A stretch of DNA of 64,000 nucleotides from Jiangella gansuensis DSM 44835 (GCF_000515395.1 NZ_KI911782.1:2416606-2480605), one strand, 5' to 3'. Positions 1-64,000 are shown, counted from the first letter of the stretch. A program made the numbers and translations. The notes: generated by a model not told the origin, from the sequence alone.

Positions 1-312
1 GACCTCGGCGACCCGCTCGGGGCACTGCGCCACACCCGCGAAGCACTCGCCGAGGATGGCGCGGTGCTGCTGGTGGAGTTCGCCGCTGCCGACCGGCTGG
101 AGGACAACCTGACCCCGATGGGCAGGCTGTTCTACGCGTCCTCCGCACTGGTCTGCACCCCCAACGCCCTCTCGCAAGGCGCCGCGGACCCGCTCGGCAC
201 CGCGCCCGGTCCTGCCCGGCTGACTGAGGTCGCGCGGGAGGCTGGATTCACCAGCATCAGCCGAGTCGATGTCGAGGCCCCGTTCAACCTGCTCCTCGAA
301 CTGCGGGGCTGA
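1..312 (+). CDS. Class I SAM-dependent methyltransferase, C-terminal part (5' truncated)
   Basis: The reading frame is open from the first base of the window and ends at TGA 310-312, so only about 103 C-terminal residues are present. The visible part (RHTREALAEDGAVLLVEF) looks like the post-catalytic helix and strand of a Rossmann methyltransferase, where the product of a radical of fold elements is followed by the 'leader, then VLLVE' strand. The tail (LTEVAREAGFTSISRVDVEAPFNLLLELR) matches the usual closing antiparallel strands of the family. The SAM-binding motif lies upstream of the window, so substrate cannot be judged. The ATPase gene follows 69 bases downstream on the same strand and may be co-transcribed. 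Confidence 0.75.
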   Translation, partial: DLGDPLGALRHTREALAEDGAVLLVEFAAADRLEDNLTPMGRLFYASSALVCTPNALSQGAADPLGTAPGPARLTEVAREAGFTSISRVDVEAPFNLLLELRG

Positions 313-381
313 CCCTCGTCACGTCGGCGGCTGCACTGGCCAATCTTCCCGGCACACGCGCCTAAGGAGGACAATCACGTC

Positions 382-3300
382 GTGGCAGCCAGAGCGGACC
401 CACAGCGCCTGGTCGGGCGCGACCCGGCGCTGGCCTCGCTACGTGCCGCGACCGGGGCCGTGGCACGCGGCAGCGGCCGGTTGCTGCTCGTCACGGGCGA
501 ACCCGGCATCGGCAAGACGAAGCTGCTGGCAGAGGCTGCCGCCGAGGCGACGGCCGGCGGCGCCGTCGTACTCCCCGCCCAATGCTGGGAGGGCGACGGC
601 GCACCGGCATACTGGGCGTGGGTCCAGGTGTTGCGGGCGGGCATCGCGGCCGGTGGCGATCCGGGCGAGGCACACATGCTGCTCCCGGGCGAGCGAGTAT
701 CGGCACCGAGCGCGGGCGAACCCGCCGACGCGCGGTTCCGGCTGTTCGACGCGGTGGTCTCCTTCCTCACCGGGCTTGCCGAGCGGAGTCCGGTCGTGGT
801 CGTCATAGATGACCTGCAGTGGGCGGACCCCGGTTCGCTGCGCCTGCTGGAGTTCGCCACCCGGCACCTCGCCAGCCGTCCGGTTCTCCTGCTCGGCGCC
901 TATCGGGACGAGGATGCCGGGGAGCAGCTGCGCAAGCTCGCCGGGACAAGCGAACGTGTGCCGTTGTTCGGGCTGCCCAAGCACGACGTCGCCGCACTCA
1001 TGCGCACGATGAGTCCGAACGAACCTTCTCCTTCGGTCATCGACGACGTGTGGCGGCGCACCGGAGGGAACCCGTTCCTGGTGCGGGAGTTGACGCGGCT
1101 GCTCGTAGCGCAGGGCGGCTATCGTGGAATGGAGCGGTCGCCGTCCGCCCTGCTCGACACCGTCCGCGACATCCTCGAGCGCAAGCTGGCGCGGCTGTCC
1201 CAACCGTGTGCCGACCTGCTCACCGCCGCCGCCGTTATCGGGCCGGAGATCCGGCTGGAGGTGGTGGCGCGGTTCGTGGACGAGCCGGACCAGCTCAACG
1301 TCCTGCTCGACGAGGCCGTCACCGCCCGCGTCCTCGCCGAACCACCAACCCACGCCGGACCGTTCCGGTTCTCCCACGACCTGTTCCGCGAGACCCTGGT
1401 GGCGGGACTGGCGGCCGAACACCGGATCAGGCTGCACCTGGCAGCCGGGCGCGCGTTGGAAGCGTTGGGCGCCGAAGGCATTCCGGTACATCCCGCCGAG
1501 CTGGCCGCCCACTTCTACGCCGCCGTCACCACCGCACCCGCCGACGCCGTGCGCTACGCAATGGCAGCAGGGGCGGAGGCGCGATCCCGGCTCGCCTTCG
1601 AGGAGTCGTGCGAGCACTACCAGCGTGCCCTGGCCGCCCTCGACCGAACGGCCGACCCCGACCCGGCTGCCCGCCTCGAGCTGGTCCTGCTGCTCGCCGA
1701 CACCCACACCCTGGCGGGGCACTCCCCGGCGGATCGCGACGCGTACCGGCAGGCCGCCGCGACGGCCAGGACCCTTGGCGACGCGGAAGGCATCGCGGCG
1801 GCGGCACTCGGGTTACATGCTCTGGGCTGGCGCCAGGACCACGCCGAGGCGATCGCCCTGCTCACCGAGGCGGTGGACGCCTTGCCCGGTGAACCGACCG
1901 CGCTGCGGGCGCGGGCCCTCGCCGCGCTGGCCCGCGACCTTTACCACGCGCGAGCCGAGCAGCAGGACTGGCAACAAGCCCGCGTGCTGGCCGAGGACGC
2001 CGTCGCCACCGCAAGGAAGACGGGAGATGCCGCCACCCTGGCGTTCTGCCTGCTCGCGCTACACGACGCGAGTTGGCGCGCCGCGACGGCCGCCACCCGG
2101 CTGCCGATCGTCGATGAGATGCTCGCCGCGGCACAGCAGGCGGGCGACGGCGACCTGCGCGCGCAGGCCCGGCTGCTGCGCGCGACGGCCCTGATCGAGC
2201 TCGGCGACCCGGAGGGTCTGGCCGAGTTGGACGCCTACTGCCGCCACTGTGAACGGCTGCGGCATGCCCGCGCCCGGTACGGCGGACTGACCCGCCGGTC
2301 CACCCTCGCCCTGTTGGCGGGCAACCTGTCCGACGCCAAGGACCTCGCGGACAAAGCCCTGCGCCTCGGCCTGGAGATCGGCGAGCCGGACGCCTACGGC
2401 GTCCACGAGACACTGAGCTGGGCGGTGCGGCGGGCCACCGGCGACTGGCACACGTTCACCGAGATCGCGTCCGACCCGTGGTCCGACATCCCGCTCGGCG
2501 AGGCGATCACCCAGATCACGGCCGGCGACATTGACGGGGCCCGGGTGACACTATCCCGGCTACCGGTCGACACCCTCAACTACATGCACGACCTGGAGAT
2601 GCTGGCATTCCTCACCGAGGCGCTCGTCACCGCAGGCACCGACGAGCAGCGGGCACGGCTGCACGAGCGGATGACCGACTACGCGGGCACGCACATCGTC
2701 GTGGGTGGCTGCGCGTCATACTTCGGTGCGGTCGAACTTTACCTCGGGATGTTGGCGCAGTCGCTCGGCAGGCTCGACGAGGCCCGAGCCAGCTTCGGCA
2801 CCGCAACCGACCTGCACCGCAAACTCGGGGCACCGGCATGGGCGCAGCGCAGCAGCGAACTGGCCGCGGCGTGCCGCAGGCAGGAGTGGACACACACCTG
2901 CCTGTTCCGCCGCGACGGGGACACCTGGACCATCACGTTCCACGGCACCGAGGCACACCTGCCGGATCGCAAGGGACTCCACGACCTCGCGGTGCTGCTC
3001 GCGCAGCCCGGCGAGGCCGTGCACGCGGTGCAGCTCCACACCGGCCGACCGCCCCGCGGCGGCGCCGACGAGGTGCTCGACGAGCAGGCCAAGAACGCCT
3101 ATCGCAGGCGACTGGCCGACCTGGAGACCGATATCGACGAGGCCGAGGCCGACAACGACACCTACCGCGCCGAGCAGGCCCACGACGAACGAGATGCGCT
3201 CATCGCCCAGTTGTCTGCCGCCGTAGGCCTCGGTGGCCGCGACCGCAGACTCGGCGACGAAAGCGAGCGCGCTCGCAAAGCCGTCACCGCACGGATCCGC

Positions 3301-3426
3301 GATGCGATCGACCGCGTCGACCGGGCCATCCCGGAACTCGGGGAACACCTGCGTACCACGGTGCAGACCGGAACCTGGTGCACCTACTCACCTGAGCATC
3401 CGATCCGATGGCGGTCCGGCCGGTGA
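382..3426 (+). CDS. Large AAA-type ATPase, LAL-regulator-like but without LuxR HTH
   Basis: A 1014-residue cytoplasmic signalling-type ATPase. The GTG start at 382 is chosen because a strong AAGGAGG lies at 364-370. Near the N-terminus is a Walker A motif (GEPGIGKTKL, about residues 40-49) and then Walker B (VVVVIDDLQWADP), the arrangement of LuxR-LAL/AfsR-type STAND ATPases. The middle is a long helical, TPR-like region. The C-terminus lacks the LuxR helix-turn-helix. It has instead an actinobacterial tail with a beta-rich start (WTITFHGTEAHLPDRKGLHDLAVLL), a charged coiled stretch, and the ending GTWCTYSPEHP. The family is known from large regulatory ATPases and cyclases; partner and signal are unknown. 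It probably forms a unit with the upstream methyltransferase. Confidence 0.8.
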   Translation: MAARADPQRLVGRDPALASLRAATGAVARGSGRLLLVTGEPGIGKTKLLAEAAAEATAGGAVVLPAQCWEGDGAPAYWAWVQVLRAGIAAGGDPGEAHMLLPGERVSAPSAGEPADARFRLFDAVVSFLTGLAERSPVVVVIDDLQWADPGSLRLLEFATRHLASRPVLLLGAYRDEDAGEQLRKLAGTSERVPLFGLPKHDVAALMRTMSPNEPSPSVIDDVWRRTGGNPFLVRELTRLLVAQGGYRGMERSPSALLDTVRDILERKLARLSQPCADLLTAAAVIGPEIRLEVVARFVDEPDQLNVLLDEAVTARVLAEPPTHAGPFRFSHDLFRETLVAGLAAEHRIRLHLAAGRALEALGAEGIPVHPAELAAHFYAAVTTAPADAVRYAMAAGAEARSRLAFEESCEHYQRALAALDRTADPDPAARLELVLLLADTHTLAGHSPADRDAYRQAAATARTLGDAEGIAAAALGLHALGWRQDHAEAIALLTEAVDALPGEPTALRARALAALARDLYHARAEQQDWQQARVLAEDAVATARKTGDAATLAFCLLALHDASWRAATAATRLPIVDEMLAAAQQAGDGDLRAQARLLRATALIELGDPEGLAELDAYCRHCERLRHARARYGGLTRRSTLALLAGNLSDAKDLADKALRLGLEIGEPDAYGVHETLSWAVRRATGDWHTFTEIASDPWSDIPLGEAITQITAGDIDGARVTLSRLPVDTLNYMHDLEMLAFLTEALVTAGTDEQRARLHERMTDYAGTHIVVGGCASYFGAVELYLGMLAQSLGRLDEARASFGTATDLHRKLGAPAWAQRSSELAAACRRQEWTHTCLFRRDGDTWTITFHGTEAHLPDRKGLHDLAVLLAQPGEAVHAVQLHTGRPPRGGADEVLDEQAKNAYRRRLADLETDIDEAEADNDTYRAEQAHDERDALIAQLSAAVGLGGRDRRLGDESERARKAVTARIRDAIDRVDRAIPELGEHLRTTVQTGTWCTYSPEHPIRWRSGR

Positions 3427-3486
3427 GAGAAGCCGCCGATCAGACCCCTACAGCAATGCGGCCGGGGCCTGAATGCGCCGACGTTA

Positions 3487-3693
3487 TCAACGGACGGTGA
3501 TGTGCAGGTGATTGTAGTGACCGCCAGTCGGCGACTCTGGATCGTGCACGCCGCCGCCGTCGTAGGGGCGCCAGCCTCCGTCGTTACGGGCTGCGGACCA
3601 GATGAGGCCTTGCCATTGCGACCAAAACATCGGTGGTTCGCCGTTCTGGCTCCGGGAGACCATGCTGCACCAGATCCGGGTGGCCGAGCTTCG
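3487..3693 (-). pseudogene. Remnant of a peptidoglycan-hydrolase-like C-terminal domain
   Basis: The gap between the ATPase and the lyase (3427-3756, about 330 bases) holds no intact gene. On the minus strand one frame is open for 69 codons and ends in TGA at 3487-3489. It reads WSQWQGLIWSAARNDGGWRPY, then a glycine-rich turn, and ends GGHYNHLHITVR. The pattern 'IWS...GWRPY...H-x2-H-x-H-V' is what I know from the C-terminal domain of ARB_07466-like proteins (M15/NlpC-associated peptidoglycan hydrolases). Plausible upstream residues (ELMTKLGHPDLVQ) sit in another frame, and no start or upstream domain is present, so it is probably a decayed fragment. The family call is inference. Confidence 0.4.
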
Positions 3694-3756
3694 TCATCAG
3701 TTCAACCCAGCTTTGATCAGCAGGGGTGCCGGCGCCATCCGTTCTCAGTCACGCCA

Positions 3757-6717
3757 TCAGTTGCGGGGTGGGGAGCGGTGGAACGTCACCTGATGTGTGG
3801 ACCCGTCCGAGCCGCTGGTGTCGACCCGGAGCCGGATGGCGCCATGGGTGCCCTCCACGGTCACCGTTTCATCGCTGGACCAGCCGTGATATCCGGCGCG
3901 ACGCACCTCGATGGACAACGAATCCTGGAGGTGAGTGGGATCGGAGACCGCGACCGTGAGGGTGCCGGCCCTCTCTCGGATCATGATCGAGCAGGGCTGG
4001 TCGACGGTGACGCCGCGAGCCGAGCCGGCGCGCCAGAAGTTCGTGGCCACGATTCCCAAGCGCGGTACCCGAACGGTCTGTGCGTCGTCTGCGTTGGCGA
4101 CGATCTCGATTCCCGGGTCGGCCGCGATCTCTGCCGTGCGTTCCGCTGAGATCCCGGGAAGCAGGACGTACGCGTACGATGCCGCGTCGGGGTCGGCGCC
4201 GTGGTCGAACCACAACGTGAGGTAGCGACGGGTCATGGGGTCGGGGGATTCGACGACGTTGATGTCGCGCCAGCTGCCGGTCCGTTCCTCGCGCAGCGCG
4301 TGCAGCGTCGCCCCGCCTGGGAACAGATAGCCGCCGACACCCTCGATGTGGGCCCAGCGAGCATCGTCGAACGCCGCTTTCCACCCCAGGGTTGCCGGCT
4401 GCCGTTCGCCGTCGACTGTGAGCGTGTTCGTGCCGTCCGCGTGCAGGTTGCGATTCTCGACGACCGTCTCGACCGTTTCGGTCGGCTCGGCGAGAGTCAG
4501 GTAGAGGAACGGGTCGTACGAGTACGAGCTGAACTCGCGGCTGGCGATCCAGACACTGTGCCCGGCGCCCGCCGGGTCTTGCCTGAGGGCGAGGCTGACT
4601 CGGTCGGCGCCGGCGGTGAGCTGTTCGAGGACGTGCGACGTGACGTCGATGACCCGCCACTGGCGGTGCTCGTTCACCTGCGCGGAGCCGAGCCGGGGGC
4701 CGGTGGCCGGCTTGGTGTTCCAGGTCAGCGTGGATTCGTCCCAGGTTTCGAGGACGCCGTGCGCGTCGATGCCGGCCTCGTTGCCGTCGGAGTCCTCCAA
4801 CTGCGCGTACACGTGGAGGCTGGCCGAGACGACCTCTGACGGCAGGTCGGAGAGGTCGAAGGAGAAGTAGGCTTCGCTGGTGACGTCCGGGCTGCCCTGC
4901 TGAACGAGCAGCCGCCTGTCGGAGCCGAAGTTGTCGTCGGCCTGGCTGCCCGCGTTGACATGGGCGTCGGCGACGGCCTCGGCGTAGTGGCCGCCGCCGC
5001 CGGTGATCCCCGCACCGAGGGCGACGACGCGGTCGTCCAGACAGAACCAGGACTTCTTGGCCCGCAAGGACGATTCCAGGGCATTGAGCTCCATGCCGAC
5101 CGCGGCGAATTCGTTCTCGAGCACCGAACCGCCGACCCATCGGGTGTCCGGCCGCGACCCGCTTCCGGCCAGCTGGCTCAGCCGGCGCGTGTCGACAGTG
5201 ATGCCGGGTAGGCGGTTCGGATCGACCGTCGGCCAGAAGCCGTCCATGAACTGGCCGTTGTCCGCGTTGTACAGGTACGTCATGCCGTCGCTGGTGTGCC
5301 AGGCCTTGAGGTTCTCCCCGTTGACGACCTCGAAGCGGCCGACTCGCGCGCTGCACATGGCGATCGCGTACGCCCAGCCGGGCCGACGGTGGACGGCGCG
5401 AGCCATCTGGGCAAACGACTTGTGGTTGACCGGTTCCGATGCCGGCTGTACGGACGTGTCTTCCAGCAGTTCCTTGAACAGGGCCAGTCGCGGGACCGAG
5501 GCGTCGCTCAGCGGGTCGTCGTGGGTGTCGCGCTCGATCCAGCCCTTGACCATGGCACGCCAGCGCGCGGCGGTCTCGTCGTCGGCCGCCTGCGCCAGCC
5601 GGAGGACGATCTCCGACACGTGGTGACCGCCGCCGTGGTCGCCCGTGGCGCGAGAGATCGACCGGCCCCGGATGCTGTCCATGAGCAGGTTGTCGTAGAC
5701 CACCGGCGACAGCATGAGATCGACGGTGTTGAACGCGAACTCCCGCTCGGCGCTCCCGATGTCCCAGGGTGAGCCCGCGTACAGGGCCAGCTGGTTGGCG
5801 AACCGGTCGACGAAGGTCACGCCGTAGCTGCCGGTGTACGGGAGGCCCGCGTGGTACAGGTACGAGCCGTCGCGGTAGAAGCCGTCGCCGTCGCTCGCGT
5901 AGACGAACACGTCGGTGAGTCCGTCCCGTGCGCGAGTGATGCGTTCCTCTTCGCGGCCGACGATTCCGCGGATCGCCACTGCTTCGCACAGCAACATGCG
6001 GTTGGACCCGGTCGACGGCTTCTTACGCTCATCGATGTACTGGTAGTGCGGGTCAGGGATGAAATGGTCGACCGTCTCGATGTAGCGCTGCAACGCCTCC
6101 GCGGGGACGTGCTCGTACACCAGCGCACAGGTGTTCATCAAGGCGTTCGGGCCGCTGATCTCCCAGTGGTACCAGTTGCCGAACTCGGAGCGTCCGGCGT
6201 AGAAGATCCGCTGGTGGGTCGTCGCCATTCCGGCCAGGACGTCGGCGAGCACGTTGGGGTCACCCTCGAAGCGTGACCCCGGCGTGCGGAAGGCCGCTGC
6301 CATCCGCTGGAGCCGGACCAACGTGAGCGGTATACGCGCCGACGCGTCGTAGCTGTCTTCCTCGATGTACGGCATGTCCACGAACACGCCGGGCCGATCG
6401 CTGGACCGATCGATCAGGTCGATGGAGGACGCCACGTCGTCGTCGATGCGGCCTACCGCGGCTTCGAAGTCGGGATCGGAGCCGTCGAAGTCGCCGCCAG
6501 TGAGCACGTCGACCCAGATGGCACGCAGGGCGTCGTACTGGTCGTCCGTTGCTGCCCGGGCGGTGGCCGGCGCGAGGAGGCCGCTCGGGGTGACGACCAA
6601 CCCGGCAGCGATGGCACTGGTGCCCAGGATGAGGCGCCGCCGGGACAGCCGAGCGGGATTGGAGCCTCCTGCGGTGATGCGCTGGTGTGCGGTCGTTGCC
6701 GGGGTGTGACCATGCAT
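3757..6717 (-). CDS. Secreted polysaccharide lyase family 8 (hyaluronate/chondroitin/xanthan lyase type) with inserted DNRLRE domain
   Basis: A 986-residue exported lyase that would cleave uronic-acid polysaccharides by beta-elimination. A Tat signal (SRRRLILGTSAIAAG) is followed by the alpha/alpha-toroid domain, in which N195, H289 and Y298 fit the family Asn/His/Tyr catalytic set (H-x8-Y within HAGLPYTGSY). The central beta-sandwich begins at SWFCLDDRVVALGAGI. It is interrupted at about residues 582-740 by a DNRLRE/CBM96-like module (AYFSFDLSDLP, then WDESTLTWNTKP), and resumes at VVENRNLHADG. The start at 6717 has GGCGAGG five bases upstream. An in-frame ATG at 6783 adds 22 residues but lies against the operator and has no ribosome site. 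Two LacI-type operators precede the gene. The exact substrate is not determinable. Confidence 0.9.
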   Translation of the reverse strand: MHGHTPATTAHQRITAGGSNPARLSRRRLILGTSAIAAGLVVTPSGLLAPATARAATDDQYDALRAIWVDVLTGGDFDGSDPDFEAAVGRIDDDVASSIDLIDRSSDRPGVFVDMPYIEEDSYDASARIPLTLVRLQRMAAAFRTPGSRFEGDPNVLADVLAGMATTHQRIFYAGRSEFGNWYHWEISGPNALMNTCALVYEHVPAEALQRYIETVDHFIPDPHYQYIDERKKPSTGSNRMLLCEAVAIRGIVGREEERITRARDGLTDVFVYASDGDGFYRDGSYLYHAGLPYTGSYGVTFVDRFANQLALYAGSPWDIGSAEREFAFNTVDLMLSPVVYDNLLMDSIRGRSISRATGDHGGGHHVSEIVLRLAQAADDETAARWRAMVKGWIERDTHDDPLSDASVPRLALFKELLEDTSVQPASEPVNHKSFAQMARAVHRRPGWAYAIAMCSARVGRFEVVNGENLKAWHTSDGMTYLYNADNGQFMDGFWPTVDPNRLPGITVDTRRLSQLAGSGSRPDTRWVGGSVLENEFAAVGMELNALESSLRAKKSWFCLDDRVVALGAGITGGGGHYAEAVADAHVNAGSQADDNFGSDRRLLVQQGSPDVTSEAYFSFDLSDLPSEVVSASLHVYAQLEDSDGNEAGIDAHGVLETWDESTLTWNTKPATGPRLGSAQVNEHRQWRVIDVTSHVLEQLTAGADRVSLALRQDPAGAGHSVWIASREFSSYSYDPFLYLTLAEPTETVETVVENRNLHADGTNTLTVDGERQPATLGWKAAFDDARWAHIEGVGGYLFPGGATLHALREERTGSWRDINVVESPDPMTRRYLTLWFDHGADPDAASYAYVLLPGISAERTAEIAADPGIEIVANADDAQTVRVPRLGIVATNFWRAGSARGVTVDQPCSIMIRERAGTLTVAVSDPTHLQDSLSIEVRRAGYHGWSSDETVTVEGTHGAIRLRVDTSGSDGSTHQVTFHRSPPRN

Positions 6718-6787
6718 CGCTACCTCGCCGCCGTCGATGTGGACCCGCCCCTTCGGCCGCCGAGTTTCGACGAGGGACGCCATGTTA

Positions 6788-6801
6788 TGCGAACGTTTGC
6801 A
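6788..6801. promoter_or_regulatory. LacI-family operator upstream of the lyase gene (proximal)
   Basis: The sequence TGCGAACGTTTGCA is a palindrome with one mismatched pair around a central CG, the usual form of LacI/GalR operators in actinobacteria. It lies about 70 bases upstream of the chosen start of the polysaccharide lyase. On the lyase coding strand it reads GTGCAAACGTTCGCA, sharing GTGCAAACGTT with the three operators of the amino-sugar regulon at 36-43 kb. Confidence 0.7.
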
Positions 6802-6919
6802 CAGAATGCCCCGTCGCGTTCCGGCGTGTCAATAGTTGCGACGAGTATCCTGACGTCCCTCGACGCGGCCCGGCTTGGCGAGGGTCGGCTCGAAACGGCA
6901 GCACGCTGCGACTCGTCGT

Positions 6920-6933
6920 GGCGAACGTTTGCA
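6920..6933. promoter_or_regulatory. LacI-family operator upstream of the lyase gene (distal)
   Basis: GGCGAACGTTTGCA is a second copy of the operator core (GCGAACGTTTGCA, identical to the proximal site over 13 bases), centred about 132 bases away. Two sites at this distance would suit looping by a tetrameric or paired LacI-family repressor. The site also lies about 55 bases before the start of the disrupted methyltransferase on the plus strand. Confidence 0.65.
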
Positions 6934-6988
6934 TCTAATTGTCTGGCGTCGGCACGCGCGGTCGACCGGTCGTCCATAGGATCGCTGC

Positions 6989-7640
6989 GTGTCGGTTTCG
7001 GGGGTTCGTGACGCATACGGCGCGCGGTCGGCGGAGTACATCAGTCTGTTCGGCGGCATCGAGGCCGCAGCGGAGTTCGATCGCGACTGCGTCCTCAGGT
7101 GGGCGCGAGGTGTCGACGGGCGGATCATCGACGTCGGCTGCGGACCCGGTCAGTGGACGCACTACCTGTCCGGGCACGGCGTGGACATCGAGGGTCTCGA
7201 TCCCACGCCGGAGTTCATCAGCGCGGCTCGGCAACGCTATCCGGACGTTGCCTTCCCGGATCGGCCAGGCAGAGCGGCTGGGCGTCGACGACGCGAGCCT
7301 CGGCGGTGTCCTCTCCTGGTACTCACTCATCCACACCGACCCGGTCCAGATCGACGTGGCGTTGGCGGAGTTCGCGCGCTGCGTGCGGCCCGGCGGCGGC
7401 TTCGCCATCGGCTTCTTCGAAGGGCCTGAGCTCGTGCCGTTCGACCATGCCGTGACGACCGCGTACTACTGGCCGATCGCCCTGCTGTCGTCGCACGTCG
7501 AGCGGGCGGGGTTCGCGGTGACCGACACTCACGCTCGGACCGATCCGGGTGCACGGCGGCAGGGAACGATCCTCGCTCAGCGACGCGGGCCCGTCGGTCA
7601 GCGGGCTACGCGGTACCGGTCACATCCTGGCTTTGCGTAA
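6989..7640 (+). pseudogene. Class I SAM-dependent methyltransferase, frameshifted
   Basis: The gene begins at GTG 6989 (MSVSGVRDAYGARSAEY) and carries the SAM-binding motif IIDVGCGPGQWT and the acidic strand end IEGLDPT. At about 7250-7265, inside VAF/RIGQAERLG, the reading moves to another frame. The second half (GVDDASLGGVLSWYSLIHTDP, then FARCVRPGGGFAIGFFEG) continues there to the stop at 7638-7640. Together the halves make a normal-length small-molecule methyltransferase of about 215 residues, so a single-base indel, real or a sequencing error, splits it. The substrate is unknown. Neighbours give no clear operon partner. Confidence 0.7.
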
Positions 7641-7759
7641 CGCCGAACGGCCGCTTCCGACTCGGAAACGTGACGTAGGGCCAGGACGTGACGGCAGATC
7701 AGGACGCGCCTCGCAGAGAACATGTCGCGAGCCTCGAGCGTCATGACACACCACAGGAC

Positions 7760-8161
7760 TCACTGGCTGACGTCGGGGAAGGAGTGGTGTTCGTGGGCGA
7801 CGACCCATCGGCCGTGCTCCTTGCGCAAGCCGAGGGTGAGGCGCAGCCGGTTGGCGGGGTCGCGGGATAGCTCCTCCGGTGTCCCGCAGCGCAGCAGCGC
7901 GAACGCGTACGCCACGTCCGTTCCCGCCGTGACGTCCAAGGACTCGATCTCGAACAGGGCTCCATTCGCCTGCCACTGGAAGAACGGCGGCCAGGTCGCG
8001 CTGTACGCGTCGATGCCGCGAACGCCCTCGTTGGGTGGCGGCACATCGAACATCACAATGTCGTCGGCGTGGTCGGCCAGGACTGTGTCCAGGTCGCCGG
8101 CGTGTACGGCGGCCGCCCATCGCGTGATCAACGCGCGGATGCTGTCGTGGTCATCGGTCAT
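7760..8161 (-). CDS. SnoaL-like / ketosteroid-isomerase-fold protein
   Basis: A 133-residue cytoplasmic protein of the NTF2-like superfamily. It starts with a helix (SIRALITRWAAAVHAGDLDTVLADHADDIVMFDVPPP), the standard signature of SnoaL_3/DUF4440-type proteins. The curved sheet follows, ending in RWVVAHEHHSFPDV. The start at 8161 is preferred over the longer frame to 8242 because the fold begins right there. Family members are isomerases, cyclases or of unknown function; no catalytic assignment is justified. It converges with the disrupted methyltransferase. Confidence 0.8.
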   Translation of the reverse strand: MTDDHDSIRALITRWAAAVHAGDLDTVLADHADDIVMFDVPPPNEGVRGIDAYSATWPPFFQWQANGALFEIESLDVTAGTDVAYAFALLRCGTPEELSRDPANRLRLTLGLRKEHGRWVVAHEHHSFPDVSQ

Positions 8162-8354
8162 GGTCCTGTGCCCTTCCTGCCGTCGCGGTATCGCTGACAG
8201 AACAGACTCCGGCGGTCGGTGCTTCTCATCGCACCGGTGCACGTCGCCGTCCGCGACACCTGCGCCGTCCGTCCCCTCACCTGCGGCTTCGACTCGGGTG
8301 CGACGCGAAATCGGATTGCGGGTCCTCGGTCGGTCGCCGTAGCGTCAGCCCCCG

Positions 8355-9275
8355 ATGAACAAGACACCACAGGTCCCGCCGGTGCCCGACCGGAAGCTGG
8401 CTGACGCAGCGCTGGTGCGCAGGTTGATCGCTGCTCAGTTCCCCCAGTGGTCCGGGCTGCGGGTCCGTCCGGTCGACGCGCAGGGCTGGGACAACTGCAC
8501 GTTCCGGCTCGGCGACGACATGCTGGTGCGGCTGCCGACCGCCGAGGAGTACGCGCTGGCGGTGGAGAAGGAGCAGCGATGGCTGCCGGTCTTCGCTCCC
8601 GCGCTGCCGGTGCCGGTCCCGCAGCCGCTGGCTCGAGGCGTCCCCGATGAAGGCTTCCCGCACAGCTGGTCGGTCTACGGATGGCTCGACGGCGAGCCCG
8701 CGAGCCGCGCCGTCATCGAGGACCTGACGGCGTTCGCCATCGATCTCGCGGAGTTTCTCGTGTGTCTGCGGCGGATCGATCCAACTGGCGGGCCAGAGCC
8801 GGGCCTGCACAATTGGTTCCGCGGCGGACCCGTGGCGAGGTATGACCAGATGGCTCGGCAAGCCCTGGCGACCTTGGACGGCGTGATCCGAACCGACGCC
8901 GCAGCGGACGTTTGGGAGCGGGCGGTGCAGGCGCCGTGGGACGGTCGGCTGGTCTGGTTCCACGGCGACGTGGCCAGCGGAAACCTCCTGGTGCAGGACG
9001 GCGTGCTCGCGGCCGTCATCGACTTCGGCACCTGCGGAGTCGGTGACCCGGCGTGTGATCTGGCGGTCGCCTGGACCCTGCTGTCCGGCAAGAGCCGACA
9101 GGTGTTCAGGGAGCGGCTGGGTGTCGATGACGCCACGTGGTTGCGTGGACAGGGCTGGGCGCTCTGGAAAGCGTTGGTCGGATGCGCCGGAGCAGTGCAC
9201 GACGGCGAGCGCCCGCCGGCGGACACGTTCGCCGTCCTCGAGCAGATCATCGCCACCCACGAACTGCAGGACTGA
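8355..9275 (+). CDS. Aminoglycoside phosphotransferase (APH)-family kinase
   Basis: A 306-residue protein of the APH/choline-kinase fold. The N-lobe runs from WSGLRVRPVDAQGWDNCTFRLGDDMLVRLP. The catalytic loop is HGDVASGNLLV (HGDxxxxN) and the metal-binding motif is VIDFGTCGVGDPACDLA. All key residues of an active kinase are present. Chromosomal members of this family in actinobacteria phosphorylate diverse small molecules, so a true resistance role is not implied. The gene stands alone between two unrelated transcription units. Confidence 0.85.
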   Translation: MNKTPQVPPVPDRKLADAALVRRLIAAQFPQWSGLRVRPVDAQGWDNCTFRLGDDMLVRLPTAEEYALAVEKEQRWLPVFAPALPVPVPQPLARGVPDEGFPHSWSVYGWLDGEPASRAVIEDLTAFAIDLAEFLVCLRRIDPTGGPEPGLHNWFRGGPVARYDQMARQALATLDGVIRTDAAADVWERAVQAPWDGRLVWFHGDVASGNLLVQDGVLAAVIDFGTCGVGDPACDLAVAWTLLSGKSRQVFRERLGVDDATWLRGQGWALWKALVGCAGAVHDGERPPADTFAVLEQIIATHELQD

Positions 9276-9491
9276 CCGGCTGACCACCGAAGGACCTTCA
9301 CGGAGCAGCCGGGGCAAGCCGCTGCCGGCCACCTACGCTGGTGCGGCCCGACCTGCGCTACGGCGAAGGATGTCGGCGGTCGGCTCATCCCCGGGCAGGA
9401 AGGCCTCGAGGTACGGCTCGGCGACCGTAACGTCGACAGCGGTCGCGAATGACGTGATGGTCCTCGATGACAATGGCCGTATTTGCTGAAC

Positions 9492-9532
9492 CACCAACAC
9501 ATCGCACTTTCGATGCCGGAGTAGTGTTGGTG
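9492..9532. repeat. Inverted repeat at the start of the HD-GYP/LuxR gene
   Basis: CACCAACAC at 9492-9500 is repeated in inverse as GTGTTGGTG at 9524-9532, a perfect 9-base pair of arms with a 23-base spacer. The right arm ends two bases before the GTG start at 9535. It could be an autoregulatory operator for the LuxR-type DNA-binding domain encoded downstream, or an mRNA hairpin masking the weak GGAG at 9518-9521. Confidence 0.45.
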
Positions 9533-9534
9533 CG

Positions 9535-11118
9535 GTGATCGAGAATGGCTGCTCGGTCGACGATCGTTGCCGCACTGCTGAATTCGTCGCAGCGATGTGC
9601 CTGGCGACGGACCTTGGTATGGGCTTTCCTTTCGAGCACGGGTTGCAGGCCACGCTCATGACGATGCGGCTCGCGGAGCTGCTCGATGTGGACGCGGAGA
9701 CCGCATCGGATACGTACTATCTCAGTCTTCTCATGTATTCCGGATGTACGACCGATGTCGAACAGCATTCGCGGATCTTCGCCGGTGGCGCGACGATGAA
9801 CCTGATGCCGGTCCAGTTCGGTTCGCTGACGCAGCGTCTGGGCGGTGTGACGCGCGCGGTTTCGTCGCCGGACAGTCCGCCGCTCCGGCGTGCGTACGAG
9901 ATCGCCACCGGGCTGCCCAAGGCGGCCAGCTTTCTGCGGCCACATTTCGCGGCTATTTGCGAAGTAGCCCAGATGATTGCGCACCGGCTCGGCATGTCTC
10001 CGGCGGTCCGTGGCGCGTTCTATCGTGTGACCGATCGCTGGGACGGCAACGGAGCATTGCGCCGGGCCGAAGGCGACGACCTGCCGTTGCCGCTGCGCAT
10101 TGTTCATGTCGCCCGTGACGCCGCGGTACAACGGCTGATCACTGACGACGAACAGACCGTCGCCACCATTCGCGAACGTGCCGGACATGCATTCGATCCA
10201 GTGGTCGCCAATGCGTTTGCCGATCACGCAGACGAGGTCCTGGGCGCGCCCGACCCTGCGCCATCGGCGTGGGACGCCGTCCTTGCTGCCGAACCACAGC
10301 CACAGCTGGTGCTGTCCGGCACATCGATCGACGGGGCCCTGGCCGCCATCGGTGACTTCGCCGATCTCGTCTCGCCATGGTTGGCCGGCCACACGTCCGG
10401 CGTCGCGCAGCTGGTCGCCGACGCCGCGGAACTCGTGGGATTCGACGCCACCAACGTCCGCGACCTTCGCCGAGCCGCACTGGTGCATGACGTCGGACGA
10501 GTCGCCGTTCATCCGCGCATCTGGCTGAAGCCGGGACGCTTGAGCGCCGACGAGTGGGAACAGGTCAGGCTGCATCCGTACCACACCGGACGGGTTCTCT
10601 CGCGGTCACCGTTCCTGCACGACATGGCCGGTGTGGCGTGCGGACATCACGAACGTCTCGACGGTTCGGGCTACAGCCAGGGCGCCACGGCCGCCTCGCT
10701 GTCACCGCAGGCCCGGCTCCTCGCCGTCGCCGACGCGTTCCACGCCAAAATCGAGTCGCGGCCGTATAGGCAACCGCACACGCCCGCCGACGTCGCTGAG
10801 CTGCTACGTCGAGAAGCCAAACAGGGAAAACTCGACCCTGGTTGCGTCGCCGCCGTCGTAGAAGCGGCCGGCCAGCGGGTTCCTCAGGTCGAGTGGCCCG
10901 CCGGACTCACCGAGCGCGAAGCAGAGGTCATCGGTCTCATCAGCCGCGGGCTCCAGACCAAGCAGGTGGCCCGGCGGCTGGGGATATCGGCCAAGACGGC
11001 CGATCACCACATCCAGAGCGCCTACCGCAAGATGGACGTGTCGACCCGCGCGGGCGCCACCCTCTACGCCATGGAGCACGGCCTGATGTCGTGGGGAGAA
11101 TTCCCCATTTCGTCCTGA
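9535..11118 (+). CDS. HD-GYP-like phosphohydrolase domain protein with C-terminal LuxR HTH
   Basis: A 527-residue protein. The N-terminal half has a degenerate HD-like helical domain (EHGLQATLMTMRLAELL, YYLSLLMYSGCTTD). The second domain carries the metal-binding residues HT...ALVHDVGRVAVHP and the signature HHERLDGSGYSQGA, close to HD-GYP (GYS in place of GYP). The C-terminus (GLTEREAEVIGLISRGLQTKQVARRLGISAKTADHH) is a LuxR/GerE helix-turn-helix. The arrangement suggests a nucleotide- or phosphate-responsive transcription factor; cyclic-di-GMP hydrolysis is possible but unproven because the GYP motif is altered. GTG 9535 is preceded by only a weak Shine-Dalgarno sequence. Confidence 0.8.
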   Translation: MIENGCSVDDRCRTAEFVAAMCLATDLGMGFPFEHGLQATLMTMRLAELLDVDAETASDTYYLSLLMYSGCTTDVEQHSRIFAGGATMNLMPVQFGSLTQRLGGVTRAVSSPDSPPLRRAYEIATGLPKAASFLRPHFAAICEVAQMIAHRLGMSPAVRGAFYRVTDRWDGNGALRRAEGDDLPLPLRIVHVARDAAVQRLITDDEQTVATIRERAGHAFDPVVANAFADHADEVLGAPDPAPSAWDAVLAAEPQPQLVLSGTSIDGALAAIGDFADLVSPWLAGHTSGVAQLVADAAELVGFDATNVRDLRRAALVHDVGRVAVHPRIWLKPGRLSADEWEQVRLHPYHTGRVLSRSPFLHDMAGVACGHHERLDGSGYSQGATAASLSPQARLLAVADAFHAKIESRPYRQPHTPADVAELLRREAKQGKLDPGCVAAVVEAAGQRVPQVEWPAGLTEREAEVIGLISRGLQTKQVARRLGISAKTADHHIQSAYRKMDVSTRAGATLYAMEHGLMSWGEFPISS

Positions 11119-11143
11119 TGCTGCTGGCCGTAGCTTTCCGGGC

Positions 11144-11560
11144 ATGTGGAGCATCACCAGCCACAGCGCGGACGCCGCATTCGAGCGGAGTCAGGCACAG
11201 CGCCGCCTCATGGCGGCTGCTCTTCTGAGTCTGGCCGGCTCCGCCACGGTGGTGGCATCGGCATGGGGCTCGGCAACCCGCATCGGTGCTCCGTCCTACT
11301 GGCCGTGGCTGCTGACCGGGCTGCAGGTCCTGGCCCTGTGGTCGGTCGGCTCCGACCGATGGTGGGGCTGGCTGCTCGGAGCGTCGGTTCAGCCTCCGTG
11401 GATCGCCTACGCCCTGGTCACTGGCCAGGTCGGCTTCGTCCCCGGTTGCGCGACATCCGCGGCCGTCCAGGTCTACAGCTTCGCGCGCTGGAACGGCCTG
11501 GTCGCTCCGGCCGGCCCGCTTCCACTCGTCCACCCGACCGCGGATCGCCTCAAGGAGGTA
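11144..11560 (+). pseudogene. Small hydrophobic membrane protein gene, apparently lacking its own stop
   Basis: An ATG at 11144 opens about 110 residues with two or three hydrophobic segments (LMAAALLSLAGSATVVASAW, WPWLLTGLQVLALWSV, WWGWLLGASVQPPWIAYALVTGQVGF). These resemble small tryptophan-rich actinobacterial membrane proteins. The frame has no stop until 11914 and there overlaps the flavoprotein gene out of frame, which is implausible for a real protein. Another frame stops at 11559-11561, just before the next start, so a frameshift near the 3' end is a simple explanation. No ribosome site is visible. Confidence 0.4.
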
Positions 11561-11565
11561 GCACC

Positions 11566-12672
11566 ATGCGCGCACTCACTGCTGAATCGATCGACACCAT
11601 CGTCATCGGTGGTGGTCAGGCCGGCCTCTCAGTCGGGTACCACCTGGCGCAGCGAGGCGTCCCGTTCGTCATCGTCGATGCTCACGAACGGGTCGGGGAC
11701 GCCTGGCGCACACGATGGGATTCCCTTCGCCTGTTCACTCCGAGCCGGCTCAACGGACTGGACGGCATGCCGTTTCCGGCGCCCCCGCACTCGTTTGCCA
11801 CCAAGGACGACATGGCCGACTACCTGGAGTCGTATGCTTCGCGCTTCGAGCTGCCGATCCGGCTGGGCGTTCGCGTCGACGGATTGCGCCGGCGAGGCGA
11901 CCGGTTCCTGGTGACCGCAGGCGTCCAGCAGTTCGACGCCGGCCATGTGGTGGTGGCCATGTCGTCATGGCAACGGCCTGAGCGGCCGGCGTTCGCGTCC
12001 GAACTCGACCCGGGCATCGTCCAACTCCATTCGAGCGAGTACCGCAACCCATCACAGCTTCAGGCGGGCGGGGTTCTCATCGTGGGCGGGGGCAACTCCG
12101 GTGCGGAGATCGCCTACGAGCTCTGTCGCGATCGGCACGTGTGGATGGCTGGACCGCGCGTCGCTGAGATTCCGTTCCGTCCCGAGTCGACGGTGGGCCG
12201 ATTGCTGATGCCGTTCATCGGCAGAGTCGTCTTCCACCGCCTGCTGACCACCAGAACCCCGATGGGCAGGAAGTTCCACGCCAAGCACCGGTCCATGGCC
12301 GAACCGTTGTTGCGCGTCAAGTCCAAGGACCTGGCGGCCGCGGGCGTCGAGCGTGTCGCGCGGGTCACCGATGCCAAGGACGGTCTGCCACTGCTGGAGG
12401 ACGGACGCCTGATCGACGCGCCCAACGTGATCTGGTGCACCGGGTTCGATCCCGGGTTCTCGTGGATCGATCTCCCGGTCCTGGTGAACGGCGCGCCACG
12501 CCATGACCGTGGCGTCGTCCACGACGAACCCGGCCTCTACTTCGTCGGGTTGAAGCTCCTCTATGCGGTGTCGTCGTCTCAGGTGCATGGGGTGGGTCGC
12601 GACGCGGCGCGCATCGCCGACGCGATCGCGCAGTCCTCTCGACGAAGCCCGGCACTGGTCAGGCCAGTCTGA
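11566..12672 (+). CDS. Flavin-containing monooxygenase-like NAD(P)/FAD oxidoreductase
   Basis: A 368-residue soluble flavoprotein. The FAD-binding motif is TIVIGGGQAGLSVGYHL, followed by GDAWRTRWDSLRLFTPSRL, typical of class B/FMO-like monooxygenases (CzcO/YpdA-type). The second dinucleotide fold is VLIVGGGNSGAEIAYEL. The third conserved strand is VIWCTGFDPGFSWID. The start at 11566 has AAGGAGG at 11552-11558. The likely role is NAD(P)H-dependent oxygenation of an unknown substrate. Confidence 0.85.
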   Translation: MRALTAESIDTIVIGGGQAGLSVGYHLAQRGVPFVIVDAHERVGDAWRTRWDSLRLFTPSRLNGLDGMPFPAPPHSFATKDDMADYLESYASRFELPIRLGVRVDGLRRRGDRFLVTAGVQQFDAGHVVVAMSSWQRPERPAFASELDPGIVQLHSSEYRNPSQLQAGGVLIVGGGNSGAEIAYELCRDRHVWMAGPRVAEIPFRPESTVGRLLMPFIGRVVFHRLLTTRTPMGRKFHAKHRSMAEPLLRVKSKDLAAAGVERVARVTDAKDGLPLLEDGRLIDAPNVIWCTGFDPGFSWIDLPVLVNGAPRHDRGVVHDEPGLYFVGLKLLYAVSSSQVHGVGRDAARIADAIAQSSRRSPALVRPV

Positions 12673-12706
12673 GAATTTCGTGACTTTCCGTTTTTACGAT
12701 GGTGGC

Positions 12707-14509
12707 ATGCCGAGACGTCATCGCCTGGCTCTGGTGGCGGGCATCGCCGCGGCTTCACTCGTCGCCGGTGGGCAGACCCCCGTCGGGCCGGTGCCGGCGA
12801 CGAGCCCGGACAAGCGTTCGGCAGCGGGCCTCGCGGCGACGTCTCCGCTGCCGCGGGTCGCTCCGGCCGCTCCGGCCGCTCCAGCCGCTCCGGCACCGGC
12901 CGCCGCGCCGGCGACGGTGCAGCTCGCCTTTGCCGGTGACGTCCACTTCGAGGGGGCGTACCGCGAGCTGCCGTCGAGCCCCGACGCCACCCTCGGCCCG
13001 ATGTCGGACATCCTGCTCGCCGCGGACCTGGCGATGGTCAACCTCGAGTCGGCGGTGACGCTGCGAGGCGAGCCGGCCGGCAAGGAGCTCGAGGACCCGT
13101 CGAACCGCTACTGGTTCCGCACCGGGCCGGCCGCACTGGATGTACTGGCCCGCTCCGGCGTCGACGTCGTGTCCGTGGCGAACAACCACGGGGCGGACTT
13201 CGGCTCGGTCGGCCTGAACGACACCATTCTGGCGGCCGAGGCCGGCGAGGTGGCCGTCGTCGGCGTCGGACGCCACGACCGGCAGGCGTTCGCGCCGCAC
13301 CGCGTCAGGGTGAAGGGCACGGACATCGCCGTCCACGCCGCCGATGCCTCACCGCGCGAGAGTGCGGACGCCATCTGGGCGGCCGGGCCCGGAACCGGGC
13401 CCGGCATCGCGTCTGCGAGCGGTCCAGGGGCCGCGACGCTCGCGTCCGCCGTCCGTGAGTCCGCGCAGACGGACGACCTCGTGATCGTCTACCTGCACTG
13501 GGGCGAGGAGCACAACGCCTGCTCGACGGTGGCGCAGGAGACCCTGGCCAGGACGCTCAGCGGTGCCGGTGCGGACATCGTGGTCGGGTCCCATGCCCAC
13601 ACGCTCGTCGGCGCCGGCCTGCGGGACTCCACCTACGTCAGCTACGGGCTCGGGAACTTCCACTGGTATCACGGCCGGGAGTCGGCGACCGGCGTGCTGC
13701 GGCTGTCCGTCCGCGACGGCGAGGTCGTCGGGGACGAGTGGTTGCCCGGCCTGATCCGTCCCGAGGGTGGTGGCCCGGTTCCGCTCACCGGCAGTGCGCG
13801 TTCCGAAGCTGTCAACGAATGGCAGGACCTGCGCGGATGCACCGACCTGCAGCCCGGGCCCGGCCCCGGCGCGGCGGCTGCCGCCGAGCCACAGCCGGAT
13901 CCGGCCGGCGCCGAGGAGAGGCTTCCAGACTTCGCGTCGTCGGTCGACCCGATCGGCCCGTCGGTGAGCCTCGGCATGCGCAGCCACGACCCCGTGAGGT
14001 GCCCGGTCCCGCTCGCGGACCTACGCCACCTCGTGGTCACCCACGTCGGGTTCGACGGCCGCGCCCACCGCGGCGAGCTGGTGGTGCACGCGGACGTCGC
14101 GGCTGACGTCGTCAGCGTGTTCGAGGCGCTGTACGCCGCCCGGTTCCCCATCGAGCGGATGCTGCTCATCGACGAGTACGGCGGCGACGACGACAGATCC
14201 ATGGCCGCCAACAACACCTCCGGCTACAACTGCCGCCGAGTCGCGGGCCAGTCGAACTGGTCCAACCACGCCTACGGACGAGCCATCGACATCAACCCGG
14301 TGCAGAACCCATACGTCGTCGGCGGCGACGTGCGGCCCGCCTCCGCCCGGCCGTTCCTGAACGTGGACCGCGCCGAGGACGCTCCGTCGATCCCCGGGGT
14401 CATCCGTGACGGCGACGTCGTGCGCCAGGAGTTCGACCGGATCGGATGGGAATGGGGCGGCCTGTTCTCCGAGCCCGACTTCCAGCACTTCAGCGCCCCC
14501 GCCAACTGA
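12707..14509 (+). CDS. Secreted CapA-like metallophosphatase domain fused to an M15 D,D-carboxypeptidase domain
   Basis: A 600-residue exported protein. A signal sequence (about residues 1-21) and an Ala/Pro linker lead into a CapA/PgsA-type domain (LAFAGDVHFEG at 73-83, VSVANNHGADFG, LHWGEEHNACS, VVGSHAHTLVG, SYGLGNFHWY). A second proline/alanine linker at about residues 385-410 is followed by an M15 VanY-like peptidase domain: SNHAYGRAIDIN gives zinc ligands H521 and D528, and H594 in the tail FQHFS completes the set. The CapA family is tied to poly-gamma-glutamate capsule; M15 enzymes trim D-Ala from peptidoglycan stems. Both active sites look intact, so it may remodel the envelope. The start is the ATG before the signal peptide, 34 bases after the previous stop. 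Confidence 0.85.
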   Translation: MPRRHRLALVAGIAAASLVAGGQTPVGPVPATSPDKRSAAGLAATSPLPRVAPAAPAAPAAPAPAAAPATVQLAFAGDVHFEGAYRELPSSPDATLGPMSDILLAADLAMVNLESAVTLRGEPAGKELEDPSNRYWFRTGPAALDVLARSGVDVVSVANNHGADFGSVGLNDTILAAEAGEVAVVGVGRHDRQAFAPHRVRVKGTDIAVHAADASPRESADAIWAAGPGTGPGIASASGPGAATLASAVRESAQTDDLVIVYLHWGEEHNACSTVAQETLARTLSGAGADIVVGSHAHTLVGAGLRDSTYVSYGLGNFHWYHGRESATGVLRLSVRDGEVVGDEWLPGLIRPEGGGPVPLTGSARSEAVNEWQDLRGCTDLQPGPGPGAAAAAEPQPDPAGAEERLPDFASSVDPIGPSVSLGMRSHDPVRCPVPLADLRHLVVTHVGFDGRAHRGELVVHADVAADVVSVFEALYAARFPIERMLLIDEYGGDDDRSMAANNTSGYNCRRVAGQSNWSNHAYGRAIDINPVQNPYVVGGDVRPASARPFLNVDRAEDAPSIPGVIRDGDVVRQEFDRIGWEWGGLFSEPDFQHFSAPAN

Positions 14510-14524
14510 ATGCCTTCGACCAGA

Positions 14525-14536
14525 GCTCCGCGGAGC
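14525..14536. terminator. Short palindrome between convergent genes
   Basis: GCTCCGCGGAGC is a perfect palindrome in the 30-base gap between the CapA-M15 gene and the GntR gene. It may act as a small bidirectional terminator, though without a U-tract. Confidence 0.35.
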
Positions 14537-14539
14537 GAT

Positions 14540-15253
14540 TCAGGACGCGGCGTCGCTCACGCGTTCCTCGATGCCGACGTAGTGCTGCCGGACCGCGTCG
14601 CGGGCTCGCTCGGCGTCGCCGCTGACGACGGCCTCGACGATGTCGGCATGCAGCTGGTGTATCCGCCGGGGGTCGCGGCCGTGAACCGGGGGAGCGGCAC
14701 GGTTGTAGGCCTGCCAGAACAGGTCGAAGAGCTGCAGGAGCATCTCGTTGCCCAGGTCGGCGAAGAGCAGCCGGTGGAACTCGCGGTCCTGGTCGGCGAA
14801 GTCCTCGCCGTGGTCGGCGCGTTCGCCCATGGCGGCCAGCACGTCGCGTAGCGCGGCGATCCGCTGCGGCGTGATCGCCTGCATGGCGTCGGCGATCATG
14901 CCGGCCTCGAGCGCCTTGCGCAGCGCGACCAGCTCGCTGAGCGCCCGCCGCCCCTGCATCAGGCCGTACGGGAGGTTGTCCAGGAGCGGAGCGAACGAGA
15001 AGTCCTTGATGTAGACCCCGCTGCCGCGGCGCGTCTCGAGGACGCCTGTGGACTCCAGTGCCTTGACCGCCTCGCGCACGGAGTTGCGGCTCACGCCGAA
15101 CAGCCGCGCCAGCTCGGCCTCGGGTTTGAGTGGGTCGCCGGGGCGCAGCTCCTGCTTGATGATGTAGTGCCGGATCTCCTCCTGCACGGTCTTGTGCAGC
15201 GGAGGAAGCGGCTCCAGGCGCCGGAACGCTGGCTCCTGCTCTGTTTCGCTCAA
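14540..15253 (-). CDS. GntR/FadR-family transcriptional regulator of the sialic-acid locus
   Basis: A DNA-binding regulator of about 237 residues. An N-terminal winged helix (IRHYIIKQELRPGDPLKPEAELARLFGVSRNSVREAVKALESTGVLETRRGSGVYI) is followed by the all-helical FCD ligand domain, with the metal-site pattern D-x3-H (DREFHRLLF) and H (LHADIVEAV). The TTG start at 15253 is preferred because AAGAGGGTGG lies just upstream; the longer frame to 15304 would run through the operator. It is divergent from the ABC transporter genes and probably represses them until a sialic-acid-type ligand binds, as FadR-type NanR does. The ligand is inference from context. Confidence 0.85.
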   Translation of the reverse strand: MSETEQEPAFRRLEPLPPLHKTVQEEIRHYIIKQELRPGDPLKPEAELARLFGVSRNSVREAVKALESTGVLETRRGSGVYIKDFSFAPLLDNLPYGLMQGRRALSELVALRKALEAGMIADAMQAITPQRIAALRDVLAAMGERADHGEDFADQDREFHRLLFADLGNEMLLQLFDLFWQAYNRAAPPVHGRDPRRIHQLHADIVEAVVSGDAERARDAVRQHYVGIEERVSDAAS

Positions 15254-15268
15254 GTCACGTCCACCCTC

Positions 15269-15298
15269 TTGACAGTTCCGTAAGCTACATCCTACGGT
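15269..15298 (+). promoter_or_regulatory. Promoter for the sialic-acid-locus transporter operon
   Basis: TTGACA at 15269-15274 and TACGGT at 15293-15298 are separated by 18 bases, a good -35/-10 pair for the housekeeping sigma factor of actinobacteria. The -10 region overlaps the left arm of the GntR-type operator, which suits repression. Confidence 0.55.
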
Positions 15299-15315
15299 CG
15301 CCACTTGTAGGATGT
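15287..15315. promoter_or_regulatory. GntR/FadR-type operator (inverted repeat)
   Basis: ACATCCTAC at 15287-15295 and GTAGGATGT at 15307-15315 form a perfect 9-base inverted repeat with an 11-base spacer. It sits between the divergent regulator and transporter genes and overlaps the putative -10 box. It is the obvious binding site for the GntR protein encoded alongside. Confidence 0.65.
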
Positions 15316-15461
15316 CTAGCAGGATCCGAACGCTTAATCGCCGCAGGCCTGTCGTCCGACGGCCCTGCCTTGGCCGGCGACCTGTCCGCCGCCGATACGT
15401 GGGCGTCCACCACCGAGACCGTCGCCGCGATCTACGCCGTTACATCAGGAAGGACAACCCC

Positions 15462-16733
15462 ATGCGCATCACTCCATTTGCGCGAACCCGTCTTGTCACG
15501 GTCTCGCTCGTCACCGGACTCGCGGCGTCGCTGACCGCATGCGGCAGCCTCGGCGGTGGAGGCGACGACTCCGGCGACGACGACGCGACGGCTGAAGGCG
15601 ACGGCGTCATCTCGTTCATGCACTACTACGGCGAGCCGCACAACGTTCCGCTCGAAGCCGCGCTCGACGAGTTCGCGGCCGCCAACGACGTCGAGATCGA
15701 TGTCCGCCATGTCCCCTTCCCGGACTTCAACCGCACCCTGCAGCAATCTGCCGCGGCGGACGATCTGCCCGACATCGCGCTGATCAACGCCTTCGACACC
15801 CAGCAGATGGCCGAGGCCGAGATCATCCAGGACCTCTCCGATCGGGTCGAGGAGTGGGGCGAGCAGGACGCGTACTACCCCACGAGTTGGCAGACCACCC
15901 AGGTGGACGGCGCGACCTACGGCATCCCGCACGTCGCTGACGACTACGCCGTGTACTACAACGCCGACCTGCTGACCGCCGCGGGCATCGAGCCGCCGCA
16001 GACGTGGGACGACATGGAGGCGGCCGCCGCCGCGCTCGCCCAGAACGGCGCGAAGTACGGCCTCGCGGTGTCCGGCAGGGAAGGCGCCGAAGGTGCGACC
16101 GGCATCCTGCTGCGGGCCCTTGCCGCCGGGGGCGACCTGGAGACGTTCGGCGACGAGGCCGGCGTCGAGGCCCTGGAGTCGTTCACGCGGATGGTCGAGA
16201 ACGGCGGCCTGTCCGAGGGCTTCCTGACCTGGAGCGAGGACGATGCCAAGAACCACTTCGCCACCGGCCAGGCCGCGCTGATGATCAACTCGGCGACGTA
16301 CGTCAACATCCTGCGCGAGGAGGTGCCCGACCTGAACTGGGACGTGGCACCGATGCCTGCCGACGAGACGAGCAGGACGTTCCTGTCTGCCGAGAACCTG
16401 ACCATCGCCGAGGGCAGCGGCGACGAGGATCTCGCCTGGGACCTCATCACCTACCTGCAGCAGCCGGACGTGCTCGAGACGTACCTTCCCGCGCGCAACA
16501 AGCTCCCCGCGCGCAACGACGTCCCGGGTGCCGTGGAGGACCCGATCCGCAAGAAGTTCGCCGACCAGCTCGAGAACGCCTGGGCGCCGGAGGGCGAGAT
16601 CGCCGCGAACTCCGAGGAGATGCTGGTCCTCGTGCAGGAGGCGCTGCAGGCCACCGTCAGCGGCTCGGCCAGCGCGGCGGATGCCGCCGCGACGGCGCAG
16701 GCCGGCATCGACGAAGCCATCGCGGGTTCGTGA
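15462..16733 (+). CDS. ABC transporter sugar-binding lipoprotein (sialic-acid locus)
   Basis: A 423-residue family 1 extracellular solute-binding protein. The start at 15462 has AGGAAGG eight bases upstream; the longer frame to 15312 runs through the operator and is rejected. The lipobox LTAC puts the lipid-modified cysteine at residue 27, followed by a Gly/Asp-rich linker and the mature domain (GVISFMHYYGEPHNVPLEAALDEF, YGIPHVADDYAVYYNADLL, PPQTWDDMEAAAAAL). It captures a sugar outside the membrane and delivers it to the two permeases downstream. The stop overlaps the next start. No ATPase gene is in the operon, so a shared MsiK-type ATPase is expected elsewhere. Confidence 0.9.
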   Translation: MRITPFARTRLVTVSLVTGLAASLTACGSLGGGGDDSGDDDATAEGDGVISFMHYYGEPHNVPLEAALDEFAAANDVEIDVRHVPFPDFNRTLQQSAAADDLPDIALINAFDTQQMAEAEIIQDLSDRVEEWGEQDAYYPTSWQTTQVDGATYGIPHVADDYAVYYNADLLTAAGIEPPQTWDDMEAAAAALAQNGAKYGLAVSGREGAEGATGILLRALAAGGDLETFGDEAGVEALESFTRMVENGGLSEGFLTWSEDDAKNHFATGQAALMINSATYVNILREEVPDLNWDVAPMPADETSRTFLSAENLTIAEGSGDEDLAWDLITYLQQPDVLETYLPARNKLPARNDVPGAVEDPIRKKFADQLENAWAPEGEIAANSEEMLVLVQEALQATVSGSASAADAAATAQAGIDEAIAGS

Positions 16734-17692
16734 GCTCCGTCGTGACACGTATCACCGGGGAACCGACCGGGACGGCGACGGTGACGCCGCCGTCCCGGGC
16801 ACGCCGGCCCCGGCGACGCCGGAACTGGCGCGGACTCCTGTTCGTCGCACCCGCCGCCGTCTACGTCGCCGCGACCGTCGTCTATCCGCTGCTCTACAAC
16901 GTCACCCAGAGCTTCTTCGACGTCGGCATGCGCGAGGTGACCAGGGGCGGGGCCGCGTTCGTCGGGCTGGACAACTATGCCGACCAGTTCGGCCGCCCGC
17001 AGTTCTGGCACTCGTTGCGGGTGTCGCTCGTCTATGCGTTCGGCACGGTCGCGCTGACGTTCCTGCTCGGCCTCGGCCTCGCCCTGATCTTCCGGCGGGC
17101 CTATCGGGGCCGGAACATCCTCCGCGCGGTGATCCTGGTCGCCTGGGTGCTGCCGACCGTTGTGAGCGCCAACGTCTGGCGGTGGCTGCTCGACGGAAGC
17201 TACGGCCTGCTCAACGCCGTGCTCAGCGCGCTCGGGCTGATCGACGGGGACGTGTTCTGGCTGGGTCAGCCCACCACGGCGGTGATCGCGGTGATCCTGG
17301 CGACGGCGTGGAGCTTCGGGCCGCTGGCGATGATCCTGCTGTCGGCCGGCATGGAAGGCATCTCGCCCACGTTGTACGAAGCGGCGAGGATCGACGGCGC
17401 TTCGCCGTGGCAGCAGTTCCGCCGGCTCACGCTGCCGTTGCTGCGACCGGTCAGCCTGACCGCGATCCTGCTGATCTTCATCTTCACGTTCAAGACGTTC
17501 GACACGATCTTCCTGATGACCGGCGGCGGGCCGGGCGGCGCCACCGAGACCCTTCCGGTGTACGCCTACAACGAGGCGTTCGCGTTCTCGCGATTCGACA
17601 CCGCCGCGGTTGCGACCGTCGTGCTGATGGTCGTGCCGATCGTGCTGTCACTCGTGTACTTCCGCGCCATTCGATCGGAGGAGCGGGCATGA
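16730..17692 (+). CDS. ABC transporter permease, MalF type (sialic-acid locus)
   Basis: A 320-residue inner-membrane protein with six predicted helices. The basic N-terminus RARRPRRRRNWRG precedes the first helix (LLFVAPAAVYVAATVVYPLLY). The EAA loop reads LYEAARIDGASPWQQFRRLTLPLLRP, the contact site for the ATPase. The GTG start at 16730 overlaps the upstream stop (GTGA), indicating translational coupling. It works with the next gene as a heterodimeric permease for the lipoprotein's sugar. Confidence 0.9.
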   Translation: MSSVVTRITGEPTGTATVTPPSRARRPRRRRNWRGLLFVAPAAVYVAATVVYPLLYNVTQSFFDVGMREVTRGGAAFVGLDNYADQFGRPQFWHSLRVSLVYAFGTVALTFLLGLGLALIFRRAYRGRNILRAVILVAWVLPTVVSANVWRWLLDGSYGLLNAVLSALGLIDGDVFWLGQPTTAVIAVILATAWSFGPLAMILLSAGMEGISPTLYEAARIDGASPWQQFRRLTLPLLRPVSLTAILLIFIFTFKTFDTIFLMTGGGPGGATETLPVYAYNEAFAFSRFDTAAVATVVLMVVPIVLSLVYFRAIRSEERA

Positions 17693-18543
17693 GCGCCGTC
17701 GTCGTCGCGTCCGCACGGGTACGACGCCAGCGCCGCTGGCTGGCCATCGCCGGGCTGGTGGTCACGGTCGTGTACCTGATCCCCGTCTACTGGATGCTGA
17801 ACACCTCCTTCAAGGAGGCCGGCGACATCTTCGCGGTGCCGCCGGACCTGGTTCCGCTGCCGCCCACCGTCGCGTCCTACGTGAACGCGGTGTTCTCCGA
17901 CGCCGACATCGCTCGCGGGCTCATCAACAGCGGGATCGTCGCGGTCGGGACGACCTCGGTCACCTTGTTGATCGCGCTGCCGGCGGCGTACGGGCTCGCC
18001 CGGCTGCGGATCCCGTTTCTGCCGGTCATCCTGATGCTGTTCTTGATCGTGCAGATGGTGCCGTCGGTGAACCTGGCGCTGCCCATGTTCGTCCTGTTCA
18101 GCAGCGCCGGCCTGGTGAACTCCTATGCCGGGCTGATCATCGCCAACTGTGCGCTGGCCATCCCGCTCGCGGTCACGATCCTGCGGCCGTACTACCTGAG
18201 CGTGCCGACCGAGGTGGTCGAGGCGGCCAAGATCGACGGCTGTAACGAGTTCACCGCATTCTGGCGGGTCGCCCTTCCCATGAGCCGGCCGGGCATGGTC
18301 ACCGTGACGGTGATCAGCTTCCTGGGCGCCTGGGGGGAGTTCGTGTTCGGCCTGGCTCTGGCCACCGACGACGCCATCCAGCCGATCACGGTGGTGCTGT
18401 CGGAGATCACCAACGCCTACGGCGTGCGGTGGAACGACCTGATGGCCGTGTCGGCGGTCATCGCATTGCCGGTCATCGCGACGTTCATCTTCCTGCAGAG
18501 ATACGTCGTCGCGGGACTGACCGAAGGCGCCACGAAGACCTGA
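17689..18543 (+). CDS. ABC transporter permease, MalG type (sialic-acid locus)
   Basis: A 284-residue membrane protein with about six helices. The EAA motif is VVEAAKIDGCNEFTAFWRVALPMSRPG. The opening VVTVVYLIPVYWMLNTSFK is typical of MalG-like CUT1 permeases. The ATG overlaps the previous stop (ATGA at 17689-17692). It is co-transcribed with the binding protein and first permease, and the aldolase gene follows 42 bases on. Confidence 0.9.
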   Translation: MSAVVVASARVRRQRRWLAIAGLVVTVVYLIPVYWMLNTSFKEAGDIFAVPPDLVPLPPTVASYVNAVFSDADIARGLINSGIVAVGTTSVTLLIALPAAYGLARLRIPFLPVILMLFLIVQMVPSVNLALPMFVLFSSAGLVNSYAGLIIANCALAIPLAVTILRPYYLSVPTEVVEAAKIDGCNEFTAFWRVALPMSRPGMVTVTVISFLGAWGEFVFGLALATDDAIQPITVVLSEITNAYGVRWNDLMAVSAVIALPVIATFIFLQRYVVAGLTEGATKT

Positions 18544-18585
18544 CCGCCGACACATCAGATGAAATCCGTGAGAAAGGGCCCCGCT

Positions 18586-19524
18586 TTGACCACCTTGAAC
18601 CATGCCGCCGGCAGCTCGGCGATGACCCTGCTGACGGCCGTGTTCACCCCTTTCGGGCCGGACGGCAGCCTGGCCCTGGGCGTCGTCGGCGACCAAGCCG
18701 ACACCCTCGCGGACTGGGGCTCACGCGGTGTTTACGTGGGCGGTACTGCAGGCGAGGGCGCGTCGATGACCACGGCGGAGCGGATGGCCCTGCTGGAGCG
18801 GTGGTGTGAGGTGGCGGCCGGCCGGTTCGACGTCATCGCGCACGTCGGGCACACGAGCCTCGCCGAAGCGCGCAACCTGGCCGCACACGCCCGGGACGCC
18901 GGAGTGCAGGCGATCTCGGCCGTGCCGCCGTACTTCCACCGGCCGGCGGACGCCGCCGCGGTTGCCGACTTCTTCGCGCAGGTCACGCAGGCCGCGCCGG
19001 ACGTCCCGTTCATCTACTACCACATCCCCGGCGTCACCGGCGTGACCGTGCCGGCGAGCGAGGTGCTGGTGGCCGCCCGGGAGCGCGTCCCCACCTTCGC
19101 CGGGATCAAGTTCGCCCACGACGACCTCGCAGACCTGCAGCGATGTCTGCACCTGGCGGGGGACAGCCACGAGATGTACGTCGGCAGCGCCCGGCTGCTT
19201 CTCGCGACGATGGGCATCGGCGCCCGCGCCGCCATCGGCTCGGCGTACAACTTCGCCGCTCCCGTCTTCCTGCGCATGATCGAACACGTCGCGCACGGTG
19301 AGCTGAGCGAAGCGCGATCCTGTCAGCTCCTGGCCCAGTCGGCCATCGACACGGCCAGCGCCTACGGCGGCGAGCTCGCCGGGTTCAAGGCCGCCGCGAA
19401 CCTGGTCGGTCCGGACTGCGGTCCGACCCGGCCACCGCTGAGGTCGCCGGGCCCGGCACAGGTGGCCGAACTGCGCGACCGGCTCGACGCGCTCGGGCTC
19501 CTCGCCCCCGCGTCGAGCCGATGA
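18586..19524 (+). CDS. DapA/NanA-family aldolase, probable N-acetylneuraminate lyase
   Basis: A 312-residue class I aldolase of the dihydrodipicolinate-synthase superfamily, expected to split N-acetylneuraminate into ManNAc and pyruvate. Visible motifs are GGTAGEGASMT (substrate carboxylate loop; the usual second Ser/Thr), FIYYHIPGVTGV with the catalytic Tyr, and AGIKFAHDDL with the Schiff-base Lys. The YYHIP and GIKF spellings resemble sialic-acid lyases more than DapA. The TTG at 18586 is chosen because AGAAAGGG lies eight bases upstream; an ATG at 18559 (nine codons longer) lacks a ribosome site. The overlap with the sulfatase (ATGA) and the sialidase downstream support the sialic-acid role. 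Confidence 0.8.
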   Translation: MTTLNHAAGSSAMTLLTAVFTPFGPDGSLALGVVGDQADTLADWGSRGVYVGGTAGEGASMTTAERMALLERWCEVAAGRFDVIAHVGHTSLAEARNLAAHARDAGVQAISAVPPYFHRPADAAAVADFFAQVTQAAPDVPFIYYHIPGVTGVTVPASEVLVAARERVPTFAGIKFAHDDLADLQRCLHLAGDSHEMYVGSARLLLATMGIGARAAIGSAYNFAAPVFLRMIEHVAHGELSEARSCQLLAQSAIDTASAYGGELAGFKAAANLVGPDCGPTRPPLRSPGPAQVAELRDRLDALGLLAPASSR

Positions 19525-21020
19525 CCACCCGGCCGAACGTCCTGGTCATCCAGGCCGACCAGTTCCGCTGGGACTGTACCGGTGCGGCCGGCAACCCCGA
19601 CGTCGAGACCCCGGCTCTGGACTCCCTGGCGGCCGACGGGGTGCTCTACACCGAGGCGTTCTGCCCGCTGCCGGTGTGTACGCCGTCGAGGTATTCCCTG
19701 CTTTCCGGCCGCCCGGTGCACCAGCACGGCGGCTGGACCAACCGCAGCACGCTGGCGCCGGGCATCGACACGTTCCCCCGCGCGCTGCGGCGGGCCGGCT
19801 ACCGGACGGCGGCGGTGGGGAAGATGCACTTCACGCCCACCTACCTCGACGTCGGCTACGACCGCCTCGTACTGGCCGAGCAGCACGGCCCCGGCCGGTA
19901 CGACGACGACTATCACCGCGCCCTGCGCGCCGCCGGCCTGGCGCCGGTGGTGGACCTGCTCGACCAGGAAGAGCAACTGCGCGCCTCAGCAGCGCCCGCG
20001 TACTGGACGACGTACGGCACCGGCCGGTCGGACCTGCCGGAGCAGTGGCATTCGACCACCTGGATCGGTGAGCAGGCCCGGCGCGAGCTCGACGCCTGGA
20101 CCGACGGCGGCGGTCAGCTGCTGCACGTCTCCTTCATCAAGCCGCATCATCCCTTCGACCCGCCCGCGCCGTGGGACGAGCGCTATCACCCCGACGCGCT
20201 GAGCATCCTTCCCGGCTGGACCGAAGCGATACCGGAACAGGACCGGCGGTACGGGAACGAGTACTTCGGCTACGACGGGCTGACCGAGGCGACGCTGCGC
20301 ACGGTGATGGCGCACTACTACGCCACCATCACCCAGCTCGACCACCAGATCGCGCTGCTGCTCGACCGGCTCCGGGACCGCGGGATGTACGACGACACAC
20401 TCGTCGTGTTCACCTCCGACCACGGCGAGTACCTGGGTTTCCACCACCTGCTGCTGAAGAACGGGCCGATGTACGACCCGCTGGCGAAGGTGCCGCTGGT
20501 GGTGAAGTTCCCCGGTACGCGCGCCTCGCGCCGGGACGCGTCGCTCGTCTCGCTGATCGACGTGGCGCCGACGGTGCTCGCCGCGGCCGGCCTGGCGCCG
20601 GCGGACCTGTTGCCGGGACGGGACCTGGCCGACCCGTCACAGTCACGCTCCTGCGTCTTCGCGGAGAACCGCCACGGCCCCGCGGCGTTCATGGCCCGCA
20701 CCGCGACCCACAAGCTGCTCGCGTACGACGACCCGACCCGCGACGCGTTCTACGACCTGGCCGCCGACCCGTACGAGCTGGACAACCGCATCGCCGACCC
20801 GGCCTGCGCGCAGCTGATCGGCGAGCTGCGCGACGCGCTGGCGAACTGGGTGCTGTTCGACACGCCACCACCGGTCCACCTCGACGAAGGCGCACCGACC
20901 ATCGACGCACCCAACGTCCCGCCCCGCGACCCGATCCGGCACACCGAGCACCGCGACTGGTTCGCCGCCCGGGCGGCCGAGTCGGCGGCACGTCCGGACT
21001 TCGCTCCCTGGCGCGGCTGA
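19521..21020 (+). CDS. Type I sulfatase (formylglycine-dependent)
   Basis: A 499-residue arylsulfatase-family hydrolase. N-terminal metal ligands are in VLVIQADQFRWD. The modification motif is CTPSRYSLLSGR with Cys53 as formylglycine precursor, followed by AAVGKMHFTP. The second metal site is FTSDHGEYLGFHHLLLKNGPMYDP. No signal peptide is seen, so it acts in the cytoplasm or is exported by another route. The start overlaps the aldolase stop. In this setting it may remove sulfate from sulfated sialyl-glycans after uptake; the substrate is inference. Confidence 0.9.
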   Translation: MTTRPNVLVIQADQFRWDCTGAAGNPDVETPALDSLAADGVLYTEAFCPLPVCTPSRYSLLSGRPVHQHGGWTNRSTLAPGIDTFPRALRRAGYRTAAVGKMHFTPTYLDVGYDRLVLAEQHGPGRYDDDYHRALRAAGLAPVVDLLDQEEQLRASAAPAYWTTYGTGRSDLPEQWHSTTWIGEQARRELDAWTDGGGQLLHVSFIKPHHPFDPPAPWDERYHPDALSILPGWTEAIPEQDRRYGNEYFGYDGLTEATLRTVMAHYYATITQLDHQIALLLDRLRDRGMYDDTLVVFTSDHGEYLGFHHLLLKNGPMYDPLAKVPLVVKFPGTRASRRDASLVSLIDVAPTVLAAAGLAPADLLPGRDLADPSQSRSCVFAENRHGPAAFMARTATHKLLAYDDPTRDAFYDLAADPYELDNRIADPACAQLIGELRDALANWVLFDTPPPVHLDEGAPTIDAPNVPPRDPIRHTEHRDWFAARAAESAARPDFAPWRG

Positions 21021-21092
21021 GCCACGGCCGGACCCACCCATCGAGGAAGGAGCACGACGTCGAGGGCACGTCGCAGAACCGGGCTGCTCGCG

Positions 21093-22982
21093 GTGACGGG
21101 CCTGGCCGGTCTGGCCCTGGCAATGGTCCGCGGGCCGGGCGGCGCGAGCTGGCCGGCCGTGGTCGCCGAGCCGGTGCAGGAGCGCGCGATCGAGCAGAGC
21201 ACCGTCTTCAGCCGGGGCCAGGACGGTTACCACACCTTCCGCATCCCCGCGGTCGTCCAGGCCGCTGACGGGACGTTGCTGGCCTTCGCCGAGGGCCGGG
21301 TCGACACTCCGGGCGACGACGGCAACATCGACCTGGTCCTCAAGCGCTCCACGGACGGTGGCCGGACCTGGGGTCCGCTGCAGGTGGTCGTCGCGGGCGG
21401 CGGGAACAAGTTCGGCAACCCGGTCCCGATCGTCGACGAGCGGACCGGGCGCATCGTCCTCAACGTCACCCGTACCGGTGGCGACGTCTCCGGTGACGAC
21501 ATCCGCTGCGGCCGCGCCGACGCCGAGCAGACCCGCAGGTCGTTCATCCTGTACAGCGACGACCACGGCGCGACCTGGTCCGATCCGGTGGAGATCACCG
21601 CCGACGTCAAGCCGGCCGACTGGCGGCACTTCGTCGGCGGGCCCGGGCACGAGATCCAGATCACCCAGGGCGAGCACGCCGGCCGGCTGGTCGTCCCGGG
21701 CAACCACTCGGCCGCGCCGCCACCCGGCTCGGGCATCGCGTGCACCGACGACCGGCTGTTCGGCGCGCACTCGCTGTACAGCGACGACGGCGGAACCACC
21801 TGGCACCTCGGCGGCGTCGACACCACACCGGAGGGCGTGGAGAACCCGAACGAGAACACCGTCGTCGAACTCAGCGACGGCACGCTCTACTTCAACGCCC
21901 GCGACCAGAACGGCACCAGCGTCGGCGCCCGCGCCGGCACCACCAGCAGCGACGGCGGCGCCACGTTCGACACGCCGTACCAGGAGATCCCGGACCTCGT
22001 CGCGCCCGTCGTCCAGGGCTCGATCGTCGGCCTGTCGCGCGACGCCGACCGGCGCGAGCGGCTCGTGTTCGCCGCGCCGGGGCATCGAACCGCGCGGGAG
22101 AACCTGACGCTGTGGTCCAGCTTCGACGACGCCGACACCTGGGTCCGTGGCCCGGTGGTCTACGAGGGGCCGGCGGGCTACTCCGACCTGGTCCAGATCG
22201 ACGGCCACGGAAGCGCGCGCAGGCTCGGCGTGCTCTACGAGAACGGCGACCGGCTGACCGAGGGCGCCACACCGACCTATCACCAGCGGATCAGCTTCGC
22301 CCGGGTGATCGTGCCGACGATGGAGACCCCCGCCCCGCCGCCGGCGACCACACCCGACGTGTCCGGCAACGGGCTCGACGCCGTGGTCAGCGCCGCGCCC
22401 AGGCGCGTGGGCGGCATGGTCGGCTCGGGCCTTCAGCTGGCCGGCGACTACGTCGAGGCCCCCTCCGACCCCGCCCTCGAGTTCGGCGAGGGCCCGTTCA
22501 CGGCCGCGGCCTGGTTCCGGACCGACAGCACGGCCCTCCAGACGATCGTGTGGGCACATTCCAACCGGGCCAGTGACGCGAAATGGTGGATCCGGCTGGA
22601 GCCCAACCTCGGCCGGATCCGGGCCCACGTCAACACGGGCGAAGAGAACAGGTTCGTGCCCGCGACGGGCGACTACGCCGACGGCCAGTGGCACCATGTC
22701 GCACTCACCCGCAGCGACGATGCCGTGACCGTGTACGTCGACGGCGAGGCACGGGGATCGTCCGCACCGGTCGCCGGATCCGTGTCGGCCGGCGCGCTCA
22801 CCGGCATCAGGGTCGGTGCCCGGGTCGACGGCATCAACAACCCGCTGAACGGCGCCGTCGACGACGTGTGGATGTTCGACCGGGCGCTCAGTGCCGCCGA
22901 GATCGCAGCGCTGGCCGCCGGAGACGCCCCGGCCGGCCCCGAGCCCGTGCTGCACCTTCCGCTGGACCGGATCACCCGCTGA
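21093..22982 (+). CDS. Secreted exo-alpha-sialidase (GH33) with C-terminal LamG-like domain
   Basis: At least 629 residues. The beta-propeller begins with the FRIP motif (YHTFRIPAVVQ), carries the Asp boxes STDGGRTW, SDDHGATW and SDDGGTTW, and contains NPNENTVVELSDG with the expected catalytic-region Glu. A LamG/laminin-G-like sandwich follows (FTAAAWFRTD, DGQWHHVALTRSDDAVTVYVDG). The first normal in-frame start is GTG 21093, but that removes the basic n-region. Reading upstream in frame gives TSRARRRTGLLAVTGLAGLALA, a proper signal peptide, beginning at ACG 21057, which sits six bases after a strong AGGAAGGAG. The true start is therefore probably ACG 21057. It releases terminal sialic acid outside the cell for the operon upstream. 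Confidence 0.9.
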   Translation: MTGLAGLALAMVRGPGGASWPAVVAEPVQERAIEQSTVFSRGQDGYHTFRIPAVVQAADGTLLAFAEGRVDTPGDDGNIDLVLKRSTDGGRTWGPLQVVVAGGGNKFGNPVPIVDERTGRIVLNVTRTGGDVSGDDIRCGRADAEQTRRSFILYSDDHGATWSDPVEITADVKPADWRHFVGGPGHEIQITQGEHAGRLVVPGNHSAAPPPGSGIACTDDRLFGAHSLYSDDGGTTWHLGGVDTTPEGVENPNENTVVELSDGTLYFNARDQNGTSVGARAGTTSSDGGATFDTPYQEIPDLVAPVVQGSIVGLSRDADRRERLVFAAPGHRTARENLTLWSSFDDADTWVRGPVVYEGPAGYSDLVQIDGHGSARRLGVLYENGDRLTEGATPTYHQRISFARVIVPTMETPAPPPATTPDVSGNGLDAVVSAAPRRVGGMVGSGLQLAGDYVEAPSDPALEFGEGPFTAAAWFRTDSTALQTIVWAHSNRASDAKWWIRLEPNLGRIRAHVNTGEENRFVPATGDYADGQWHHVALTRSDDAVTVYVDGEARGSSAPVAGSVSAGALTGIRVGARVDGINNPLNGAVDDVWMFDRALSAAEIAALAAGDAPAGPEPVLHLPLDRITR

Positions 22983-22993
22983 CGGTTGCCGAA

Positions 22994-23027
22994 GTGGCGG
23001 CCCCGTATCGGATCACGGGGCCGCCAC
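22994..23027. terminator. Strong bidirectional terminator hairpin
   Basis: GTGGCGGCCCCGT at 22994-23006 pairs perfectly with its complement at 23015-23027 around an 8-base loop, a 13-base-pair GC-rich stem. It lies between the sialidase stop and the convergent acetyltransferase and includes that gene's last codons. Confidence 0.75.
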
Positions 23028-23588
23028 GCCGGCGTCACCGGGCCGCGTCGTCGCGAAGAGCACCATGTCTCGGCGGGTGCCGCCGATCTCCTGATGGCTG
23101 TGCAGCAGGCCCTCTCGCAGGTATCCGGACGCTTCGGCGACGCGGATCGAGCTGTCGTTCCACGGCTCGATGTACAGCTCGATCCGGTGGAGAGCAGGGA
23201 TGGTCCAGGCGAACGCAGTCAGCGCCCTCAGCGCGTCGCTCGCAATGCCGCGGCCACGGTGTGCGGGGGAAATCGAGTAGCCCGCCGTCGCCCGGCCTGC
23301 TGGCAGGTTCTGCAGCCACAACCCGATCGCGCCGACAGCGGTGCCGGAGCCGGCATCGGCGACGGCGAAGGAGTACCCGGCTCCTTCGGCGAGCCGGTTG
23401 CGCTGCCGGTGGATCCACGCCAGGGCCTGCTGAGCTGAAGGGAACGCGGGCAGGCTCCCGATGAGGGGAACATAGGGGTCGGTCCCCAGCTCGACGGCAA
23501 GGTGTAGGTCGTCGTCGGTGAACTCACGCAAGACGACTGAACCGTACGTCGGCGGCGCGGTCGGCCATGGCGGCAGCTGCTCTGTCAC
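23013..23588 (-). CDS. GNAT-family N-acetyltransferase (RimJ/RimL type)
   Basis: A 191-residue acetyltransferase. The opening YGSVVLREFTDDDLHLAVELGTDPYV, the acetyl-CoA loop SISPAHRGRGIASDALRALTAFAW and the end IELYIEPWNDSSIRVAEASGYLREGLLHSHQEIGGTRRDMVLF are classic for the GNAT_3/RimL group. The GTG start at 23588 (MTEQLPPWPTAPP) is chosen because the fold starts directly after it. The frame runs open upstream but is non-coding there. Substrate unknown. Confidence 0.85.
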   Translation of the reverse strand: MTEQLPPWPTAPPTYGSVVLREFTDDDLHLAVELGTDPYVPLIGSLPAFPSAQQALAWIHRQRNRLAEGAGYSFAVADAGSGTAVGAIGLWLQNLPAGRATAGYSISPAHRGRGIASDALRALTAFAWTIPALHRIELYIEPWNDSSIRVAEASGYLREGLLHSHQEIGGTRRDMVLFATTRPGDAGVAAP

Positions 23589-23687
23589 GTGTCGATTGTC
23601 GCTGTCACGAGCGACGGCGTCGGAGGCGTGGTAAGCGTTGCATCTAGGCCCAGGCGCAGGGCGCGCACCAACACGAGAGGCGGACAC

Positions 23688-24017
23688 ATGACCGAGAACA
23701 CCCTTCCGAAGCCGGTCGCGTCGTTCATCGACGTGGTGAACCGGCACGACGAGGACGGCTTCCTGGACGCGTTCACCAGCGACGGGTTCGTCGACGACTG
23801 GGGGCGCACGTTCACCGGCCGGGAGGCGATCAAGCGGTGGAGCGACCGCGAGTTCATCGGCGCACGAGGAACGATGACCGTGCAGCGGACCGCTGTCGAC
23901 GGTGACATGGTCACCGTGATCGCCGACTGGCGCAGCAACCATGCCAACGGCCTGTCTCAGTTCGACTTCCGCGTCGCCGGCGACAAGCTCGCGTCGATGA
24001 CGATCCGCGAGGGCTGA
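23688..24017 (+). CDS. Nuclear-transport-factor-2-like / SnoaL-like small protein
   Basis: A 109-residue protein. The text VASFIDVVNRHDEDGFLDAFTSDGFVDDWGRTFTGREAIKRWSDREFIGARGTMTVQ is the standard SnoaL_2 start, and the remaining strands (VIADWRSNHANGLSQFDFRVAGDKLASMTIREG) complete the cone-shaped fold. GAGAGGCGG precedes the ATG at 23688. It stands alone, so the ligand or reaction is unknown. Confidence 0.8.
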   Translation: MTENTLPKPVASFIDVVNRHDEDGFLDAFTSDGFVDDWGRTFTGREAIKRWSDREFIGARGTMTVQRTAVDGDMVTVIADWRSNHANGLSQFDFRVAGDKLASMTIREG

Positions 24018-24140
24018 GACCGCCGCAACGCTGCCTGCGCGGCACCGAGCGCCGATAGTCGGCACAGCGTACGGGCGACATGCGAAAGCCGGTGCGAACC
24101 GCACGCGCATGGAATCGGCCGGGCGGGGAACGGACATGTC

Positions 24141-24560
24141 GTGACCGTTTCTCCATCCACACGTCGCCCGTCGGGCGGTGCTCCAGAGGCGGGTCCAACC
24201 GGCGTGGTCTCCACGCAGCGACTCGGCGGATGCGTGATCGCCCGCCTCGTCGGCGAGTTCGACGTCGGCGCCGCGCTGCCGCTGCAGCGCACTCTCTGCG
24301 ACCTGGTCGCCTCGGACGGCGTCGTCATCGACCTGTCGCGAACGAGCCGGCTGTCCACGGCCGCCATGGGCGCCTTGACCGCTGCGCACGACGAGGCGGC
24401 GCGGCACCGGACGAGTGTCCACGTGACCGGCGCCAGCCGGGCGCTGCTGCGCCAGCTGCGCCGGTCGGGCCTGGACGCGCGGCTGAACTATTACGCGAAT
24501 CTCGCCGACGCCGTGGAATCGGCGCTCGCGGCGCGCGATGCGGAGATGTCCGGCCGGTAG
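24141..24560 (+). CDS. STAS-domain protein, anti-sigma-factor antagonist type
   Basis: A 139-residue cytoplasmic protein. After a flexible N-terminus it shows the STAS pattern: CVIARLVGEFDVGAALPLQRTLCDLV, then VVIDLSRTSRLSTAAMGALTAAHDEAARH, then VHVTGASRALLRQLRRSGLDARL. The usual phosphorylatable Ser is in the RLSTAAMG turn. Such proteins release sigma factors from anti-sigma kinases; no partner kinase is adjacent. Confidence 0.75.
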   Translation: MTVSPSTRRPSGGAPEAGPTGVVSTQRLGGCVIARLVGEFDVGAALPLQRTLCDLVASDGVVIDLSRTSRLSTAAMGALTAAHDEAARHRTSVHVTGASRALLRQLRRSGLDARLNYYANLADAVESALAARDAEMSGR

Positions 24561-24609
24561 GCAACGGCGGGGACCACGCCGCGTCGCGGGCGCGGTCGAC
24601 AGCCACGGT

Positions 24610-24870
24610 TCACGGCGGGTCACCCTCACGGGTGCGGAACCCGTCGAGCCAGTGAGCGAACGCCTCGGCCAGCCCCTCGGGCGGGATCTCGTGGTCCGTG
24701 GCGTAGCGGTCGAAGTCCGCCAGCGGCGTGTCCTGGATCTCGCCGTCCATGATCCACTCCACGCCCATGTAGTCGCGATGCGGCGGCTGGTGGCCGGCCC
24801 GGCCGACACACACCCGTTCGTGGCCACGCACTCGTCGGCATGCGCCGCACGGCAGGAACACATCGGTCAT
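24610..24870 (-). CDS. Small hypothetical protein, 86 aa
   Basis: The ATG at 24870 opens MTDVFLPCGACRRVRGHERVCVGRAGHQPPHRDY, then an acidic end ADFDRYATDHEIPPEGLAEAFAHWLDGFRTREGD. The N-terminal cysteines and histidines (CGAC, HERVC, HQPPH) might bind a metal, but no family was recognised. The upstream in-frame extension to 25122 is arginine/proline shadow sequence. No ribosome site is seen, so existence is less sure than for its neighbours. Confidence 0.5.
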   Translation of the reverse strand: MTDVFLPCGACRRVRGHERVCVGRAGHQPPHRDYMGVEWIMDGEIQDTPLADFDRYATDHEIPPEGLAEAFAHWLDGFRTREGDPP

Positions 24871-24959
24871 TCCAAGGAGGTGCCCGTTTCGTCGCGTTTG
24901 AAGCGCCGGAACGCCGACGAGTTCAGGGCGTGTCGGCTTTATCACCCCCGGGGCGGCGA

Positions 24960-25991
24960 TCAGTTTGCGGACGCCGGCCGGGCGAGAGCGTCGACGGCGG
25001 TTCCGAACAGGCGGGGGAGGGTGGCCGCGAGCGGGACGAGGCAGCGGCGGCCCGCGGCCGTCGACGTCACGGCGAGCAGGCTCCGCGTCAACAGCTCGTA
25101 GCGCCGGGTCAGCCGGCGCCACGCGGCCTCGTACCGTTCCGGGTCGCCGTCCGACACGGCAGCTACAGCGGCGTGTGCCTGTGCCATGCCGAGAGCGACT
25201 CCTTCACCGGTGAGCGCGTCGACGTAGCCGGCGGCGTCGCCGACGAGCAGGACGCGCCCGGCGACACGGCGCCGCGAACGCTGGCGCAGCGGGCCGGCGC
25301 CGCGCACGGACGTCGCCGGCCGGCCCGCGATCCGGTCGCGAAGTTCGGGAAACGCCGCGAGATGCTCGTCGAACGGAGCCCGGGTCGAGGTCAGGACCGC
25401 GATACCCACCAGGTCATGGCCGACGGGCGTCACGTACGCCTCGGCGGCCGGCGCCCAGTGCACCTCCACGTAGTGGGTCCACGACGGCACCAGAACGTGC
25501 CGGCGCAGGCCGAATCGGCGTGGCGCGGCGACCGGTACGTCCAGGCCGAGGCGGCGGCGGATCGGGGAGTGCAACCCGTCGGCGGCGATCAGGTAGCGGG
25601 CGTGGGCGCCGTCGACCTCGACGCCGTCGGAGCGCTGGACGACCATGTCGACCGCACGCGGCACCACGGGGATCCCGGCCCGCATGACCGCCTCCTGCAG
25701 CGCGCTGTGCAACGTGGTGCGCCGGACGCCACGGCCGAGGCCACAGCGGAAGTCCGCGATGGCGGATCGCCGCCCCGCGACGTAACGGATGCCGCGCAGC
25801 GGATGTCCGTCGAGCCGGATACCGAGCTCGGTCAGCTCGGCGACCGCGCCGGGCATCAGGCCCTCGCCGCAGGCCTTGTCGATCGGGCTCGTCCGCGGCT
25901 CGTACACGAGCACATCGAGTCCGCGCCGCGCCGCGTGCAGAGCCGCCGTCAGTCCGGTCGGGCCGCCGCCGGCGACGATGACGTCCGTCAT
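24960..25991 (-). CDS. FAD-dependent oxidoreductase, geranylgeranyl-reductase / SrsC-like family
   Basis: A 343-residue flavoprotein. It begins with VIVAGGGPTGLTAALHAARRGLDVLVYEP (FAD dinucleotide fold), then CGEGLMPGAVAEL (group signature), and ends with GRVLLVGDAAGYVDALTGEGVALGMAQAHAAV, the FAD pyrophosphate motif. The ATG overlaps the methyltransferase stop (4 bases), so it is the last gene of the PKS-methyltransferase-flavoprotein operon. By analogy with srsC in Streptomyces it may hydroxylate the methylated alkylresorcinol ring; this is inference from order and family. Confidence 0.85.
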   Translation of the reverse strand: MTDVIVAGGGPTGLTAALHAARRGLDVLVYEPRTSPIDKACGEGLMPGAVAELTELGIRLDGHPLRGIRYVAGRRSAIADFRCGLGRGVRRTTLHSALQEAVMRAGIPVVPRAVDMVVQRSDGVEVDGAHARYLIAADGLHSPIRRRLGLDVPVAAPRRFGLRRHVLVPSWTHYVEVHWAPAAEAYVTPVGHDLVGIAVLTSTRAPFDEHLAAFPELRDRIAGRPATSVRGAGPLRQRSRRRVAGRVLLVGDAAGYVDALTGEGVALGMAQAHAAVAAVSDGDPERYEAAWRRLTRRYELLTRSLLAVTSTAAGRRCLVPLAATLPRLFGTAVDALARPASAN

Positions 25992-26518
25992 GTCGCGCGG
26001 TCGTCGGCGAGCGCGGTCAGGGCCGTGTTCTCCACGGACACGCGGACGGCGAGCAGGACGGCGTTCGCGGCGGTGAACACCGCCGCGGTGATCCACGCGG
26101 AGTGCACCAGCGGCAACGCCACGCCTTCCACCACGACGGCGACGTAGTTGGGGTGGCGCAGCACCCGGTAGGGGCCGCGATCCACCCGGGGGAGGCCCGG
26201 CACCGCGATGACACGGGTGTTCCACTGCCGCCCGAGGGTCGCGATGCACCACCACCGCAGTCCCTGTGCCGCCAGGACGAGCGCGAGCATCGGCCAGCCG
26301 AGGGCCGGCACGAACTCCGGCCGGCGGATCCACACCTCGGCGACGGCACCCACCAGCAGCCCGGTGTGCAGCACGACCATGACCGGGTAGTGGCGCCGTC
26401 CGTACTCGACGCCGCCGCGGGCGAGGCTCCAGGCCGCGTGGCGGTTCGAGACGACCAGCTCCGCCAGCCGTTCCAGCGCGATGAGGCCGACCAGTGCGGT
26501 GAACAGTCCCTCGCTCAC
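25988..26518 (-). CDS. ICMT-like membrane methyltransferase of the type III PKS operon
   Basis: A 176-residue integral membrane protein with about four or five helices. The C-terminal part has the isoprenylcysteine-carboxyl-methyltransferase signature: VIAVPGLPRVDRGPYRVLRHPNYVAVVVEGVALPLVH (RHPxY and following). The N-terminal stretch LIALERLAELVVSNRH is typical of this family. The GTG start is two bases after the PKS stop. In the srs pathway the equivalent protein O-methylates the alkylresorcinol; that role is inferred here. Confidence 0.8.
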   Translation of the reverse strand: MSEGLFTALVGLIALERLAELVVSNRHAAWSLARGGVEYGRRHYPVMVVLHTGLLVGAVAEVWIRRPEFVPALGWPMLALVLAAQGLRWWCIATLGRQWNTRVIAVPGLPRVDRGPYRVLRHPNYVAVVVEGVALPLVHSAWITAAVFTAANAVLLAVRVSVENTALTALADDRAT

Positions 26519-26520
26519 GG

Positions 26521-27609
26521 TTAGGCCGCCCGCAGGAGGACGAGCTCGAGGCAGAAGCCCGGGCCCATGGCCAGCAGGAGCCCGTACGATCCCGGCCGGG
26601 GCGGTCGCAGCTCGAGCGTGTCGGCGAGGACGTGCAGCACCGAGGCCGACGACAGGTTGCCGATGCGGTCCAGGGAGTCCCAGGTGAGCGCGAGCGCGTC
26701 GCGGGCCACGCCCAGGGCCTCCTGCATGGCCTCCAGCACCTTCGGCCCGCCAGGATGACACACCCACCACTCGATGTCGGAGCGCCGCAGCCCGCGGTCG
26801 GCCAGGAATCGGTCGACGTCACCGCCGACCTGCGTTCGTACCAGGTCGGGCACGTCGGCGCTCAGGACGATCCGCAACCCCGTCGCGCCCACGTCCCAGC
26901 CCATCGTGCGCTCGCTGTCCTCGTAGAGCCGGCTCCGGCTGGCCAGCACCTCCGGCAGAACCCGGCCGACGGCCGATGCGTGCTCGCCCGCCCGCTCCGC
27001 ACCGGCGGCCACGACGGCGGCGGCACCGTCGCCGAACAAGCCGCTGGCGACCAGGTTCGGGACGGACGCGTCGTCACGCTGCACCGTCAGCGAGCACAGC
27101 TCGACCGAGAGCAGGACGGCGACGTCGCCGGGGTGGCCCACCAGGTAGTCGTGGATCCGAGCGATCCCGGCGGCCCCGGCCACGCACCCGAGTCCGACGA
27201 TCGGCACCCGCTTCACATCCGGGCGCAGGCCGATACGTCCGGCGATCCGGGCTTCCAACGACGGAACCGCGATGCCGGTGATGGTGGTCGAGACGATCTG
27301 ATCCACGTCGCTCGGAGCGAGACCGGCCTGGTCGAGCGCGTCACTGACGGCACGGCTGCCCAACTCGACGGCCGCCTCGATGTACGCGTCGTTGGCCGCG
27401 CCGAAATCGCCGAGGGTCGCGTAGCGCTCCTTCGGGAGGGCGAGGTGCCGGGTGCTCACGCCGGCGTTGGCATGGATGCGTTCCAGCAGTGCGCGGTCGT
27501 ACCGGCCGGCGGAGGCGATCAGGCCGGTGAATTCGGCGGTCAGGTCCGCCTGGGCGTATTTGTGGTCCGGCAGCGCGCCACGGACGGACAGGATGCGCGT
27601 CATCGTCAC
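26521..27609 (-). CDS. Type III polyketide synthase (chalcone/alkylresorcinol synthase family)
   Basis: A 362-residue homodimeric thiolase-fold enzyme that extends an acyl-CoA starter with malonyl-CoA. The catalytic triad is visible as Cys142 ([11 protein letters not shown]), His285 ([11 protein letters not shown]) and Asn318 ([11 protein letters not shown]). The end [11 protein letters not shown] is the conserved GPG loop. It is first in a three-gene operon followed by an ICMT-like methyltransferase and a flavoprotein, the same order as srsABC, so an alkylresorcinol or alkylpyrone product is likely. The divergent UbiA gene 35 bases away suggests the product may be prenylated or a quinone-like lipid. 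Confidence 0.92.
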
Positions 27610-27644
27610 CTAGTAGGCAAATTCTGCACCTTTAAACTCTGACG

Positions 27645-28451
27645 ATGATGGCGGGCGCGGTGACGACGGGGCTCATCCGGGCGTGCCATCCGGAGCCGAC
27701 CGCGGCGGTGACCGCGCTGAGCGGGCTGCTCGCCGCCCGCCTCGGCCATGGACCAGGTGGCATCGCACTCGTGGTGGCGGCCGTCCTCGCCGGCCAGCTG
27801 ACCATCGGCTGGTCCAACGACCTCGTCGACGCCGAGCGGGACCGAGCCGTGGGCCGAACCGACAAACCGCTGGCCGCCGGGCGGGTCTCGGCCCGGACGG
27901 TGCGGCTCGCCCTGAGCGTTGCAGGCGGTGCGTGCGTGGTCTTCTCGCTGGCACTGGGATGGGCGGCCGGCATGATGCATCTGCTCCTGGTCGGCTGTGG
28001 CCACGCGTACAACCTGGCGCTGAAGCGGACTGCTCTTTCGTGGCTGCCCTACGCGATCGCGTTCGGGTGCCTGCCCGCCGTCGTCAGCCTCGCCCTCGAC
28101 CCGCCCGAGTGGCCGCCGGCATGGATGATCGGCGCCGGTGCGCTTCTCGGCGTCGGTGCCCACCTGGTCAACGTGCTGCCCGACCTGGAGGACGACGCCG
28201 CGACGGGTGTGCGCGGCCTGCCGCACCGACTCGGGTCGGTCCGTACCCGCGTGGCTGCCGTGATCGTGCTGGTCGGCGCGTCGCTGCTCGTCGTCCTCGC
28301 CCCCGGCAAGCCGCCGTGGTGGTCCTGGGTGGGCCTCGCCGTCGTCGCGTTCTTGGCGGGTGCGGCGCTGCGGGGGCGTGGTTCGACGCCGTTCCGAGCC
28401 GCGATGGCCATCGCGCTGGTCGACATGGTGCTGCTCGTGTCGCGCAGCTGA
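27645..28451 (+). CDS. UbiA-family prenyltransferase
   Basis: A 268-residue membrane protein with seven to nine helices. The first Asp-rich motif is IGWSNDLVDAERDRAVGRTDKPLAAG (NDxxDxxxD). The second is LVNVLPDLEDDAATGVRGLPHRLG. Both Mg-prenyl-diphosphate sites look intact. It lies head-to-head with the type III PKS gene with a gap of only 35 bases, so both genes probably share a control region; the likely acceptor is the phenolic product of that operon (inference). Confidence 0.88.
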   Translation: MMAGAVTTGLIRACHPEPTAAVTALSGLLAARLGHGPGGIALVVAAVLAGQLTIGWSNDLVDAERDRAVGRTDKPLAAGRVSARTVRLALSVAGGACVVFSLALGWAAGMMHLLLVGCGHAYNLALKRTALSWLPYAIAFGCLPAVVSLALDPPEWPPAWMIGAGALLGVGAHLVNVLPDLEDDAATGVRGLPHRLGSVRTRVAAVIVLVGASLLVVLAPGKPPWWSWVGLAVVAFLAGAALRGRGSTPFRAAMAIALVDMVLLVSRS

Positions 28452-28613
28452 GACCACGTCCGCCGCGGGCGACGAGATCCGTCGCGCTGCGACCCGGCCG
28501 AGCGCGCCACGACACCCGCCCGAGATCGGACCGGGGTGACCCGGAATGGGCTGGCGTCGTCGGGGTACCGGCGAGGAGCATCCGACCACACCGCAGTGAA
28601 AGGTGCACCAGCC

Positions 28614-29495
28614 ATGTTCTTCCACCGCCAAGAACTCCAACATGCCGCCAAACCTGACCGACCCGACGCGGTCTACGCCCGTAAGCTCCAGGAAGTACTC
28701 GGTGGGCAGTACGGTGAGATCACCGTCGCCATGCAGTACGGGTTCCAGTCGTGGAACGTGCACCTTCCCGGGAAGTACCGTGATCTGCTCTATGGGATCG
28801 GCGCGGAAGAGTTCGGGCACGTCGAGATGCTCGCGACCATGATCGCTCAGTTGCTGGAGAAGGCGCCTGTCGGTGTCACCGAGGATGCCGTGCAGGACGA
28901 CCCGACCGTCGCGGCGGTGGTCGGTGGTACTGATATCCAACACGCCATCGTGGCCGGGGCCGGTGCCCGTCCGGTGGATAGCATGGGCAACCCGTGGACG
29001 GCCGGTTACGTCACGGCCAGCGGCAATCTGCTGGCCGATTTCACCGCCAATGCCAACGCCGAGATGCAGGGCCGGTTGCAGGTGGCCCGGTTGTACAACA
29101 TGACCGACGATGCCGGCGTGCGGGATCTGCTGTCGTTCTTGATCGCTCGCGACACCATGCACCAGAACCAGTGGATCGCGGCCGCCCGGGAACTGCAGGA
29201 AGAAGGGTTGGAGAATCTCCCCGTGCCCAGCAACTTCCCGCAGTCGCAGGAGGACGGGGAGGTCGCCTACCAGTACATCAACTTCTCCGACGGAGAGCAC
29301 GCGTCCGAAGGTAGCTGGGCCAGCGGGCCGTCCCCGGATGGCAAGGGCGAGTTCCAGTACGTTGCCCAGCCCCCGGCCGGTGCCGCGATGCCCAAGCCGA
29401 CCAGGCCCGATTCCCGGCTCTACGGCACGACCGACGTGCCGAACATCGTCGAGAAGACGGCCGGCAAGGCCCAGGACATGCTGCACAAGGAATGA
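28614..29495 (+). CDS. Manganese (non-haem) catalase
   Basis: A 293-residue catalase that splits H2O2 using a dimanganese centre. Metal ligands fit GGQYGEITVAMQY (Glu), GAEEFGHVEML (Glu and His), ANANAEMQGRLQVARLY (Glu) and ARDTMHQNQW (His). The C-terminus (AQDMLHKE) extends past the four-helix core as usual. The start at 28614 is set by MFFHRQELQ, the conserved beginning, with GAAAGG upstream. The 160 bases before it hold no gene; GGAAT at 28542 and GGGTAC at 28563 resemble stress-sigma promoter elements only loosely. Confidence 0.93.
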   Translation: MFFHRQELQHAAKPDRPDAVYARKLQEVLGGQYGEITVAMQYGFQSWNVHLPGKYRDLLYGIGAEEFGHVEMLATMIAQLLEKAPVGVTEDAVQDDPTVAAVVGGTDIQHAIVAGAGARPVDSMGNPWTAGYVTASGNLLADFTANANAEMQGRLQVARLYNMTDDAGVRDLLSFLIARDTMHQNQWIAAARELQEEGLENLPVPSNFPQSQEDGEVAYQYINFSDGEHASEGSWASGPSPDGKGEFQYVAQPPAGAAMPKPTRPDSRLYGTTDVPNIVEKTAGKAQDMLHKE

Positions 29496-29551
29496 GGTCG
29501 CTGGATTCGCCTGTGTGACCACGTACGCGCGGGGTGTGTCAGCTCTCGTCG

Positions 29552-29704
29552 TCAGTTCTCGTCGTCATCGTCGGAGAGCGCGGTCAGGTCGGGGCGCCCT
29601 TCGTCCGGCGCGTTCTTGCTCGGCTCCGAATCCTGGTCGTGCGGGACCTCAGGGTCCTGACGCTGCGGATCCGGCTCGTGGCCGCCGGTGTCTCGTTCAG
29701 TCAT
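29552..29704 (-). CDS. Small acidic, probably disordered protein (50 aa)
   Basis: MTERDTGGHEPDPQRQDPEV continues with Asp/Glu/Pro/Ser-rich sequence and ends in SDDDDEN. There is no hydrophobic core, so it is probably disordered. AAGGAG eight bases before the ATG at 29704 is a strong ribosome site, supporting real translation. It converges with the catalase gene. Function unknown; such small acidic proteins are common near stress genes in actinobacteria. Confidence 0.6.
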   Translation of the reverse strand: MTERDTGGHEPDPQRQDPEVPHDQDSEPSKNAPDEGRPDLTALSDDDDEN

Positions 29705-29802
29705 GGATGATCTCCTTCGCGCTGCATGCCGTACCCGTCGGCGGACACCTCGGTGGTACCCCGAGGCGGCCGGTGTATGACGCGTGCCGCGAGGCGGCAA
29801 CG

Positions 29803-29827
29803 GTTTGCATTGGCCACAGGTGGTTAC
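29803..29827 (+). promoter_or_regulatory. Possible SigB/SigF-type stress promoter
   Basis: GTTT at 29803-29806 and GGTTAC at 29822-29827 with a 15-base spacer match the actinobacterial SigB/SigF pattern (GTTT, 14-16, GGGTAC) with one mismatch. It ends ten bases before the ATG of the next gene, so the transcript would be nearly leaderless. Confidence 0.4.
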
Positions 29828-29836
29828 TGACTGGAT

Positions 29837-30337
29837 ATGTCTCGGGTGAGTTCGGTTCGTGACCTGGAGTCAGAGGCGTTCCAACAGAAAGAGTGGAGAT
29901 TCCAGACCGTCAGCCGGGTCGTCGTCGGGGCGATACTCGTCGCGGCGGCGGGTGGCTTCTTCGGGACCGGACCGCTCAGCGGGACCGAGGCCGGCGACGA
30001 CGCCGGAACCATCACGGTGCGGTACGAACGGTTCGTGCGCCACCAGGGGCAGGCCGAACTGACGGTGTCGCTGGGTGCCGGGGCCGTCGACGGATCGTCG
30101 GCGACCCTGTTCCTCTCCCGGTCGCTGCTCGATGAGATGGACATCCAGAACATCGATCCGCAGCCGGCGAGCGCACGATCGACCGAGGACGGCGTGTTCT
30201 ACACCTTCGAAGCCGACGTGAACTCTCCTCCGGTCGTGTCCGTGACGTATCGCCCGGACGGGCTCGGCCCGGTGCGGGGGACCGCCCGCGCCGGGTCCGG
30301 TGAGCCGGTGACGATCCGCCAGTTCGCCCATCCCTGA
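29837..30337 (+). CDS. Single-pass membrane protein, unknown function, paired with DUF421
   Basis: A 166-residue protein. The N-terminal 23 residues are charged and cytoplasmic, followed by one membrane helix (VVVGAILVAAAGGFFG). An exposed beta-rich domain follows (TITVRYERFVRHQGQAELTVSL, SATLFLSRSLLDEMDIQNIDPQP, VVSVTYRPDGLG). The DUF421 gene follows after 15 bases in the same direction, so the two are probably an operon and perhaps a complex. No named family was recognised. Confidence 0.75.
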   Translation: MSRVSSVRDLESEAFQQKEWRFQTVSRVVVGAILVAAAGGFFGTGPLSGTEAGDDAGTITVRYERFVRHQGQAELTVSLGAGAVDGSSATLFLSRSLLDEMDIQNIDPQPASARSTEDGVFYTFEADVNSPPVVSVTYRPDGLGPVRGTARAGSGEPVTIRQFAHP

Positions 30338-30352
30338 CGAAGGGCCGATGAC

Positions 30353-30805
30353 GTGGACCTCATCCTGCGGGCGCTGGCCGTCTATGTGATCCTCATCCTG
30401 TTGTTCCGCATTGTCGGAAAGAGATCGCTCGCACAAGTGACGACCTTCGATTTCGTCCTGCTGCTCGTCGTCGGGGAGGCGACACAGCAAGCACTGCTGG
30501 GCGACGACTTCTCGGTGACGACGGCGGGAATCGTCATCGCCGCGCTCTTGTGTCTCGATCGGCTGGCGGACTACCTCGGCTTCCGCTGGCCGAAGCTGGG
30601 CCGAGCGCTCGAGAGCATGCCGTTGATCCTGCTGGACGACGGCACACCGCTTCACGACCGGATGCGCCGCGTGCACATCACGGAGGAGGACATCCTGACC
30701 GCGGCTCGCGAGCTGCACGGCATCGAGCGGATGGACCAGATCAAGTTCGCGGTGCTGGAGCGATCCGGCGGCATCAGCATCATCCCGGCCGGCCGTGAGG
30801 CCTGA
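30353..30805 (+). CDS. DUF421 / YetF-family membrane protein
   Basis: A 150-residue protein with three N-terminal membrane helices (LILRALAVYVILILLFRIVGKRSLAQVTTFDFVLLLVVGEATQQALLG) and a small C-terminal cytoplasmic domain (HITEEDILTAARELHGIERMDQIKFAVLERSGGISIIP). RIVGKRSLAQ and the C-terminal 'ELR..GI..l..V....LE..G.iSvi' pattern are diagnostic of DUF421. GTG 30353 is the start. The family is linked to spore and stress membranes in Bacillus, with unknown biochemistry. Confidence 0.88.
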   Translation: MDLILRALAVYVILILLFRIVGKRSLAQVTTFDFVLLLVVGEATQQALLGDDFSVTTAGIVIAALLCLDRLADYLGFRWPKLGRALESMPLILLDDGTPLHDRMRRVHITEEDILTAARELHGIERMDQIKFAVLERSGGISIIPAGREA

Positions 30806-30895
30806 CTGGGCACGTCCCGGGCCCACCCTGAGGCGTTCTCCCGCTGCACCCGGCAAGCATTCCTGGTGGAGCGGGCACACCCATGCCGAACGTGA

Positions 30896-31675
30896 TCATT
30901 CCGGGGGCCGGGGGTCCCACCGGAAGCGCCGGACGGCGACGACAGCGCCGGCCACGCCCCACCCGAGGAGTACGGCGAGGTCGCGCCATGCGAATCCGGT
31001 GTCGTACGCGATGGCGCCGAGAAGTGCCTCGTTGAACGGCCGTACCGGCAGAACCCCGGAGATCCGGTCGAGGACGGCGGAGTCGATCGGCAGGTAGGTC
31101 CCGGACACGAACACGAGGGGGAAGAGCACGAACTGCACGACCGCGGGCGCCGCCTCCGCGTTGCGGATGAGCGAGGCGACCCCCACGCCCAGCGCGCAGA
31201 AGCTCGCCGCGCCGAGCACGAGTGTCACGACGACGGCCGGCCACTGCTCCAGCTGCGGGAACGGCACGCCGAAGAGGCTCCCGATGCCGACGATGAGCAG
31301 CACGGTGACGACACTCACCATGACGCAGTGCGCCAGCAGGCCGGCGACGTAGATCCAGGTCGGCAGCGGTGTGGCGCGCGTGCGTTTGAGGATCCCGTAC
31401 TGCCGCCGGGTCGAGAGCACGATGGCGAGCTGGCTGTAGCAGGAGCCCAGCACCGACAACCCGGCGATGGTGCACACGTAGTACTGCAGCGCCGACACCC
31501 CGCCGTAGAACGCGCTCGCGGGTACGTCGCGGAAGAGCGCGCCGAAGATCGTGATGATCACGATCGGGAAGACGAACGTGAAGAACGCGCTCTGCGGGTT
31601 GCGCCAGAACGTCAGTTGCTCGTAGCGGACCTGGTGCGCGAGCACGCGAAGCGATGGGTAGGTCCCGGTAGTCAC
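30896..31675 (-). CDS. ABC-2 type transporter permease
   Basis: A 259-residue membrane protein with six helices. The opening RVLAHQVRYEQLTFWRNPQSAFFTFVFPIVIITIFGALF and the later GTYLPIDSAVLDRISGVLPVRPFNEAL are typical of DrrB-like exporters. The GTG start overlaps the ATPase stop by four bases. Together they form an efflux or lipid/polyketide exporter of unknown substrate. Confidence 0.88.
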   Translation of the reverse strand: MTTGTYPSLRVLAHQVRYEQLTFWRNPQSAFFTFVFPIVIITIFGALFRDVPASAFYGGVSALQYYVCTIAGLSVLGSCYSQLAIVLSTRRQYGILKRTRATPLPTWIYVAGLLAHCVMVSVVTVLLIVGIGSLFGVPFPQLEQWPAVVVTLVLGAASFCALGVGVASLIRNAEAAPAVVQFVLFPLVFVSGTYLPIDSAVLDRISGVLPVRPFNEALLGAIAYDTGFAWRDLAVLLGWGVAGAVVAVRRFRWDPRPPE

Positions 31676-32619
31676 GGTGCGACCTCCTCCGTGGTCGATG
31701 CCGGCGAGCCGCCCTTCGTCAGCCGCAGGTAGACGTCCTCCAGGCTGGGCCGCTCGACGGTGAGCCGCTCCAGCGCCGCGCCGCGTCGCAGCGCCCAGCC
31801 GGTGAGTTCGTGCAGCGTCTGCGTCGGGTTCGCGGAATCCACGGTCACGAGCCCGTGGTCCGGACTCGCGGCGACGGGCAGGTCGGCGGCCGGGTGGCCG
31901 GACGGCAGGGCGAAGCGGATCCGGGTCCGCGCGGTGTCGCGTCCGCCGATGGTCGACGGCGCACCCTCGGACACGATGCGGCCGCCCGTCATGACGGCGA
32001 CGCGGTCGGCCAACGCCTGGGCCTCCTCCATGTCGTGCGTGGTGAGCAGCATGGTGGTGCCGGCGTCACGCAGGTCGCGCACGAGCTGCCAGGCGTCTCG
32101 GCGCGCGTTCGGATCGAATCCCGTCGTCGGCTCGTCGAGGAACAGCAGGTCCGGGTCGCCGACCACACCCAGTGCCAGGTCCAGGCGGCGCTTCTGGCCG
32201 CCGGACAGCGCCCGGACCTTGCGGCGTTCCAACCCGTCGAGACCAACGAGACCGATGACGTCGTCGACGTCTCGCGGGGCGGGGTAGTAGCCCGCGTTCC
32301 GGGTGAGCGTCTCGCGGACCGTCAGGTACGGCTCGACGGCGATGTCCTGCAACACCAGCCCGATGCGTTCGCGCAGCCGCTGTGCCTCGGCCCGATCGCC
32401 CGGGTCGAGACCGAGCACCCCGACCCGGCCGGCATCGCGAGCACGGAAGCCTTCGAGGATCTCCAGCACCGTGGACTTACCGGCGCCGTTCGGCCCGAGC
32501 AGCGCGAAGATCTCACCGTCCTCGACGGTGAAGCTCACCCCGCGGACGGCGGCCACGGAGCCGTAGCTCTTCCGCAGGCCCACGACGTCGACGGCGGCTT
32601 CCCTCAGGTGCGTACGCAT
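31672..32619 (-). CDS. ABC transporter ATP-binding protein (DrrA-like)
   Basis: A 315-residue ATPase. Walker A is LLGPNGAGKSTVLE, the Q-loop is GLVLQDIAVEPYLTV, the signature LSGGQKRRLDLAL, Walker B LLFLDEPTTGFDP, and the H-loop TTHDMEEA. The extra C-terminal domain (about residues 220-315) is as in DrrA-type exporters. GGAG six bases before the ATG at 32619 supports that start. Its 5' end overlaps the YceI-gene end by 16 bases, so all three are one operon. Confidence 0.9.
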   Translation of the reverse strand: MRTHLREAAVDVVGLRKSYGSVAAVRGVSFTVEDGEIFALLGPNGAGKSTVLEILEGFRARDAGRVGVLGLDPGDRAEAQRLRERIGLVLQDIAVEPYLTVRETLTRNAGYYPAPRDVDDVIGLVGLDGLERRKVRALSGGQKRRLDLALGVVGDPDLLFLDEPTTGFDPNARRDAWQLVRDLRDAGTTMLLTTHDMEEAQALADRVAVMTGGRIVSEGAPSTIGGRDTARTRIRFALPSGHPAADLPVAASPDHGLVTVDSANPTQTLHELTGWALRRGAALERLTVERPSLEDVYLRLTKGGSPASTTEEVAP

Positions 32620-33119
32620 GTGATCTCCAACGACACGTCGAGGTGGCGTCCGGCCAGCCCTCGGGCGGCGGTGATGCCGAACTCGGTCCGGTCGATGCGC
32701 GTGGTGGCGTCCACGGCGAACCCGTCCGCCGACCTGGCCGCCCGCTCGATCGAGAGCGAGACGGGCCGGCTGACGCCTCGTACGGTCAGCGTGCCGGTGA
32801 CCGCGGTGCTGTCGATGTGGTCGGCGGCGAAGGCCATGACCGGGTGCTGGTCGGCGTCGAGGAAGCGCGCGGACCGGACGTCGCGGTCGCGGTGCTCGTT
32901 GCCGGTGTGGAAGCTCCCCGTCGGGATCTCGACCCGGATGGTCGAATCGCGCAGCGGCTCGGCCACGTCGATCGTTCCCGTCCCGACGGCGAAGCTGCCG
33001 CGCACGGGCATCAGCCCGAACAGGTGCCGGCCGCGGAACGTGATGGTCGAGCGGCGGGCGTCGATCCGGTAGCGGCCCAGCCGCGGGGTCACCGTGGTGT
33101 CGGCTCGTCGTGTGTTCAT
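32604..33119 (-). CDS. YceI-family lipid-binding-like protein
   Basis: A 171-residue cytoplasmic YceI-fold beta-barrel. The text GRYRIDARRSTITFRGRHLFGLMPVRGSFAVGTGTIDV and FHTGNEHRDRDVRSARFLDADQHPVMAF are diagnostic of the family; the end DRTEFGITAARGLAGRHLDVSLEI is also typical. YceI proteins bind isoprenoid-type lipids. As first gene of a unit with an ABC exporter it may hold a lipophilic cargo (inference). It is divergent from the histidine kinase gene, which may control it. Confidence 0.88.
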   Translation of the reverse strand: MNTRRADTTVTPRLGRYRIDARRSTITFRGRHLFGLMPVRGSFAVGTGTIDVAEPLRDSTIRVEIPTGSFHTGNEHRDRDVRSARFLDADQHPVMAFAADHIDSTAVTGTLTVRGVSRPVSLSIERAARSADGFAVDATTRIDRTEFGITAARGLAGRHLDVSLEITCVRT

Positions 33120-33286
33120 GACTCCATGCCACCTCGGGCGGGATGCCGGCTGACAGGGCAGGCGGTCGGCTCCGGCACCGACGAAGGACGGTCCGACGGG
33201 GCCGGCGTGCGACTTTCGTCGGTTCCGTGCCCGCCGAAAGCATCGTGGCTGCTCTCGGGTCCGCGCAGGTGTCATACCGTGGCGAC

Positions 33287-34483
33287 ATGGTTGACAGATC
33301 GTGGCTGCGTCGGCACCAGGGCGCCGTCGACGTGGGGATCGCGGTCTTCGTCGTGGTGCTCGACACCGCGACGACGCTGGCGGGGTGGACATGGTGGCCG
33401 GCCGAGCCGGGTGCACTCGCCTGGACGCTGCTCGGCCTGCAAGCCGTCGCCTGCCTGTCGCTGATCTTCCGCCGCCGCGCGCCGCTGGCCGTCGTCGCGG
33501 TCCTCGGAGGGTTCACGCTCGCCGTCACCCTGTTGATCTCTCCGCTGGACGCGCTGACGCCGGCGGCCGAGGACACGCTGTGGGCGCCCTTCGCCACCGT
33601 CATCGCGGCCTACGGGCCGCTGTACTACCGGCAGAGCCGCCGGACGGCCCTGATCGCGCTCGCCGTCTTCGCCGTCATCATCGCCCGGCCGTGGGAGGCG
33701 TCAGCCACGGTCATCATGATCGGGCTGTTGCGGACCGCGCTCGGGCCGCTGTTGGCGCTGTACTTCACCGCACGACGGCGCCTGGTGTTGGCGCTGACCG
33801 AGCGTGCCGAGCGCGCCGAGCGCGAACGTCACCTGCTTGCCGAACAGGCCCGCGCCGAGGAGCGCGCCCGGCTGGCCGGCGAGATGCACGACGTCGTGAG
33901 CCATCGGGTGAGCCTGATGGTGATGCAGGCCGGTGCGCTGCGGATGACCGCCCCCGACGACGCCACCCGGCGAGCCGCGGAGGAACTGCGGGCGGCGGGT
34001 AGCCAGGCGCTGGACGAACTGCGCGACCTGGTCGGCATCCTGCGCACCGCACCGGACGACCACGACGCACCGCCGCTGGCGGGCATCGAAACCCTGGCGG
34101 CGGAGTCGACCGCGGCCGGCACACCGACGGACCTGGTCGAGCAGGGCGACCGCGCGCTCGCCTCGCCGGTGGTCGGGCGCACGGCATACCGCATCGCACG
34201 GGAGGCGCTGACGAACGTCCGCAAGCACGCTCCCGGCGCGCACGTGACCGTGCGAATCGACTACGACCCGGCGCACGTGCACCTGTCGATCCGCAACACC
34301 CCGCCCCGGAGCGAGCCCGACCCCGGCCTGGTCGGCAGCGGATCCGGCCTGGGCATCGCGAACCTGCGCCGGCGCGTCGAGCTCGTGCACGGTTCACTGC
34401 ACGCCGGGCCGGCGCCGGACGGCGGGTTCGTCGTCGAGGCCACGCTGCCCTCCTACGTGCCGACCGCGGAATCGGTGGTGTGA
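33287..34483 (+). CDS. NarL-type sensor histidine kinase
   Basis: A 398-residue membrane kinase. Five or six N-terminal helices are followed by a HisKA_3 dimerisation helix (ARLAGEMHDVVSHRVSLMVMQAGAL; His is the phosphorylation site) and an HATPase_c domain (REALTNVRKHAPGAHVTVRI, GSGSGLGIANLRRRVELVHGS). The ATG at 33287 is preferred over the longer frame from 33143, which would add basic non-membrane sequence. The stop overlaps the start of its response regulator, so the two are translationally coupled. It is divergent from the YceI/ABC operon, a likely target. Confidence 0.88.
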   Translation: MVDRSWLRRHQGAVDVGIAVFVVVLDTATTLAGWTWWPAEPGALAWTLLGLQAVACLSLIFRRRAPLAVVAVLGGFTLAVTLLISPLDALTPAAEDTLWAPFATVIAAYGPLYYRQSRRTALIALAVFAVIIARPWEASATVIMIGLLRTALGPLLALYFTARRRLVLALTERAERAERERHLLAEQARAEERARLAGEMHDVVSHRVSLMVMQAGALRMTAPDDATRRAAEELRAAGSQALDELRDLVGILRTAPDDHDAPPLAGIETLAAESTAAGTPTDLVEQGDRALASPVVGRTAYRIAREALTNVRKHAPGAHVTVRIDYDPAHVHLSIRNTPPRSEPDPGLVGSGSGLGIANLRRRVELVHGSLHAGPAPDGGFVVEATLPSYVPTAESVV

Positions 34484-35148
34484 CCATGACGCGGGTCGTG
34501 ATCGTCGACGACGAGCCCATGGTGTGCGCCTTCCTGCGCACGATCCTCGGCTCGGTGGACGACATCGACATCGTCGACGAGGCGCACGACGGCGCCGCGG
34601 GCGTCGAAGCAGTGGTGCGCAACCGGCCCGACGTCGTGCTCATGGACCTGCGCATGCCCGGCGTGGACGGGCTGACCGCGATCGAACGCATCAACAAACT
34701 CCCCGATCCGCCGTCCATCGTCGTCCTGACGACTTTCGACGCCGACCAGTACGTGCTGCGGGCCCTCCGCGCCGGCGCAGCCGGGTTCCTGGTCAAGTCC
34801 ACACCGCCGGAGGACCTGATCGGGCTGGTCCGGGTGGCCGCGGAAGGCCACACGGTGCTCTCCGCGGCCGCGGCCCGCCGGCTCGTGGCGGCATCGGCCG
34901 ACAGCCAGCCGGCTCGCGAGCGGGCCCGGGACCTCGTCGCCTCGCTGAGCGAGCGGGAGGCCGAGGTCCTGGCCTGCCTCGGCGAGGGATTGTCGAACGC
35001 GCGGATCGCGTCGCGACTCTACCTGTCCGAGGCCACGATCAAGGGTTATGTGTCGCGAATCATGGACAAGCTCGGGTGCGCGAACCGCACCCAGGCGGGA
35101 CTGATCGCCCACGACGCGGGCATCGTCGGCTCCGACGGGAACGGCTAG
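34480..35148 (+). CDS. NarL/FixJ-family response regulator
   Basis: A 222-residue regulator. The receiver begins VVIVDDEPMVCAFLR with the phosphoacceptor in DVVLMDLRMPGVDG and the conserved Lys in GFLVKSTPPEDL. The C-terminal LuxR HTH is LSEREAEVLACLGEGLSNARIASRLYLSEATIKGYVSRIMDKLG. GTG at 34480 overlaps the kinase stop. The partner kinase is immediately upstream. Confidence 0.9.
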   Translation: MTMTRVVIVDDEPMVCAFLRTILGSVDDIDIVDEAHDGAAGVEAVVRNRPDVVLMDLRMPGVDGLTAIERINKLPDPPSIVVLTTFDADQYVLRALRAGAAGFLVKSTPPEDLIGLVRVAAEGHTVLSAAAARRLVAASADSQPARERARDLVASLSEREAEVLACLGEGLSNARIASRLYLSEATIKGYVSRIMDKLGCANRTQAGLIAHDAGIVGSDGNG

Positions 35149-35153
35149 TGCGG

Positions 35154-35220
35154 GCGGTCGTCACCTGATCGTCGCCACCGGTCCGATCAGGTGGCACATC
35201 GACGATCAGGTGACGACCGC
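35154..35220. terminator. Long perfect hairpin between convergent genes
   Basis: The 21 bases at 35154-35174 are the exact reverse complement of 35200-35220, with a 25-base loop. The loop contains another inverted pair (CCACC/GGTGG) and a third copy of CGATCAGGTG. It lies between the response regulator stop and the LamG gene stop and probably ends transcription from both sides. Confidence 0.75.
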
Positions 35221-35247
35221 GACGTCACCGTGCCGCGGGCTGGTGGG

Positions 35248-36099
35248 TCAGTCGGTCATGGCCGCCGTGTGCGCGGCGATCTGCTCGGCCGTCAGCTCGG
35301 TGTCCCAGATGGCAATCTTCCCCACCGCGCCGTCGAACCAGGAGGCGAAGTCGCGGGTGCCCGCACGGAACGGCGCCGAACCGCGCTCGGGGACGATCAC
35401 CTGGCCGCGGATGCTGAGGTCGTCCTGGTCGCGCAGGACCCCGTCGCGGTAGACCTTCGTGTAGCCGTTGGGGAAGGCTTCGCTCGTCGCGTTCGCGTTG
35501 ATGACGAGCACGTAGTGGATCCACTCGCCGGCCTCGACCGGGTCCTGGAAATACGACCCCGCGCCCAGCCCGCCGGAGAGGTTGAACGAGTAGCCCGAGA
35601 TGCGGTGGGGCCGGTTCTCGGTGTTCTCCAGCGAGTACATGCGCGACACGTACTCGTGCTGCCCGGCTTCGCCCTTGCCCATCCAGTGGACGTAGCCCGA
35701 GCTCTCGTCGTTGGGGAACTGCAGCACGTCCGGACGCATCCACGCCTCGATGGTGATGACGCCGGTCGTCGCGGGACTCAGGGCGGCGGCGTCGGGCGCC
35801 TCGAAGTACTGCGTCGCGCCGTCGAAGTCGGCGGCCGGGTCGCCGTTGGGCAGTGTGGTCTCGGTCGGGCGGCCGGTGTAGGCACCGTTGATCCCGGCAT
35901 CGCCGAGGTCGATCTCCGAACCGGACTCGGCGCCGGCCATCGTCCAGTACACGTCGGGCTCGTCGGCGAGCACCGCGGCGTCGTACTCGGAGAGTGTGTC
36001 CGGAGCGCCGGGCTGCTGGAAGCAGACCAGCGCCAGGTGGAGGGCGGTGGCGAGGCTGAGGCCGAGCTTGAGAGCTCGCTTGAGGATCCTGCCGTTCAT
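35248..36099 (-). CDS. Secreted LamG/concanavalin-like carbohydrate-binding protein
   Basis: A 283-residue exported protein. A basic n-region (MNGRILKRALK) and hydrophobic helix (LGLSLATALHLALVCF) make a signal peptide. The body is a LamG-like jelly roll (VYWTMAGAESG, AADFDGATQYFEAPDAAAL, VITIEAWMRPD, GEWIHYVLVINANA, VYRDGVLRDQDD, GAVGKIAIWDTELTAEQIAAH). There is no catalytic domain, so it may bind glycans at the surface. GAGAGGAAC precedes the ATG at 36099. The operator 52 bases upstream is the same as that of the transporter and nag operons, tying it to that regulon. Confidence 0.8.
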   Translation of the reverse strand: MNGRILKRALKLGLSLATALHLALVCFQQPGAPDTLSEYDAAVLADEPDVYWTMAGAESGSEIDLGDAGINGAYTGRPTETTLPNGDPAADFDGATQYFEAPDAAALSPATTGVITIEAWMRPDVLQFPNDESSGYVHWMGKGEAGQHEYVSRMYSLENTENRPHRISGYSFNLSGGLGAGSYFQDPVEAGEWIHYVLVINANATSEAFPNGYTKVYRDGVLRDQDDLSIRGQVIVPERGSAPFRAGTRDFASWFDGAVGKIAIWDTELTAEQIAAHTAAMTD

Positions 36100-36150
36100 G
36101 TGCGTTCCTCTCATCCGATGGGTGGTGCCGGAAATGGGGGATTAGCGCGT

Positions 36151-36164
36151 TCAAACGTTTGCAC
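36151..36164. promoter_or_regulatory. LacI operator upstream of the LamG gene
   Basis: TCAAACGTTTGCAC (minus strand GTGCAAACGTTTGA) is identical over 14 bases to the operators at 41602 and 43258. It lies 52 bases upstream of the LamG protein start and just past the end of the LacI gene. Confidence 0.75.
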
Positions 36165-36203
36165 ATTGCGGCGTCGATGGGTCGATGGGCGGGTGTGGGT
36201 GGT

Positions 36204-37196
36204 TCAGCCGGAGGCGGGACCTGTGGAGCCGCGATAGACCGCCGTGGCCTTCACGACGATGGAGACCTCGCGGTCCTGCTCGCCCTCCGGATCGAGCAGC
36301 CGTTCGATGGCGAGCCGGCCGACGCGGTCGCTGTGCCCGGCCACGGTGGTGAGCCCGGGCTGGACGAGCTCGGCCAAGATGTCGTCGTGGCCGACGACGG
36401 AGACGTCGCCGGGCACCGAGCGTCCCTCGCGCCGCAGCCCCTCGATGAGGCCCGACGCGACGACGTCGTCGAAGGCGAGGACGCCGGTCACGCCGCTCTC
36501 GCAGACCTGCCCGGCGGCCGCGATGCCGTCGGTGTGGGTGGACGCCGGTCCGGCGAGAACCGTGAGCTCCAGGCCTGCCTCCTCCGCGCGGGCGGTGATC
36601 GCCTTGAGGTGCTGGCGGTTGGCCCACGAGCCCGACGGCCCGGGGAGGTAGGCCACCCGGCGATGGCCCAGCTCCTGCAGGTGGAGCACGAGTTCGCCGA
36701 GGGCCTCCTCGGAGTCGGTGACCACCGAGGGGACGCCGTCGACGATCCGGTTGATCAGCACGACGGGGATGGTCGCGGCGATCTCACGGATGTGCGGTGC
36801 GCTCATCCGCGGCGCGGACAGAATGATGCCGCGCGACTGCCGCGACAACTGGTCGGCCACCTGGCGTTCGATCGTGGCGCTGTCGTCCGTGTCCGCCACG
36901 AGGACGCCCACCCCGGAGGAGCGGGACCGGCCCTGGGCGGCCTTCAACAGGGTCGTCATGTAGGGGTTCGTGATGTCCGGGACGATCAGCCCGACGTTCG
37001 CGGCGACGCCGCGTTTGAGCGCCCGGGCGACGACGTTGGGTTTGAACCGCAGCTGTGCGGCGATCTCACGGACGTGCTGGACGGTCGCCGGGGAGAGCCG
37101 CTCCGGGTTGGAGAACACGCGGGAGACCGTCGAGATCGAGACACCGGCCGCCTCCGCGACGTCCTTCAGCCTGGTAGGAGAGGTGCGATTGCTCAC
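36204..37196 (-). CDS. LacI-family transcriptional repressor of the amino-sugar regulon
   Basis: A 330-residue repressor. The N-terminal HTH is RLKDVAEAAGVSISTVSRVFSNPERLSPATV with a hinge helix PNVVARALKRG. The periplasmic-binding-protein-like effector domain follows (NVGLIVPDITNPYMTTLLKAA, ADTDDSATIERQ, ILSAPRMS, VVLINR, ..., VTGVLAFDDVVASGLIEGL, VPGDVSVVGHDDI). The GTG at 37196 overlaps the dehydrogenase stop, so it is the last gene of the transporter operon and would repress its own operon through the 41602 site. The inducer is probably an amino-sugar compound, inferred from the target genes. Confidence 0.9.
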   Translation of the reverse strand: MSNRTSPTRLKDVAEAAGVSISTVSRVFSNPERLSPATVQHVREIAAQLRFKPNVVARALKRGVAANVGLIVPDITNPYMTTLLKAAQGRSRSSGVGVLVADTDDSATIERQVADQLSRQSRGIILSAPRMSAPHIREIAATIPVVLINRIVDGVPSVVTDSEEALGELVLHLQELGHRRVAYLPGPSGSWANRQHLKAITARAEEAGLELTVLAGPASTHTDGIAAAGQVCESGVTGVLAFDDVVASGLIEGLRREGRSVPGDVSVVGHDDILAELVQPGLTTVAGHSDRVGRLAIERLLDPEGEQDREVSIVVKATAVYRGSTGPASG

Positions 37197-38446
37197 GTAC
37201 TCACTCCCTCGCTGGCGGCCTGGTCGAGATCGTACGGGTGCCCGAGCAGGCCGTTCCACTCCTCGAGCCCGGCGCGGCGCACGGCCACGACCGGCACACC
37301 CTGCTCGCCGAGCATCGTGCCGCCGGTGACGGCGGCGTCGATCGCGTCCGTGCTGCCCGGCAGCTCGACCCAGCGGTCCCCGTCGTGGTCATGGTCGCGG
37401 GAGCGGCCGAGGTGCCCGAGCTGGGTAGGCGCCGCCACGCTGTCGACGACGGCGGCGACCAGCCGCACGAAGGGCTCGGCGGCCGACCCCGTGAGCAACG
37501 GGTCCGCGGCACCGCGCGGCTCAAGCACCAGCTGTCTGAGTGCCGATCGATGCTCACGGGACGCCGGCACGGGGACCGCCCGCGCCGGCGCCGCCCCAGG
37601 TGGCCCATGCCGAACCGGCACGATCGAGGCAGCCAAGTCACGCAGGCGCAGCCGGAGTGAGGCACGCTCTGCGACGACGACGAGGCCGGGCTCGACGACG
37701 CGGTCGGCCGCGGTCGTCCCCACGGCGGTCACGAGCGGGCCGTGCCGCGAGTGGACCCGCAGGGCGGCGAGGTCGTCGGCCTGGATCGGGCGCACCGAGC
37801 CGAGCTCGGCCTCGAACTCCGCCATCGCCCACCGGGGCTCGACCGTGCGCGCGACGGCGAGCGCGGCATGCACCACGTGCGCGAGCGGGTTGAAGAGCGC
37901 GCCGTCGAAGACGGGCGCGCCGTCGAGGTCGCGCCGACCGGCCCAGCGGGCCCGGGCGTAGTAGGCGTCAGGCCGCTGCAGCGCCCCGAACCCCGTCACC
38001 CGGAGCACCGGACCGAGGTCGTGGGCCGCGAGGACGTCGGAGACCGCCGCGACGACACCCGGCGTCTGCTGGAACCCGACCTCGAACCGGGTCCCGCCGG
38101 CGAGATCGACCAGCGAGGCGAGCTGCGACGGCAGCGGAACCGGCGGCTTCTCCAGGTACACGGCGGCGCCGGACGCGAGGGCGCGCGCGGCGAGAGCGGC
38201 ATGCGTGTGCGGGGGCGTGGCGATGACCACCGCGTCCGGGCCGACGTGGTCGAGCGCCGTGCCGAGACCGGCGGTGACGAAGGGTGACGCGTCGCTCGCG
38301 GCGAGCAGAGCAGGCAGTTCAGCGGCCGGTTCGACGTCCACGACCGCCCCGACCACGATCGCCCCCTCGCGGTGCAGCTCCAGGAGCTCCGCCAGGTGAC
38401 GCCGGCCGTAGCCGGACGCGCCCACGAGTGCGACGGTCGGCGTCAT
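37193..38446 (-). CDS. Gfo/Idh/MocA-family NAD(P)-dependent oxidoreductase
   Basis: A 417-residue sugar dehydrogenase-like protein. The nucleotide fold is VALVGASGYGRRHLAEL, followed by AVVIATPPHTHAALAARAL and the signature AVYLEKPPVP. The catalytic-region helix (FDGALFNPLAHVVHAALAVA) carries the His-x3-His pattern. The start overlaps the permease stop (ATGA). In the amino-sugar operon it might oxidise or epimerise the imported sugar; the exact reaction is not assigned. Confidence 0.85.
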   Translation of the reverse strand: MTPTVALVGASGYGRRHLAELLELHREGAIVVGAVVDVEPAAELPALLAASDASPFVTAGLGTALDHVGPDAVVIATPPHTHAALAARALASGAAVYLEKPPVPLPSQLASLVDLAGGTRFEVGFQQTPGVVAAVSDVLAAHDLGPVLRVTGFGALQRPDAYYARARWAGRRDLDGAPVFDGALFNPLAHVVHAALAVARTVEPRWAMAEFEAELGSVRPIQADDLAALRVHSRHGPLVTAVGTTAADRVVEPGLVVVAERASLRLRLRDLAASIVPVRHGPPGAAPARAVPVPASREHRSALRQLVLEPRGAADPLLTGSAAEPFVRLVAAVVDSVAAPTQLGHLGRSRDHDHDGDRWVELPGSTDAIDAAVTGGTMLGEQGVPVVAVRRAGLEEWNGLLGHPYDLDQAASEGVST

Positions 38447-39321
38447 CCCTTCAGCGCTCCCTCGGCCAGTCCGGTGAAGACCTGCTTCTGCATGAGGAAG
38501 TACACCAGCAACGGCGGCACCATGACGATGACGGCCGCGGCACTGATAACGCGCTGATCGGCGGAGAAGGCACCGGACAGGAACTGCACGCCGACGTTCA
38601 CCGGGTACTTGTCCGGATCGCTCAGGATGACGAGCGGCCAGAGGAACTGGTCCCAGCTGTCGAGGAAACCGAGCACCGCCACGACCGCGAGCGAGCTGCG
38701 GACGGACGGCAGCATGATCGACCGGAAGATGCGGATCGGCCCCGCACCGTCCATGGTGGCGGCCTCCTCGATCTCGTCCGGGATGCCGACGAACGCCTGC
38801 CGCATGACGAGGATCGACACGATCGACACCGCCTGCGGCAGCACCACGCCGAGCACGGTGTCCTGCAGCGACAGCCCGCGGGTCACCAGGAGCGTCGACA
38901 CCAGGATGACCTCGAACGGCAGCGCCGCCGTCGCGAGCAGGATCCCGATGTAGAGGGCACGCCCCCGGAAGCTGATCCGGGCGAGCGCGTAGCCGGTCAG
39001 CGTCGCGAGGATCAGATTGAGTGTCACCCCGAGCGCGGAGATCGTGGCCGAGTTGAGCAGGTACCTGCCGAGGGGCACGTCGGTGAACGCGGTGACGAAG
39101 TTGGCGAACGTGGGTTGCGACGGGACGAGGCTCCCGGGGAAGCCGACGGTCGCCTCGCCGGCGCCCTTGAGCGCGGTGCCGAGCTGCCAGAGCAGTGGTC
39201 CGAGGACGAGGGCGACGGCGACGGTCATCAGCGCCCAGCGGATGGTCCGCTCCAGCGGACCGGGCTGGCCCCGCCGGTGGCGTCGACGCGGCGCGATGTC
39301 CTGGCTGGCGGCGACGGTCAT
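38443..39321 (-). CDS. ABC transporter permease, MalG type (amino-sugar operon)
   Basis: A 292-residue membrane protein with six helices. The basic N-terminus RRRHRRGQPG precedes WALMTVAVALVLGPLLWQLGTALKG. The EAA motif reads EIEEAATMDGAGPIRIFRSIMLPSVRS. The ATG at 39321 overlaps the upstream permease stop. The pair delivers the SBP's sugar; no ATPase is encoded nearby, so a shared MsiK-like ATPase is expected. Confidence 0.9.
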   Translation of the reverse strand: MTVAASQDIAPRRRHRRGQPGPLERTIRWALMTVAVALVLGPLLWQLGTALKGAGEATVGFPGSLVPSQPTFANFVTAFTDVPLGRYLLNSATISALGVTLNLILATLTGYALARISFRGRALYIGILLATAALPFEVILVSTLLVTRGLSLQDTVLGVVLPQAVSIVSILVMRQAFVGIPDEIEEAATMDGAGPIRIFRSIMLPSVRSSLAVVAVLGFLDSWDQFLWPLVILSDPDKYPVNVGVQFLSGAFSADQRVISAAAVIVMVPPLLVYFLMQKQVFTGLAEGALKG

Positions 39322-40253
39322 CGGACCCGACCTTTCCTGGTGATCGCCCACGACAGGGCCGAGACGACGAGCACGAAGGCGAAGAGCACGAGGCTGACGG
39401 CCGAGGCGAAACCGGCCTGGGTGCCCGGCGAGATGCCCTTGGTGAACAGGAACAGGACGACGGTCTGGGCCGAGGTGCCCGGCCCGCCGCCGGTGAGGAC
39501 GTACGGCTCGGTGAAGGCGCGCAGTGCGGCGATGGCCGAGAGCACTGCGACGAGCCCGACCGTGCCGCGGATCTGCGGGATCGTGACGCTCCACGTGCGT
39601 CGCAGCCAGCCCGCCCCGTCGAGTTCCGCCGCTTCGTCGAGCTCGCGGGAGACGTTCTGCAGCGCCGCGAGCAGGATGAGCGTGTAGAGGCCGCAGCTCT
39701 TCCACACGGTGACCAGGATCGCGCTGAAGAGCGCGAGGTGGGAGCTGGTGAGGAACGGGACGGGTTCGGAGACGACGGAGAGCCCGCGCAGGACCTGGTT
39801 GACCAGGCCGTCGGAGCTCAGCACGTACTGGAACATCAGCGCGACGACGGCCATCGGCATGACCAGCGGCGAGAACAGGATCGGCCGGACGATGCCGGTG
39901 CCGCGCATCTTCGTGTTCACGAGCAGGGCCAGGCCGAGCGAGATGCAGACGATGAGCGGCGTCGCGAGCGCCATGTAGATGCCCGTGTGCCCGGTCGCCT
40001 CCCAGAACTGGGCGGAGGAGAAGATCGCCTGGAAGTTCGCCAGCCCCGTGAAGACCCCGCCGCCGACCGTGCTGGCGTTCGTGAACGCGAGCACGAACGT
40101 GTTGGCCAGCGGCAGGAAGAGGAAGGTGACCTGGAGGACGAGCACCGGCGCCACGAAGACGACAGGCACCCACCAGCGGTGCCGCCGCAGCGGGGCGCGC
40201 CGTGTGCGCACGCGCCCCGCCTTCCGCGGCACCGAACCGGCCAACGAGGTCAC
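39318..40253 (-). CDS. ABC transporter permease, MalF type (amino-sugar operon)
   Basis: A 311-residue membrane protein. The first helix is WWVPVVFVAPVLVLQVTFLFLPL; the EAA loop is LDEAAELDGAGWLRRTWSVTIPQIRG; the end SLVLFAFVLVVSALSWAITRKGR is a helix with a positive-inside tail. The start overlaps the SBP stop (ATGA at 40250-40253). Six helices are predicted, as in CUT1 sugar importers. Confidence 0.9.
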   Translation of the reverse strand: MTSLAGSVPRKAGRVRTRRAPLRRHRWWVPVVFVAPVLVLQVTFLFLPLANTFVLAFTNASTVGGGVFTGLANFQAIFSSAQFWEATGHTGIYMALATPLIVCISLGLALLVNTKMRGTGIVRPILFSPLVMPMAVVALMFQYVLSSDGLVNQVLRGLSVVSEPVPFLTSSHLALFSAILVTVWKSCGLYTLILLAALQNVSRELDEAAELDGAGWLRRTWSVTIPQIRGTVGLVAVLSAIAALRAFTEPYVLTGGGPGTSAQTVVLFLFTKGISPGTQAGFASAVSLVLFAFVLVVSALSWAITRKGRVR

Positions 40254-41545
40254 TGCGCCCTGCTCTGGAGCAAGTCGGTGAGCTGGGACTCGGCCGAGGC
40301 GAGGGCGTCCTCGACCGGGGTCTCGCCCGTGATCGCGGTCTGTACTGCCGACCAGAGCGTGCTCGCGAACTCGGCGTCGACCGCCGGCGGCTTCGCCGTG
40401 GTCCCGCCCTCGAAGAGGCTCGCGGCGACGATCGAGCGCGCCTCGGTCGCCTTGTCGGTGGCCTCGGCGCTGAAGAACGGGTCCTCGAGCGACGACTTGG
40501 TGCTCGGGAAGACCGCGGACTGCTGCGCTAGGGCGAGCTGCTGCTCCGGCGCCGTCATGAACTCGGCGAAGGCGAGGGCGGTGGCGGCGTTCTCGCTGGT
40601 CTGCGCCACCGCGAGACCGTGGGCGACGACCCAGGTGGAGCCCTGGTCAGCGCCGAGCGGCCTGTCGATCTCGATTGCCTCGAAGACCTGCGGCGCGTTC
40701 TCCTCGATGATCTTGAGCCGGGAGGGGCCGGTCTCCAGGTAGGCGATCTCGCCCTGCGAGAAGGTGTCGATCTCGGTGCGCTGCGCGGCCGTGACCGAGT
40801 CGGCGGGGACGCCGCCGACGGCGTAGAGCTCGGCGAGGCGCTGCAGGAAGTCCGCGGCCTCCGGGGTGTTCACGACGGCCTGCGTCGAGTCCTCGTTGAC
40901 GAGGGGGACACCGAGGCTGAGCAGGTAGTTCGGGAAGCCGATCGACGTGGGCTGGAACCCGGCCTGGCCGGTGGTGGCGGCGATGGTGGCCGAGACGTCG
41001 AGCAGTTCGTCGAAGGTGGTGGGCGGGGCGGGGGAGCCGGCCTGCTCGACGAGGTCCGAATTGGACATGAGGACGGGGGAGTTGAGGTACCACGGCAGCG
41101 CGGCGACCTCTGTCTCGCCGTAGTCGAACGACTCCCAGGCCGACGTGACGTAGAGGTCCTCGAGGTCCCCCGCCTCGTCGGCCATGTCGAGGACCCGGCC
41201 GTCGCGGCCGAGCGGGGCGAGCGTCGCGGTGTCCAGGTCCATCACGTCGGGGAGCGTGCCGGCGGCGGAGTCGGCGCTCACCTTGCGGGCGGCCTGGTCG
41301 CTCGGGATGTCCGTCCACTCGACGGACGTTCCCGGGTACTCCTCCTCGAACGCGTCGATGACTCCGTTGATGTAGTCGTCGAAGGTGGGGGAGAGCTGCA
41401 TGGTCTGGAAGGAGATCGTGCCCTCGATCTCACCGGACGTGTCGGCGGCCGGCTCGCTGCTCTCACCGAGCCCGCAACCGCTGAGGGCCGTGACGGCCGC
41501 GATGACCGCGATGCTGATCGATGCGGTTTTCGTGGTGCGATGCAT
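40250..41545 (-). CDS. ABC transporter sugar-binding lipoprotein (amino-sugar operon)
   Basis: A 431-residue solute-binding protein and first gene of the five-gene minus-strand operon. The lipobox LSGC gives lipidated Cys24. The mature domain (TISFQTMQLSPTFDDYINGVIDAFEEEYPGTSVEWTDIP, VAALPWYLNSPVLMSNSDLVEQAG, AFAEFMTAPEQQLALAQQSAVFPSTKSSL) is a standard CUT1 family 1 SBP. A LacI operator lies 57 bases upstream. The ligand is probably a GlcNAc-containing oligosaccharide judging from the divergent nag genes; this is inference. Confidence 0.9.
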   Translation of the reverse strand: MHRTTKTASISIAVIAAVTALSGCGLGESSEPAADTSGEIEGTISFQTMQLSPTFDDYINGVIDAFEEEYPGTSVEWTDIPSDQAARKVSADSAAGTLPDVMDLDTATLAPLGRDGRVLDMADEAGDLEDLYVTSAWESFDYGETEVAALPWYLNSPVLMSNSDLVEQAGSPAPPTTFDELLDVSATIAATTGQAGFQPTSIGFPNYLLSLGVPLVNEDSTQAVVNTPEAADFLQRLAELYAVGGVPADSVTAAQRTEIDTFSQGEIAYLETGPSRLKIIEENAPQVFEAIEIDRPLGADQGSTWVVAHGLAVAQTSENAATALAFAEFMTAPEQQLALAQQSAVFPSTKSSLEDPFFSAEATDKATEARSIVAASLFEGGTTAKPPAVDAEFASTLWSAVQTAITGETPVEDALASAESQLTDLLQSRAQ

Positions 41546-41601
41546 GTGACACTCCTGAGCGCGGTTGGGGTGGTGCCGAAGGGTGTGATGCTGTCGCTAT
41601 T

Positions 41602-41615
41602 GTGCAAACGTTTGA
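41602..41615. promoter_or_regulatory. LacI operator between the divergent transporter and GH3/nag genes
   Basis: GTGCAAACGTTTGA lies in the 82-base gap between the SBP start (41545, minus) and the GH3 start (41628, plus). It ends 12 bases before the GH3 ATG, so GH3 may be translated from a nearly leaderless message. One site could repress both directions. Confidence 0.8.
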
Positions 41616-41627
41616 TAGAACGTAGAC

Positions 41628-43187
41628 ATGACTTCTTCCCCGCGTCAAGAGCCCGCCGCCCTGCTGCCGGAGGATCCCCTCGCCGCGCTCGACCGGCGCC
41701 AACGAATCGCCGCCTGCATCCTCGTCATGCCGGGAATCGGCGCCGACGGGCTGCCCGATGCCGCGACGGCCGCCGCGGTGCGCGCGGGCGTCGGAGCGCT
41801 CCACAGCATCGTCGGCATGCCGGCGAGCGCCGCGGCCCGCTACCACGCCGAAGTCCGCCGGATCGCCGCGGAGGCCGGCGTGCCTGCGCCACTCATCGCC
41901 GGCAACCTCGAAGCCGGTATCGGGTACAGCCTCGGTCGCACCGGCACCGACCTGCCGTATCCGCGCGGGGTGGGCGTGGCGGCCGACCCCGAGCTGGCCT
42001 ACCGCACCGCACTGCTCGCCGGGCGGGAGGCGCGGGCCGTCGGCTTCGAGTGGACCCTGAGCCCCACCATCGACGTCCTCACCACCGACCAGGACCCGAT
42101 CCTCGGTGTTCGGGCCTTCGGCGTCGACGCAGCGACGACGGCCGAGCTGGGCGCCGCGCAGGTACGGGGCTTCCGCGACGGCGGCGTCGTCTCGACCGCG
42201 AAGCACTTCCCCGGCCATGGGGACAGTGCCGTCGACAGCCACCTCGGCCTCCCGGTCATCGACCGTGATCTGGAGACCCACGAGCAGGTCCACCTGCGCC
42301 CGTTCGTCGCCGCGATCGCCGCCGGGGTGCAGACGATCATGGTCGCCCATGTCGTGCTGCCGGCTCTCGGCGTGGACGAGCCGGCCAGCCTGTCGGCCAC
42401 GGTCAACCGGGTCTGGCTGCGCGAACAGCTCGGCTTCGAGGGCGTCATCATCACCGACTCGCTGCGGATGGCCGCGGTCAGCGCCCGCTGGTCGAGTGCC
42501 GAATCGACGGTGCTCGCCCTCGCATCGGGCGCTGACGTCGCCAACGTCAAGTGCGAGGCGAGCGAGCTGCCTCAGCTCATCGAGGCGGTCGCGGCCGCCG
42601 TCGACGACGGCCGCGTCGACCCGGCGGAACTCGACCGCTCGGTGCTCCGGCTGTTCCGCCTGCGTGCCGAGATCGCGAGCTTCGGCGCGCAGCTGCCGGC
42701 GCCGGACGAGCTCGACACCGCCCTGCGCTGGGACGATCCCGACCGCGCCGCGACCGTCGACGTCGCCGGCCCGCTGTCCGCGCTCGACGGCCTCACCGTC
42801 GTCGGCGACAGCGAGTTCGCCGGGCGGCTCACCGCGGCCGCGGCCGCACGCGGCCTGGACGTCGGCCACGTCGCCGAGCCGGCCACGGCGGCGACGCTGG
42901 AACGGCTCGCCGACGCGGCTGCGGGCACGCTGCTCCCGGTGATCGTGCCGTCCATCGCGCTGTCCGATGAGGACCGGGCGCAGATCGCGGAGGTCGTGGC
43001 AGCATCGGTGTCTCCGCAGGTCGCAGCCGTCGTCGTCAACGGTGTCATGGCTGCGGCGAGTCTCGCTGCCGACGACGCCGCCGTGATCGTCGCGCCGGCG
43101 GTCGACGCCTTCGGGATCTGTACCGAGGCGACCGTCGACGCCGTACTCGACCGCCTGCTGTCGGCGGGCGGGGGCACATCGCGCTGA
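41628..43187 (+). CDS. Cytoplasmic GH3 beta-N-acetylglucosaminidase (NagZ-like)
   Basis: A 519-residue glycosidase without signal peptide. The NagZ acid/base loop KHFPGHGDSAVDSH is complete: K192-H193 for substrate binding and D203/H205 as the Asp-His catalytic dyad. The nucleophile is D277 in GVIITDSLRM. After the barrel a second alpha/beta domain runs to the end. The His-type acid/base is special to N-acetylglucosaminidases and related phosphorylases in GH3, so it would split imported GlcNAc-oligosaccharides or muropeptide sugars. It lies downstream of a LacI operator and 64 bases before the next operator. Confidence 0.88.
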   Translation: MTSSPRQEPAALLPEDPLAALDRRQRIAACILVMPGIGADGLPDAATAAAVRAGVGALHSIVGMPASAAARYHAEVRRIAAEAGVPAPLIAGNLEAGIGYSLGRTGTDLPYPRGVGVAADPELAYRTALLAGREARAVGFEWTLSPTIDVLTTDQDPILGVRAFGVDAATTAELGAAQVRGFRDGGVVSTAKHFPGHGDSAVDSHLGLPVIDRDLETHEQVHLRPFVAAIAAGVQTIMVAHVVLPALGVDEPASLSATVNRVWLREQLGFEGVIITDSLRMAAVSARWSSAESTVLALASGADVANVKCEASELPQLIEAVAAAVDDGRVDPAELDRSVLRLFRLRAEIASFGAQLPAPDELDTALRWDDPDRAATVDVAGPLSALDGLTVVGDSEFAGRLTAAAAARGLDVGHVAEPATAATLERLADAAAGTLLPVIVPSIALSDEDRAQIAEVVAASVSPQVAAVVVNGVMAAASLAADDAAVIVAPAVDAFGICTEATVDAVLDRLLSAGGGTSR

Positions 43188-43252
43188 TCCGCTCGACGCT
43201 GCCCTAGCGGGGCCCGCCCCGCCCTGGGCTGCGGTCGACGGTCAGTGACCCT

Positions 43253-43280
43253 TGTCTGTGCAAACGTTTGACATTATTGT
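43253..43280 (+). promoter_or_regulatory. Promoter of the nagB-SIS-nagA operon with embedded LacI operator
   Basis: TTGTCT at 43253-43258 and TATTGT at 43275-43280 are 16 bases apart. The operator GTGCAAACGTTTGA (43258-43271) fills the spacer, the ideal place for direct repression. This makes the GTG at 43252 an impossible start for the protein below. Confidence 0.6.
43258..43271. promoter_or_regulatory. LacI operator of the nagB operon
   Basis: GTGCAAACGTTTGA, the third identical copy of the 14-base operator in the window. It is 50 bases upstream of the nagB start, between the presumed -35 and -10 boxes. Confidence 0.8.
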
Positions 43281-43320
43281 TTTGGCAGTGCCTTCCCGCT
43301 ATCGAGGAGTCATCACCACC

Positions 43321-44070
43321 GTGTCCATGACGACCGAGTACGCACCGAGCGTCCAGATCCATCCCGACCGCGAGACGCTCGGCGCGAACGCCGGCGCCGA
43401 CGCCGCGGATGCCATCCGTCAGCGGCTCGCCTCACCCGGCGAGGCCCGGGTCATGCTGGCGGCCGCGCCCAGTCAGCAGGCCACACTCGCGGCGCTCGCC
43501 GCCGCGGACGGCATCGACTGGACGCGCGTCGTCGGATTCCACATGGACGACTACCTTGACCTGCCGTCCGACGCGCCGCAAGGGTTCGGCAACTGGCTCG
43601 AACGGCACTTCGTCGACCTGGTGCCCGGCTTCCGCTTCGAACGGATCCGCCTCGACGGCGATCCCGCGGCCGAAGCCGAGCGGTACGCGCGGCTGATGGG
43701 CGACGAACCGTTCGACCTGGTACTTCTCGGACTCGGCGTCAACGGCCACCTCGCCTTCAACGACCCGCCCGCGGACCTCGACGACCCACGCGCCGTACGG
43801 GTCATCGAGCTCGACGCGGTGAGCCGCCAGCAGCAGGTCGACGAGGGACACTTCCCGTCGTTCGACGCCGTGCCGCCGCGCGCGCTGACGGTGACCATCC
43901 CGCGGCTGCTCAACGCCGAAGTCGCGGTCGTCTCGGTGCCGGGCGCGCCGAAGCGGCAGGCCGTCGTCGACGCGCTGAACGAGCCGATCAGCGGGGACCA
44001 CCCCGGAACCGCGCTGCGTACGCATCCGCGCGTCCACCTCCACCTCGACGCGGAGTCGTCGCCGTCGTGA
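43321..44070 (+). CDS. nagB: Glucosamine-6-phosphate deaminase
   Basis: About 249 residues; converts glucosamine-6-phosphate to fructose-6-phosphate and ammonia. Motifs: ARVMLAAAPSQQATLAAL (phosphate loop), VVGFHMDDYLDLP (the catalytic Asp region), FDLVLLGLGVNGHLAFNDPP (active-site His), and SVPGAPKRQAVVDAL near the end. GTG 43321 with GAGGAG at 43304-43309 is preferred; ATG 43327 two codons on is an alternative. The GTG at 43252 is rejected because it lies inside the promoter. The stop overlaps the SIS gene start. Confidence 0.9.
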   Translation: MSMTTEYAPSVQIHPDRETLGANAGADAADAIRQRLASPGEARVMLAAAPSQQATLAALAAADGIDWTRVVGFHMDDYLDLPSDAPQGFGNWLERHFVDLVPGFRFERIRLDGDPAAEAERYARLMGDEPFDLVLLGLGVNGHLAFNDPPADLDDPRAVRVIELDAVSRQQQVDEGHFPSFDAVPPRALTVTIPRLLNAEVAVVSVPGAPKRQAVVDALNEPISGDHPGTALRTHPRVHLHLDAESSPS

Positions 44071-44816
44071 GTGCGGGGGCCGCCTACGCGAGCGCGATCG
44101 CCGAACTCCACGCCGCGATCGTGGCCGCCAACGGTGACCCGGTCGCGCGGGCGGCAGGCGAGATCGCCGCCCGGGTGCGCGACGACCGCCTCGTCCACGT
44201 CATGGGTCCCGGCGCTCACTCGCAGCTCACCGTCCAGGAGGTGTTCTACCGCCCGGGGCTGCTCGCCGCCGTCTCACCGATCTTCGACGAGGCCACGCTG
44301 CTGACCGGCGGAGCGTTCGCGTCGACGACACACGAGCGCACCCCGGGACGGGCGGAGGCGCTGCTCGAGCAGGGCGGCGTCGGTGAGGGCGACGTGGTGC
44401 TCCTCGTCAGCGCTTTCGGCGTCAACGCGACGGTGGTCGAGGCGGCCCGGGGAGCGCGCCGCCGCGGTGCGCTTCTGGTGGGCTACTCGTCGACGCGTTG
44501 CGAGGCGGCCATCGGGGCGGAACACCCCGCCCGGTTCGAGGCCGGCACGGCGCTGTCCGGCCTCGCGGACCTGCACGTCGACACGCTCGTGCCACCGGGG
44601 GACGCCACCCCGCTGGCGTCCGCGCCCGATACGCTCGTCCCGCTCGCGACCACCGCGAGCGCGTTCGCCGTCACCTGGACGCTGCTCGACGCGGCGGAGG
44701 CGATCGCGGCCGCCGGCGACGCCGCGCCGGTGTGGGCGTCGAGCAACCTGGCCGGCGGCGACGCCACGAACCGGCAGCTGGCCGAACGCTACGCGGAGAG
44801 GGTGAGCGCGCTGTGA
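44067..44816 (+). CDS. SIS-domain sugar-phosphate-binding protein
   Basis: A 249-residue protein of the SIS fold. N-terminal helix YASAIAELHAAIVAAN is followed by VHVMGPGAHSQLTVQEVFYRPGLLAAV (phosphosugar loop with Ser), then VVLLVSAFGVNATVVEAARGARRRGALLVGYSS, typical of UPF0309-type phosphosugar isomerases. GTG overlaps the nagB stop and the end overlaps the nagA start, so it is embedded in the operon. It may be an isomerase or regulator for an amino-sugar phosphate; the reaction is not known. Confidence 0.82.
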   Translation: MSAGAAYASAIAELHAAIVAANGDPVARAAGEIAARVRDDRLVHVMGPGAHSQLTVQEVFYRPGLLAAVSPIFDEATLLTGGAFASTTHERTPGRAEALLEQGGVGEGDVVLLVSAFGVNATVVEAARGARRRGALLVGYSSTRCEAAIGAEHPARFEAGTALSGLADLHVDTLVPPGDATPLASAPDTLVPLATTASAFAVTWTLLDAAEAIAAAGDAAPVWASSNLAGGDATNRQLAERYAERVSAL

Positions 44817-45952
44817 CGACGTTCGAAGGCCGCGCGCACGGCGGCGACGGCGTCCTGCGGGTGGAGGTCGCCGAGGGCCGCATCACCGGGGTGACCCGCC
44901 ACGCGGCCGCGGACCCCTCCCTCCCGGTTCTCGCTCCCGGCCTCGTCGACGCGCAGGTCAACGGCTACGCGGGTCTCGACGTCAACGCCGACGACGTCAG
45001 CGCGGACACCATCGCTGCCCTCACCCAGCGTCTCGCGGCTGCCGGCGTGACGACGTGGGTGCCCACCGTCATCACCGGGTCGCAGGAGCGCATCCTGCAC
45101 GCACTCGACGCCGTCCGTCAGGCCCGCGCGGCCGACGAGCGGGTGCACGCGGCGATTCCCTGCGCCCACGTCGAGGGACCGTTCATCTCGCCCGACGACG
45201 GCGCGCGCGGCGTGCACGACGTCGAATGGATCCGGCCGATCGACGCCGACGAGGTCGCCCGCTGGCAGCAGGCGGGGCCGGTCGGCGTCGTCACCGTCTC
45301 GCCGCACCTCGACGGGTCGGCCGAGCAGGTGCGCCGCATCGTCCGCGCGGGTGTCACCGTATCCATCGGGCACACCTCGGCCGATCACGCTCATATCGCG
45401 GCGGCGGTCGATGCGGGCGCCACCCTGGCGACCCATCTCGGCAACGGCATCCAGCCGATGCTTCCGCGGCACCCCAACCCGATCTGGTCGCTGCTCGCCG
45501 ACGACCGTGTCACCGCCGGGCTCATCGCCGACGGCCACCATCTGCCCGACGAGACCCTGGTCTCGATGATCCGGGCCAAGGGCGACGACGGCGCCTACCT
45601 CGTCTCGGACCTCACGGCCATCGGCGGCCTCACACCGGGCCGGCACACCACGCCCGTGGGCGGCGTCGTCGTGCTCGGCGAGGACCTGCGGCTCGGCCAC
45701 GAGGAGACCGGCCTGCTGGCCGGCGCGGCGGCGACGCTCACCGACGGCGTCCGGCACCTGGCCCGGGTCCCGGCCGTCGGGCTCGCCCGGGCGCTGCGGA
45801 TGGCGTCGCGGGTGCCCGCCCGCGTCACCCCCGGCACCCGGCCGGGCCTCGGCACTCTCGAGGTCGGAGCACCGGCCGACCTCCTGCTGCTTCGCCCGGA
45901 CGACCTCGCCGTCGACCAGGTGGTGGTGGGCGGCACGCCCGTGCCCACGTGA
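44813..45952 (+). CDS. nagA: N-acetylglucosamine-6-phosphate deacetylase
   Basis: A 379-residue amidohydrolase that removes acetate from GlcNAc-6-phosphate. Motifs in order: LAPGLVDAQVNGYAG (first metal region, with Q/N in place of the usual H-x-H), CAHVEGPFISP with E121, VTVSIGHTSADHAHI (His), ATLATHLGNGIQPML (His and Asn), and AYLVSDLTAIGG (catalytic Asp). GLGTLEVGAPADLLLL near the end is the family closing strand. The GTG start overlaps the SIS stop. It feeds nagB directly. No GlcNAc kinase is encoded in the operon. Confidence 0.9.
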   Translation: MTTFEGRAHGGDGVLRVEVAEGRITGVTRHAAADPSLPVLAPGLVDAQVNGYAGLDVNADDVSADTIAALTQRLAAAGVTTWVPTVITGSQERILHALDAVRQARAADERVHAAIPCAHVEGPFISPDDGARGVHDVEWIRPIDADEVARWQQAGPVGVVTVSPHLDGSAEQVRRIVRAGVTVSIGHTSADHAHIAAAVDAGATLATHLGNGIQPMLPRHPNPIWSLLADDRVTAGLIADGHHLPDETLVSMIRAKGDDGAYLVSDLTAIGGLTPGRHTTPVGGVVVLGEDLRLGHEETGLLAGAAATLTDGVRHLARVPAVGLARALRMASRVPARVTPGTRPGLGTLEVGAPADLLLLRPDDLAVDQVVVGGTPVPT

Positions 45953-45978
45953 CCTGCCTGCCGCCCGACCGGGTGGGC

Positions 45979-46356
45979 TCAGGCGATGGAGTGGGGTCCG
46001 AAGCGGCCCCACACCACGACGAGCGCCAGGGTGATCAGGACCAGGTTGACCGCGATCGGCGGCATCTCCTTGCGCCGTCCGTGCGTCACTGCGGCGCCGA
46101 GCATCAGCAGGACCAGGCCGAGCGCCGCGACCGGCGCGAGGACCGGCGCGACGCCGAGGGCCGGCGGCAGGAGGAGCCCGACCGCGGCCAGCACCTCCGC
46201 GACGCCGATCAGCTTGATCGCCCCGGTGCTGAAGTCCTCGGTCCACGTCTGGCCGACGGCGGCGAGCTGAGCCTTGGAACGTGAGAGCTTCATGACCCCG
46301 GAGGCCAGGAAGAGCGCGGCGAGCACCGCGGCGACGATCCAAAGGAACACGTTCAT
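45979..46356 (-). CDS. DoxX-family membrane protein
   Basis: A 125-residue protein with four membrane helices (FLWIVAAVLAALFLASGVMKL, GAIKLIGVAEVLAAVGLLLPPAL, PVLAPVAALGLVLLMLGAAVTH, IAVNLVLITLALVVVWGRF). ASGVMKL and GVAEVLAAVGLLLP are DoxX hallmarks. GAGGAG nine bases before the ATG at 46356 sets the start, which overlaps the SnoaL stop. It is the second gene of an ECF41-controlled pair. Confidence 0.85.
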   Translation of the reverse strand: MNVFLWIVAAVLAALFLASGVMKLSRSKAQLAAVGQTWTEDFSTGAIKLIGVAEVLAAVGLLLPPALGVAPVLAPVAALGLVLLMLGAAVTHGRRKEMPPIAVNLVLITLALVVVWGRFGPHSIA

Positions 46357-46823
46357 CGGGCCGCTCCTCGGTGGGTCCGCTCTGTGGGCTGCGGCGCGGA
46401 GCCGGTCAGCGGCGTGGTGTCCATGTACGTGATCTCGTAGACGCGCTCGGCGAACCGCCAGCCGTCCGAGGTGCGGTGGTAGCGGTCGTGGTAGACGGCG
46501 TAGTTCAGGTGCGACCCGTGGTCGCGCAGGTTCCCGAACTCCGCGACATAGGTGCGGCCGGCCGCGGTGTCGCCGTCGAGCAGGACCGTGCCCGGGTGCA
46601 CGGTCTGCACGAAGTAGTCCCACAGAGCCCGCATCCGTTCGATCCCGGCCCGGATGTCGGCCCGGCCGACGAACTCGACGTCGATGTGCGGCATCCGCCA
46701 CGTGCCGTCGGGGGTGAACAACGACGCGAACCGGTCGTAGTCGCGCATCATCCCCGCGTCGGTGAACTCGCCGCGCAGCGCCTCGATCTCGACGCGGTCG
46801 GCGATAGCCTGAAGGTCGCTCAA
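46353..46823 (-). CDS. SnoaL-like (NTF2-fold) protein under ECF41 control
   Basis: A 156-residue soluble protein: VEIEALRGEFTDAGMMRDYDRFASLFTPDGTWRMPHIDVEFVGRADIRAGIERM is the SnoaL_4 pattern, followed by strand HPGTVLLDGDTAAGRTYVAEF and the end RYHRTSDGWRFAERVYEITYMDTTPL. The TTG start at 46823 has GGGAG seven bases upstream; the longer frame to 47081 runs through the promoter region. It shares a transcript with the DoxX gene. ECF41 sigma factors often control exactly such oxidoreductase- or isomerase-like genes. Confidence 0.82.
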   Translation of the reverse strand: MSDLQAIADRVEIEALRGEFTDAGMMRDYDRFASLFTPDGTWRMPHIDVEFVGRADIRAGIERMRALWDYFVQTVHPGTVLLDGDTAAGRTYVAEFGNLRDHGSHLNYAVYHDRYHRTSDGWRFAERVYEITYMDTTPLTGSAPQPTERTHRGAAR

Positions 46824-46875
46824 TCGGTTCTCCCTCGTCCGTGGTGCGGGGTCGTCCGTCCGCACCGTCACCGCT

Positions 46876-46904
46876 CCGACGACGCAGCCCGCCGGAATGT
46901 GAGG
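46876..46904 (-). promoter_or_regulatory. ECF41-type promoter of the SnoaL/DoxX operon
   Basis: On the minus strand CCTCACATTC, an 11-base spacer and GTCGTCGG run from 46904 to 46876. The layout is TCACA, 16 bases, CGTC, close to the reported ECF41 promoter form (TGTCACA and CGTC). It ends 52 bases before the start of the SnoaL gene. Confidence 0.65.
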
Positions 46905-46918
46905 TGATCCGCCGGCCG

Positions 46919-46947
46919 CCTCACATTCGCCGGCGCTGTGTCGTCGG
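46919..46947 (+). promoter_or_regulatory. ECF41-type autoregulatory promoter of the sigma factor
   Basis: CCTCACATTC, an 11-base spacer and GTCGTCGG, the same 29-base layout as the minus-strand promoter and 14 bases from it. It lies 39 bases before the sigma factor start, implying positive autoregulation. Confidence 0.65.
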
Positions 46948-46986
46948 AAGGGAAGAGCAGCCAGGAGCAGAGGAGCCACCGACACC

Positions 46987-47934
46987 ATGACCAACCGGTC
47001 CGAGCCGCACGACACGCCGGCGCAGGGGCGGCCCGACCCGGGCCTGGACGCGGTCATGCGCGAGCGGCGGCAGCTCATCAACCTCGCCTACCGGCTGCTG
47101 GGTTCGCTGGCCGACGCCGAGGACGTCGTACAGGAGACGTATGTCCGCTGGTACGCGCTGACGCCGCAGCAGCAGGACGCCATCGCCTCGCCCGGCGGGT
47201 GGCTGACGACGGTGGCCAGCCGCCTCTGCCTCGATCTGCTCGGCTCGGCGCGGGCCCGGCGGGAGCGCTACGTGGGCGAATGGATCCCCGAACCGCTGCC
47301 AGAAGGGACGGAGTGGCTGGACGGCGGCGCAGGTGGCCGTACGGGCGACCCGGCCGACCGTGTCACCCTCGACGAGTCGGTCAGCATGGCCTTCCTCGTC
47401 ATGCTCGAGGCGATGACCCCGGCGGAGCGGGTCGCGTTCGTCCTCCACGACGTCTTCCGCTACCCGTTCGCGGACGTGGCGCGGATCGTCGGGCGCACAC
47501 CGGCGGCCTGTCGCCAGCTGGCCGCGTCGGCGCGGCGGCGCGTCCGCGCATCGCAGCCGCTCGCGCGCCCGGCGGCCCGGCATGCCGACGTCGTCAGGAC
47601 CTTCAAACAGGCGTGGGAAGCCAAGGACATCGACGCACTCATCGGTCTTCTCGACCCCGGGGCCACCGCGATCGCCGACGGCGGCGGCGTCGTCACCGCG
47701 CACCTGCGTCCGGTCACCGGCAGCGAGAAGGTCGCCCGCGCTCTGGTCGACATCGTCCTCGCCGCACCGGACCTGACCATCGTGGAGCGCACCGTCAACG
47801 GTCAGCCCGGCCTGGTAGTGCAGCAGGACGGCGTCACCGGGACGGTGCTCGCCTTCGACATCAGCGGCGACCGGATCACTCACCTGTGGGCCGTACGGAA
47901 TCCGGCGAAGCTGCGCCCCTGGACGGCCTCCTGA
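46987..47934 (+). CDS. ECF41-group sigma factor with C-terminal SnoaL domain (SigJ-like)
   Basis: A 315-residue sigma factor. Region 2 is RQLINLAYRLLGSLADAEDVVQETYVRWYAL with LTTVASRLCLDLL, then the linker GEWIPEPLPEG (the ECF41 WLPEP-like motif), and region 4 is LDESVSMAFLVMLEAMTPAERVAFVLHDVFRYPFADVARIVGRTPAACRQLAASARRRV. From about residue 205 a SnoaL-like extension replaces an anti-sigma factor, with DGGGV near the middle (the conserved DGGGK-like motif). In ECF41 proteins this extension tunes activity internally. The divergent SnoaL and DoxX genes are its probable target. Confidence 0.92.
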   Translation: MTNRSEPHDTPAQGRPDPGLDAVMRERRQLINLAYRLLGSLADAEDVVQETYVRWYALTPQQQDAIASPGGWLTTVASRLCLDLLGSARARRERYVGEWIPEPLPEGTEWLDGGAGGRTGDPADRVTLDESVSMAFLVMLEAMTPAERVAFVLHDVFRYPFADVARIVGRTPAACRQLAASARRRVRASQPLARPAARHADVVRTFKQAWEAKDIDALIGLLDPGATAIADGGGVVTAHLRPVTGSEKVARALVDIVLAAPDLTIVERTVNGQPGLVVQQDGVTGTVLAFDISGDRITHLWAVRNPAKLRPWTAS

Positions 47935-47943
47935 CGCGAGCCA

Positions 47944-47961
47944 CTGGGCGAGTGCGCCCAG
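47944..47961 (+). terminator. Hairpin after the sigma factor gene
   Basis: CTGGGCG and CGCCCAG form a perfect 7-base stem with a 4-base loop ten bases after the sigma factor stop. It lacks a U-tract, as is usual in high-GC actinobacteria. Confidence 0.5.
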
Positions 47962-48087
47962 GCCACCGTGAGGCATGGGGCGGGCTGATGACCGGATGCG
48001 GTCACGGTGGTGTCCGAGCGTTGATCGGCCGGCGCCCGACGTCATACCTTTCCGGCACCAGCCCCGCCCGCGAAGGGAGACCGGTCC

Positions 48088-51000
48088 ATGGTCGAGTTGT
48101 CACATCCTGCGGAGAGCCTGTCGCGGCGCCGCTTCCTGCAGGCCACGGCAGCCGGTGTGACCGGCCTGGCCGCGACCGGCTCCGGCTTCGGCGCGGCCGC
48201 CCGGGCGGCGACGGCGGCTGGGACCGAGCCGGTGTCCGTCGGCGGGTTGTCGGTGGCGGGCCGGTTCGACCGGCTGCTCGGGATGGACGACCGGATGCCC
48301 CTGCTGGCGTGGCGGCTGGACACCGGGGTCCAGGACGCCTACCAGATCCGGGCCGCGAGCAGCGCCGACCGGCTGGCCGACCCGGACCTGTGGGACACCG
48401 GGTGGGTGCGCTCGGCCGGCTCCGCCGGGGTGCCCTACGGCGGGAGCGAGGTGACAGCGCGCCAGCCGGTCGTCTGGCAGGTGCGCGTGCGGGACGCCGA
48501 GGGTGAGGTGTCGGGCTGGAGCGCACCCTCCACCTGGGAGCTGGGGCTGCTCGACCCGTCCGACTGGGACCCGGCGGTGTGGATCGAGCATCCCGCCAGG
48601 ACCGACGCCGACCCGTTGCCGATCTTCGCCCGGCCCTTCACCGTGGACGCTGACCGGGCCGTCGGCCGGGCCAGGCTCTACGTCGCCGGCCTCGGCGTGT
48701 ATGTCGCGACGGTGAACGGCCGCGAGGTCACCGAGGACGTGCTGTGCCCGGGCAACTCCAACCCGCAGCAGTCGGTCGAGGCCGGCACGTACGACGTCAC
48801 CGCGTTGCTGGCGCCGGGCGCGAACACCCTGGCCGTCCGCCTGGGCAACGGCATCACCAACGTCGTCGAGATCGAGAATCCGGCGGTGGGCCGCGAGGAC
48901 GTCTACACGAAGTTCCGGAGCGAGATCGCCGATCCGACGACGTTGACGGCACCGGCCACCGCCGGAGCCACGACGGTGACGGTCGCCGCCGTCGACGGGT
49001 TCGCCGTCGGCGCGACCGTGAACATCGACACCGGCGCGGGCGGCGCGGACCTCGAGTGCCGGATCATCACCTCGGCCGAGCCGGCCGGCACGGACCTGCT
49101 CACCGTCGGGTTCGCCGAGCCGTTGACGAAACCGCACGCTGCCGGCGCGACCGTCACCCGCTCGGGCACCGCGAACGAGACCACGACGGCGATCTCCCCG
49201 CGGGTCCTGGCCCGGTTGGAGATCGCCTACACCGACGGCTCCAGCGAGACGATCGTGACCGACCCGAGCTGGCGGTGCGCCCTGGGCCCCACGGTCACGG
49301 ACAACTGGTACTCCGGCTCCGACTACGACGCCCGCCGCGAGCAGCCGGGCTGGGAACTGCCGGGAGCGGACCTGACGGAGTCGGCCACCCGCAGGGACGG
49401 CACGCCCACCGGCTGGGTCCCGGCCGGCATCGCGCCGCCGCCGAGCCTGGCCACCCGGCTCACCTGGCGCCGCGGCGAACCCGTCCGGATCGTCGACACG
49501 GTGGCGCCGGTCGGGATCACCGAGCCCGCTCCGGGAACCTGGATCTTCGACTTCGGCCAGAACTCCGCCGCGCTGTTCGAACTGCGCGTCGACGGGGCCG
49601 TCCCGGCCGGCACGGTGATCAAGGTGCAGCCGTCGGAGTCGCTGAGCGCCGACGGCACGGTCGACGCCGGCAGTATGGGCTCCGACGACGACATTTTCGA
49701 CACGTACACCACCGCCGGCGACCCCGGCGGCGAGACGTGGCGGCCGCAGTTCGTCCACCACGGCTTCCAGTACCTCCAGGTCACCGGTCTGCCGCCGGAG
49801 TACGAGCCGACCCCGGAGACGCTCACGGCCCTGCACACGCGCGCCGCCACGGCCGTATCCGGGGACGTCTCCACTTCCAGCGAACTGGTCGACCGGTTGC
49901 ATCGGATGAGCCGGTACTCGATCGCCAGCAACATGCAGTCGATCTTCACCGACTGTCCCAACCGGGAGAAGCTCGGCTGGCTCGCCGACATGATCCAGTC
50001 GATCCAGGCCATCGACCGCAACTTCGAGATGTCGGCGTACCTGACCCACATGCAGCAGGTGATGCGCGAAGCGCAGCTCGTCGCCGGACCCGACGCCGGA
50101 TTGGTGCCGGCGCACACGCCGGAGTTCCCGATCTTCGACGGCCAGTGGGCGATGTACCGCGACGACATCAACTGGGGCAGCGCGATCGTCCTGACCCCGT
50201 GGTGGCTCTGGCAGCGGCACGGCGACACGGCGACGATGGACCGCTACTACGCGGCCATGGTCGCGTACCACGACTACGTGCGTACGACGCAGGCCGGCGC
50301 GGACGGCGTCGGCGAGCACCTGGTCGACGGCCCGCTGAAGGACTGGGTGGCCAGCGACGAGAGCACTCCCGGCCTGCTGGTCGGGACGTACGGCTACTAC
50401 CTCATGACCGACCGGCTGGCCCAGATGGCCGCGGCGCTGGGCAAGGGCAGCGACGCCGACCGGTTCGCGGCCCTGGCCGCGGACATCGCCGACGCGTTCA
50501 ACGGACGCTTCTTCAACGACGCTCTCAGGACGTACACCAACGACGGCAACGCCGGCACCATCGGAACACAGGCGGCGAACGCCCTGGCTCTCGATGCCGG
50601 CCTGGTGCCTCCCGGTGCGCGGCGCCAGGTCGTGGAGAGCCTGGTGGAGCGGATCTATGCCTATCACCCCAACGGCGGCGGCCCGCACCTGAGCGGCGGC
50701 ACCATCTCGCTGGGCCCGACCTTCCGCTCGCTCAACGCCGCCGGCCGCGACGACGTCATCTGGGAACTGCTGCACGAGACCACGCGGCCCAGTTACGGCG
50801 CGTTCCTGCAGCCGTCCGTGTTCAACCCGCACGGCATGACGACGGTCCCCGAACACTGGTACGCGCCGGAGCGGAACTCGTCGCTGAACCACATCATCCT
50901 GCTGCAGATCGACGAGTGGTTCAGCACTGGTCTCGCCGGCATCCAGCACGTGCCCGGAGCGGTCGCCTACGAGCAGGTGGTGGTGAAACCGCGCGTGGTC

Positions 51001-51297
51001 GGGACGGCGGCGCTGCCGCTCACGCACGTCGACGGCTACTTCGACGGGCCGCGCGGGCGGATCCGCAGCGCCTGGAGCATCCCGGAGCAGGGCAGCCGGG
51101 ACCTCTCACTGGACGTGACGATCCCGGGCAACACCGCCGCCCACATTCACGTGCCGGCCGTGCGCCCGACCACGGTGTACGTCAACGGCCGCCCGGCGCG
51201 GGCCTCGCGGGAGGTCACCTTCGAGAAGTTCGCCGACGGCTACGCGATCTACTCCGCCGGGCCGGGGAGGTACCGGTTCACCTCGCAGTTGCCCTGA
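48088..51297 (+). CDS. Secreted alpha-L-rhamnosidase (GH78), multi-domain
   Basis: A 1069-residue exported hydrolase that would release alpha-L-rhamnose. A Tat signal (SRRRFLQATAAGVTGLA) leads to Bac_rhamnosid_N-like sandwiches (VYVATVNGREVTEDVLCPG). At about residues 285-360 lies an extra beta module (TTLTAPATAGATTVTVAAVDGF) inside the N-terminal part. The (alpha/alpha)6 catalytic domain has FTDCPNREKLGWLADM (D622, E627 the expected general acid; a REKLGW subtype), DDINWGSAIVLTPWWLWQRHGD and MTTVPEHWY. The end is a Bac_rhamnosid_C sandwich (VNGRPARASREVTFEKF). The start ATG has GAAGGGAGA upstream. Confidence 0.92.
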   Translation: MVELSHPAESLSRRRFLQATAAGVTGLAATGSGFGAAARAATAAGTEPVSVGGLSVAGRFDRLLGMDDRMPLLAWRLDTGVQDAYQIRAASSADRLADPDLWDTGWVRSAGSAGVPYGGSEVTARQPVVWQVRVRDAEGEVSGWSAPSTWELGLLDPSDWDPAVWIEHPARTDADPLPIFARPFTVDADRAVGRARLYVAGLGVYVATVNGREVTEDVLCPGNSNPQQSVEAGTYDVTALLAPGANTLAVRLGNGITNVVEIENPAVGREDVYTKFRSEIADPTTLTAPATAGATTVTVAAVDGFAVGATVNIDTGAGGADLECRIITSAEPAGTDLLTVGFAEPLTKPHAAGATVTRSGTANETTTAISPRVLARLEIAYTDGSSETIVTDPSWRCALGPTVTDNWYSGSDYDARREQPGWELPGADLTESATRRDGTPTGWVPAGIAPPPSLATRLTWRRGEPVRIVDTVAPVGITEPAPGTWIFDFGQNSAALFELRVDGAVPAGTVIKVQPSESLSADGTVDAGSMGSDDDIFDTYTTAGDPGGETWRPQFVHHGFQYLQVTGLPPEYEPTPETLTALHTRAATAVSGDVSTSSELVDRLHRMSRYSIASNMQSIFTDCPNREKLGWLADMIQSIQAIDRNFEMSAYLTHMQQVMREAQLVAGPDAGLVPAHTPEFPIFDGQWAMYRDDINWGSAIVLTPWWLWQRHGDTATMDRYYAAMVAYHDYVRTTQAGADGVGEHLVDGPLKDWVASDESTPGLLVGTYGYYLMTDRLAQMAAALGKGSDADRFAALAADIADAFNGRFFNDALRTYTNDGNAGTIGTQAANALALDAGLVPPGARRQVVESLVERIYAYHPNGGGPHLSGGTISLGPTFRSLNAAGRDDVIWELLHETTRPSYGAFLQPSVFNPHGMTTVPEHWYAPERNSSLNHIILLQIDEWFSTGLAGIQHVPGAVAYEQVVVKPRVVGTAALPLTHVDGYFDGPRGRIRSAWSIPEQGSRDLSLDVTIPGNTAAHIHVPAVRPTTVYVNGRPARASREVTFEKFADGYAIYSAGPGRYRFTSQLP

Positions 51298-51321
51298 CGC
51301 CCGCTCAGGGGGAGTCGAGCA

Positions 51322-51344
51322 GGTGGACGACGGCCTCGTCCACC
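51322..51344. terminator. Terminator hairpin between the rhamnosidase and a convergent gene
   Basis: GGTGGACGA and TCGTCCACC form a perfect 9-base stem with a 5-base loop, 25 bases after the rhamnosidase stop and 35 bases before the end of the opposite gene. Confidence 0.65.
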
Positions 51345-51378
51345 CGCCCGGCGCCGTCGCCGCGTCGCGGGCGCGCTA

Positions 51379-51972
51379 TCACGCGGACCAGTCCGGCGAG
51401 CGGCCGAACAGCGCCAGTGTCTGGTCCCAGGCCGAGGCACCGGCGGGGATCTGCGCCCGCGGGCCGAAGTGAGCGCCGGGCTGGCGACGGTCGTCGCCGT
51501 CGGGGACCTGGTGCCCGATGCCCAGGGTGAACTCGACCAGTTCCGGGTCGGGGTCGAGGTTCCGGCCGATCGAGCGGGCGACGTCCCACGCGTGCAGGAC
51601 GGAGTCGACGGTGTGCATGGTGATCGCCTGTGCGCCGCTGAAGGCCTGCTCGCGGGAGAGCTCCGGCAGCCACAGCTGACGGTCGAGCACGTCGGCGGGC
51701 GCGAACGCGTCGCTGACGGCGGCGGCGGAGGCGAGGTAGTCGGCCGTCGGGTCGTCGCGGTGCGCCCCGGTGGCCCACAGCGCGTCGTCGGCGCCGGCGC
51801 CGTTCGCCGCGGCGGCGAACCCGAGGTTCTGCACGGTCATGTGGTCCAGGAGTTGGGTCAGGTTCCACTCGGAGCAGGGGGTCTTCAGGGTGAGCTGACC
51901 AGGGGAGACGGCGCTGACGGCGTCGACGGTGAGCTGGACTGAGCGGGCGTGGGCGGCATGCGGACCGATCAT
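51379..51972 (-). CDS. TIGR03086-family (maleylpyruvate-isomerase-like, DinB-superfamily) metal-binding protein
   Basis: A 197-residue protein. Motifs: VDAVSAVSPGQLTLKTPCSEWNLTQLLDHMTVQNLGFAAA (TPCSEWnvxxLLxH is the hallmark), and AITMHTVDSVLHAWDVARSIG (second His ligand). The fold is a DinB-like four-helix bundle that binds a metal; members include mycothiol-dependent enzymes and proteins of unknown function. The ATG at 51972 is preferred over 51984, which lies inside a palindrome. It is divergent from the MarR gene, the likely regulator. Confidence 0.85.
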   Translation of the reverse strand: MIGPHAAHARSVQLTVDAVSAVSPGQLTLKTPCSEWNLTQLLDHMTVQNLGFAAAANGAGADDALWATGAHRDDPTADYLASAAAVSDAFAPADVLDRQLWLPELSREQAFSGAQAITMHTVDSVLHAWDVARSIGRNLDPDPELVEFTLGIGHQVPDGDDRRQPGAHFGPRAQIPAGASAWDQTLALFGRSPDWSA

Positions 51973-51980
51973 AGGCACAA

Positions 51981-52022
51981 GCATATCGTATGCAGCAGCG
52001 TATTAATACCATGGCGATATCG
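51981..52022. promoter_or_regulatory. Divergent control region with MarR-type palindromes
   Basis: GCATATCGTATGC (51981-51993, 5-base arms) and CGATATCG (52015-52022) are two palindromes sharing ATATCG, and TATTAATA (52001-52008) could be the -10 region. They fill the 57-base gap between the divergent TIGR03086 and MarR genes. They are likely MarR binding sites. Confidence 0.5.
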
Positions 52023-52029
52023 TCAGGGC

Positions 52030-52467
52030 ATGGGTGAGTCGCGGCGACCAGATCTGGCGGCCATGCTGGGCCCTCTTGGGCGCGCCCTGATGGGCATCGA
52101 GGAGCCGATCCTGGCCCGGAACGGCCTGAGCATGTGGGCCTACGCGGTCCTGGTCGGCCTCGGCGACGAACCGGTCCGCACCCAGGCGGCACTGGCCGAC
52201 GCCATCGGTGCGGACAGGTCGCGGGTGATCCCGGTGCTGGACGAGTTGCAGGAGCGAGGCCTGATCACCCGCCGCCCCGACCCGTCCGATCGCCGGGTGC
52301 GGCTGGTGGCCATCACTCCCGCGGGGCGGCGGGTGCGAGAGCGTACGCGGGCCGAGGTGCAGCGCGCCGAGGGCGAGCTCCTCGATCAGCTGCCGCCCGC
52401 TGACCGGCAGGCGTTCCTGCGATCGCTGCGGGTGCTCTCCGACGCGGTCAGGGCGCCCGCGGGATGA
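52030..52467 (+). CDS. MarR-family transcriptional regulator
   Basis: A 145-residue winged-helix dimer. The text NGLSMWAYAVLVGLGDEPVRTQAALADAIGADRSRVIPVLDELQERGLITRRPDPSDRRVRLVAITPAGRRVRERTRAEVQRAEGELLDQLPPADRQAFLRSLRVL shows the full MarR core, with wing residues DPSDRRVRLV. The ATG at 52030 is the only start leaving the promoter free. It probably represses itself and the divergent TIGR03086 gene. Confidence 0.88.
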   Translation: MGESRRPDLAAMLGPLGRALMGIEEPILARNGLSMWAYAVLVGLGDEPVRTQAALADAIGADRSRVIPVLDELQERGLITRRPDPSDRRVRLVAITPAGRRVRERTRAEVQRAEGELLDQLPPADRQAFLRSLRVLSDAVRAPAG

Positions 52468-52564
52468 CCCGGGCGGGCGCGGCGGACAGACATCGTGCTC
52501 ACCCTGCGTTGCTGAAGCGGCAAGGATATTTGCTCCAATTGTCAGATCCGGTCAGGCTTGCCGC

Positions 52565-53227
52565 ATGGACAGCAACGTAGATGAACAGACGCCGGAGCAC
52601 TTCTGGGAAGCCCGGTACGCCGACACCAACGCCGATACGGGCCGGGTCTGGTCGGGGCGGGTGAATCAGGTCCTCGCCGACGTCGCCGCCGCGCTGCCCG
52701 CCGGGACGGCGCTGGACCTCGGCTGTGGCGAAGGCAGCGACGCGATCTGGCTGGCGCTTCGAGGCTGGTCGGTCACTGCTGTCGACATCTCGTCGACCGC
52801 GATCGCCAGGGCCAGGGAGGCGGCGGCGCAGGCGGGTGTCGCGGACGGGCGCATCCGGTGGCAGGCGCGTGACCTCGCCTCCTGGGGCGACCCCGGCCGG
52901 TACGACCTCGTGTCGGCCTCCTTCTTCCATTCGCCGGTCGAACTGCCGCGGCCGGAGATCCTGTCCCGGGCGGCCGGCCTGGTCGGCCCGGGCGGGCGGA
53001 TGCTGATCCTCTCGCACGGCGACTTCCCGCCGTGGGCGCGAGACCATGACGGCCACGAACTGCCCGACCACCGCTTCCTCACGCCGGACGAGGAGGTCGA
53101 CCAGCTCGGGCTCGACCCGGGGGAGTGGGACGTGGAGATCGCCGAGACCCGGCCGCGGGCCGCTACCGGCCCGGACGGCCAGCACGCCGTCCTCGACGAC
53201 GTCGTGGTGCTGCTGCGCCGGCACTGA
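52565..53227 (+). CDS. Class I SAM-dependent methyltransferase
   Basis: A 220-residue methyltransferase. N-terminal EHFWEARYADTNADTGRVWSGRVNQVL, motif I ALDLGCGEGSDAIWLALRGWSVTAVDIS, motif post I AIARAREAAAQAGV, and motif II DLVSASFFHSPVELPRPEILSRAAGLVGPGGRMLILSH. This pattern matches the thiopurine/tellurite-resistance-like group; the substrate is not fixed. It stands alone between the MarR gene and a membrane protein gene. Confidence 0.85.
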   Translation: MDSNVDEQTPEHFWEARYADTNADTGRVWSGRVNQVLADVAAALPAGTALDLGCGEGSDAIWLALRGWSVTAVDISSTAIARAREAAAQAGVADGRIRWQARDLASWGDPGRYDLVSASFFHSPVELPRPEILSRAAGLVGPGGRMLILSHGDFPPWARDHDGHELPDHRFLTPDEEVDQLGLDPGEWDVEIAETRPRAATGPDGQHAVLDDVVVLLRRH

Positions 53228-53372
53228 GCCGCTGCGGCGCGGCGCTGGGTACCGGAATCGACCCGGTTTGTATGGAAATGAGGCATTTGGGTATCCACAA
53301 CCGGTGCTGATCGAGCACGTCCGACAGAGCCGATGGCTGTCGGCTCGCCCGGTTCGGAAGGATGTGAACCCG

Positions 53373-54200
53373 ATGGACATCTCGGAATCGTGGAACAACG
53401 CCCTCGACGACGTGATCACGTTCCTGCCCAAGTTCGCCGCGTTCCTGGTGATCCTGTTCATCGGCTGGCTGGTCGCGAAAGGACTGCGCAAGCTGGTCGA
53501 CGTCGTACTGGAGCGAGTTGGATTCGACCGCGCGGTAGAACGCGGTGGCGTCAAACGGGCACTCGAGCGGTCGAAGTACGACGCCAGCAGCCTGATCGCG
53601 GCGCTGGTCTACTACGCGGTGCTGCTGATCGCCCTCCAGATGGCCTTCGGGGTCTTCGGCCCCAACCCCGTCAGCGACCTGCTGTCGGACATCGTCGCCT
53701 GGCTGCCGCAAGCGATCGTCGCGGTCGTGATCGTGGTCGTGGCGACGGCGGTCGCCACCGCACTCGCCGACCTGGTGGGCAGTGCGCTCAGCGGTTTGAG
53801 CTACGGGCGGCTCGTCGCCCGCATCGTGCAGGTCTTCGTCATCGCTCTCGGTGTGATCGCGGCGCTGAACCAGATCGGTGTCGCCACCTCGGTGACGACG
53901 CCAGTGCTCATCGCCGTCCTGGCCACCGTCGCCGGTGTCGTGATCGTCGGCGTCGGGGGCGGCATGTTGCGGCCCATGGAGCAACGCTGGGAGCGCTGGC
54001 TGCGGCGCGCCGAACAGGAGATCCCGGAGGCACGGGCCCAGGACGAGGCGTATCAGCGAGGTCGCGAGGACACGCTGCGCACCCATGCGGAGACGCCGTC
54101 GTCGCAGACACCTTCGGCGAGCGCGACCCCGTCCGACGCGCCGCTCGGCTCGGAAGAAGCAGGACGGCGCCCGTATTCGCCGCTGGAGGACTATCCGTAG
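53373..54200 (+). CDS. Small-conductance-channel-like membrane protein (TM_helix repeat family)
   Basis: A 275-residue protein with four or five helices (FAAFLVILFIGWLVAKGLRKLV, LIAALVYYAVLLIALQMAFGVF, LPQAIVAVVIVVVATAVATALADLV, IVQVFVIALGVIAALNQIGV, TPVLIAVLATVAGVVIVGVGGGM). VAKGLRKLVDVVLERVGFDR is the conserved-TM-helix repeat (PF05552) seen in MscS relatives. The C-terminal 60 residues are polar and Ser/Pro-rich. No MscS pore/beta domain is present. The ATG at 53373 has GGAAGGA about ten bases upstream. Confidence 0.8.
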   Translation: MDISESWNNALDDVITFLPKFAAFLVILFIGWLVAKGLRKLVDVVLERVGFDRAVERGGVKRALERSKYDASSLIAALVYYAVLLIALQMAFGVFGPNPVSDLLSDIVAWLPQAIVAVVIVVVATAVATALADLVGSALSGLSYGRLVARIVQVFVIALGVIAALNQIGVATSVTTPVLIAVLATVAGVVIVGVGGGMLRPMEQRWERWLRRAEQEIPEARAQDEAYQRGREDTLRTHAETPSSQTPSASATPSDAPLGSEEAGRRPYSPLEDYP

Positions 54201-54210
54201 GCCGCGAACG

Positions 54211-54582
54211 TCAGGGGTACATCAACGGATCGATGTCACCGTCCGCGACGCTGGCCATGGCCGAACCGGCCGTGGCCAGCGCACACACGGCCGCGAGGCG
54301 CAGCGATACCCAGTCCGGCGCCTGCCGGTCCAGCGGGCCCGGCGAGCGTCCCTGCTCCAGGGCGACGTCCTCGACGCCACGCGCATACTCGGCCAGTTCC
54401 ACGGGGCCGACCCCAGCTCCGCTGAACACCAGGATGTCGCGGACGGCGGCGGCATGCTGGTCGATCTCGGCGACCACGCCCGCCGGCAGGTCGCCGCCGG
54501 CGGCGATGCCGAGGCGGTCAGCGAGGGAGGCGAGCTCGCGTCGGGCCGCTGTCGTTCTGCGTCGGGGAGCGAACCAGTTCAT
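54211..54582 (-). CDS. Hypothetical protein, DUF6401-like (123 aa)
   Basis: MNWFAPRRRTTAARRELASLADRLG, then AGVVAEIDQHAAAVRDILVFSGAGVGPVELAEYARGVEDVALEQG, then APDWVSLRLAAVCALA. The phrase DQHAAAVRDIL...LAEYARGV is like actinobacterial DUF6401 proteins as I recall them, but this is not certain. The start at 54582 is chosen because upstream codons are not protein-like. It converges with the channel-like gene, with only 10 bases between the stops. Function unknown. Confidence 0.6.
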   Translation of the reverse strand: MNWFAPRRRTTAARRELASLADRLGIAAGGDLPAGVVAEIDQHAAAVRDILVFSGAGVGPVELAEYARGVEDVALEQGRSPGPLDRQAPDWVSLRLAAVCALATAGSAMASVADGDIDPLMYP

Positions 54583-54738
54583 GGCTGCCCAGGGTAAGGA
54601 ATCCCGGGGCGTCGGTGACGGCCGGGCCGCGAGATTGACCGGTTGGGGTAGCGGTCGGTAACGTCGACCCCCCGTAGCGACGGGTTCGGAGCTGCTGGGA
54701 GGGGAGTTCACCACTCCAGCTCCCAGGAGGTCCACACC

Positions 54739-56004
54739 GTGTCCGGTGGTTCCCTACTCGCTCATCGCGATTTCCGCCTACTTCTTCTCGGCCAGACCAC
54801 GAGCCAGTTCGGCGCTCAGGTCAGTGGCGTCGCGATCCCGTTACTCGCGGTCCTCACACTCGACGCGTCCGCATTCGAGGTCGGCCTGATCACGGCCGCG
54901 TCGACTGTCGCGTTCGCCGTCATCGGATTGCCGGCCGGAGCGTGGCTGGACCGGCTGCCACGCCGGCCGGTACTGGTCGTCAGCGATCTCGCCCGGGCGC
55001 TGCTGCTGGCGACCATCCCGCTGGCCGCCGTCACGGGGGTGCTCACCATCACCCAACTCGTCGTCGTCGCGCTGGTCAGTGGCGTCTGCCGGGTCTTCTT
55101 CGACGTGGGATACCAGGCGTACGTGCCGTCGGTGATCGGCCGCGACCGGGTGCTGGCCGGGAACTCGGCGATGGAGACCATGCGGGCGTCCGGCCAGTTC
55201 GTCGGCCCCGGTCTCGGCGGCTGGCTGGTCGCCGTCGCCGGAGCGGCGAACGTGGTCCTGGTGCAGGCGGTCACGTTCGCCGTCTCGGCGGCGTCGATCG
55301 CGGCGATCCGCCACCGCGAGCCCGCCATCACACGGCCGGCACACCGAACGTCCATGCGTCGCGACATCCGGGAGGGCCTGGCGTTCGTGCTGCGGCACCC
55401 GGCGCTGCGGGCGGTGGCGGTGGCGAGCGCCCTGTCGAACCTCGCCTTCGCGCTGGCCTCGGCGGTGACGTTCGTGTTCCTCGCCCGCACGCTGGGGTTG
55501 TCCCCGACGGTGATCGGGCTGGTGGTCGCGGGCGGATCGGTGACCGTCATGGCCGGAGCGGCGTTGACCCCGTGGCTGGCCCGGACGGTCGGGAGCGCGC
55601 GCATCGTGTGGCTGTCGCTGCTGGTGACCGGGCCGTTCACGCTGCTACTGCCGCTCGCGCATCCCGGGTGGACCGCGGTGGCGTTCACCGTCGCCGGCAT
55701 GGCGGCGGGGGAACTCGGGCAGATCGTGTACGCGATCACCAGCCTGAGCCTGCGCCAGCGGCTGTGCCCGGACCGGTTGCTGGGCCGGGTGACCGCGACC
55801 ATGCGGTTCCTCATCATGGCCGCGTTCCCTCTCGGCGCGCTGGCCGGCGGGGTCCTGGGTGACACCCTGGGACTGCGCCCGGCGCTGTGGGTGTGCGGTG
55901 TCGTCGTCCTGTTGGCTCCGGCACCGCTGGTCCTCGCGCTGCGCCGGTACCGAGACGTCGAGGACGTCCCCGATCATCATCATCAACCGCCGGCCGCGGC
56001 ATAG
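54739..56004 (+). CDS. MFS transporter (DHA-like drug efflux family)
   Basis: A 421-residue membrane protein with about 12 helices. It opens LLAHRDFRLLLLGQTTSQFGAQVSGVAIPLLAVLTLDASAFEVGLITAASTVAFAVIGLPAGAWLDRLPRRPVLVVSDLARALLLATIPLA, the MFS_3/enterobactin-exporter-like pattern with the A-loop signature GAWLDRLPRRP. AGGAGG at 54725-54730 sets the GTG start at 54739. The stop lies inside a terminator hairpin shared with the convergent regulator. Substrate unknown. Confidence 0.88.
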   Translation: MSGGSLLAHRDFRLLLLGQTTSQFGAQVSGVAIPLLAVLTLDASAFEVGLITAASTVAFAVIGLPAGAWLDRLPRRPVLVVSDLARALLLATIPLAAVTGVLTITQLVVVALVSGVCRVFFDVGYQAYVPSVIGRDRVLAGNSAMETMRASGQFVGPGLGGWLVAVAGAANVVLVQAVTFAVSAASIAAIRHREPAITRPAHRTSMRRDIREGLAFVLRHPALRAVAVASALSNLAFALASAVTFVFLARTLGLSPTVIGLVVAGGSVTVMAGAALTPWLARTVGSARIVWLSLLVTGPFTLLLPLAHPGWTAVAFTVAGMAAGELGQIVYAITSLSLRQRLCPDRLLGRVTATMRFLIMAAFPLGALAGGVLGDTLGLRPALWVCGVVVLLAPAPLVLALRRYRDVEDVPDHHHQPPAAA

Positions 56005-56024
56005 CGCAGCCAGCGGTTGATGAT
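55979..56024. terminator. Bidirectional hairpin overlapping both gene ends
   Basis: ATCATCAACCGC (55979-55990) pairs exactly with 56013-56024 around a 22-base loop. The MFS stop codon is in the loop and the response-regulator stop overlaps the right edge, so the stem is built from coding ends of both genes. Confidence 0.6.
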
Positions 56025-56707
56025 CATAGTGACGGCGGGATCAGTCCGTGCGCATGGGCGAACACCACGATCTGGACCCGGTCGCGCAGCTCCAGCTTGC
56101 GCAGGATCGCGCCGACGTGCGTCTTGACGGTGGACTCGCTGGCGAAGACGAGGCCGGCGATCTCGGTGTTCGACAGCCCGCGGGCGACGGCGGCGAAGAC
56201 CTCGCGCTCCTTGTCCGTCAGCGACAGATACGCCGGCGGGGGAGGCGTACGGGACCGGAACTGGCCGTCCAGGAGCGTCGACAGGTCCTGCGGGGCCAGC
56301 ACGGCGTTGCCGGCGTGGACGGTGCGGATGGCATCGCGCAGCATCAGCGGGGTGGTGTCCTTGAGCAGGAAGCCGCTGGCGCCGTGCCGGATCGCCGTCG
56401 CCGCCCGGTCGTCGAGGTTGAACGTGGTCAGCACCACCACCCGGACCGGGGCGGCGCGGCGGGCGGCGCGGTCGGGCAGGAAGATCTGCCGCGTCGCCTC
56501 CACACCGTCCATGTCGGGCATCCGGATGTCCATGAGGACGACGTCGGGCATCAGCTCGTCGACCATGCGGACGGCCTCGAGCCCATTGCCGGCCGACCCG
56601 ACCACCCGCATGCCGTCCTGGGCGTCGACGATGACCCGCACGCCCTCGCGGAAGAGCTCCTGGTCGTCGACCAGGAGCACCGTGATGTCGCCGTCGTCGC
56701 CGGTCAT
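56024..56707 (-). CDS. NarL-family response regulator of the van-like operon
   Basis: A 227-residue regulator. The receiver has VLLVDDQELFREGVRVI, DVVLMDIRMPDMDGVEA (phosphoacceptor Asp) and GFLLKDTTPLML (Lys). The C-terminal HTH is LTDKEREVFAAVARGLSNTEIAGLVFASESTVKTHVGAILRKLELRDR. The ATG overlaps the kinase stop, so it is the last gene of the dipeptidase-racemase-ligase-kinase-regulator operon. It is NarL-type, unlike the OmpR-type VanR. Confidence 0.9.
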   Translation of the reverse strand: MTGDDGDITVLLVDDQELFREGVRVIVDAQDGMRVVGSAGNGLEAVRMVDELMPDVVLMDIRMPDMDGVEATRQIFLPDRAARRAAPVRVVVLTTFNLDDRAATAIRHGASGFLLKDTTPLMLRDAIRTVHAGNAVLAPQDLSTLLDGQFRSRTPPPPAYLSLTDKEREVFAAVARGLSNTEIAGLVFASESTVKTHVGAILRKLELRDRVQIVVFAHAHGLIPPSL

Positions 56708-57996
56708 CGCCCTCCTGCCCGGACCGGCATCCACGCGGTGGCGGTGAACGTGGGGCCGACCGTCTCCTCGCGGCGGCGCACGTCCAGCCGACCGCCGACG
56801 GATTCCAGCCGGCGCCGCATCCCGTCCAGCCCCTGCCCTCCTCCGCCGCCGGCGGCGTCGCCGACGACGTTGCGCACCTCGATCCGCAGCTCGCCCTCCC
56901 AATGTCGTTCCACGGACACCGGGGCGTCCCGGCGGCCGTGCTTGATCGCGTTCGTCAGCATCTCCTGGAGCACCCGGTAGGCAACCTCCGCCAGCTCCGG
57001 CGGCAGCGGGCGAGGTGTCCCGACGTCCGACGCGACGACCTCGTGGCCGCTGGCCCGCAACCCCTCGACCAGGCTGTCGAGCCCGCCCGGCGGCGCCGCG
57101 GCCTGCTGGGTCTCCGAAAGCACCTGCCGCACATCCTGCAACGAGGTCCGCGCGGAGGTGGCGATCTTGGCCATGGTGGCCTTGAGCCCTTCGGTGTCGG
57201 CGTCGTCAAGATACTGCGCCGACTCCGCCTGGGCCAGGATCACCGCCAGCGAGTGCCCGACGACGTCGTGCACGTCGCGGGCCAGCCGCGCCTGGTCGTC
57301 GCGGAGCCGGGCGATCTCGCGGGCCTGCTCGGTCTCGAGGACCGCCCGCGCCGCGTCCTCCTCGGCGACCTGCTGCGACTCCCGCGAAGCCCGGGCCCGG
57401 GCGCCGAAGCGCAGCGCGAGGCCGGCCAGCCACGGTGCCCCGAGCATCGCCGTGCCCATGACCGCGGCCGTCAACTGCCAGGTGGTGCTGAGCTCCCGGA
57501 CGACGTCGACCAGGCTCTCGTTGCCGGCCAGCTGAGCCAGTCCACCGAGACCGAGCGTGTTCACCATGACGATGGCGATCAAGGCGGCGGCCGGGATCGA
57601 CAGGGCGCTGAGCGCGACGGTCGCGGTGCTGCCCCAGCGGGCCGCGCCGAACGCCACCGCGGTGATCGACAGCTGTACCAGCATCAGGTTCGTGCCGGTG
57701 GCCACTTGGACCGCGCAGGTGGCCCACACCAGCCCCAGCGCCACGCCAGGCTGCCGGCGGCTCAGCCCGACCGCCGTCGCGGTGAGCAACGCCACCAGTA
57801 CGAGCGGCAACCGGCTGCCGAACCAGAGCCAGGTGTTGGCCGCCTCGACCAGGCCGAGCACCGCGACGGCGACGCCGAGGGCCAGGTCCGGAACCCATCG
57901 GTCGGCGTCCCGCCTGGCGCGTTGGACGGCGGTGAGGGGGGCTATGGTCGGGCCTCCAGCCAGGTGTGTGAGCGCGTAACCCCGTAATGGAACCAC
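56704..57996 (-). CDS. NarL-type sensor histidine kinase of the van-like operon
   Basis: A 430-residue membrane kinase. Five or six N-terminal helices (WVPDLALGVAVAVLGLVEA, LPLVLVALLTATAVGL, VALGLVWATCAVQVATG and others) precede the HisKA_3 helix RDDQARLARDVHDVVGHSLAVILAQAESAQ. The HATPase has QEMLTNAIKHGRRDAPVSV and GQGLDGMRRRLESVGG. The GTG at 57996 lies two bases after the ligase stop, showing tight coupling to the cell-wall genes. The signal may be a wall-related stress, but this is inference from position. Confidence 0.85.
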   Translation of the reverse strand: MVPLRGYALTHLAGGPTIAPLTAVQRARRDADRWVPDLALGVAVAVLGLVEAANTWLWFGSRLPLVLVALLTATAVGLSRRQPGVALGLVWATCAVQVATGTNLMLVQLSITAVAFGAARWGSTATVALSALSIPAAALIAIVMVNTLGLGGLAQLAGNESLVDVVRELSTTWQLTAAVMGTAMLGAPWLAGLALRFGARARASRESQQVAEEDAARAVLETEQAREIARLRDDQARLARDVHDVVGHSLAVILAQAESAQYLDDADTEGLKATMAKIATSARTSLQDVRQVLSETQQAAAPPGGLDSLVEGLRASGHEVVASDVGTPRPLPPELAEVAYRVLQEMLTNAIKHGRRDAPVSVERHWEGELRIEVRNVVGDAAGGGGGQGLDGMRRRLESVGGRLDVRRREETVGPTFTATAWMPVRAGGR

Positions 57997-57998
57997 GC

Positions 57999-58940
57999 TC
58001 AGAACCGCGTGACGTCCCGGACGAGCAGGTCCAGCAGCCGGGGATAGGAGAGGCCCGCGGCGGCGAACATCTTCGGCACCTGCGACTGCTCGGTGAACCC
58101 GGGCATCGTGTTGACCTCGTTGAGCACGGGGCCTTCGGCGGTCAGGAAGAAGTCGACCCGGGCCACGCCGCCACAGCCGAGCGCGTCGAACATCGCGACC
58201 GCCGCGTCCTCCAGCGCCTTGCGTTCCGGGTCGGTGAGCGCCGCCGGGATGCGTAAGTCGGCGGCGCCGCCGTACTTGGTCGTGTAGTCGAACAGGCCGT
58301 CGACGACGATCTCCAGGCTCGGCGCCACCTCGCGCGACCCGTCCGGGCGCCCCAGGACGGCCAGGTCGATCTCCCGTCCGGTGACGACGTCCTCGACCAG
58401 AACCCGGTCGTCCAGGGCGAACGCAGCGTCCAGCGCCGGCGCGAGGTCGTCCGGCGACGTCACCAGCGCGACACCCTGGCTGGACCCGGCGGCAACGGGC
58501 TTCACCACGACCGGATGGGTCCACCGGTAGGCGGCGGCCGTGGCCGCGGTGAGCAGCACGCCCGGGGCGGTCGCGATGCCGATGTCGGCCGCGATCAGCT
58601 TGGTAGCCCACTTGTCCATGGCCAGGGCCCCGGCCCGCACCCCGGAGCCGACGTACCGGACCCCGGCCACGTCGCACAGCGCCGCAAGCGTGCCGTCCTC
58701 GCCGCGCGGCCCGTGCACCGCCGGGACGACGACGTCGCAGGTGCGCAGCTCGCGCACGGCGTCGGCCAGGTCGACCGGGCAGCCGGAGCCGATCCGCCAG
58801 CCGCCGTCGGTGTCGATGGTCAGCCGCACGACGGCGTACCCGGCGGTCGCGAGCGCATCGGCGACCGCGGCCGCTGACGCCAGCGACACCTCGTGCTCAC
58901 AGTTCTGGCCACCGCCGATCACCGCCACCCGCGCGCTCAT
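57999..58940 (-). CDS. D-alanine--D-alanine (or D-Ala-D-Ser) ligase, DdlB/VanG-like size
   Basis: A 313-residue ATP-grasp ligase. It opens VAVIGGGQNCEHEVSLASAAAV, then VVPAVHGPRGEDGTLAALCDVAGVRYVGSGV, the ATP loop HPVVVKPVAAGSSQGVALV, EIDLAVLGRPDG, the omega-loop LFDYTTKYGGAADLRIPAAL, and VARVDFFLTAEGPVLNEVNTMPGFT. DYTTKY points to the Ddl/VanC/VanG side rather than the VanA D-lactate ligase loop. It shares its start with the racemase stop (ATGA). It makes the D-Ala-D-Xaa dipeptide for peptidoglycan stems; which second residue it takes is open. Confidence 0.88.
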   Translation of the reverse strand: MSARVAVIGGGQNCEHEVSLASAAAVADALATAGYAVVRLTIDTDGGWRIGSGCPVDLADAVRELRTCDVVVPAVHGPRGEDGTLAALCDVAGVRYVGSGVRAGALAMDKWATKLIAADIGIATAPGVLLTAATAAAYRWTHPVVVKPVAAGSSQGVALVTSPDDLAPALDAAFALDDRVLVEDVVTGREIDLAVLGRPDGSREVAPSLEIVVDGLFDYTTKYGGAADLRIPAALTDPERKALEDAAVAMFDALGCGGVARVDFFLTAEGPVLNEVNTMPGFTEQSQVPKMFAAAGLSYPRLLDLLVRDVTRF

Positions 58941-60058
58941 CGCGACCTCCGCGTGACCCGGGTACCGATGCCGGTGACGATCTCGTGCTCGATCGTGCCT
59001 GCCCAGGCCGCCCAGTCCGCGGCGGTGGGTTCGCCGTCGTCGCCGGGCCCGAAGACGGTGACGGTCTCGCCGGGCGGCACCGGATCGGCGCCCAGGTCGA
59101 CCACCGCCTGGTCCATCGAGATCATTCCGACCAGCGGCCGCCGGCGCCCGCGCACCAGGACCTCGGCCCGGCCGGAAGCTGCCCGCGGCAGCCCGTCCGC
59201 GTAACCCAGGGGCAGCAGTGCCAGGTGCGTCGCCGCCGGAGCCGTCCACCCGTGGCCGTAACCCACCTGGGTGCCGGCCCGCACCCGCCGGACGGTGACG
59301 ACGGGAGCGGTCAGCGTCAGCGCCGGCCGCAGCCGGACCGTCCGCGAGGGGTCGATGCCGACCACCCCGGCCCCCACCCGGACCATCGAATGATGGGTTC
59401 GGCGGTCGGTGAGCGTGGCGGCGGTGGCGGCCAGGTGCCGCAGCGGCGGACGCAGCCCGGCTGCGCGGGCCGTCTCCACGCCCCAGGCGAACCGGGACCG
59501 GCCGGTCGCGTTGCACAGGTCGGCCGGGTGGTCCGCGCAGCCCAGGTGACCCATCACGCCGACTACGCGCAGCAACCCCCGCTGCTCGGCGAGCCGGGCC
59601 GCCCGGCACAGCGCGGCCCAGTCCGCCGGCGGCGCGCCGTCGCGGGCCATCCCGACGTCCAGGTGCAGGTGCACGCGCGCGCCCGCGCCGCCGGCCAGGA
59701 CGGCGTCGAGGTGCTCCCGGCTCGGCACGGTTACGTCCACCTTCGCGGCGACGGCGTCCCCGAACGGCGCGTCGACGGGGTTCAGCCAGCTCAGCACCGG
59801 CGCGGTGACGCCGGCCGCGCGCAGCGCCAGCGCCTCCCCGAGCCCGGTCACGCCCAGCCGGGTTGCACCGTGCGCGAGCGCCGTCCGGGCGACGTCCGCG
59901 GCCCCGTGCCCGAAGCCGTCGGCCTTCACCACGGCCATCAGTTCCGCGTCGGTGCGGGCGGCTATCGTGCTGACGTTCGCGGCGACCGCGGCCAGGTCGG
60001 CGGTAAGCAGCGGCGCGGCCACGGTGCACGGTGCCGGCGCCACGGCGAGGGCGCTCAC
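58937..60058 (-). CDS. Alanine racemase-fold PLP enzyme of the van-like operon
   Basis: A 373-residue enzyme. The PLP lysine is K45 in ELMAVVKADGFGHGAADVA; the second catalytic residue is the Tyr of GTQVGYGHGWTAP; GMISMDQAVVDLG closes the active site. It interconverts L- and D-alanine, or L- and D-serine if it acts as VanT. It is soluble, without the membrane domain of VanT. The GTG overlaps the dipeptidase stop and its end overlaps the ligase start, so it lies between hydrolase and ligase in one operon. Confidence 0.88.
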   Translation of the reverse strand: MSALAVAPAPCTVAAPLLTADLAAVAANVSTIAARTDAELMAVVKADGFGHGAADVARTALAHGATRLGVTGLGEALALRAAGVTAPVLSWLNPVDAPFGDAVAAKVDVTVPSREHLDAVLAGGAGARVHLHLDVGMARDGAPPADWAALCRAARLAEQRGLLRVVGVMGHLGCADHPADLCNATGRSRFAWGVETARAAGLRPPLRHLAATAATLTDRRTHHSMVRVGAGVVGIDPSRTVRLRPALTLTAPVVTVRRVRAGTQVGYGHGWTAPAATHLALLPLGYADGLPRAASGRAEVLVRGRRRPLVGMISMDQAVVDLGADPVPPGETVTVFGPGDDGEPTAADWAAWAGTIEHEIVTGIGTRVTRRSR

Positions 60059-60684
60059 GCCGTCACCAGCCGCGCGCTGACCGGGCCGTACAGGGCCGCC
60101 GCGGCGCCGGTGCGCAGCGCCCAGTAGCGGTCGCCGTAGCTCCAGTGCCACCACTCGGTGGGATAGTTCACCAGGCCGGCCCCGCCCAGGACCCGAGCCA
60201 GGAGCTCCCGGTTCGCCCGGGCCGGGCCGGTCACCTGCGGCGCGTCGAAGAAGCAGGCGCCGCCGCTATCCTCGGGCGTCGCGTCGATCGGGGTGCCGAG
60301 GTCGAGCTCCCTGTCGTCGGCGGTGGACACCAGGGTCAGGTCGACGGCGGCGCCGGCCACGTGCGGTGCCACCGCGACCGGCGCGACGAACCGGCTGGTC
60401 AACCGCTCGAGCTCGGCATCGGTGAGACCCGGGTGAAGGGCGGACAGCTGTGCGGCGTACCCGGCGATGATGGCGCGCTGGTCGGCGAGCGAACGGTGGC
60501 CCTCCACCACCCGCAGGCCGATTCCGCCGGGCAACCGGTCGCGGGCCAGGAGGAGACGCTGCGCCAGCGAGGCTCGCACCGCGGCATGCGCCGGCCCGAA
60601 CGAGTCGTCGAGCTCCACCATCGGTTCGCCGTCGTCGTGGACCGGGACGGCATGGACCCGCGGGTCGGAGAGGAGGATCGTCAT
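60055..60684 (-). CDS. VanX-type D-alanyl-D-alanine dipeptidase (M15D)
   Basis: A 209-residue zinc peptidase without signal peptide. Zinc ligands H108 and D115 are in APHVAGAAVDLTL and H180 in PTEWWHWSYGDRYWAL, with E177 as the catalytic base; LPGGIGLRVVEGHRSLADQR is the conserved start of the fold. Cytoplasmic VanX destroys D-Ala-D-Ala. The ATG at 60684 is chosen; a GTG three codons upstream at 60693 is an alternative. It is first in the operon, and TAGCGT just before the start may be the -10 of a nearly leaderless message. Confidence 0.88.
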   Translation of the reverse strand: MTILLSDPRVHAVPVHDDGEPMVELDDSFGPAHAAVRASLAQRLLLARDRLPGGIGLRVVEGHRSLADQRAIIAGYAAQLSALHPGLTDAELERLTSRFVAPVAVAPHVAGAAVDLTLVSTADDRELDLGTPIDATPEDSGGACFFDAPQVTGPARANRELLARVLGGAGLVNYPTEWWHWSYGDRYWALRTGAAAALYGPVSARLVTA

Positions 60685-60802
60685 ACCCGGCACGCTAGGA
60701 ACCGGGGCCCGTCACCGGCCTCCACCTGAGGTGCCGAACTGCTGGCCGCGAGGACGAGAAGGCTGGCCGCGGGCCCGGCCACGCCTGGGGCGATCCCGTG
60801 CG

Positions 60803-61558
60803 CTACGGCGTGCGGCGCTGCCGCTGCTCGTGGGCGAACTCACTACGAGCCCGGACGCCGAGCAGCATCTTCCGCGTCATGATCAGCACCACCGGGTCCA
60901 CCAGCTCGTTGCCCACCCAGGGCAGCCGGGCCGCCAACCCGGTCGCGTGTCCGGTGGCCAGCCCGCGGACCGGTGCGGCGCGGCCACGGACCAGCAGCCG
61001 GCAGGCGCCGGGCCCGTCGTCCACCAGCACGAACGCCCACGTGGCGTGCCAAGGGTGCAGCGGCGGGCGTTGGCGCAGCACGAGGACCCGGCCCGGGTCG
61101 ACCCGCGCCACCTGGAAGGCGTAGCCGTCCTTCGGGCCGAGCGAGCCCGGTGGGGCGGCCCGGACCTGGTCGCCCACGGCGAGGCGGTGCCAGCGGGCCC
61201 GGGACCGTTCGGCCCGGCGCAGGTCCAGGCCGAACGGGTTCTCCAGCCAGTCGTAGCTGTACCGGCCGTCGTGGTCGCGGCCGATCTGCACGATCCAGCG
61301 CCAGACCTCCTCGCGCGGCGCATTGACGGTCACGGCACGCGTGCTGACTGCGTGCGCGTCGCGGACCAGCTCGTCGCCGGGGAGGGGCCGGGCCACCTCG
61401 TCGGGCGTGGCGCCCCGGTAGCGCAGCCGGGCGCGCGCCGCCACGGCCGCCGTCGTCGACGCGGTCAGCGCCGCCGTGGCGACGACGGCGCGCCGCCGGT
61501 CCCGGGCGTGCCGGAGGGCGGCGCGCCGGCTCCCGCCCTGGCCACCGTGCGTGTTCAT
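60803..61558 (-). CDS. SRPBCC-like (START-fold) protein with N-terminal hydrophobic segment
   Basis: A 251-residue protein. Basic residues (RRAALRHARDRRR) and a hydrophobic stretch (AVVATAALTASTTAAVAA) look like a membrane anchor or signal. The body has AVTVNAPREEVWRWIVQIGRDHDGRYSYDWLENPFGLDL, GDQVRAAPPG, VLRQRPPLHPWHATWAFVLVDDG and LLVRGRA, the SRPBCC layout. It ends with hydrophobic VDPVVLIMTRKMLLGV. A DosR-type box lies 43 bases (centre) upstream of the ATG at 61558, so it may be in the dormancy/hypoxia regulon. Function unknown. Confidence 0.78.
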   Translation of the reverse strand: MNTHGGQGGSRRAALRHARDRRRAVVATAALTASTTAAVAARARLRYRGATPDEVARPLPGDELVRDAHAVSTRAVTVNAPREEVWRWIVQIGRDHDGRYSYDWLENPFGLDLRRAERSRARWHRLAVGDQVRAAPPGSLGPKDGYAFQVARVDPGRVLVLRQRPPLHPWHATWAFVLVDDGPGACRLLVRGRAAPVRGLATGHATGLAARLPWVGNELVDPVVLIMTRKMLLGVRARSEFAHEQRQRRTP

Positions 61559-61594
61559 ACCGACGAGGAGAGCACGCGGACCCGGCGGCGGGAA

Positions 61595-61608
61595 GGGACC
61601 AACGTCCC
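61595..61608. promoter_or_regulatory. DosR/DevR-type binding site
   Basis: GGGACCAACGTCCC fits the dormancy-regulator form GGGAC-N4-GTCCC exactly. It lies between the divergent SRPBCC-like gene and the DevS-like kinase gene, with the DevR-like regulator encoded 2 kb away. It is 43 bases (centre) upstream of the minus-strand start. Confidence 0.65.
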
Positions 61609-61741
61609 GATTCCGGTGGGCCGACTGTACCGCACGTCCGGGAGCGACGCCCGAGGTCAGGGCCGTCATGATCCGGCTCGGGCGTTCTCGACACTCCCGA
61701 TGGCCGGTGCAACACTGGTGCGGGGCTCAGAGGGGGCATGC

Positions 61742-63439
61742 ATGGGGAGCGGTGCCGACCAGATCTTGCCGAAGCTCCCGCTCGAGGAGCTTCTCGGTGA
61801 GGTGCAGTCGCGGCTGCAGGCGGTGGTGGCCGCCCAGGACGGCGTGCACGCACTGCTCGAGGCGGTCGTGTCGATCGGCCGCGACCTCGAGCTGGAGACG
61901 GTGCTGCGGCGCATCGTGGAGGCGGCCATCCGGCTGGTGGACTGCCGGTTCGGCGCCCTCGGGGTGATCGGCGACGACGGACAGCTGGCCCAGTTCATCC
62001 CGATCGGGGTCACGGAGGACGAGATCGCCCGGATCGCGGAGTGGCCGCACGGGCGGGGCCTGCTCGGGCTGCTGATCAAGGAGCCGGCGGCGCTGCGACT
62101 GGAGGAGATCGCCGACCACCCGGAGTCGTACGGGTTCCCGGAGGGACACCCGCCGATGCGTACGTTCCTCGGCGTGCCGATCCGGGTGCGGGACGAGGTG
62201 TTCGGCAACCTCTACCTGACCGAGAAGAACGCCGGCCGGCAGTTCGACGAGCAGGACGAGACCATCGTGGCGGCGCTGGCCACGGCCGCGGGCATCGCGA
62301 TCGACAACGCCCGCCAGTACGACGCCACCCGGCGCCGGGAGACCTGGCTGGACGCGTCCGCCGAGGTCACGCAGGCGCTGCTGTCCGGTACGGAGTTCCG
62401 GGACACGCTGCAGCTCATCGCCACGCACGCGCGGGCCATGACGTCGTCGGACACCGCGGCGGTGGCTGTGCCCGACCGCGACGGCCGCACGATGCGGGTG
62501 GAGGTGGCCGACGGTGCCGGCGCGGACGATCTGGCCGGCGTGGAGTTCGCGGCCGAAGGCACGCTGGGGGCCGCGGTGGTGGCATCCGGCGAGCCGAGGG
62601 CGGTCAACGAGATCCGCCGCGGCCCGGAGCCGGCGCCGCTGCTGGACCGGCTGCCCGACGGTCCGGCGCTGTTGGTCCCGCTCGGGACGCCGCCCCATGT
62701 GCGGGGTGTCCTGGTGCTGGTGAAACGCCGCGGCGGGACGCCGTTCTTCGGACCGACCGCTCGCATGGTGCACGCGTTCGCCAACCAGGCCGCCGTCGGC
62801 CTGGAGCTGGCCGAAGCGCGCCGTGAGGCCGAGCGACACGGCCTGGTGGACGACCGCGAACGCATCGCCCGCGACCTGCACGACGTCGTGGTGCAGCGGC
62901 TGTTCGCCAGCGCGATGAGCCTGACGGCCGCTGCCCGGCTGATCGATCGGGCAGACGTGGCCGCGCGGGTGGAGCGCACGGTCGACGACCTCGACGCGAC
63001 CATCCGGCAGATCCGCTCGACCATCTTCGCGCTGCAGTCGTCGAAGGACGACGTCGCGCCGACTCTGCGCGGCCGCCTGGTGAACGTCGTGGAGTCCGCG
63101 CGGGAGCAGCTGGGGTTCGCTCCCGGCTTGCAGTTGGTGGGTGAGCTGGACAACGCCGTCCCTGACCAGGTGGGCGAGCAGGCGGTGACCGTGCTGCAGG
63201 AGGCGCTGTCCAACGCGGTCCGGCACGCGCGGGCCTCGCGCGTCGACGTCGTCGTGGAGGCCATGAACGGGCGGTTGCGGCTGATGGTGGCCGACGACGG
63301 CGTCGGACTCCCGGCCGACCGGCGGCACAGCGGCCTGGCCAACCTCGCCGAGCGGGCCGCCGCGCTGGGCGGGACGTTCGAGCTCGCAACGGGCGAACCG
63401 ACCGGGACCGTGCTGACCTGGCGAGTACCGCTGCGGTGA
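61742..63439 (+). CDS. DevS/DosS-like sensor histidine kinase with tandem GAF domains
   Basis: A 565-residue cytoplasmic kinase. GAF-A spans about residues 45-195 and includes FPEGHPPMRTFLGVPIRVRDEVFGNLYLTEKNAGRQFDEQDE; H136 occupies the position of the haem ligand His149 of DosS. GAF-B follows (about 205-355). The HisKA_3 helix is VDDRERIARDLHDVVVQRLFASAMSL, and the ATPase has LQEALSNAVRHARASRVDV, MVADDGVGLP and GLANLAERAAALGGTFEL. AGAGGGGG precedes the ATG. With the adjacent DevR-like gene it is expected to sense oxygen, NO, CO or redox state. Confidence 0.92.
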   Translation: MGSGADQILPKLPLEELLGEVQSRLQAVVAAQDGVHALLEAVVSIGRDLELETVLRRIVEAAIRLVDCRFGALGVIGDDGQLAQFIPIGVTEDEIARIAEWPHGRGLLGLLIKEPAALRLEEIADHPESYGFPEGHPPMRTFLGVPIRVRDEVFGNLYLTEKNAGRQFDEQDETIVAALATAAGIAIDNARQYDATRRRETWLDASAEVTQALLSGTEFRDTLQLIATHARAMTSSDTAAVAVPDRDGRTMRVEVADGAGADDLAGVEFAAEGTLGAAVVASGEPRAVNEIRRGPEPAPLLDRLPDGPALLVPLGTPPHVRGVLVLVKRRGGTPFFGPTARMVHAFANQAAVGLELAEARREAERHGLVDDRERIARDLHDVVVQRLFASAMSLTAAARLIDRADVAARVERTVDDLDATIRQIRSTIFALQSSKDDVAPTLRGRLVNVVESAREQLGFAPGLQLVGELDNAVPDQVGEQAVTVLQEALSNAVRHARASRVDVVVEAMNGRLRLMVADDGVGLPADRRHSGLANLAERAAALGGTFELATGEPTGTVLTWRVPLR

Positions 63440-63443
63440 GCCG

Positions 63444-64000
63444 TCAGGCACCGCGGCGAGGCTTCGCCTCCGACTTGAGCTGGGCGGCCAGCACGGCGGC
63501 CTGGGTGCGGCGGTTCAGGTCCAGCTTGGCGAGCAGGCTGGAGACGTAGTTCTTGATGGTCTTCTCGGCGAGGAACATCCGCTCGCCGATCTGCCGGTTC
63601 GTGAGCCCCTCGCCGATGAGGTCGAGGATGCGCCGCTCCTGGTCGGTGAGGGTGGCCAGCGGGTCGGCCTTCGTGGCGCGGTCGCGCAGCCGCGCCAGCA
63701 TCCGGGCGGTGCTCTGCGGGTCCAGCAGCGATGTTCCGGCAGCCAGTGCTCGCACGGCCCCGACCAGGTCGGTGCCATGGATCTGCTTGAGCACGTAGCC
63801 CGCGGCGCCGGCCATGACGGCATCGAACAGGGCGTCGTCGTCGGCGAACGACGTCAGCATCAGGCACTGCAGCTGCGGCAGCCGCGAGCGCATCTCCCGG
63901 CAGACGGTGACACCGTCGCCGTCGGGCAGCCGCACGTCCAGGACGGCGACGTCCGGGCGCAGCGCGGGGATGCGGGCCATCGCCTGCTCGGCGGTGCCGG
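63444..64000 (-). CDS. DevR/DosR-like NarL-family response regulator (5' end outside window)
   Basis: About 185 C-terminal residues of a response regulator; the frame is open to the window end so the start is outside. [22 protein letters not shown] carries the phosphoacceptor Asp; [42 protein letters not shown] the Thr and Lys switch residues. The HTH is [63 protein letters not shown], very close to mycobacterial DosR in wording. It converges with the DevS-like kinase gene, 4 bases between stops. Confidence 0.92.

Follow-up and report, generated by a model that had tools for sequence, protein, structure and literature searches.

Does the group of five genes at positions 56024-60684 of a 64,000-nucleotide stretch of Jiangella gansuensis DSM 44835 (NZ_KI911782.1, 2416606-2480605; hereafter the window) encode a Van-like system that alters the terminus of the peptidoglycan precursor, and which residue would such a system place there? 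The preliminary description of the locus, made from the sequence, proposed a unit of a VanX-type dipeptidase, a racemase, a Ddl-like ligase and a two-component system, perhaps making D-Ala-D-Ser. The precursor tip altered by systems of this kind is the spot to which vancomycin binds.

Organization of the Locus

The proposed gene set, order and coordinates were borne out, all five genes lying on the minus strand (Table 1) of a genome that consists of a single contig of 5.59 Mb. The genes are closely packed: vanX and the racemase gene overlap in GTGA, and both the racemase and ligase genes and the kinase and regulator genes in ATGA (4 nt each), a 2-nt gap between ligase and kinase being the sole non-overlapping junction of the set. 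As a functional unit, the operon extends further than the genes first delimited, since it also takes in the upstream operator (60719-60756). No VanH is found among the operon genes and the racemase lacks a membrane domain, both as claimed; relatives carry a separate acyltransferase-3 (AT3) gene, which has been lost here. The assignment of the regulators to the NarL/HisKA_3 type was also confirmed by domain search. Another NarL-type pair occupies positions 61847-63980 of the window, where a GAF-domain HisKA_3 kinase (plus strand) faces a NarL-type regulator (minus strand); this neighbouring pair is not kept beside the operon in other Jiangella. Defence-system models gave no relevant match.

Table 1. 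Features of the operon and its upstream region, in window coordinates.
Feature	Coordinates	Strand	Evidence or remark
vanX-like M15 dipeptidase, 209 aa	60055..60684	-	Peptidase_M15, VanX fold, active-site residues
Alanine-racemase-family enzyme, 373 aa, without membrane domain	58937..60058	-	Ala_racemase_N/C, TIGR00492
Ddl-family ATP-grasp ligase, 313 aa, F217/Y223/Q287 signature	57999..58940	-	Dala_Dala_lig_N/C
HisKA_3 sensor kinase	56704..57996	-	HisKA_3 + HATPase_c; GTG at 57996 taken as start, true start uncertain
NarL/LuxR-type response regulator, 227 aa	56024..56707	-	Response_reg + GerE
AT3 relic VVPLRGYALTHLAGGPTIAPLTAV, 24 codons, now read as kinase N-terminus	57925..57996	-	Match to AT3 of relatives
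GTGGTTCCATT, conserved DNA element preceding the kinase gene, perhaps for internal control	57986..57996	-	
Putative operator CGGCACCTCAGGTGGAGG, about 35-52 bp before vanX start	60719..60736	-	Sequence conservation
Weaker second operator copy CGTCCTCGCGG, 21 bp upstream of the first	60746..60756	-	Commonest spacing in relatives is 21 bp
TAGCGT, -10-like box	60692..60697	-	TTCCTAGCGT kept upstream of vanX in many relatives

Distribution and Conservation

The VanX-like gene is present in 11 of 12 Jiangella genomes, at 76-100% identity, and absent from all ten other genomes of the family examined. Each of the ten Jiangella congeners fetched, among them Jiangella rhizosphaerae, endophytica, muralis and aurantiaca, contains the five genes in identical order, with no other gene of the window conserved alongside. 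Because the five genes are kept while their flanks differ between congeners, the unit behaves as a module. In an even sample of the class, the same VanX branch was detected in 57 of 394 genomes and 16 of 137 genera, the 11 Jiangella genomes being counted in.

The spread across actinobacteria was followed by a scan of genome contigs from which the best 80 loci were taken; these come from Nocardioides, Actinopolymorpha, Paractinoplanes, Lentzea, Kineosporia, Frankia and others. All five genes occur in 54 of the best 80 loci, as vanX-alr-ddl-kinase-regulator in 30 and with an AT3 gene between ligase and kinase in 24. Of the other loci in this set, 13 have vanX-alr-ddl-AT3 without the kinase/regulator pair, six consist of the three enzyme genes alone (two of these lie on contigs that stop right after ddl), one has a divergent racemase, and six combine a VanX-like gene with a distant racemase and ligase or with none. 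The same gene order, for which the preliminary description had advised a search, thus exists both in ten sister genomes with unshared flanks and in many actinobacterial families, and this recurrence argues against a chance arrangement. The closest VanX relative (85%) belongs to Microlunatus speluncae, and the patchy spread of the operon, this relative included, suggests that it may have moved horizontally. Purifying selection is indicated by dN values well below dS for four of the genes, the kinase value being left out.

The Three Enzymes

The dipeptidase is recognized by the Peptidase_M15 Pfam model (E 2.4e-12) and is the only M15 peptidase of this genome. At the sequence level it resembles VanX weakly (24 bits against 1r44), and it scored 35.6 bits with the NCBIfam VanX equivalog model, the cut-off of which is 320. 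Its predicted fold (pLDDT 91.7), on the other hand, has VanX 1r44 as best solved match (E 1.5e-10), and H108, D115, H180, E177 and R64 align with H116, D123, H184, E181 and R71 of VanX, the first three being Zn ligands of VanX and E181 its catalytic Glu. These metal and catalytic residues and the Arg are invariant in 30 relatives. The modelled fold, the Zn ligands and the catalytic Glu together place the protein, by fold, in the VanX type (M15D).

With TIGR00492 the racemase scored 251.5 bits (cut-off 168). The PLP lysine K45 is invariant and the catalytic Y267 is kept. At active-site positions of recognized role in Alr, it departs from the M. tuberculosis enzyme and from the housekeeping Alr of its own genome, encoded elsewhere beside nnrD, by Y to F49, K to H/Q132, N to A211, S to T212 and C to S314, changes that are mostly conserved within the core family. 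The enzyme stayed below the VanT-G cut-off (195 bits against 460) and the fused AT3 domain is absent. By these residues the racemase is best described as a retuned paralogue of Alr, for which serine would be a natural guess as substrate. The position equivalent to Tyr354 of GsAlr was considered as a marker of serine specificity and set aside as uninformative, since it varies in ordinary actinobacterial Alr too.

The ligase has a predicted fold (pLDDT 92.4) that matches Ddl, VanA and VanG structures with Z values of 37-40, and it passed the Ddl superfamily models PRK01966.1-4 (288.3 bits, cut-off 262) and TIGR01205 (277, cut-off 246). It fell short of the cut-offs of the NCBIfam D-Ala-D-Ser ligase model (219.9 bits against 520), the VanG ligase model (227 against 495) and the VanA ligase model (170.7 against 775). 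F217, Y223 and Q287 are found in 74 of 74 core ligases, and K222 is also kept. At these three positions the canonical Ddl of Mycobacterium and Jiangella has Y-Y-M, the parB-linked Ddl of this genome Y-Y-L, VanG F-Y-R and VanA F-V-R; Q287 was seen in no reference ligase compared. The equivalent of Phe217 is a feature of D-Ser and D-Lac ligases, and that of Tyr223 is kept in dipeptide ligases. In VanG, F252 and R324 (aligned positions computed here) are presumably the residues that determine D-Ser specificity; the Phe and Arg pair of D-Ser ligases is missing here, as all core members have Gln at the Arg position. The retention of Lys222-Tyr223 makes a dipeptide a likelier product than a depsipeptide, and Phe217, Tyr223 and the altered racemase make D-Ala-D-Ser plausible. 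Position 155, in the ATP-grasp loop, is variable (H/Q/F/L/R).

In the ligase tree the VanA/VanG clade (support 100) excludes the operon ligases and the divergent F-Y-Q ligases alike. As a whole, the first reading of the locus is partly supported: the Van-like regulated unit holds and D-Ala-D-Ser is plausible, with the refinement that the ligase stands outside the Van ligases. The F-Y-Q ligases of Promicromonospora, Kribbella and a Streptomyces plasmid branch apart from the core. In Promicromonospora (L082, L088, L099) and Kribbella (L122, L125), related VanX, racemase and ligase genes are otherwise arranged, either with a divergent ligase and racemase or as racemase-ligase-VanX, the F-Y-Q signature being present throughout. 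On the Streptomyces plasmid (NZ_CP045548; L158, 4654-6855), a single gene fuses an alanine-racemase-family domain to the F-Y-Q Ddl-family ligase.

A genome without any other ddl had been named beforehand as a point against a Van-like role; a further ligase, the parB-linked ddl-family gene, is present. The canonical ddl of the gpsA-ddl-thiL arrangement, which turned up in each of the 21 further genomes of the order, was not found in this one, which might have made the operon ligase the housekeeping Ddl. This was rejected because gpsA, thiL and recG, expected with it as one block in Jiangella, are likewise not found at a stated completeness of 99.93%; a gap or an omitted stretch in the copy of the genome analysed is probably behind the missing block.

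Putative Operator, Regulators, and a Lost AT3 Gene

Upstream of vanX, an operator core of the form GGYACCTSAGG is located mostly 49-51 bases before the start codon; a second, weaker copy precedes it by 21 bp, and in many loci a -10-like box (TTCCTAGCGT) comes after it, near the ATG. With at most one mismatch allowed, 57 of 61 kinase-linked loci have the operator as compared with 2 of the 26 remaining loci, and these two (L094, L124) are contigs that stop just after ddl; shuffled upstream regions match about 1.6% of the time, and these loci are kin, so that they do not count as independent trials. This co-occurrence with the kinase/regulator pair supports the original proposal that a Van-like unit is tied to a NarL-type system. 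Whole genomes provide the stronger test: the 18-base operator occurs once in this genome at two mismatches or fewer and, at one mismatch or fewer, as one copy, before vanX, in each of 11 operon-bearing Jiangella genomes and in none of 11 Jiangellales genomes without the operon. The simplest reading is that the operator would be the single target of the regulator, which is 70-93% identical in nearly all kinase-linked loci. A site immediately upstream of the -10-like box would be well placed for activation by a bound regulator, and the transcript probably starts at or near the vanX ATG if the box acts as promoter. A sigma-70 promoter scan found nothing, as is expected for high-GC actinobacteria.

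Loci without a linked pair (Lentzea, Actinokineospora and kin) have a different sequence upstream of vanX. In eight of them (L095, L097, L104-L108, L110; Lentzea and kin), another motif is repeated there, CGGCCGATC / CCGAACGGCCGATG / GAACCGGCCGTTCGG, hinting at another, unlinked regulator.

The N-terminal half of the kinase is hydrophobic and contains no obvious sensor domain. Its extreme N-terminus was rejected as a real domain, since the first 24 residues are a relic of AT3. In relatives, a PF01757 acyltransferase-3 gene with an R-x10-H motif near its N-terminus lies 3' of the ligase gene; it has gone from the window and from most Jiangella, and the first 24 codons of the kinase frame, VVPLRGYALTHLAGGPTIAPLTAV, match the middle of AT3, as in the comparison with the AT3 of L047: SVVPLRGHALTYLAGGPTIAALTAV. 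An AT3 domain likewise forms the membrane half of VanT, and what it does there has been posed as an open question (PMC9558356, PMC12423673). Descent of the separate protein from that half was considered and rejected, since it is recognized by PF01757 and by none of the VanT models.

An 11-bp element, GTGGTTCCATT, is located inside AT3 where this gene is present (e.g., L047, L055, L086) and directly 3' of ddl in several loci from which AT3 has been deleted. Inside AT3 it is kept at the DNA level only where the kinase/regulator pair follows. In most kinase-linked AT3 genes it brings in rare codons, namely GTT (2.3% of Val codons), CCA (6.2% of Pro) and TTG/TTA (3.3% of Leu), whereas AT3 genes without the pair usually have no rare codons at this position. 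Because the rare codons accompany the linked pair, a DNA-level function of the element seems indicated, perhaps that of an internal promoter for kinase and regulator.

Relation to Known Systems

According to a 2021 survey of actinobacterial van genes, vanHAXRSY is the arrangement met most often in Jiangellales (PMC8698665). The operon shares with vanHAX the presence together of a ligase and a VanX-type dipeptidase; it differs in having no VanH among its genes and in its ligase, with K222/Y223 where VanA has E and V. Closer in content are the VanC/E/G/L/N operons, which also combine racemase, ligase, dipeptidase and two-component system: F217 and Y223 are common to VanG and the operon ligase, and AT3 and racemase co-occur in both, fused in VanT and as separate genes in the operon relatives. 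However, the VanT fusion is missing here, the ligase has Gln for Arg and stands apart from VanA/VanG, a VanX-like protein takes the place of VanXY, and the GerE and HisKA_3 domains mark NarL/HisKA_3 regulators instead of the OmpR-type VanR/VanS.

The nearest relative of the operon is the published 'pdx' operon of Micromonosporales, composed of PALP enzyme-Ddl-VanX-VanRS genes, for which its authors proposed a D-Ala-D-Ser-like role (PMC8698665). Both have a Ddl-like and a VanX-like protein with a PLP enzyme replacing VanH, and the VanX-like protein of a 'pdx'-type triad (L117) is 61% identical to that of the operon. They differ in that 'pdx' has a PALP-family enzyme of the serine/threonine-dehydratase type beside Ddl and VanX, an F-Y-M ligase and, as reported, VanRS-like regulators, while the operon has an Alr-type racemase, an F-Y-Q ligase and a NarL-type pair. 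The same source mentions rare alanine/aspartate racemase-Ddl genes in a few Streptosporangiales, proposed as an alternative remodelling route; these are similar in enzyme content and are linked to vanRSY, not arranged as a vanX-racemase-ligase-NarL unit (PMC8698665). No description of the latter unit was found in the passages of the survey consulted or in the further open literature searched, and by its sequence the operon appears to be a previously undescribed variant among Van-type systems.

Proposed Function and Its Alternatives

What was observed is the gene content and its conservation, the catalytic residues, the changes at specificity positions and the co-occurrence of the operator. On this basis, with the racemase-ligase fusion of the Streptomyces plasmid and the purifying selection as further points in favour, the locus is, in our judgement with fair probability, a dedicated and regulated operon making D-Ala-D-Xaa (most likely D-Ser) and thereby changing the peptidoglycan precursor end. 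A wall signal would reach the sensor kinase, which probably senses within the membrane and would phosphorylate the NarL-type regulator; this would bind the paired operator upstream of the -10-like box and switch on vanX-racemase-ligase. The racemase would supply the D-amino acid, the ligase would join it to D-Ala as a dipeptide, and the VanX-like enzyme would clear D-Ala-D-Ala made by other Ddl enzymes, MurF then adding D-Ala-D-Xaa to the precursor; glycopeptides or other lipid II binders may be what such precursors resist. Three points favour D-Ser: the presence of Phe217, the resemblance of AT3 plus racemase to VanT, and the serine/threonine-dehydratase-family enzyme that replaces the racemase in L117, of the sister 'pdx' type. 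It is important to note that four findings count against this reading: known D-Ser ligases have Arg where this one has Q287, which may mean a different specificity; the ligase is far below the D-Ala-D-Ser cut-off and outside the Van clade; the racemase is better matched by the alanine racemase model (251 bits) than by that of VanT (195); and the AT3 sequences of relatives are not specific to VanT.

The first of these findings leads to an alternative that is rather unlikely, in which precursors are remodelled as described and the second residue is another D-amino acid, for example a small or polar one, which would be new chemistry. An invariant Q287 in the core that no reference ligase compared possesses, the variation at position 155 of the ATP-grasp loop and a racemase pocket departing from Alr at several positions would all fit; Phe217 and Tyr223, however, match VanG, and the dehydratase-family enzyme of the neighbouring 'pdx' type points to serine. 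With the same modest chance, this would amount to a widespread actinobacterial system whose precursors end in none of D-Ala, D-Ser and D-Lac but in some other D-amino acid, through a Gln-type ligase, a retuned racemase, an optional separate AT3 and a single-target two-component switch.

The remaining readings dispense with an altered precursor. Spare, drug-insensitive copies of racemase and ligase could back up D-Ala-D-Ala supply or give tolerance to D-cycloserine, both known targets of which are duplicated here, and resistance from extra Ddl genes is on record (PMC7691350). Yet a VanX-type dipeptidase on the same transcript would destroy the product, and F217 and Q287 are unlike all D-Ala-D-Ala ligases compared, which leaves this reading improbable. 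VanX homologues such as DdpX of E. coli act in turnover, and the M15 protein scores no worse with PRK10178, a model of that type (49 bits), than with VanX (36 bits); a role in turnover or salvage of D-Ala dipeptides, as a nutrient or during growth arrest, with ligase and racemase recycling D-amino acids, is nevertheless very improbable, given that the operon is not accompanied by any conserved peptide transporter or catabolic gene and that catabolism needs no ligase. Slightly less credit still is given to a dipeptide made by ligase and racemase for a specialised metabolite, with the dipeptidase protecting the producer: racemase-ligase pairs do occur in some biosynthetic settings, but here flanking genes are unshared between species and only AT3 was seen to travel with the operon.

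Implications

If a regulated operon for D-Ala-D-Xaa precursors is what the locus encodes, many environmental actinobacteria can alter lipid II by an unrecorded route that has its own regulation and differs from the vanHAX and OmpR-type VanRS systems sought by resistance surveys. The F-Y-Q signature would be a compact and testable claim on ligase specificity, and the separate AT3, present or lost among relatives, offers natural variants with which to probe the AT3 half of VanT (PMC9558356, PMC12423673). Within the genus, one Jiangella congener (L148) carries a classical vanH-vanA-vanX set, and seven further congeners have VanX-like matches of the vanHAX kind. Two wall-remodelling systems thus seem to coexist in Jiangella, and the apparent presence of vanHAX together with this operon in some of its genomes suggests that each may answer to a different cue or antibiotic.
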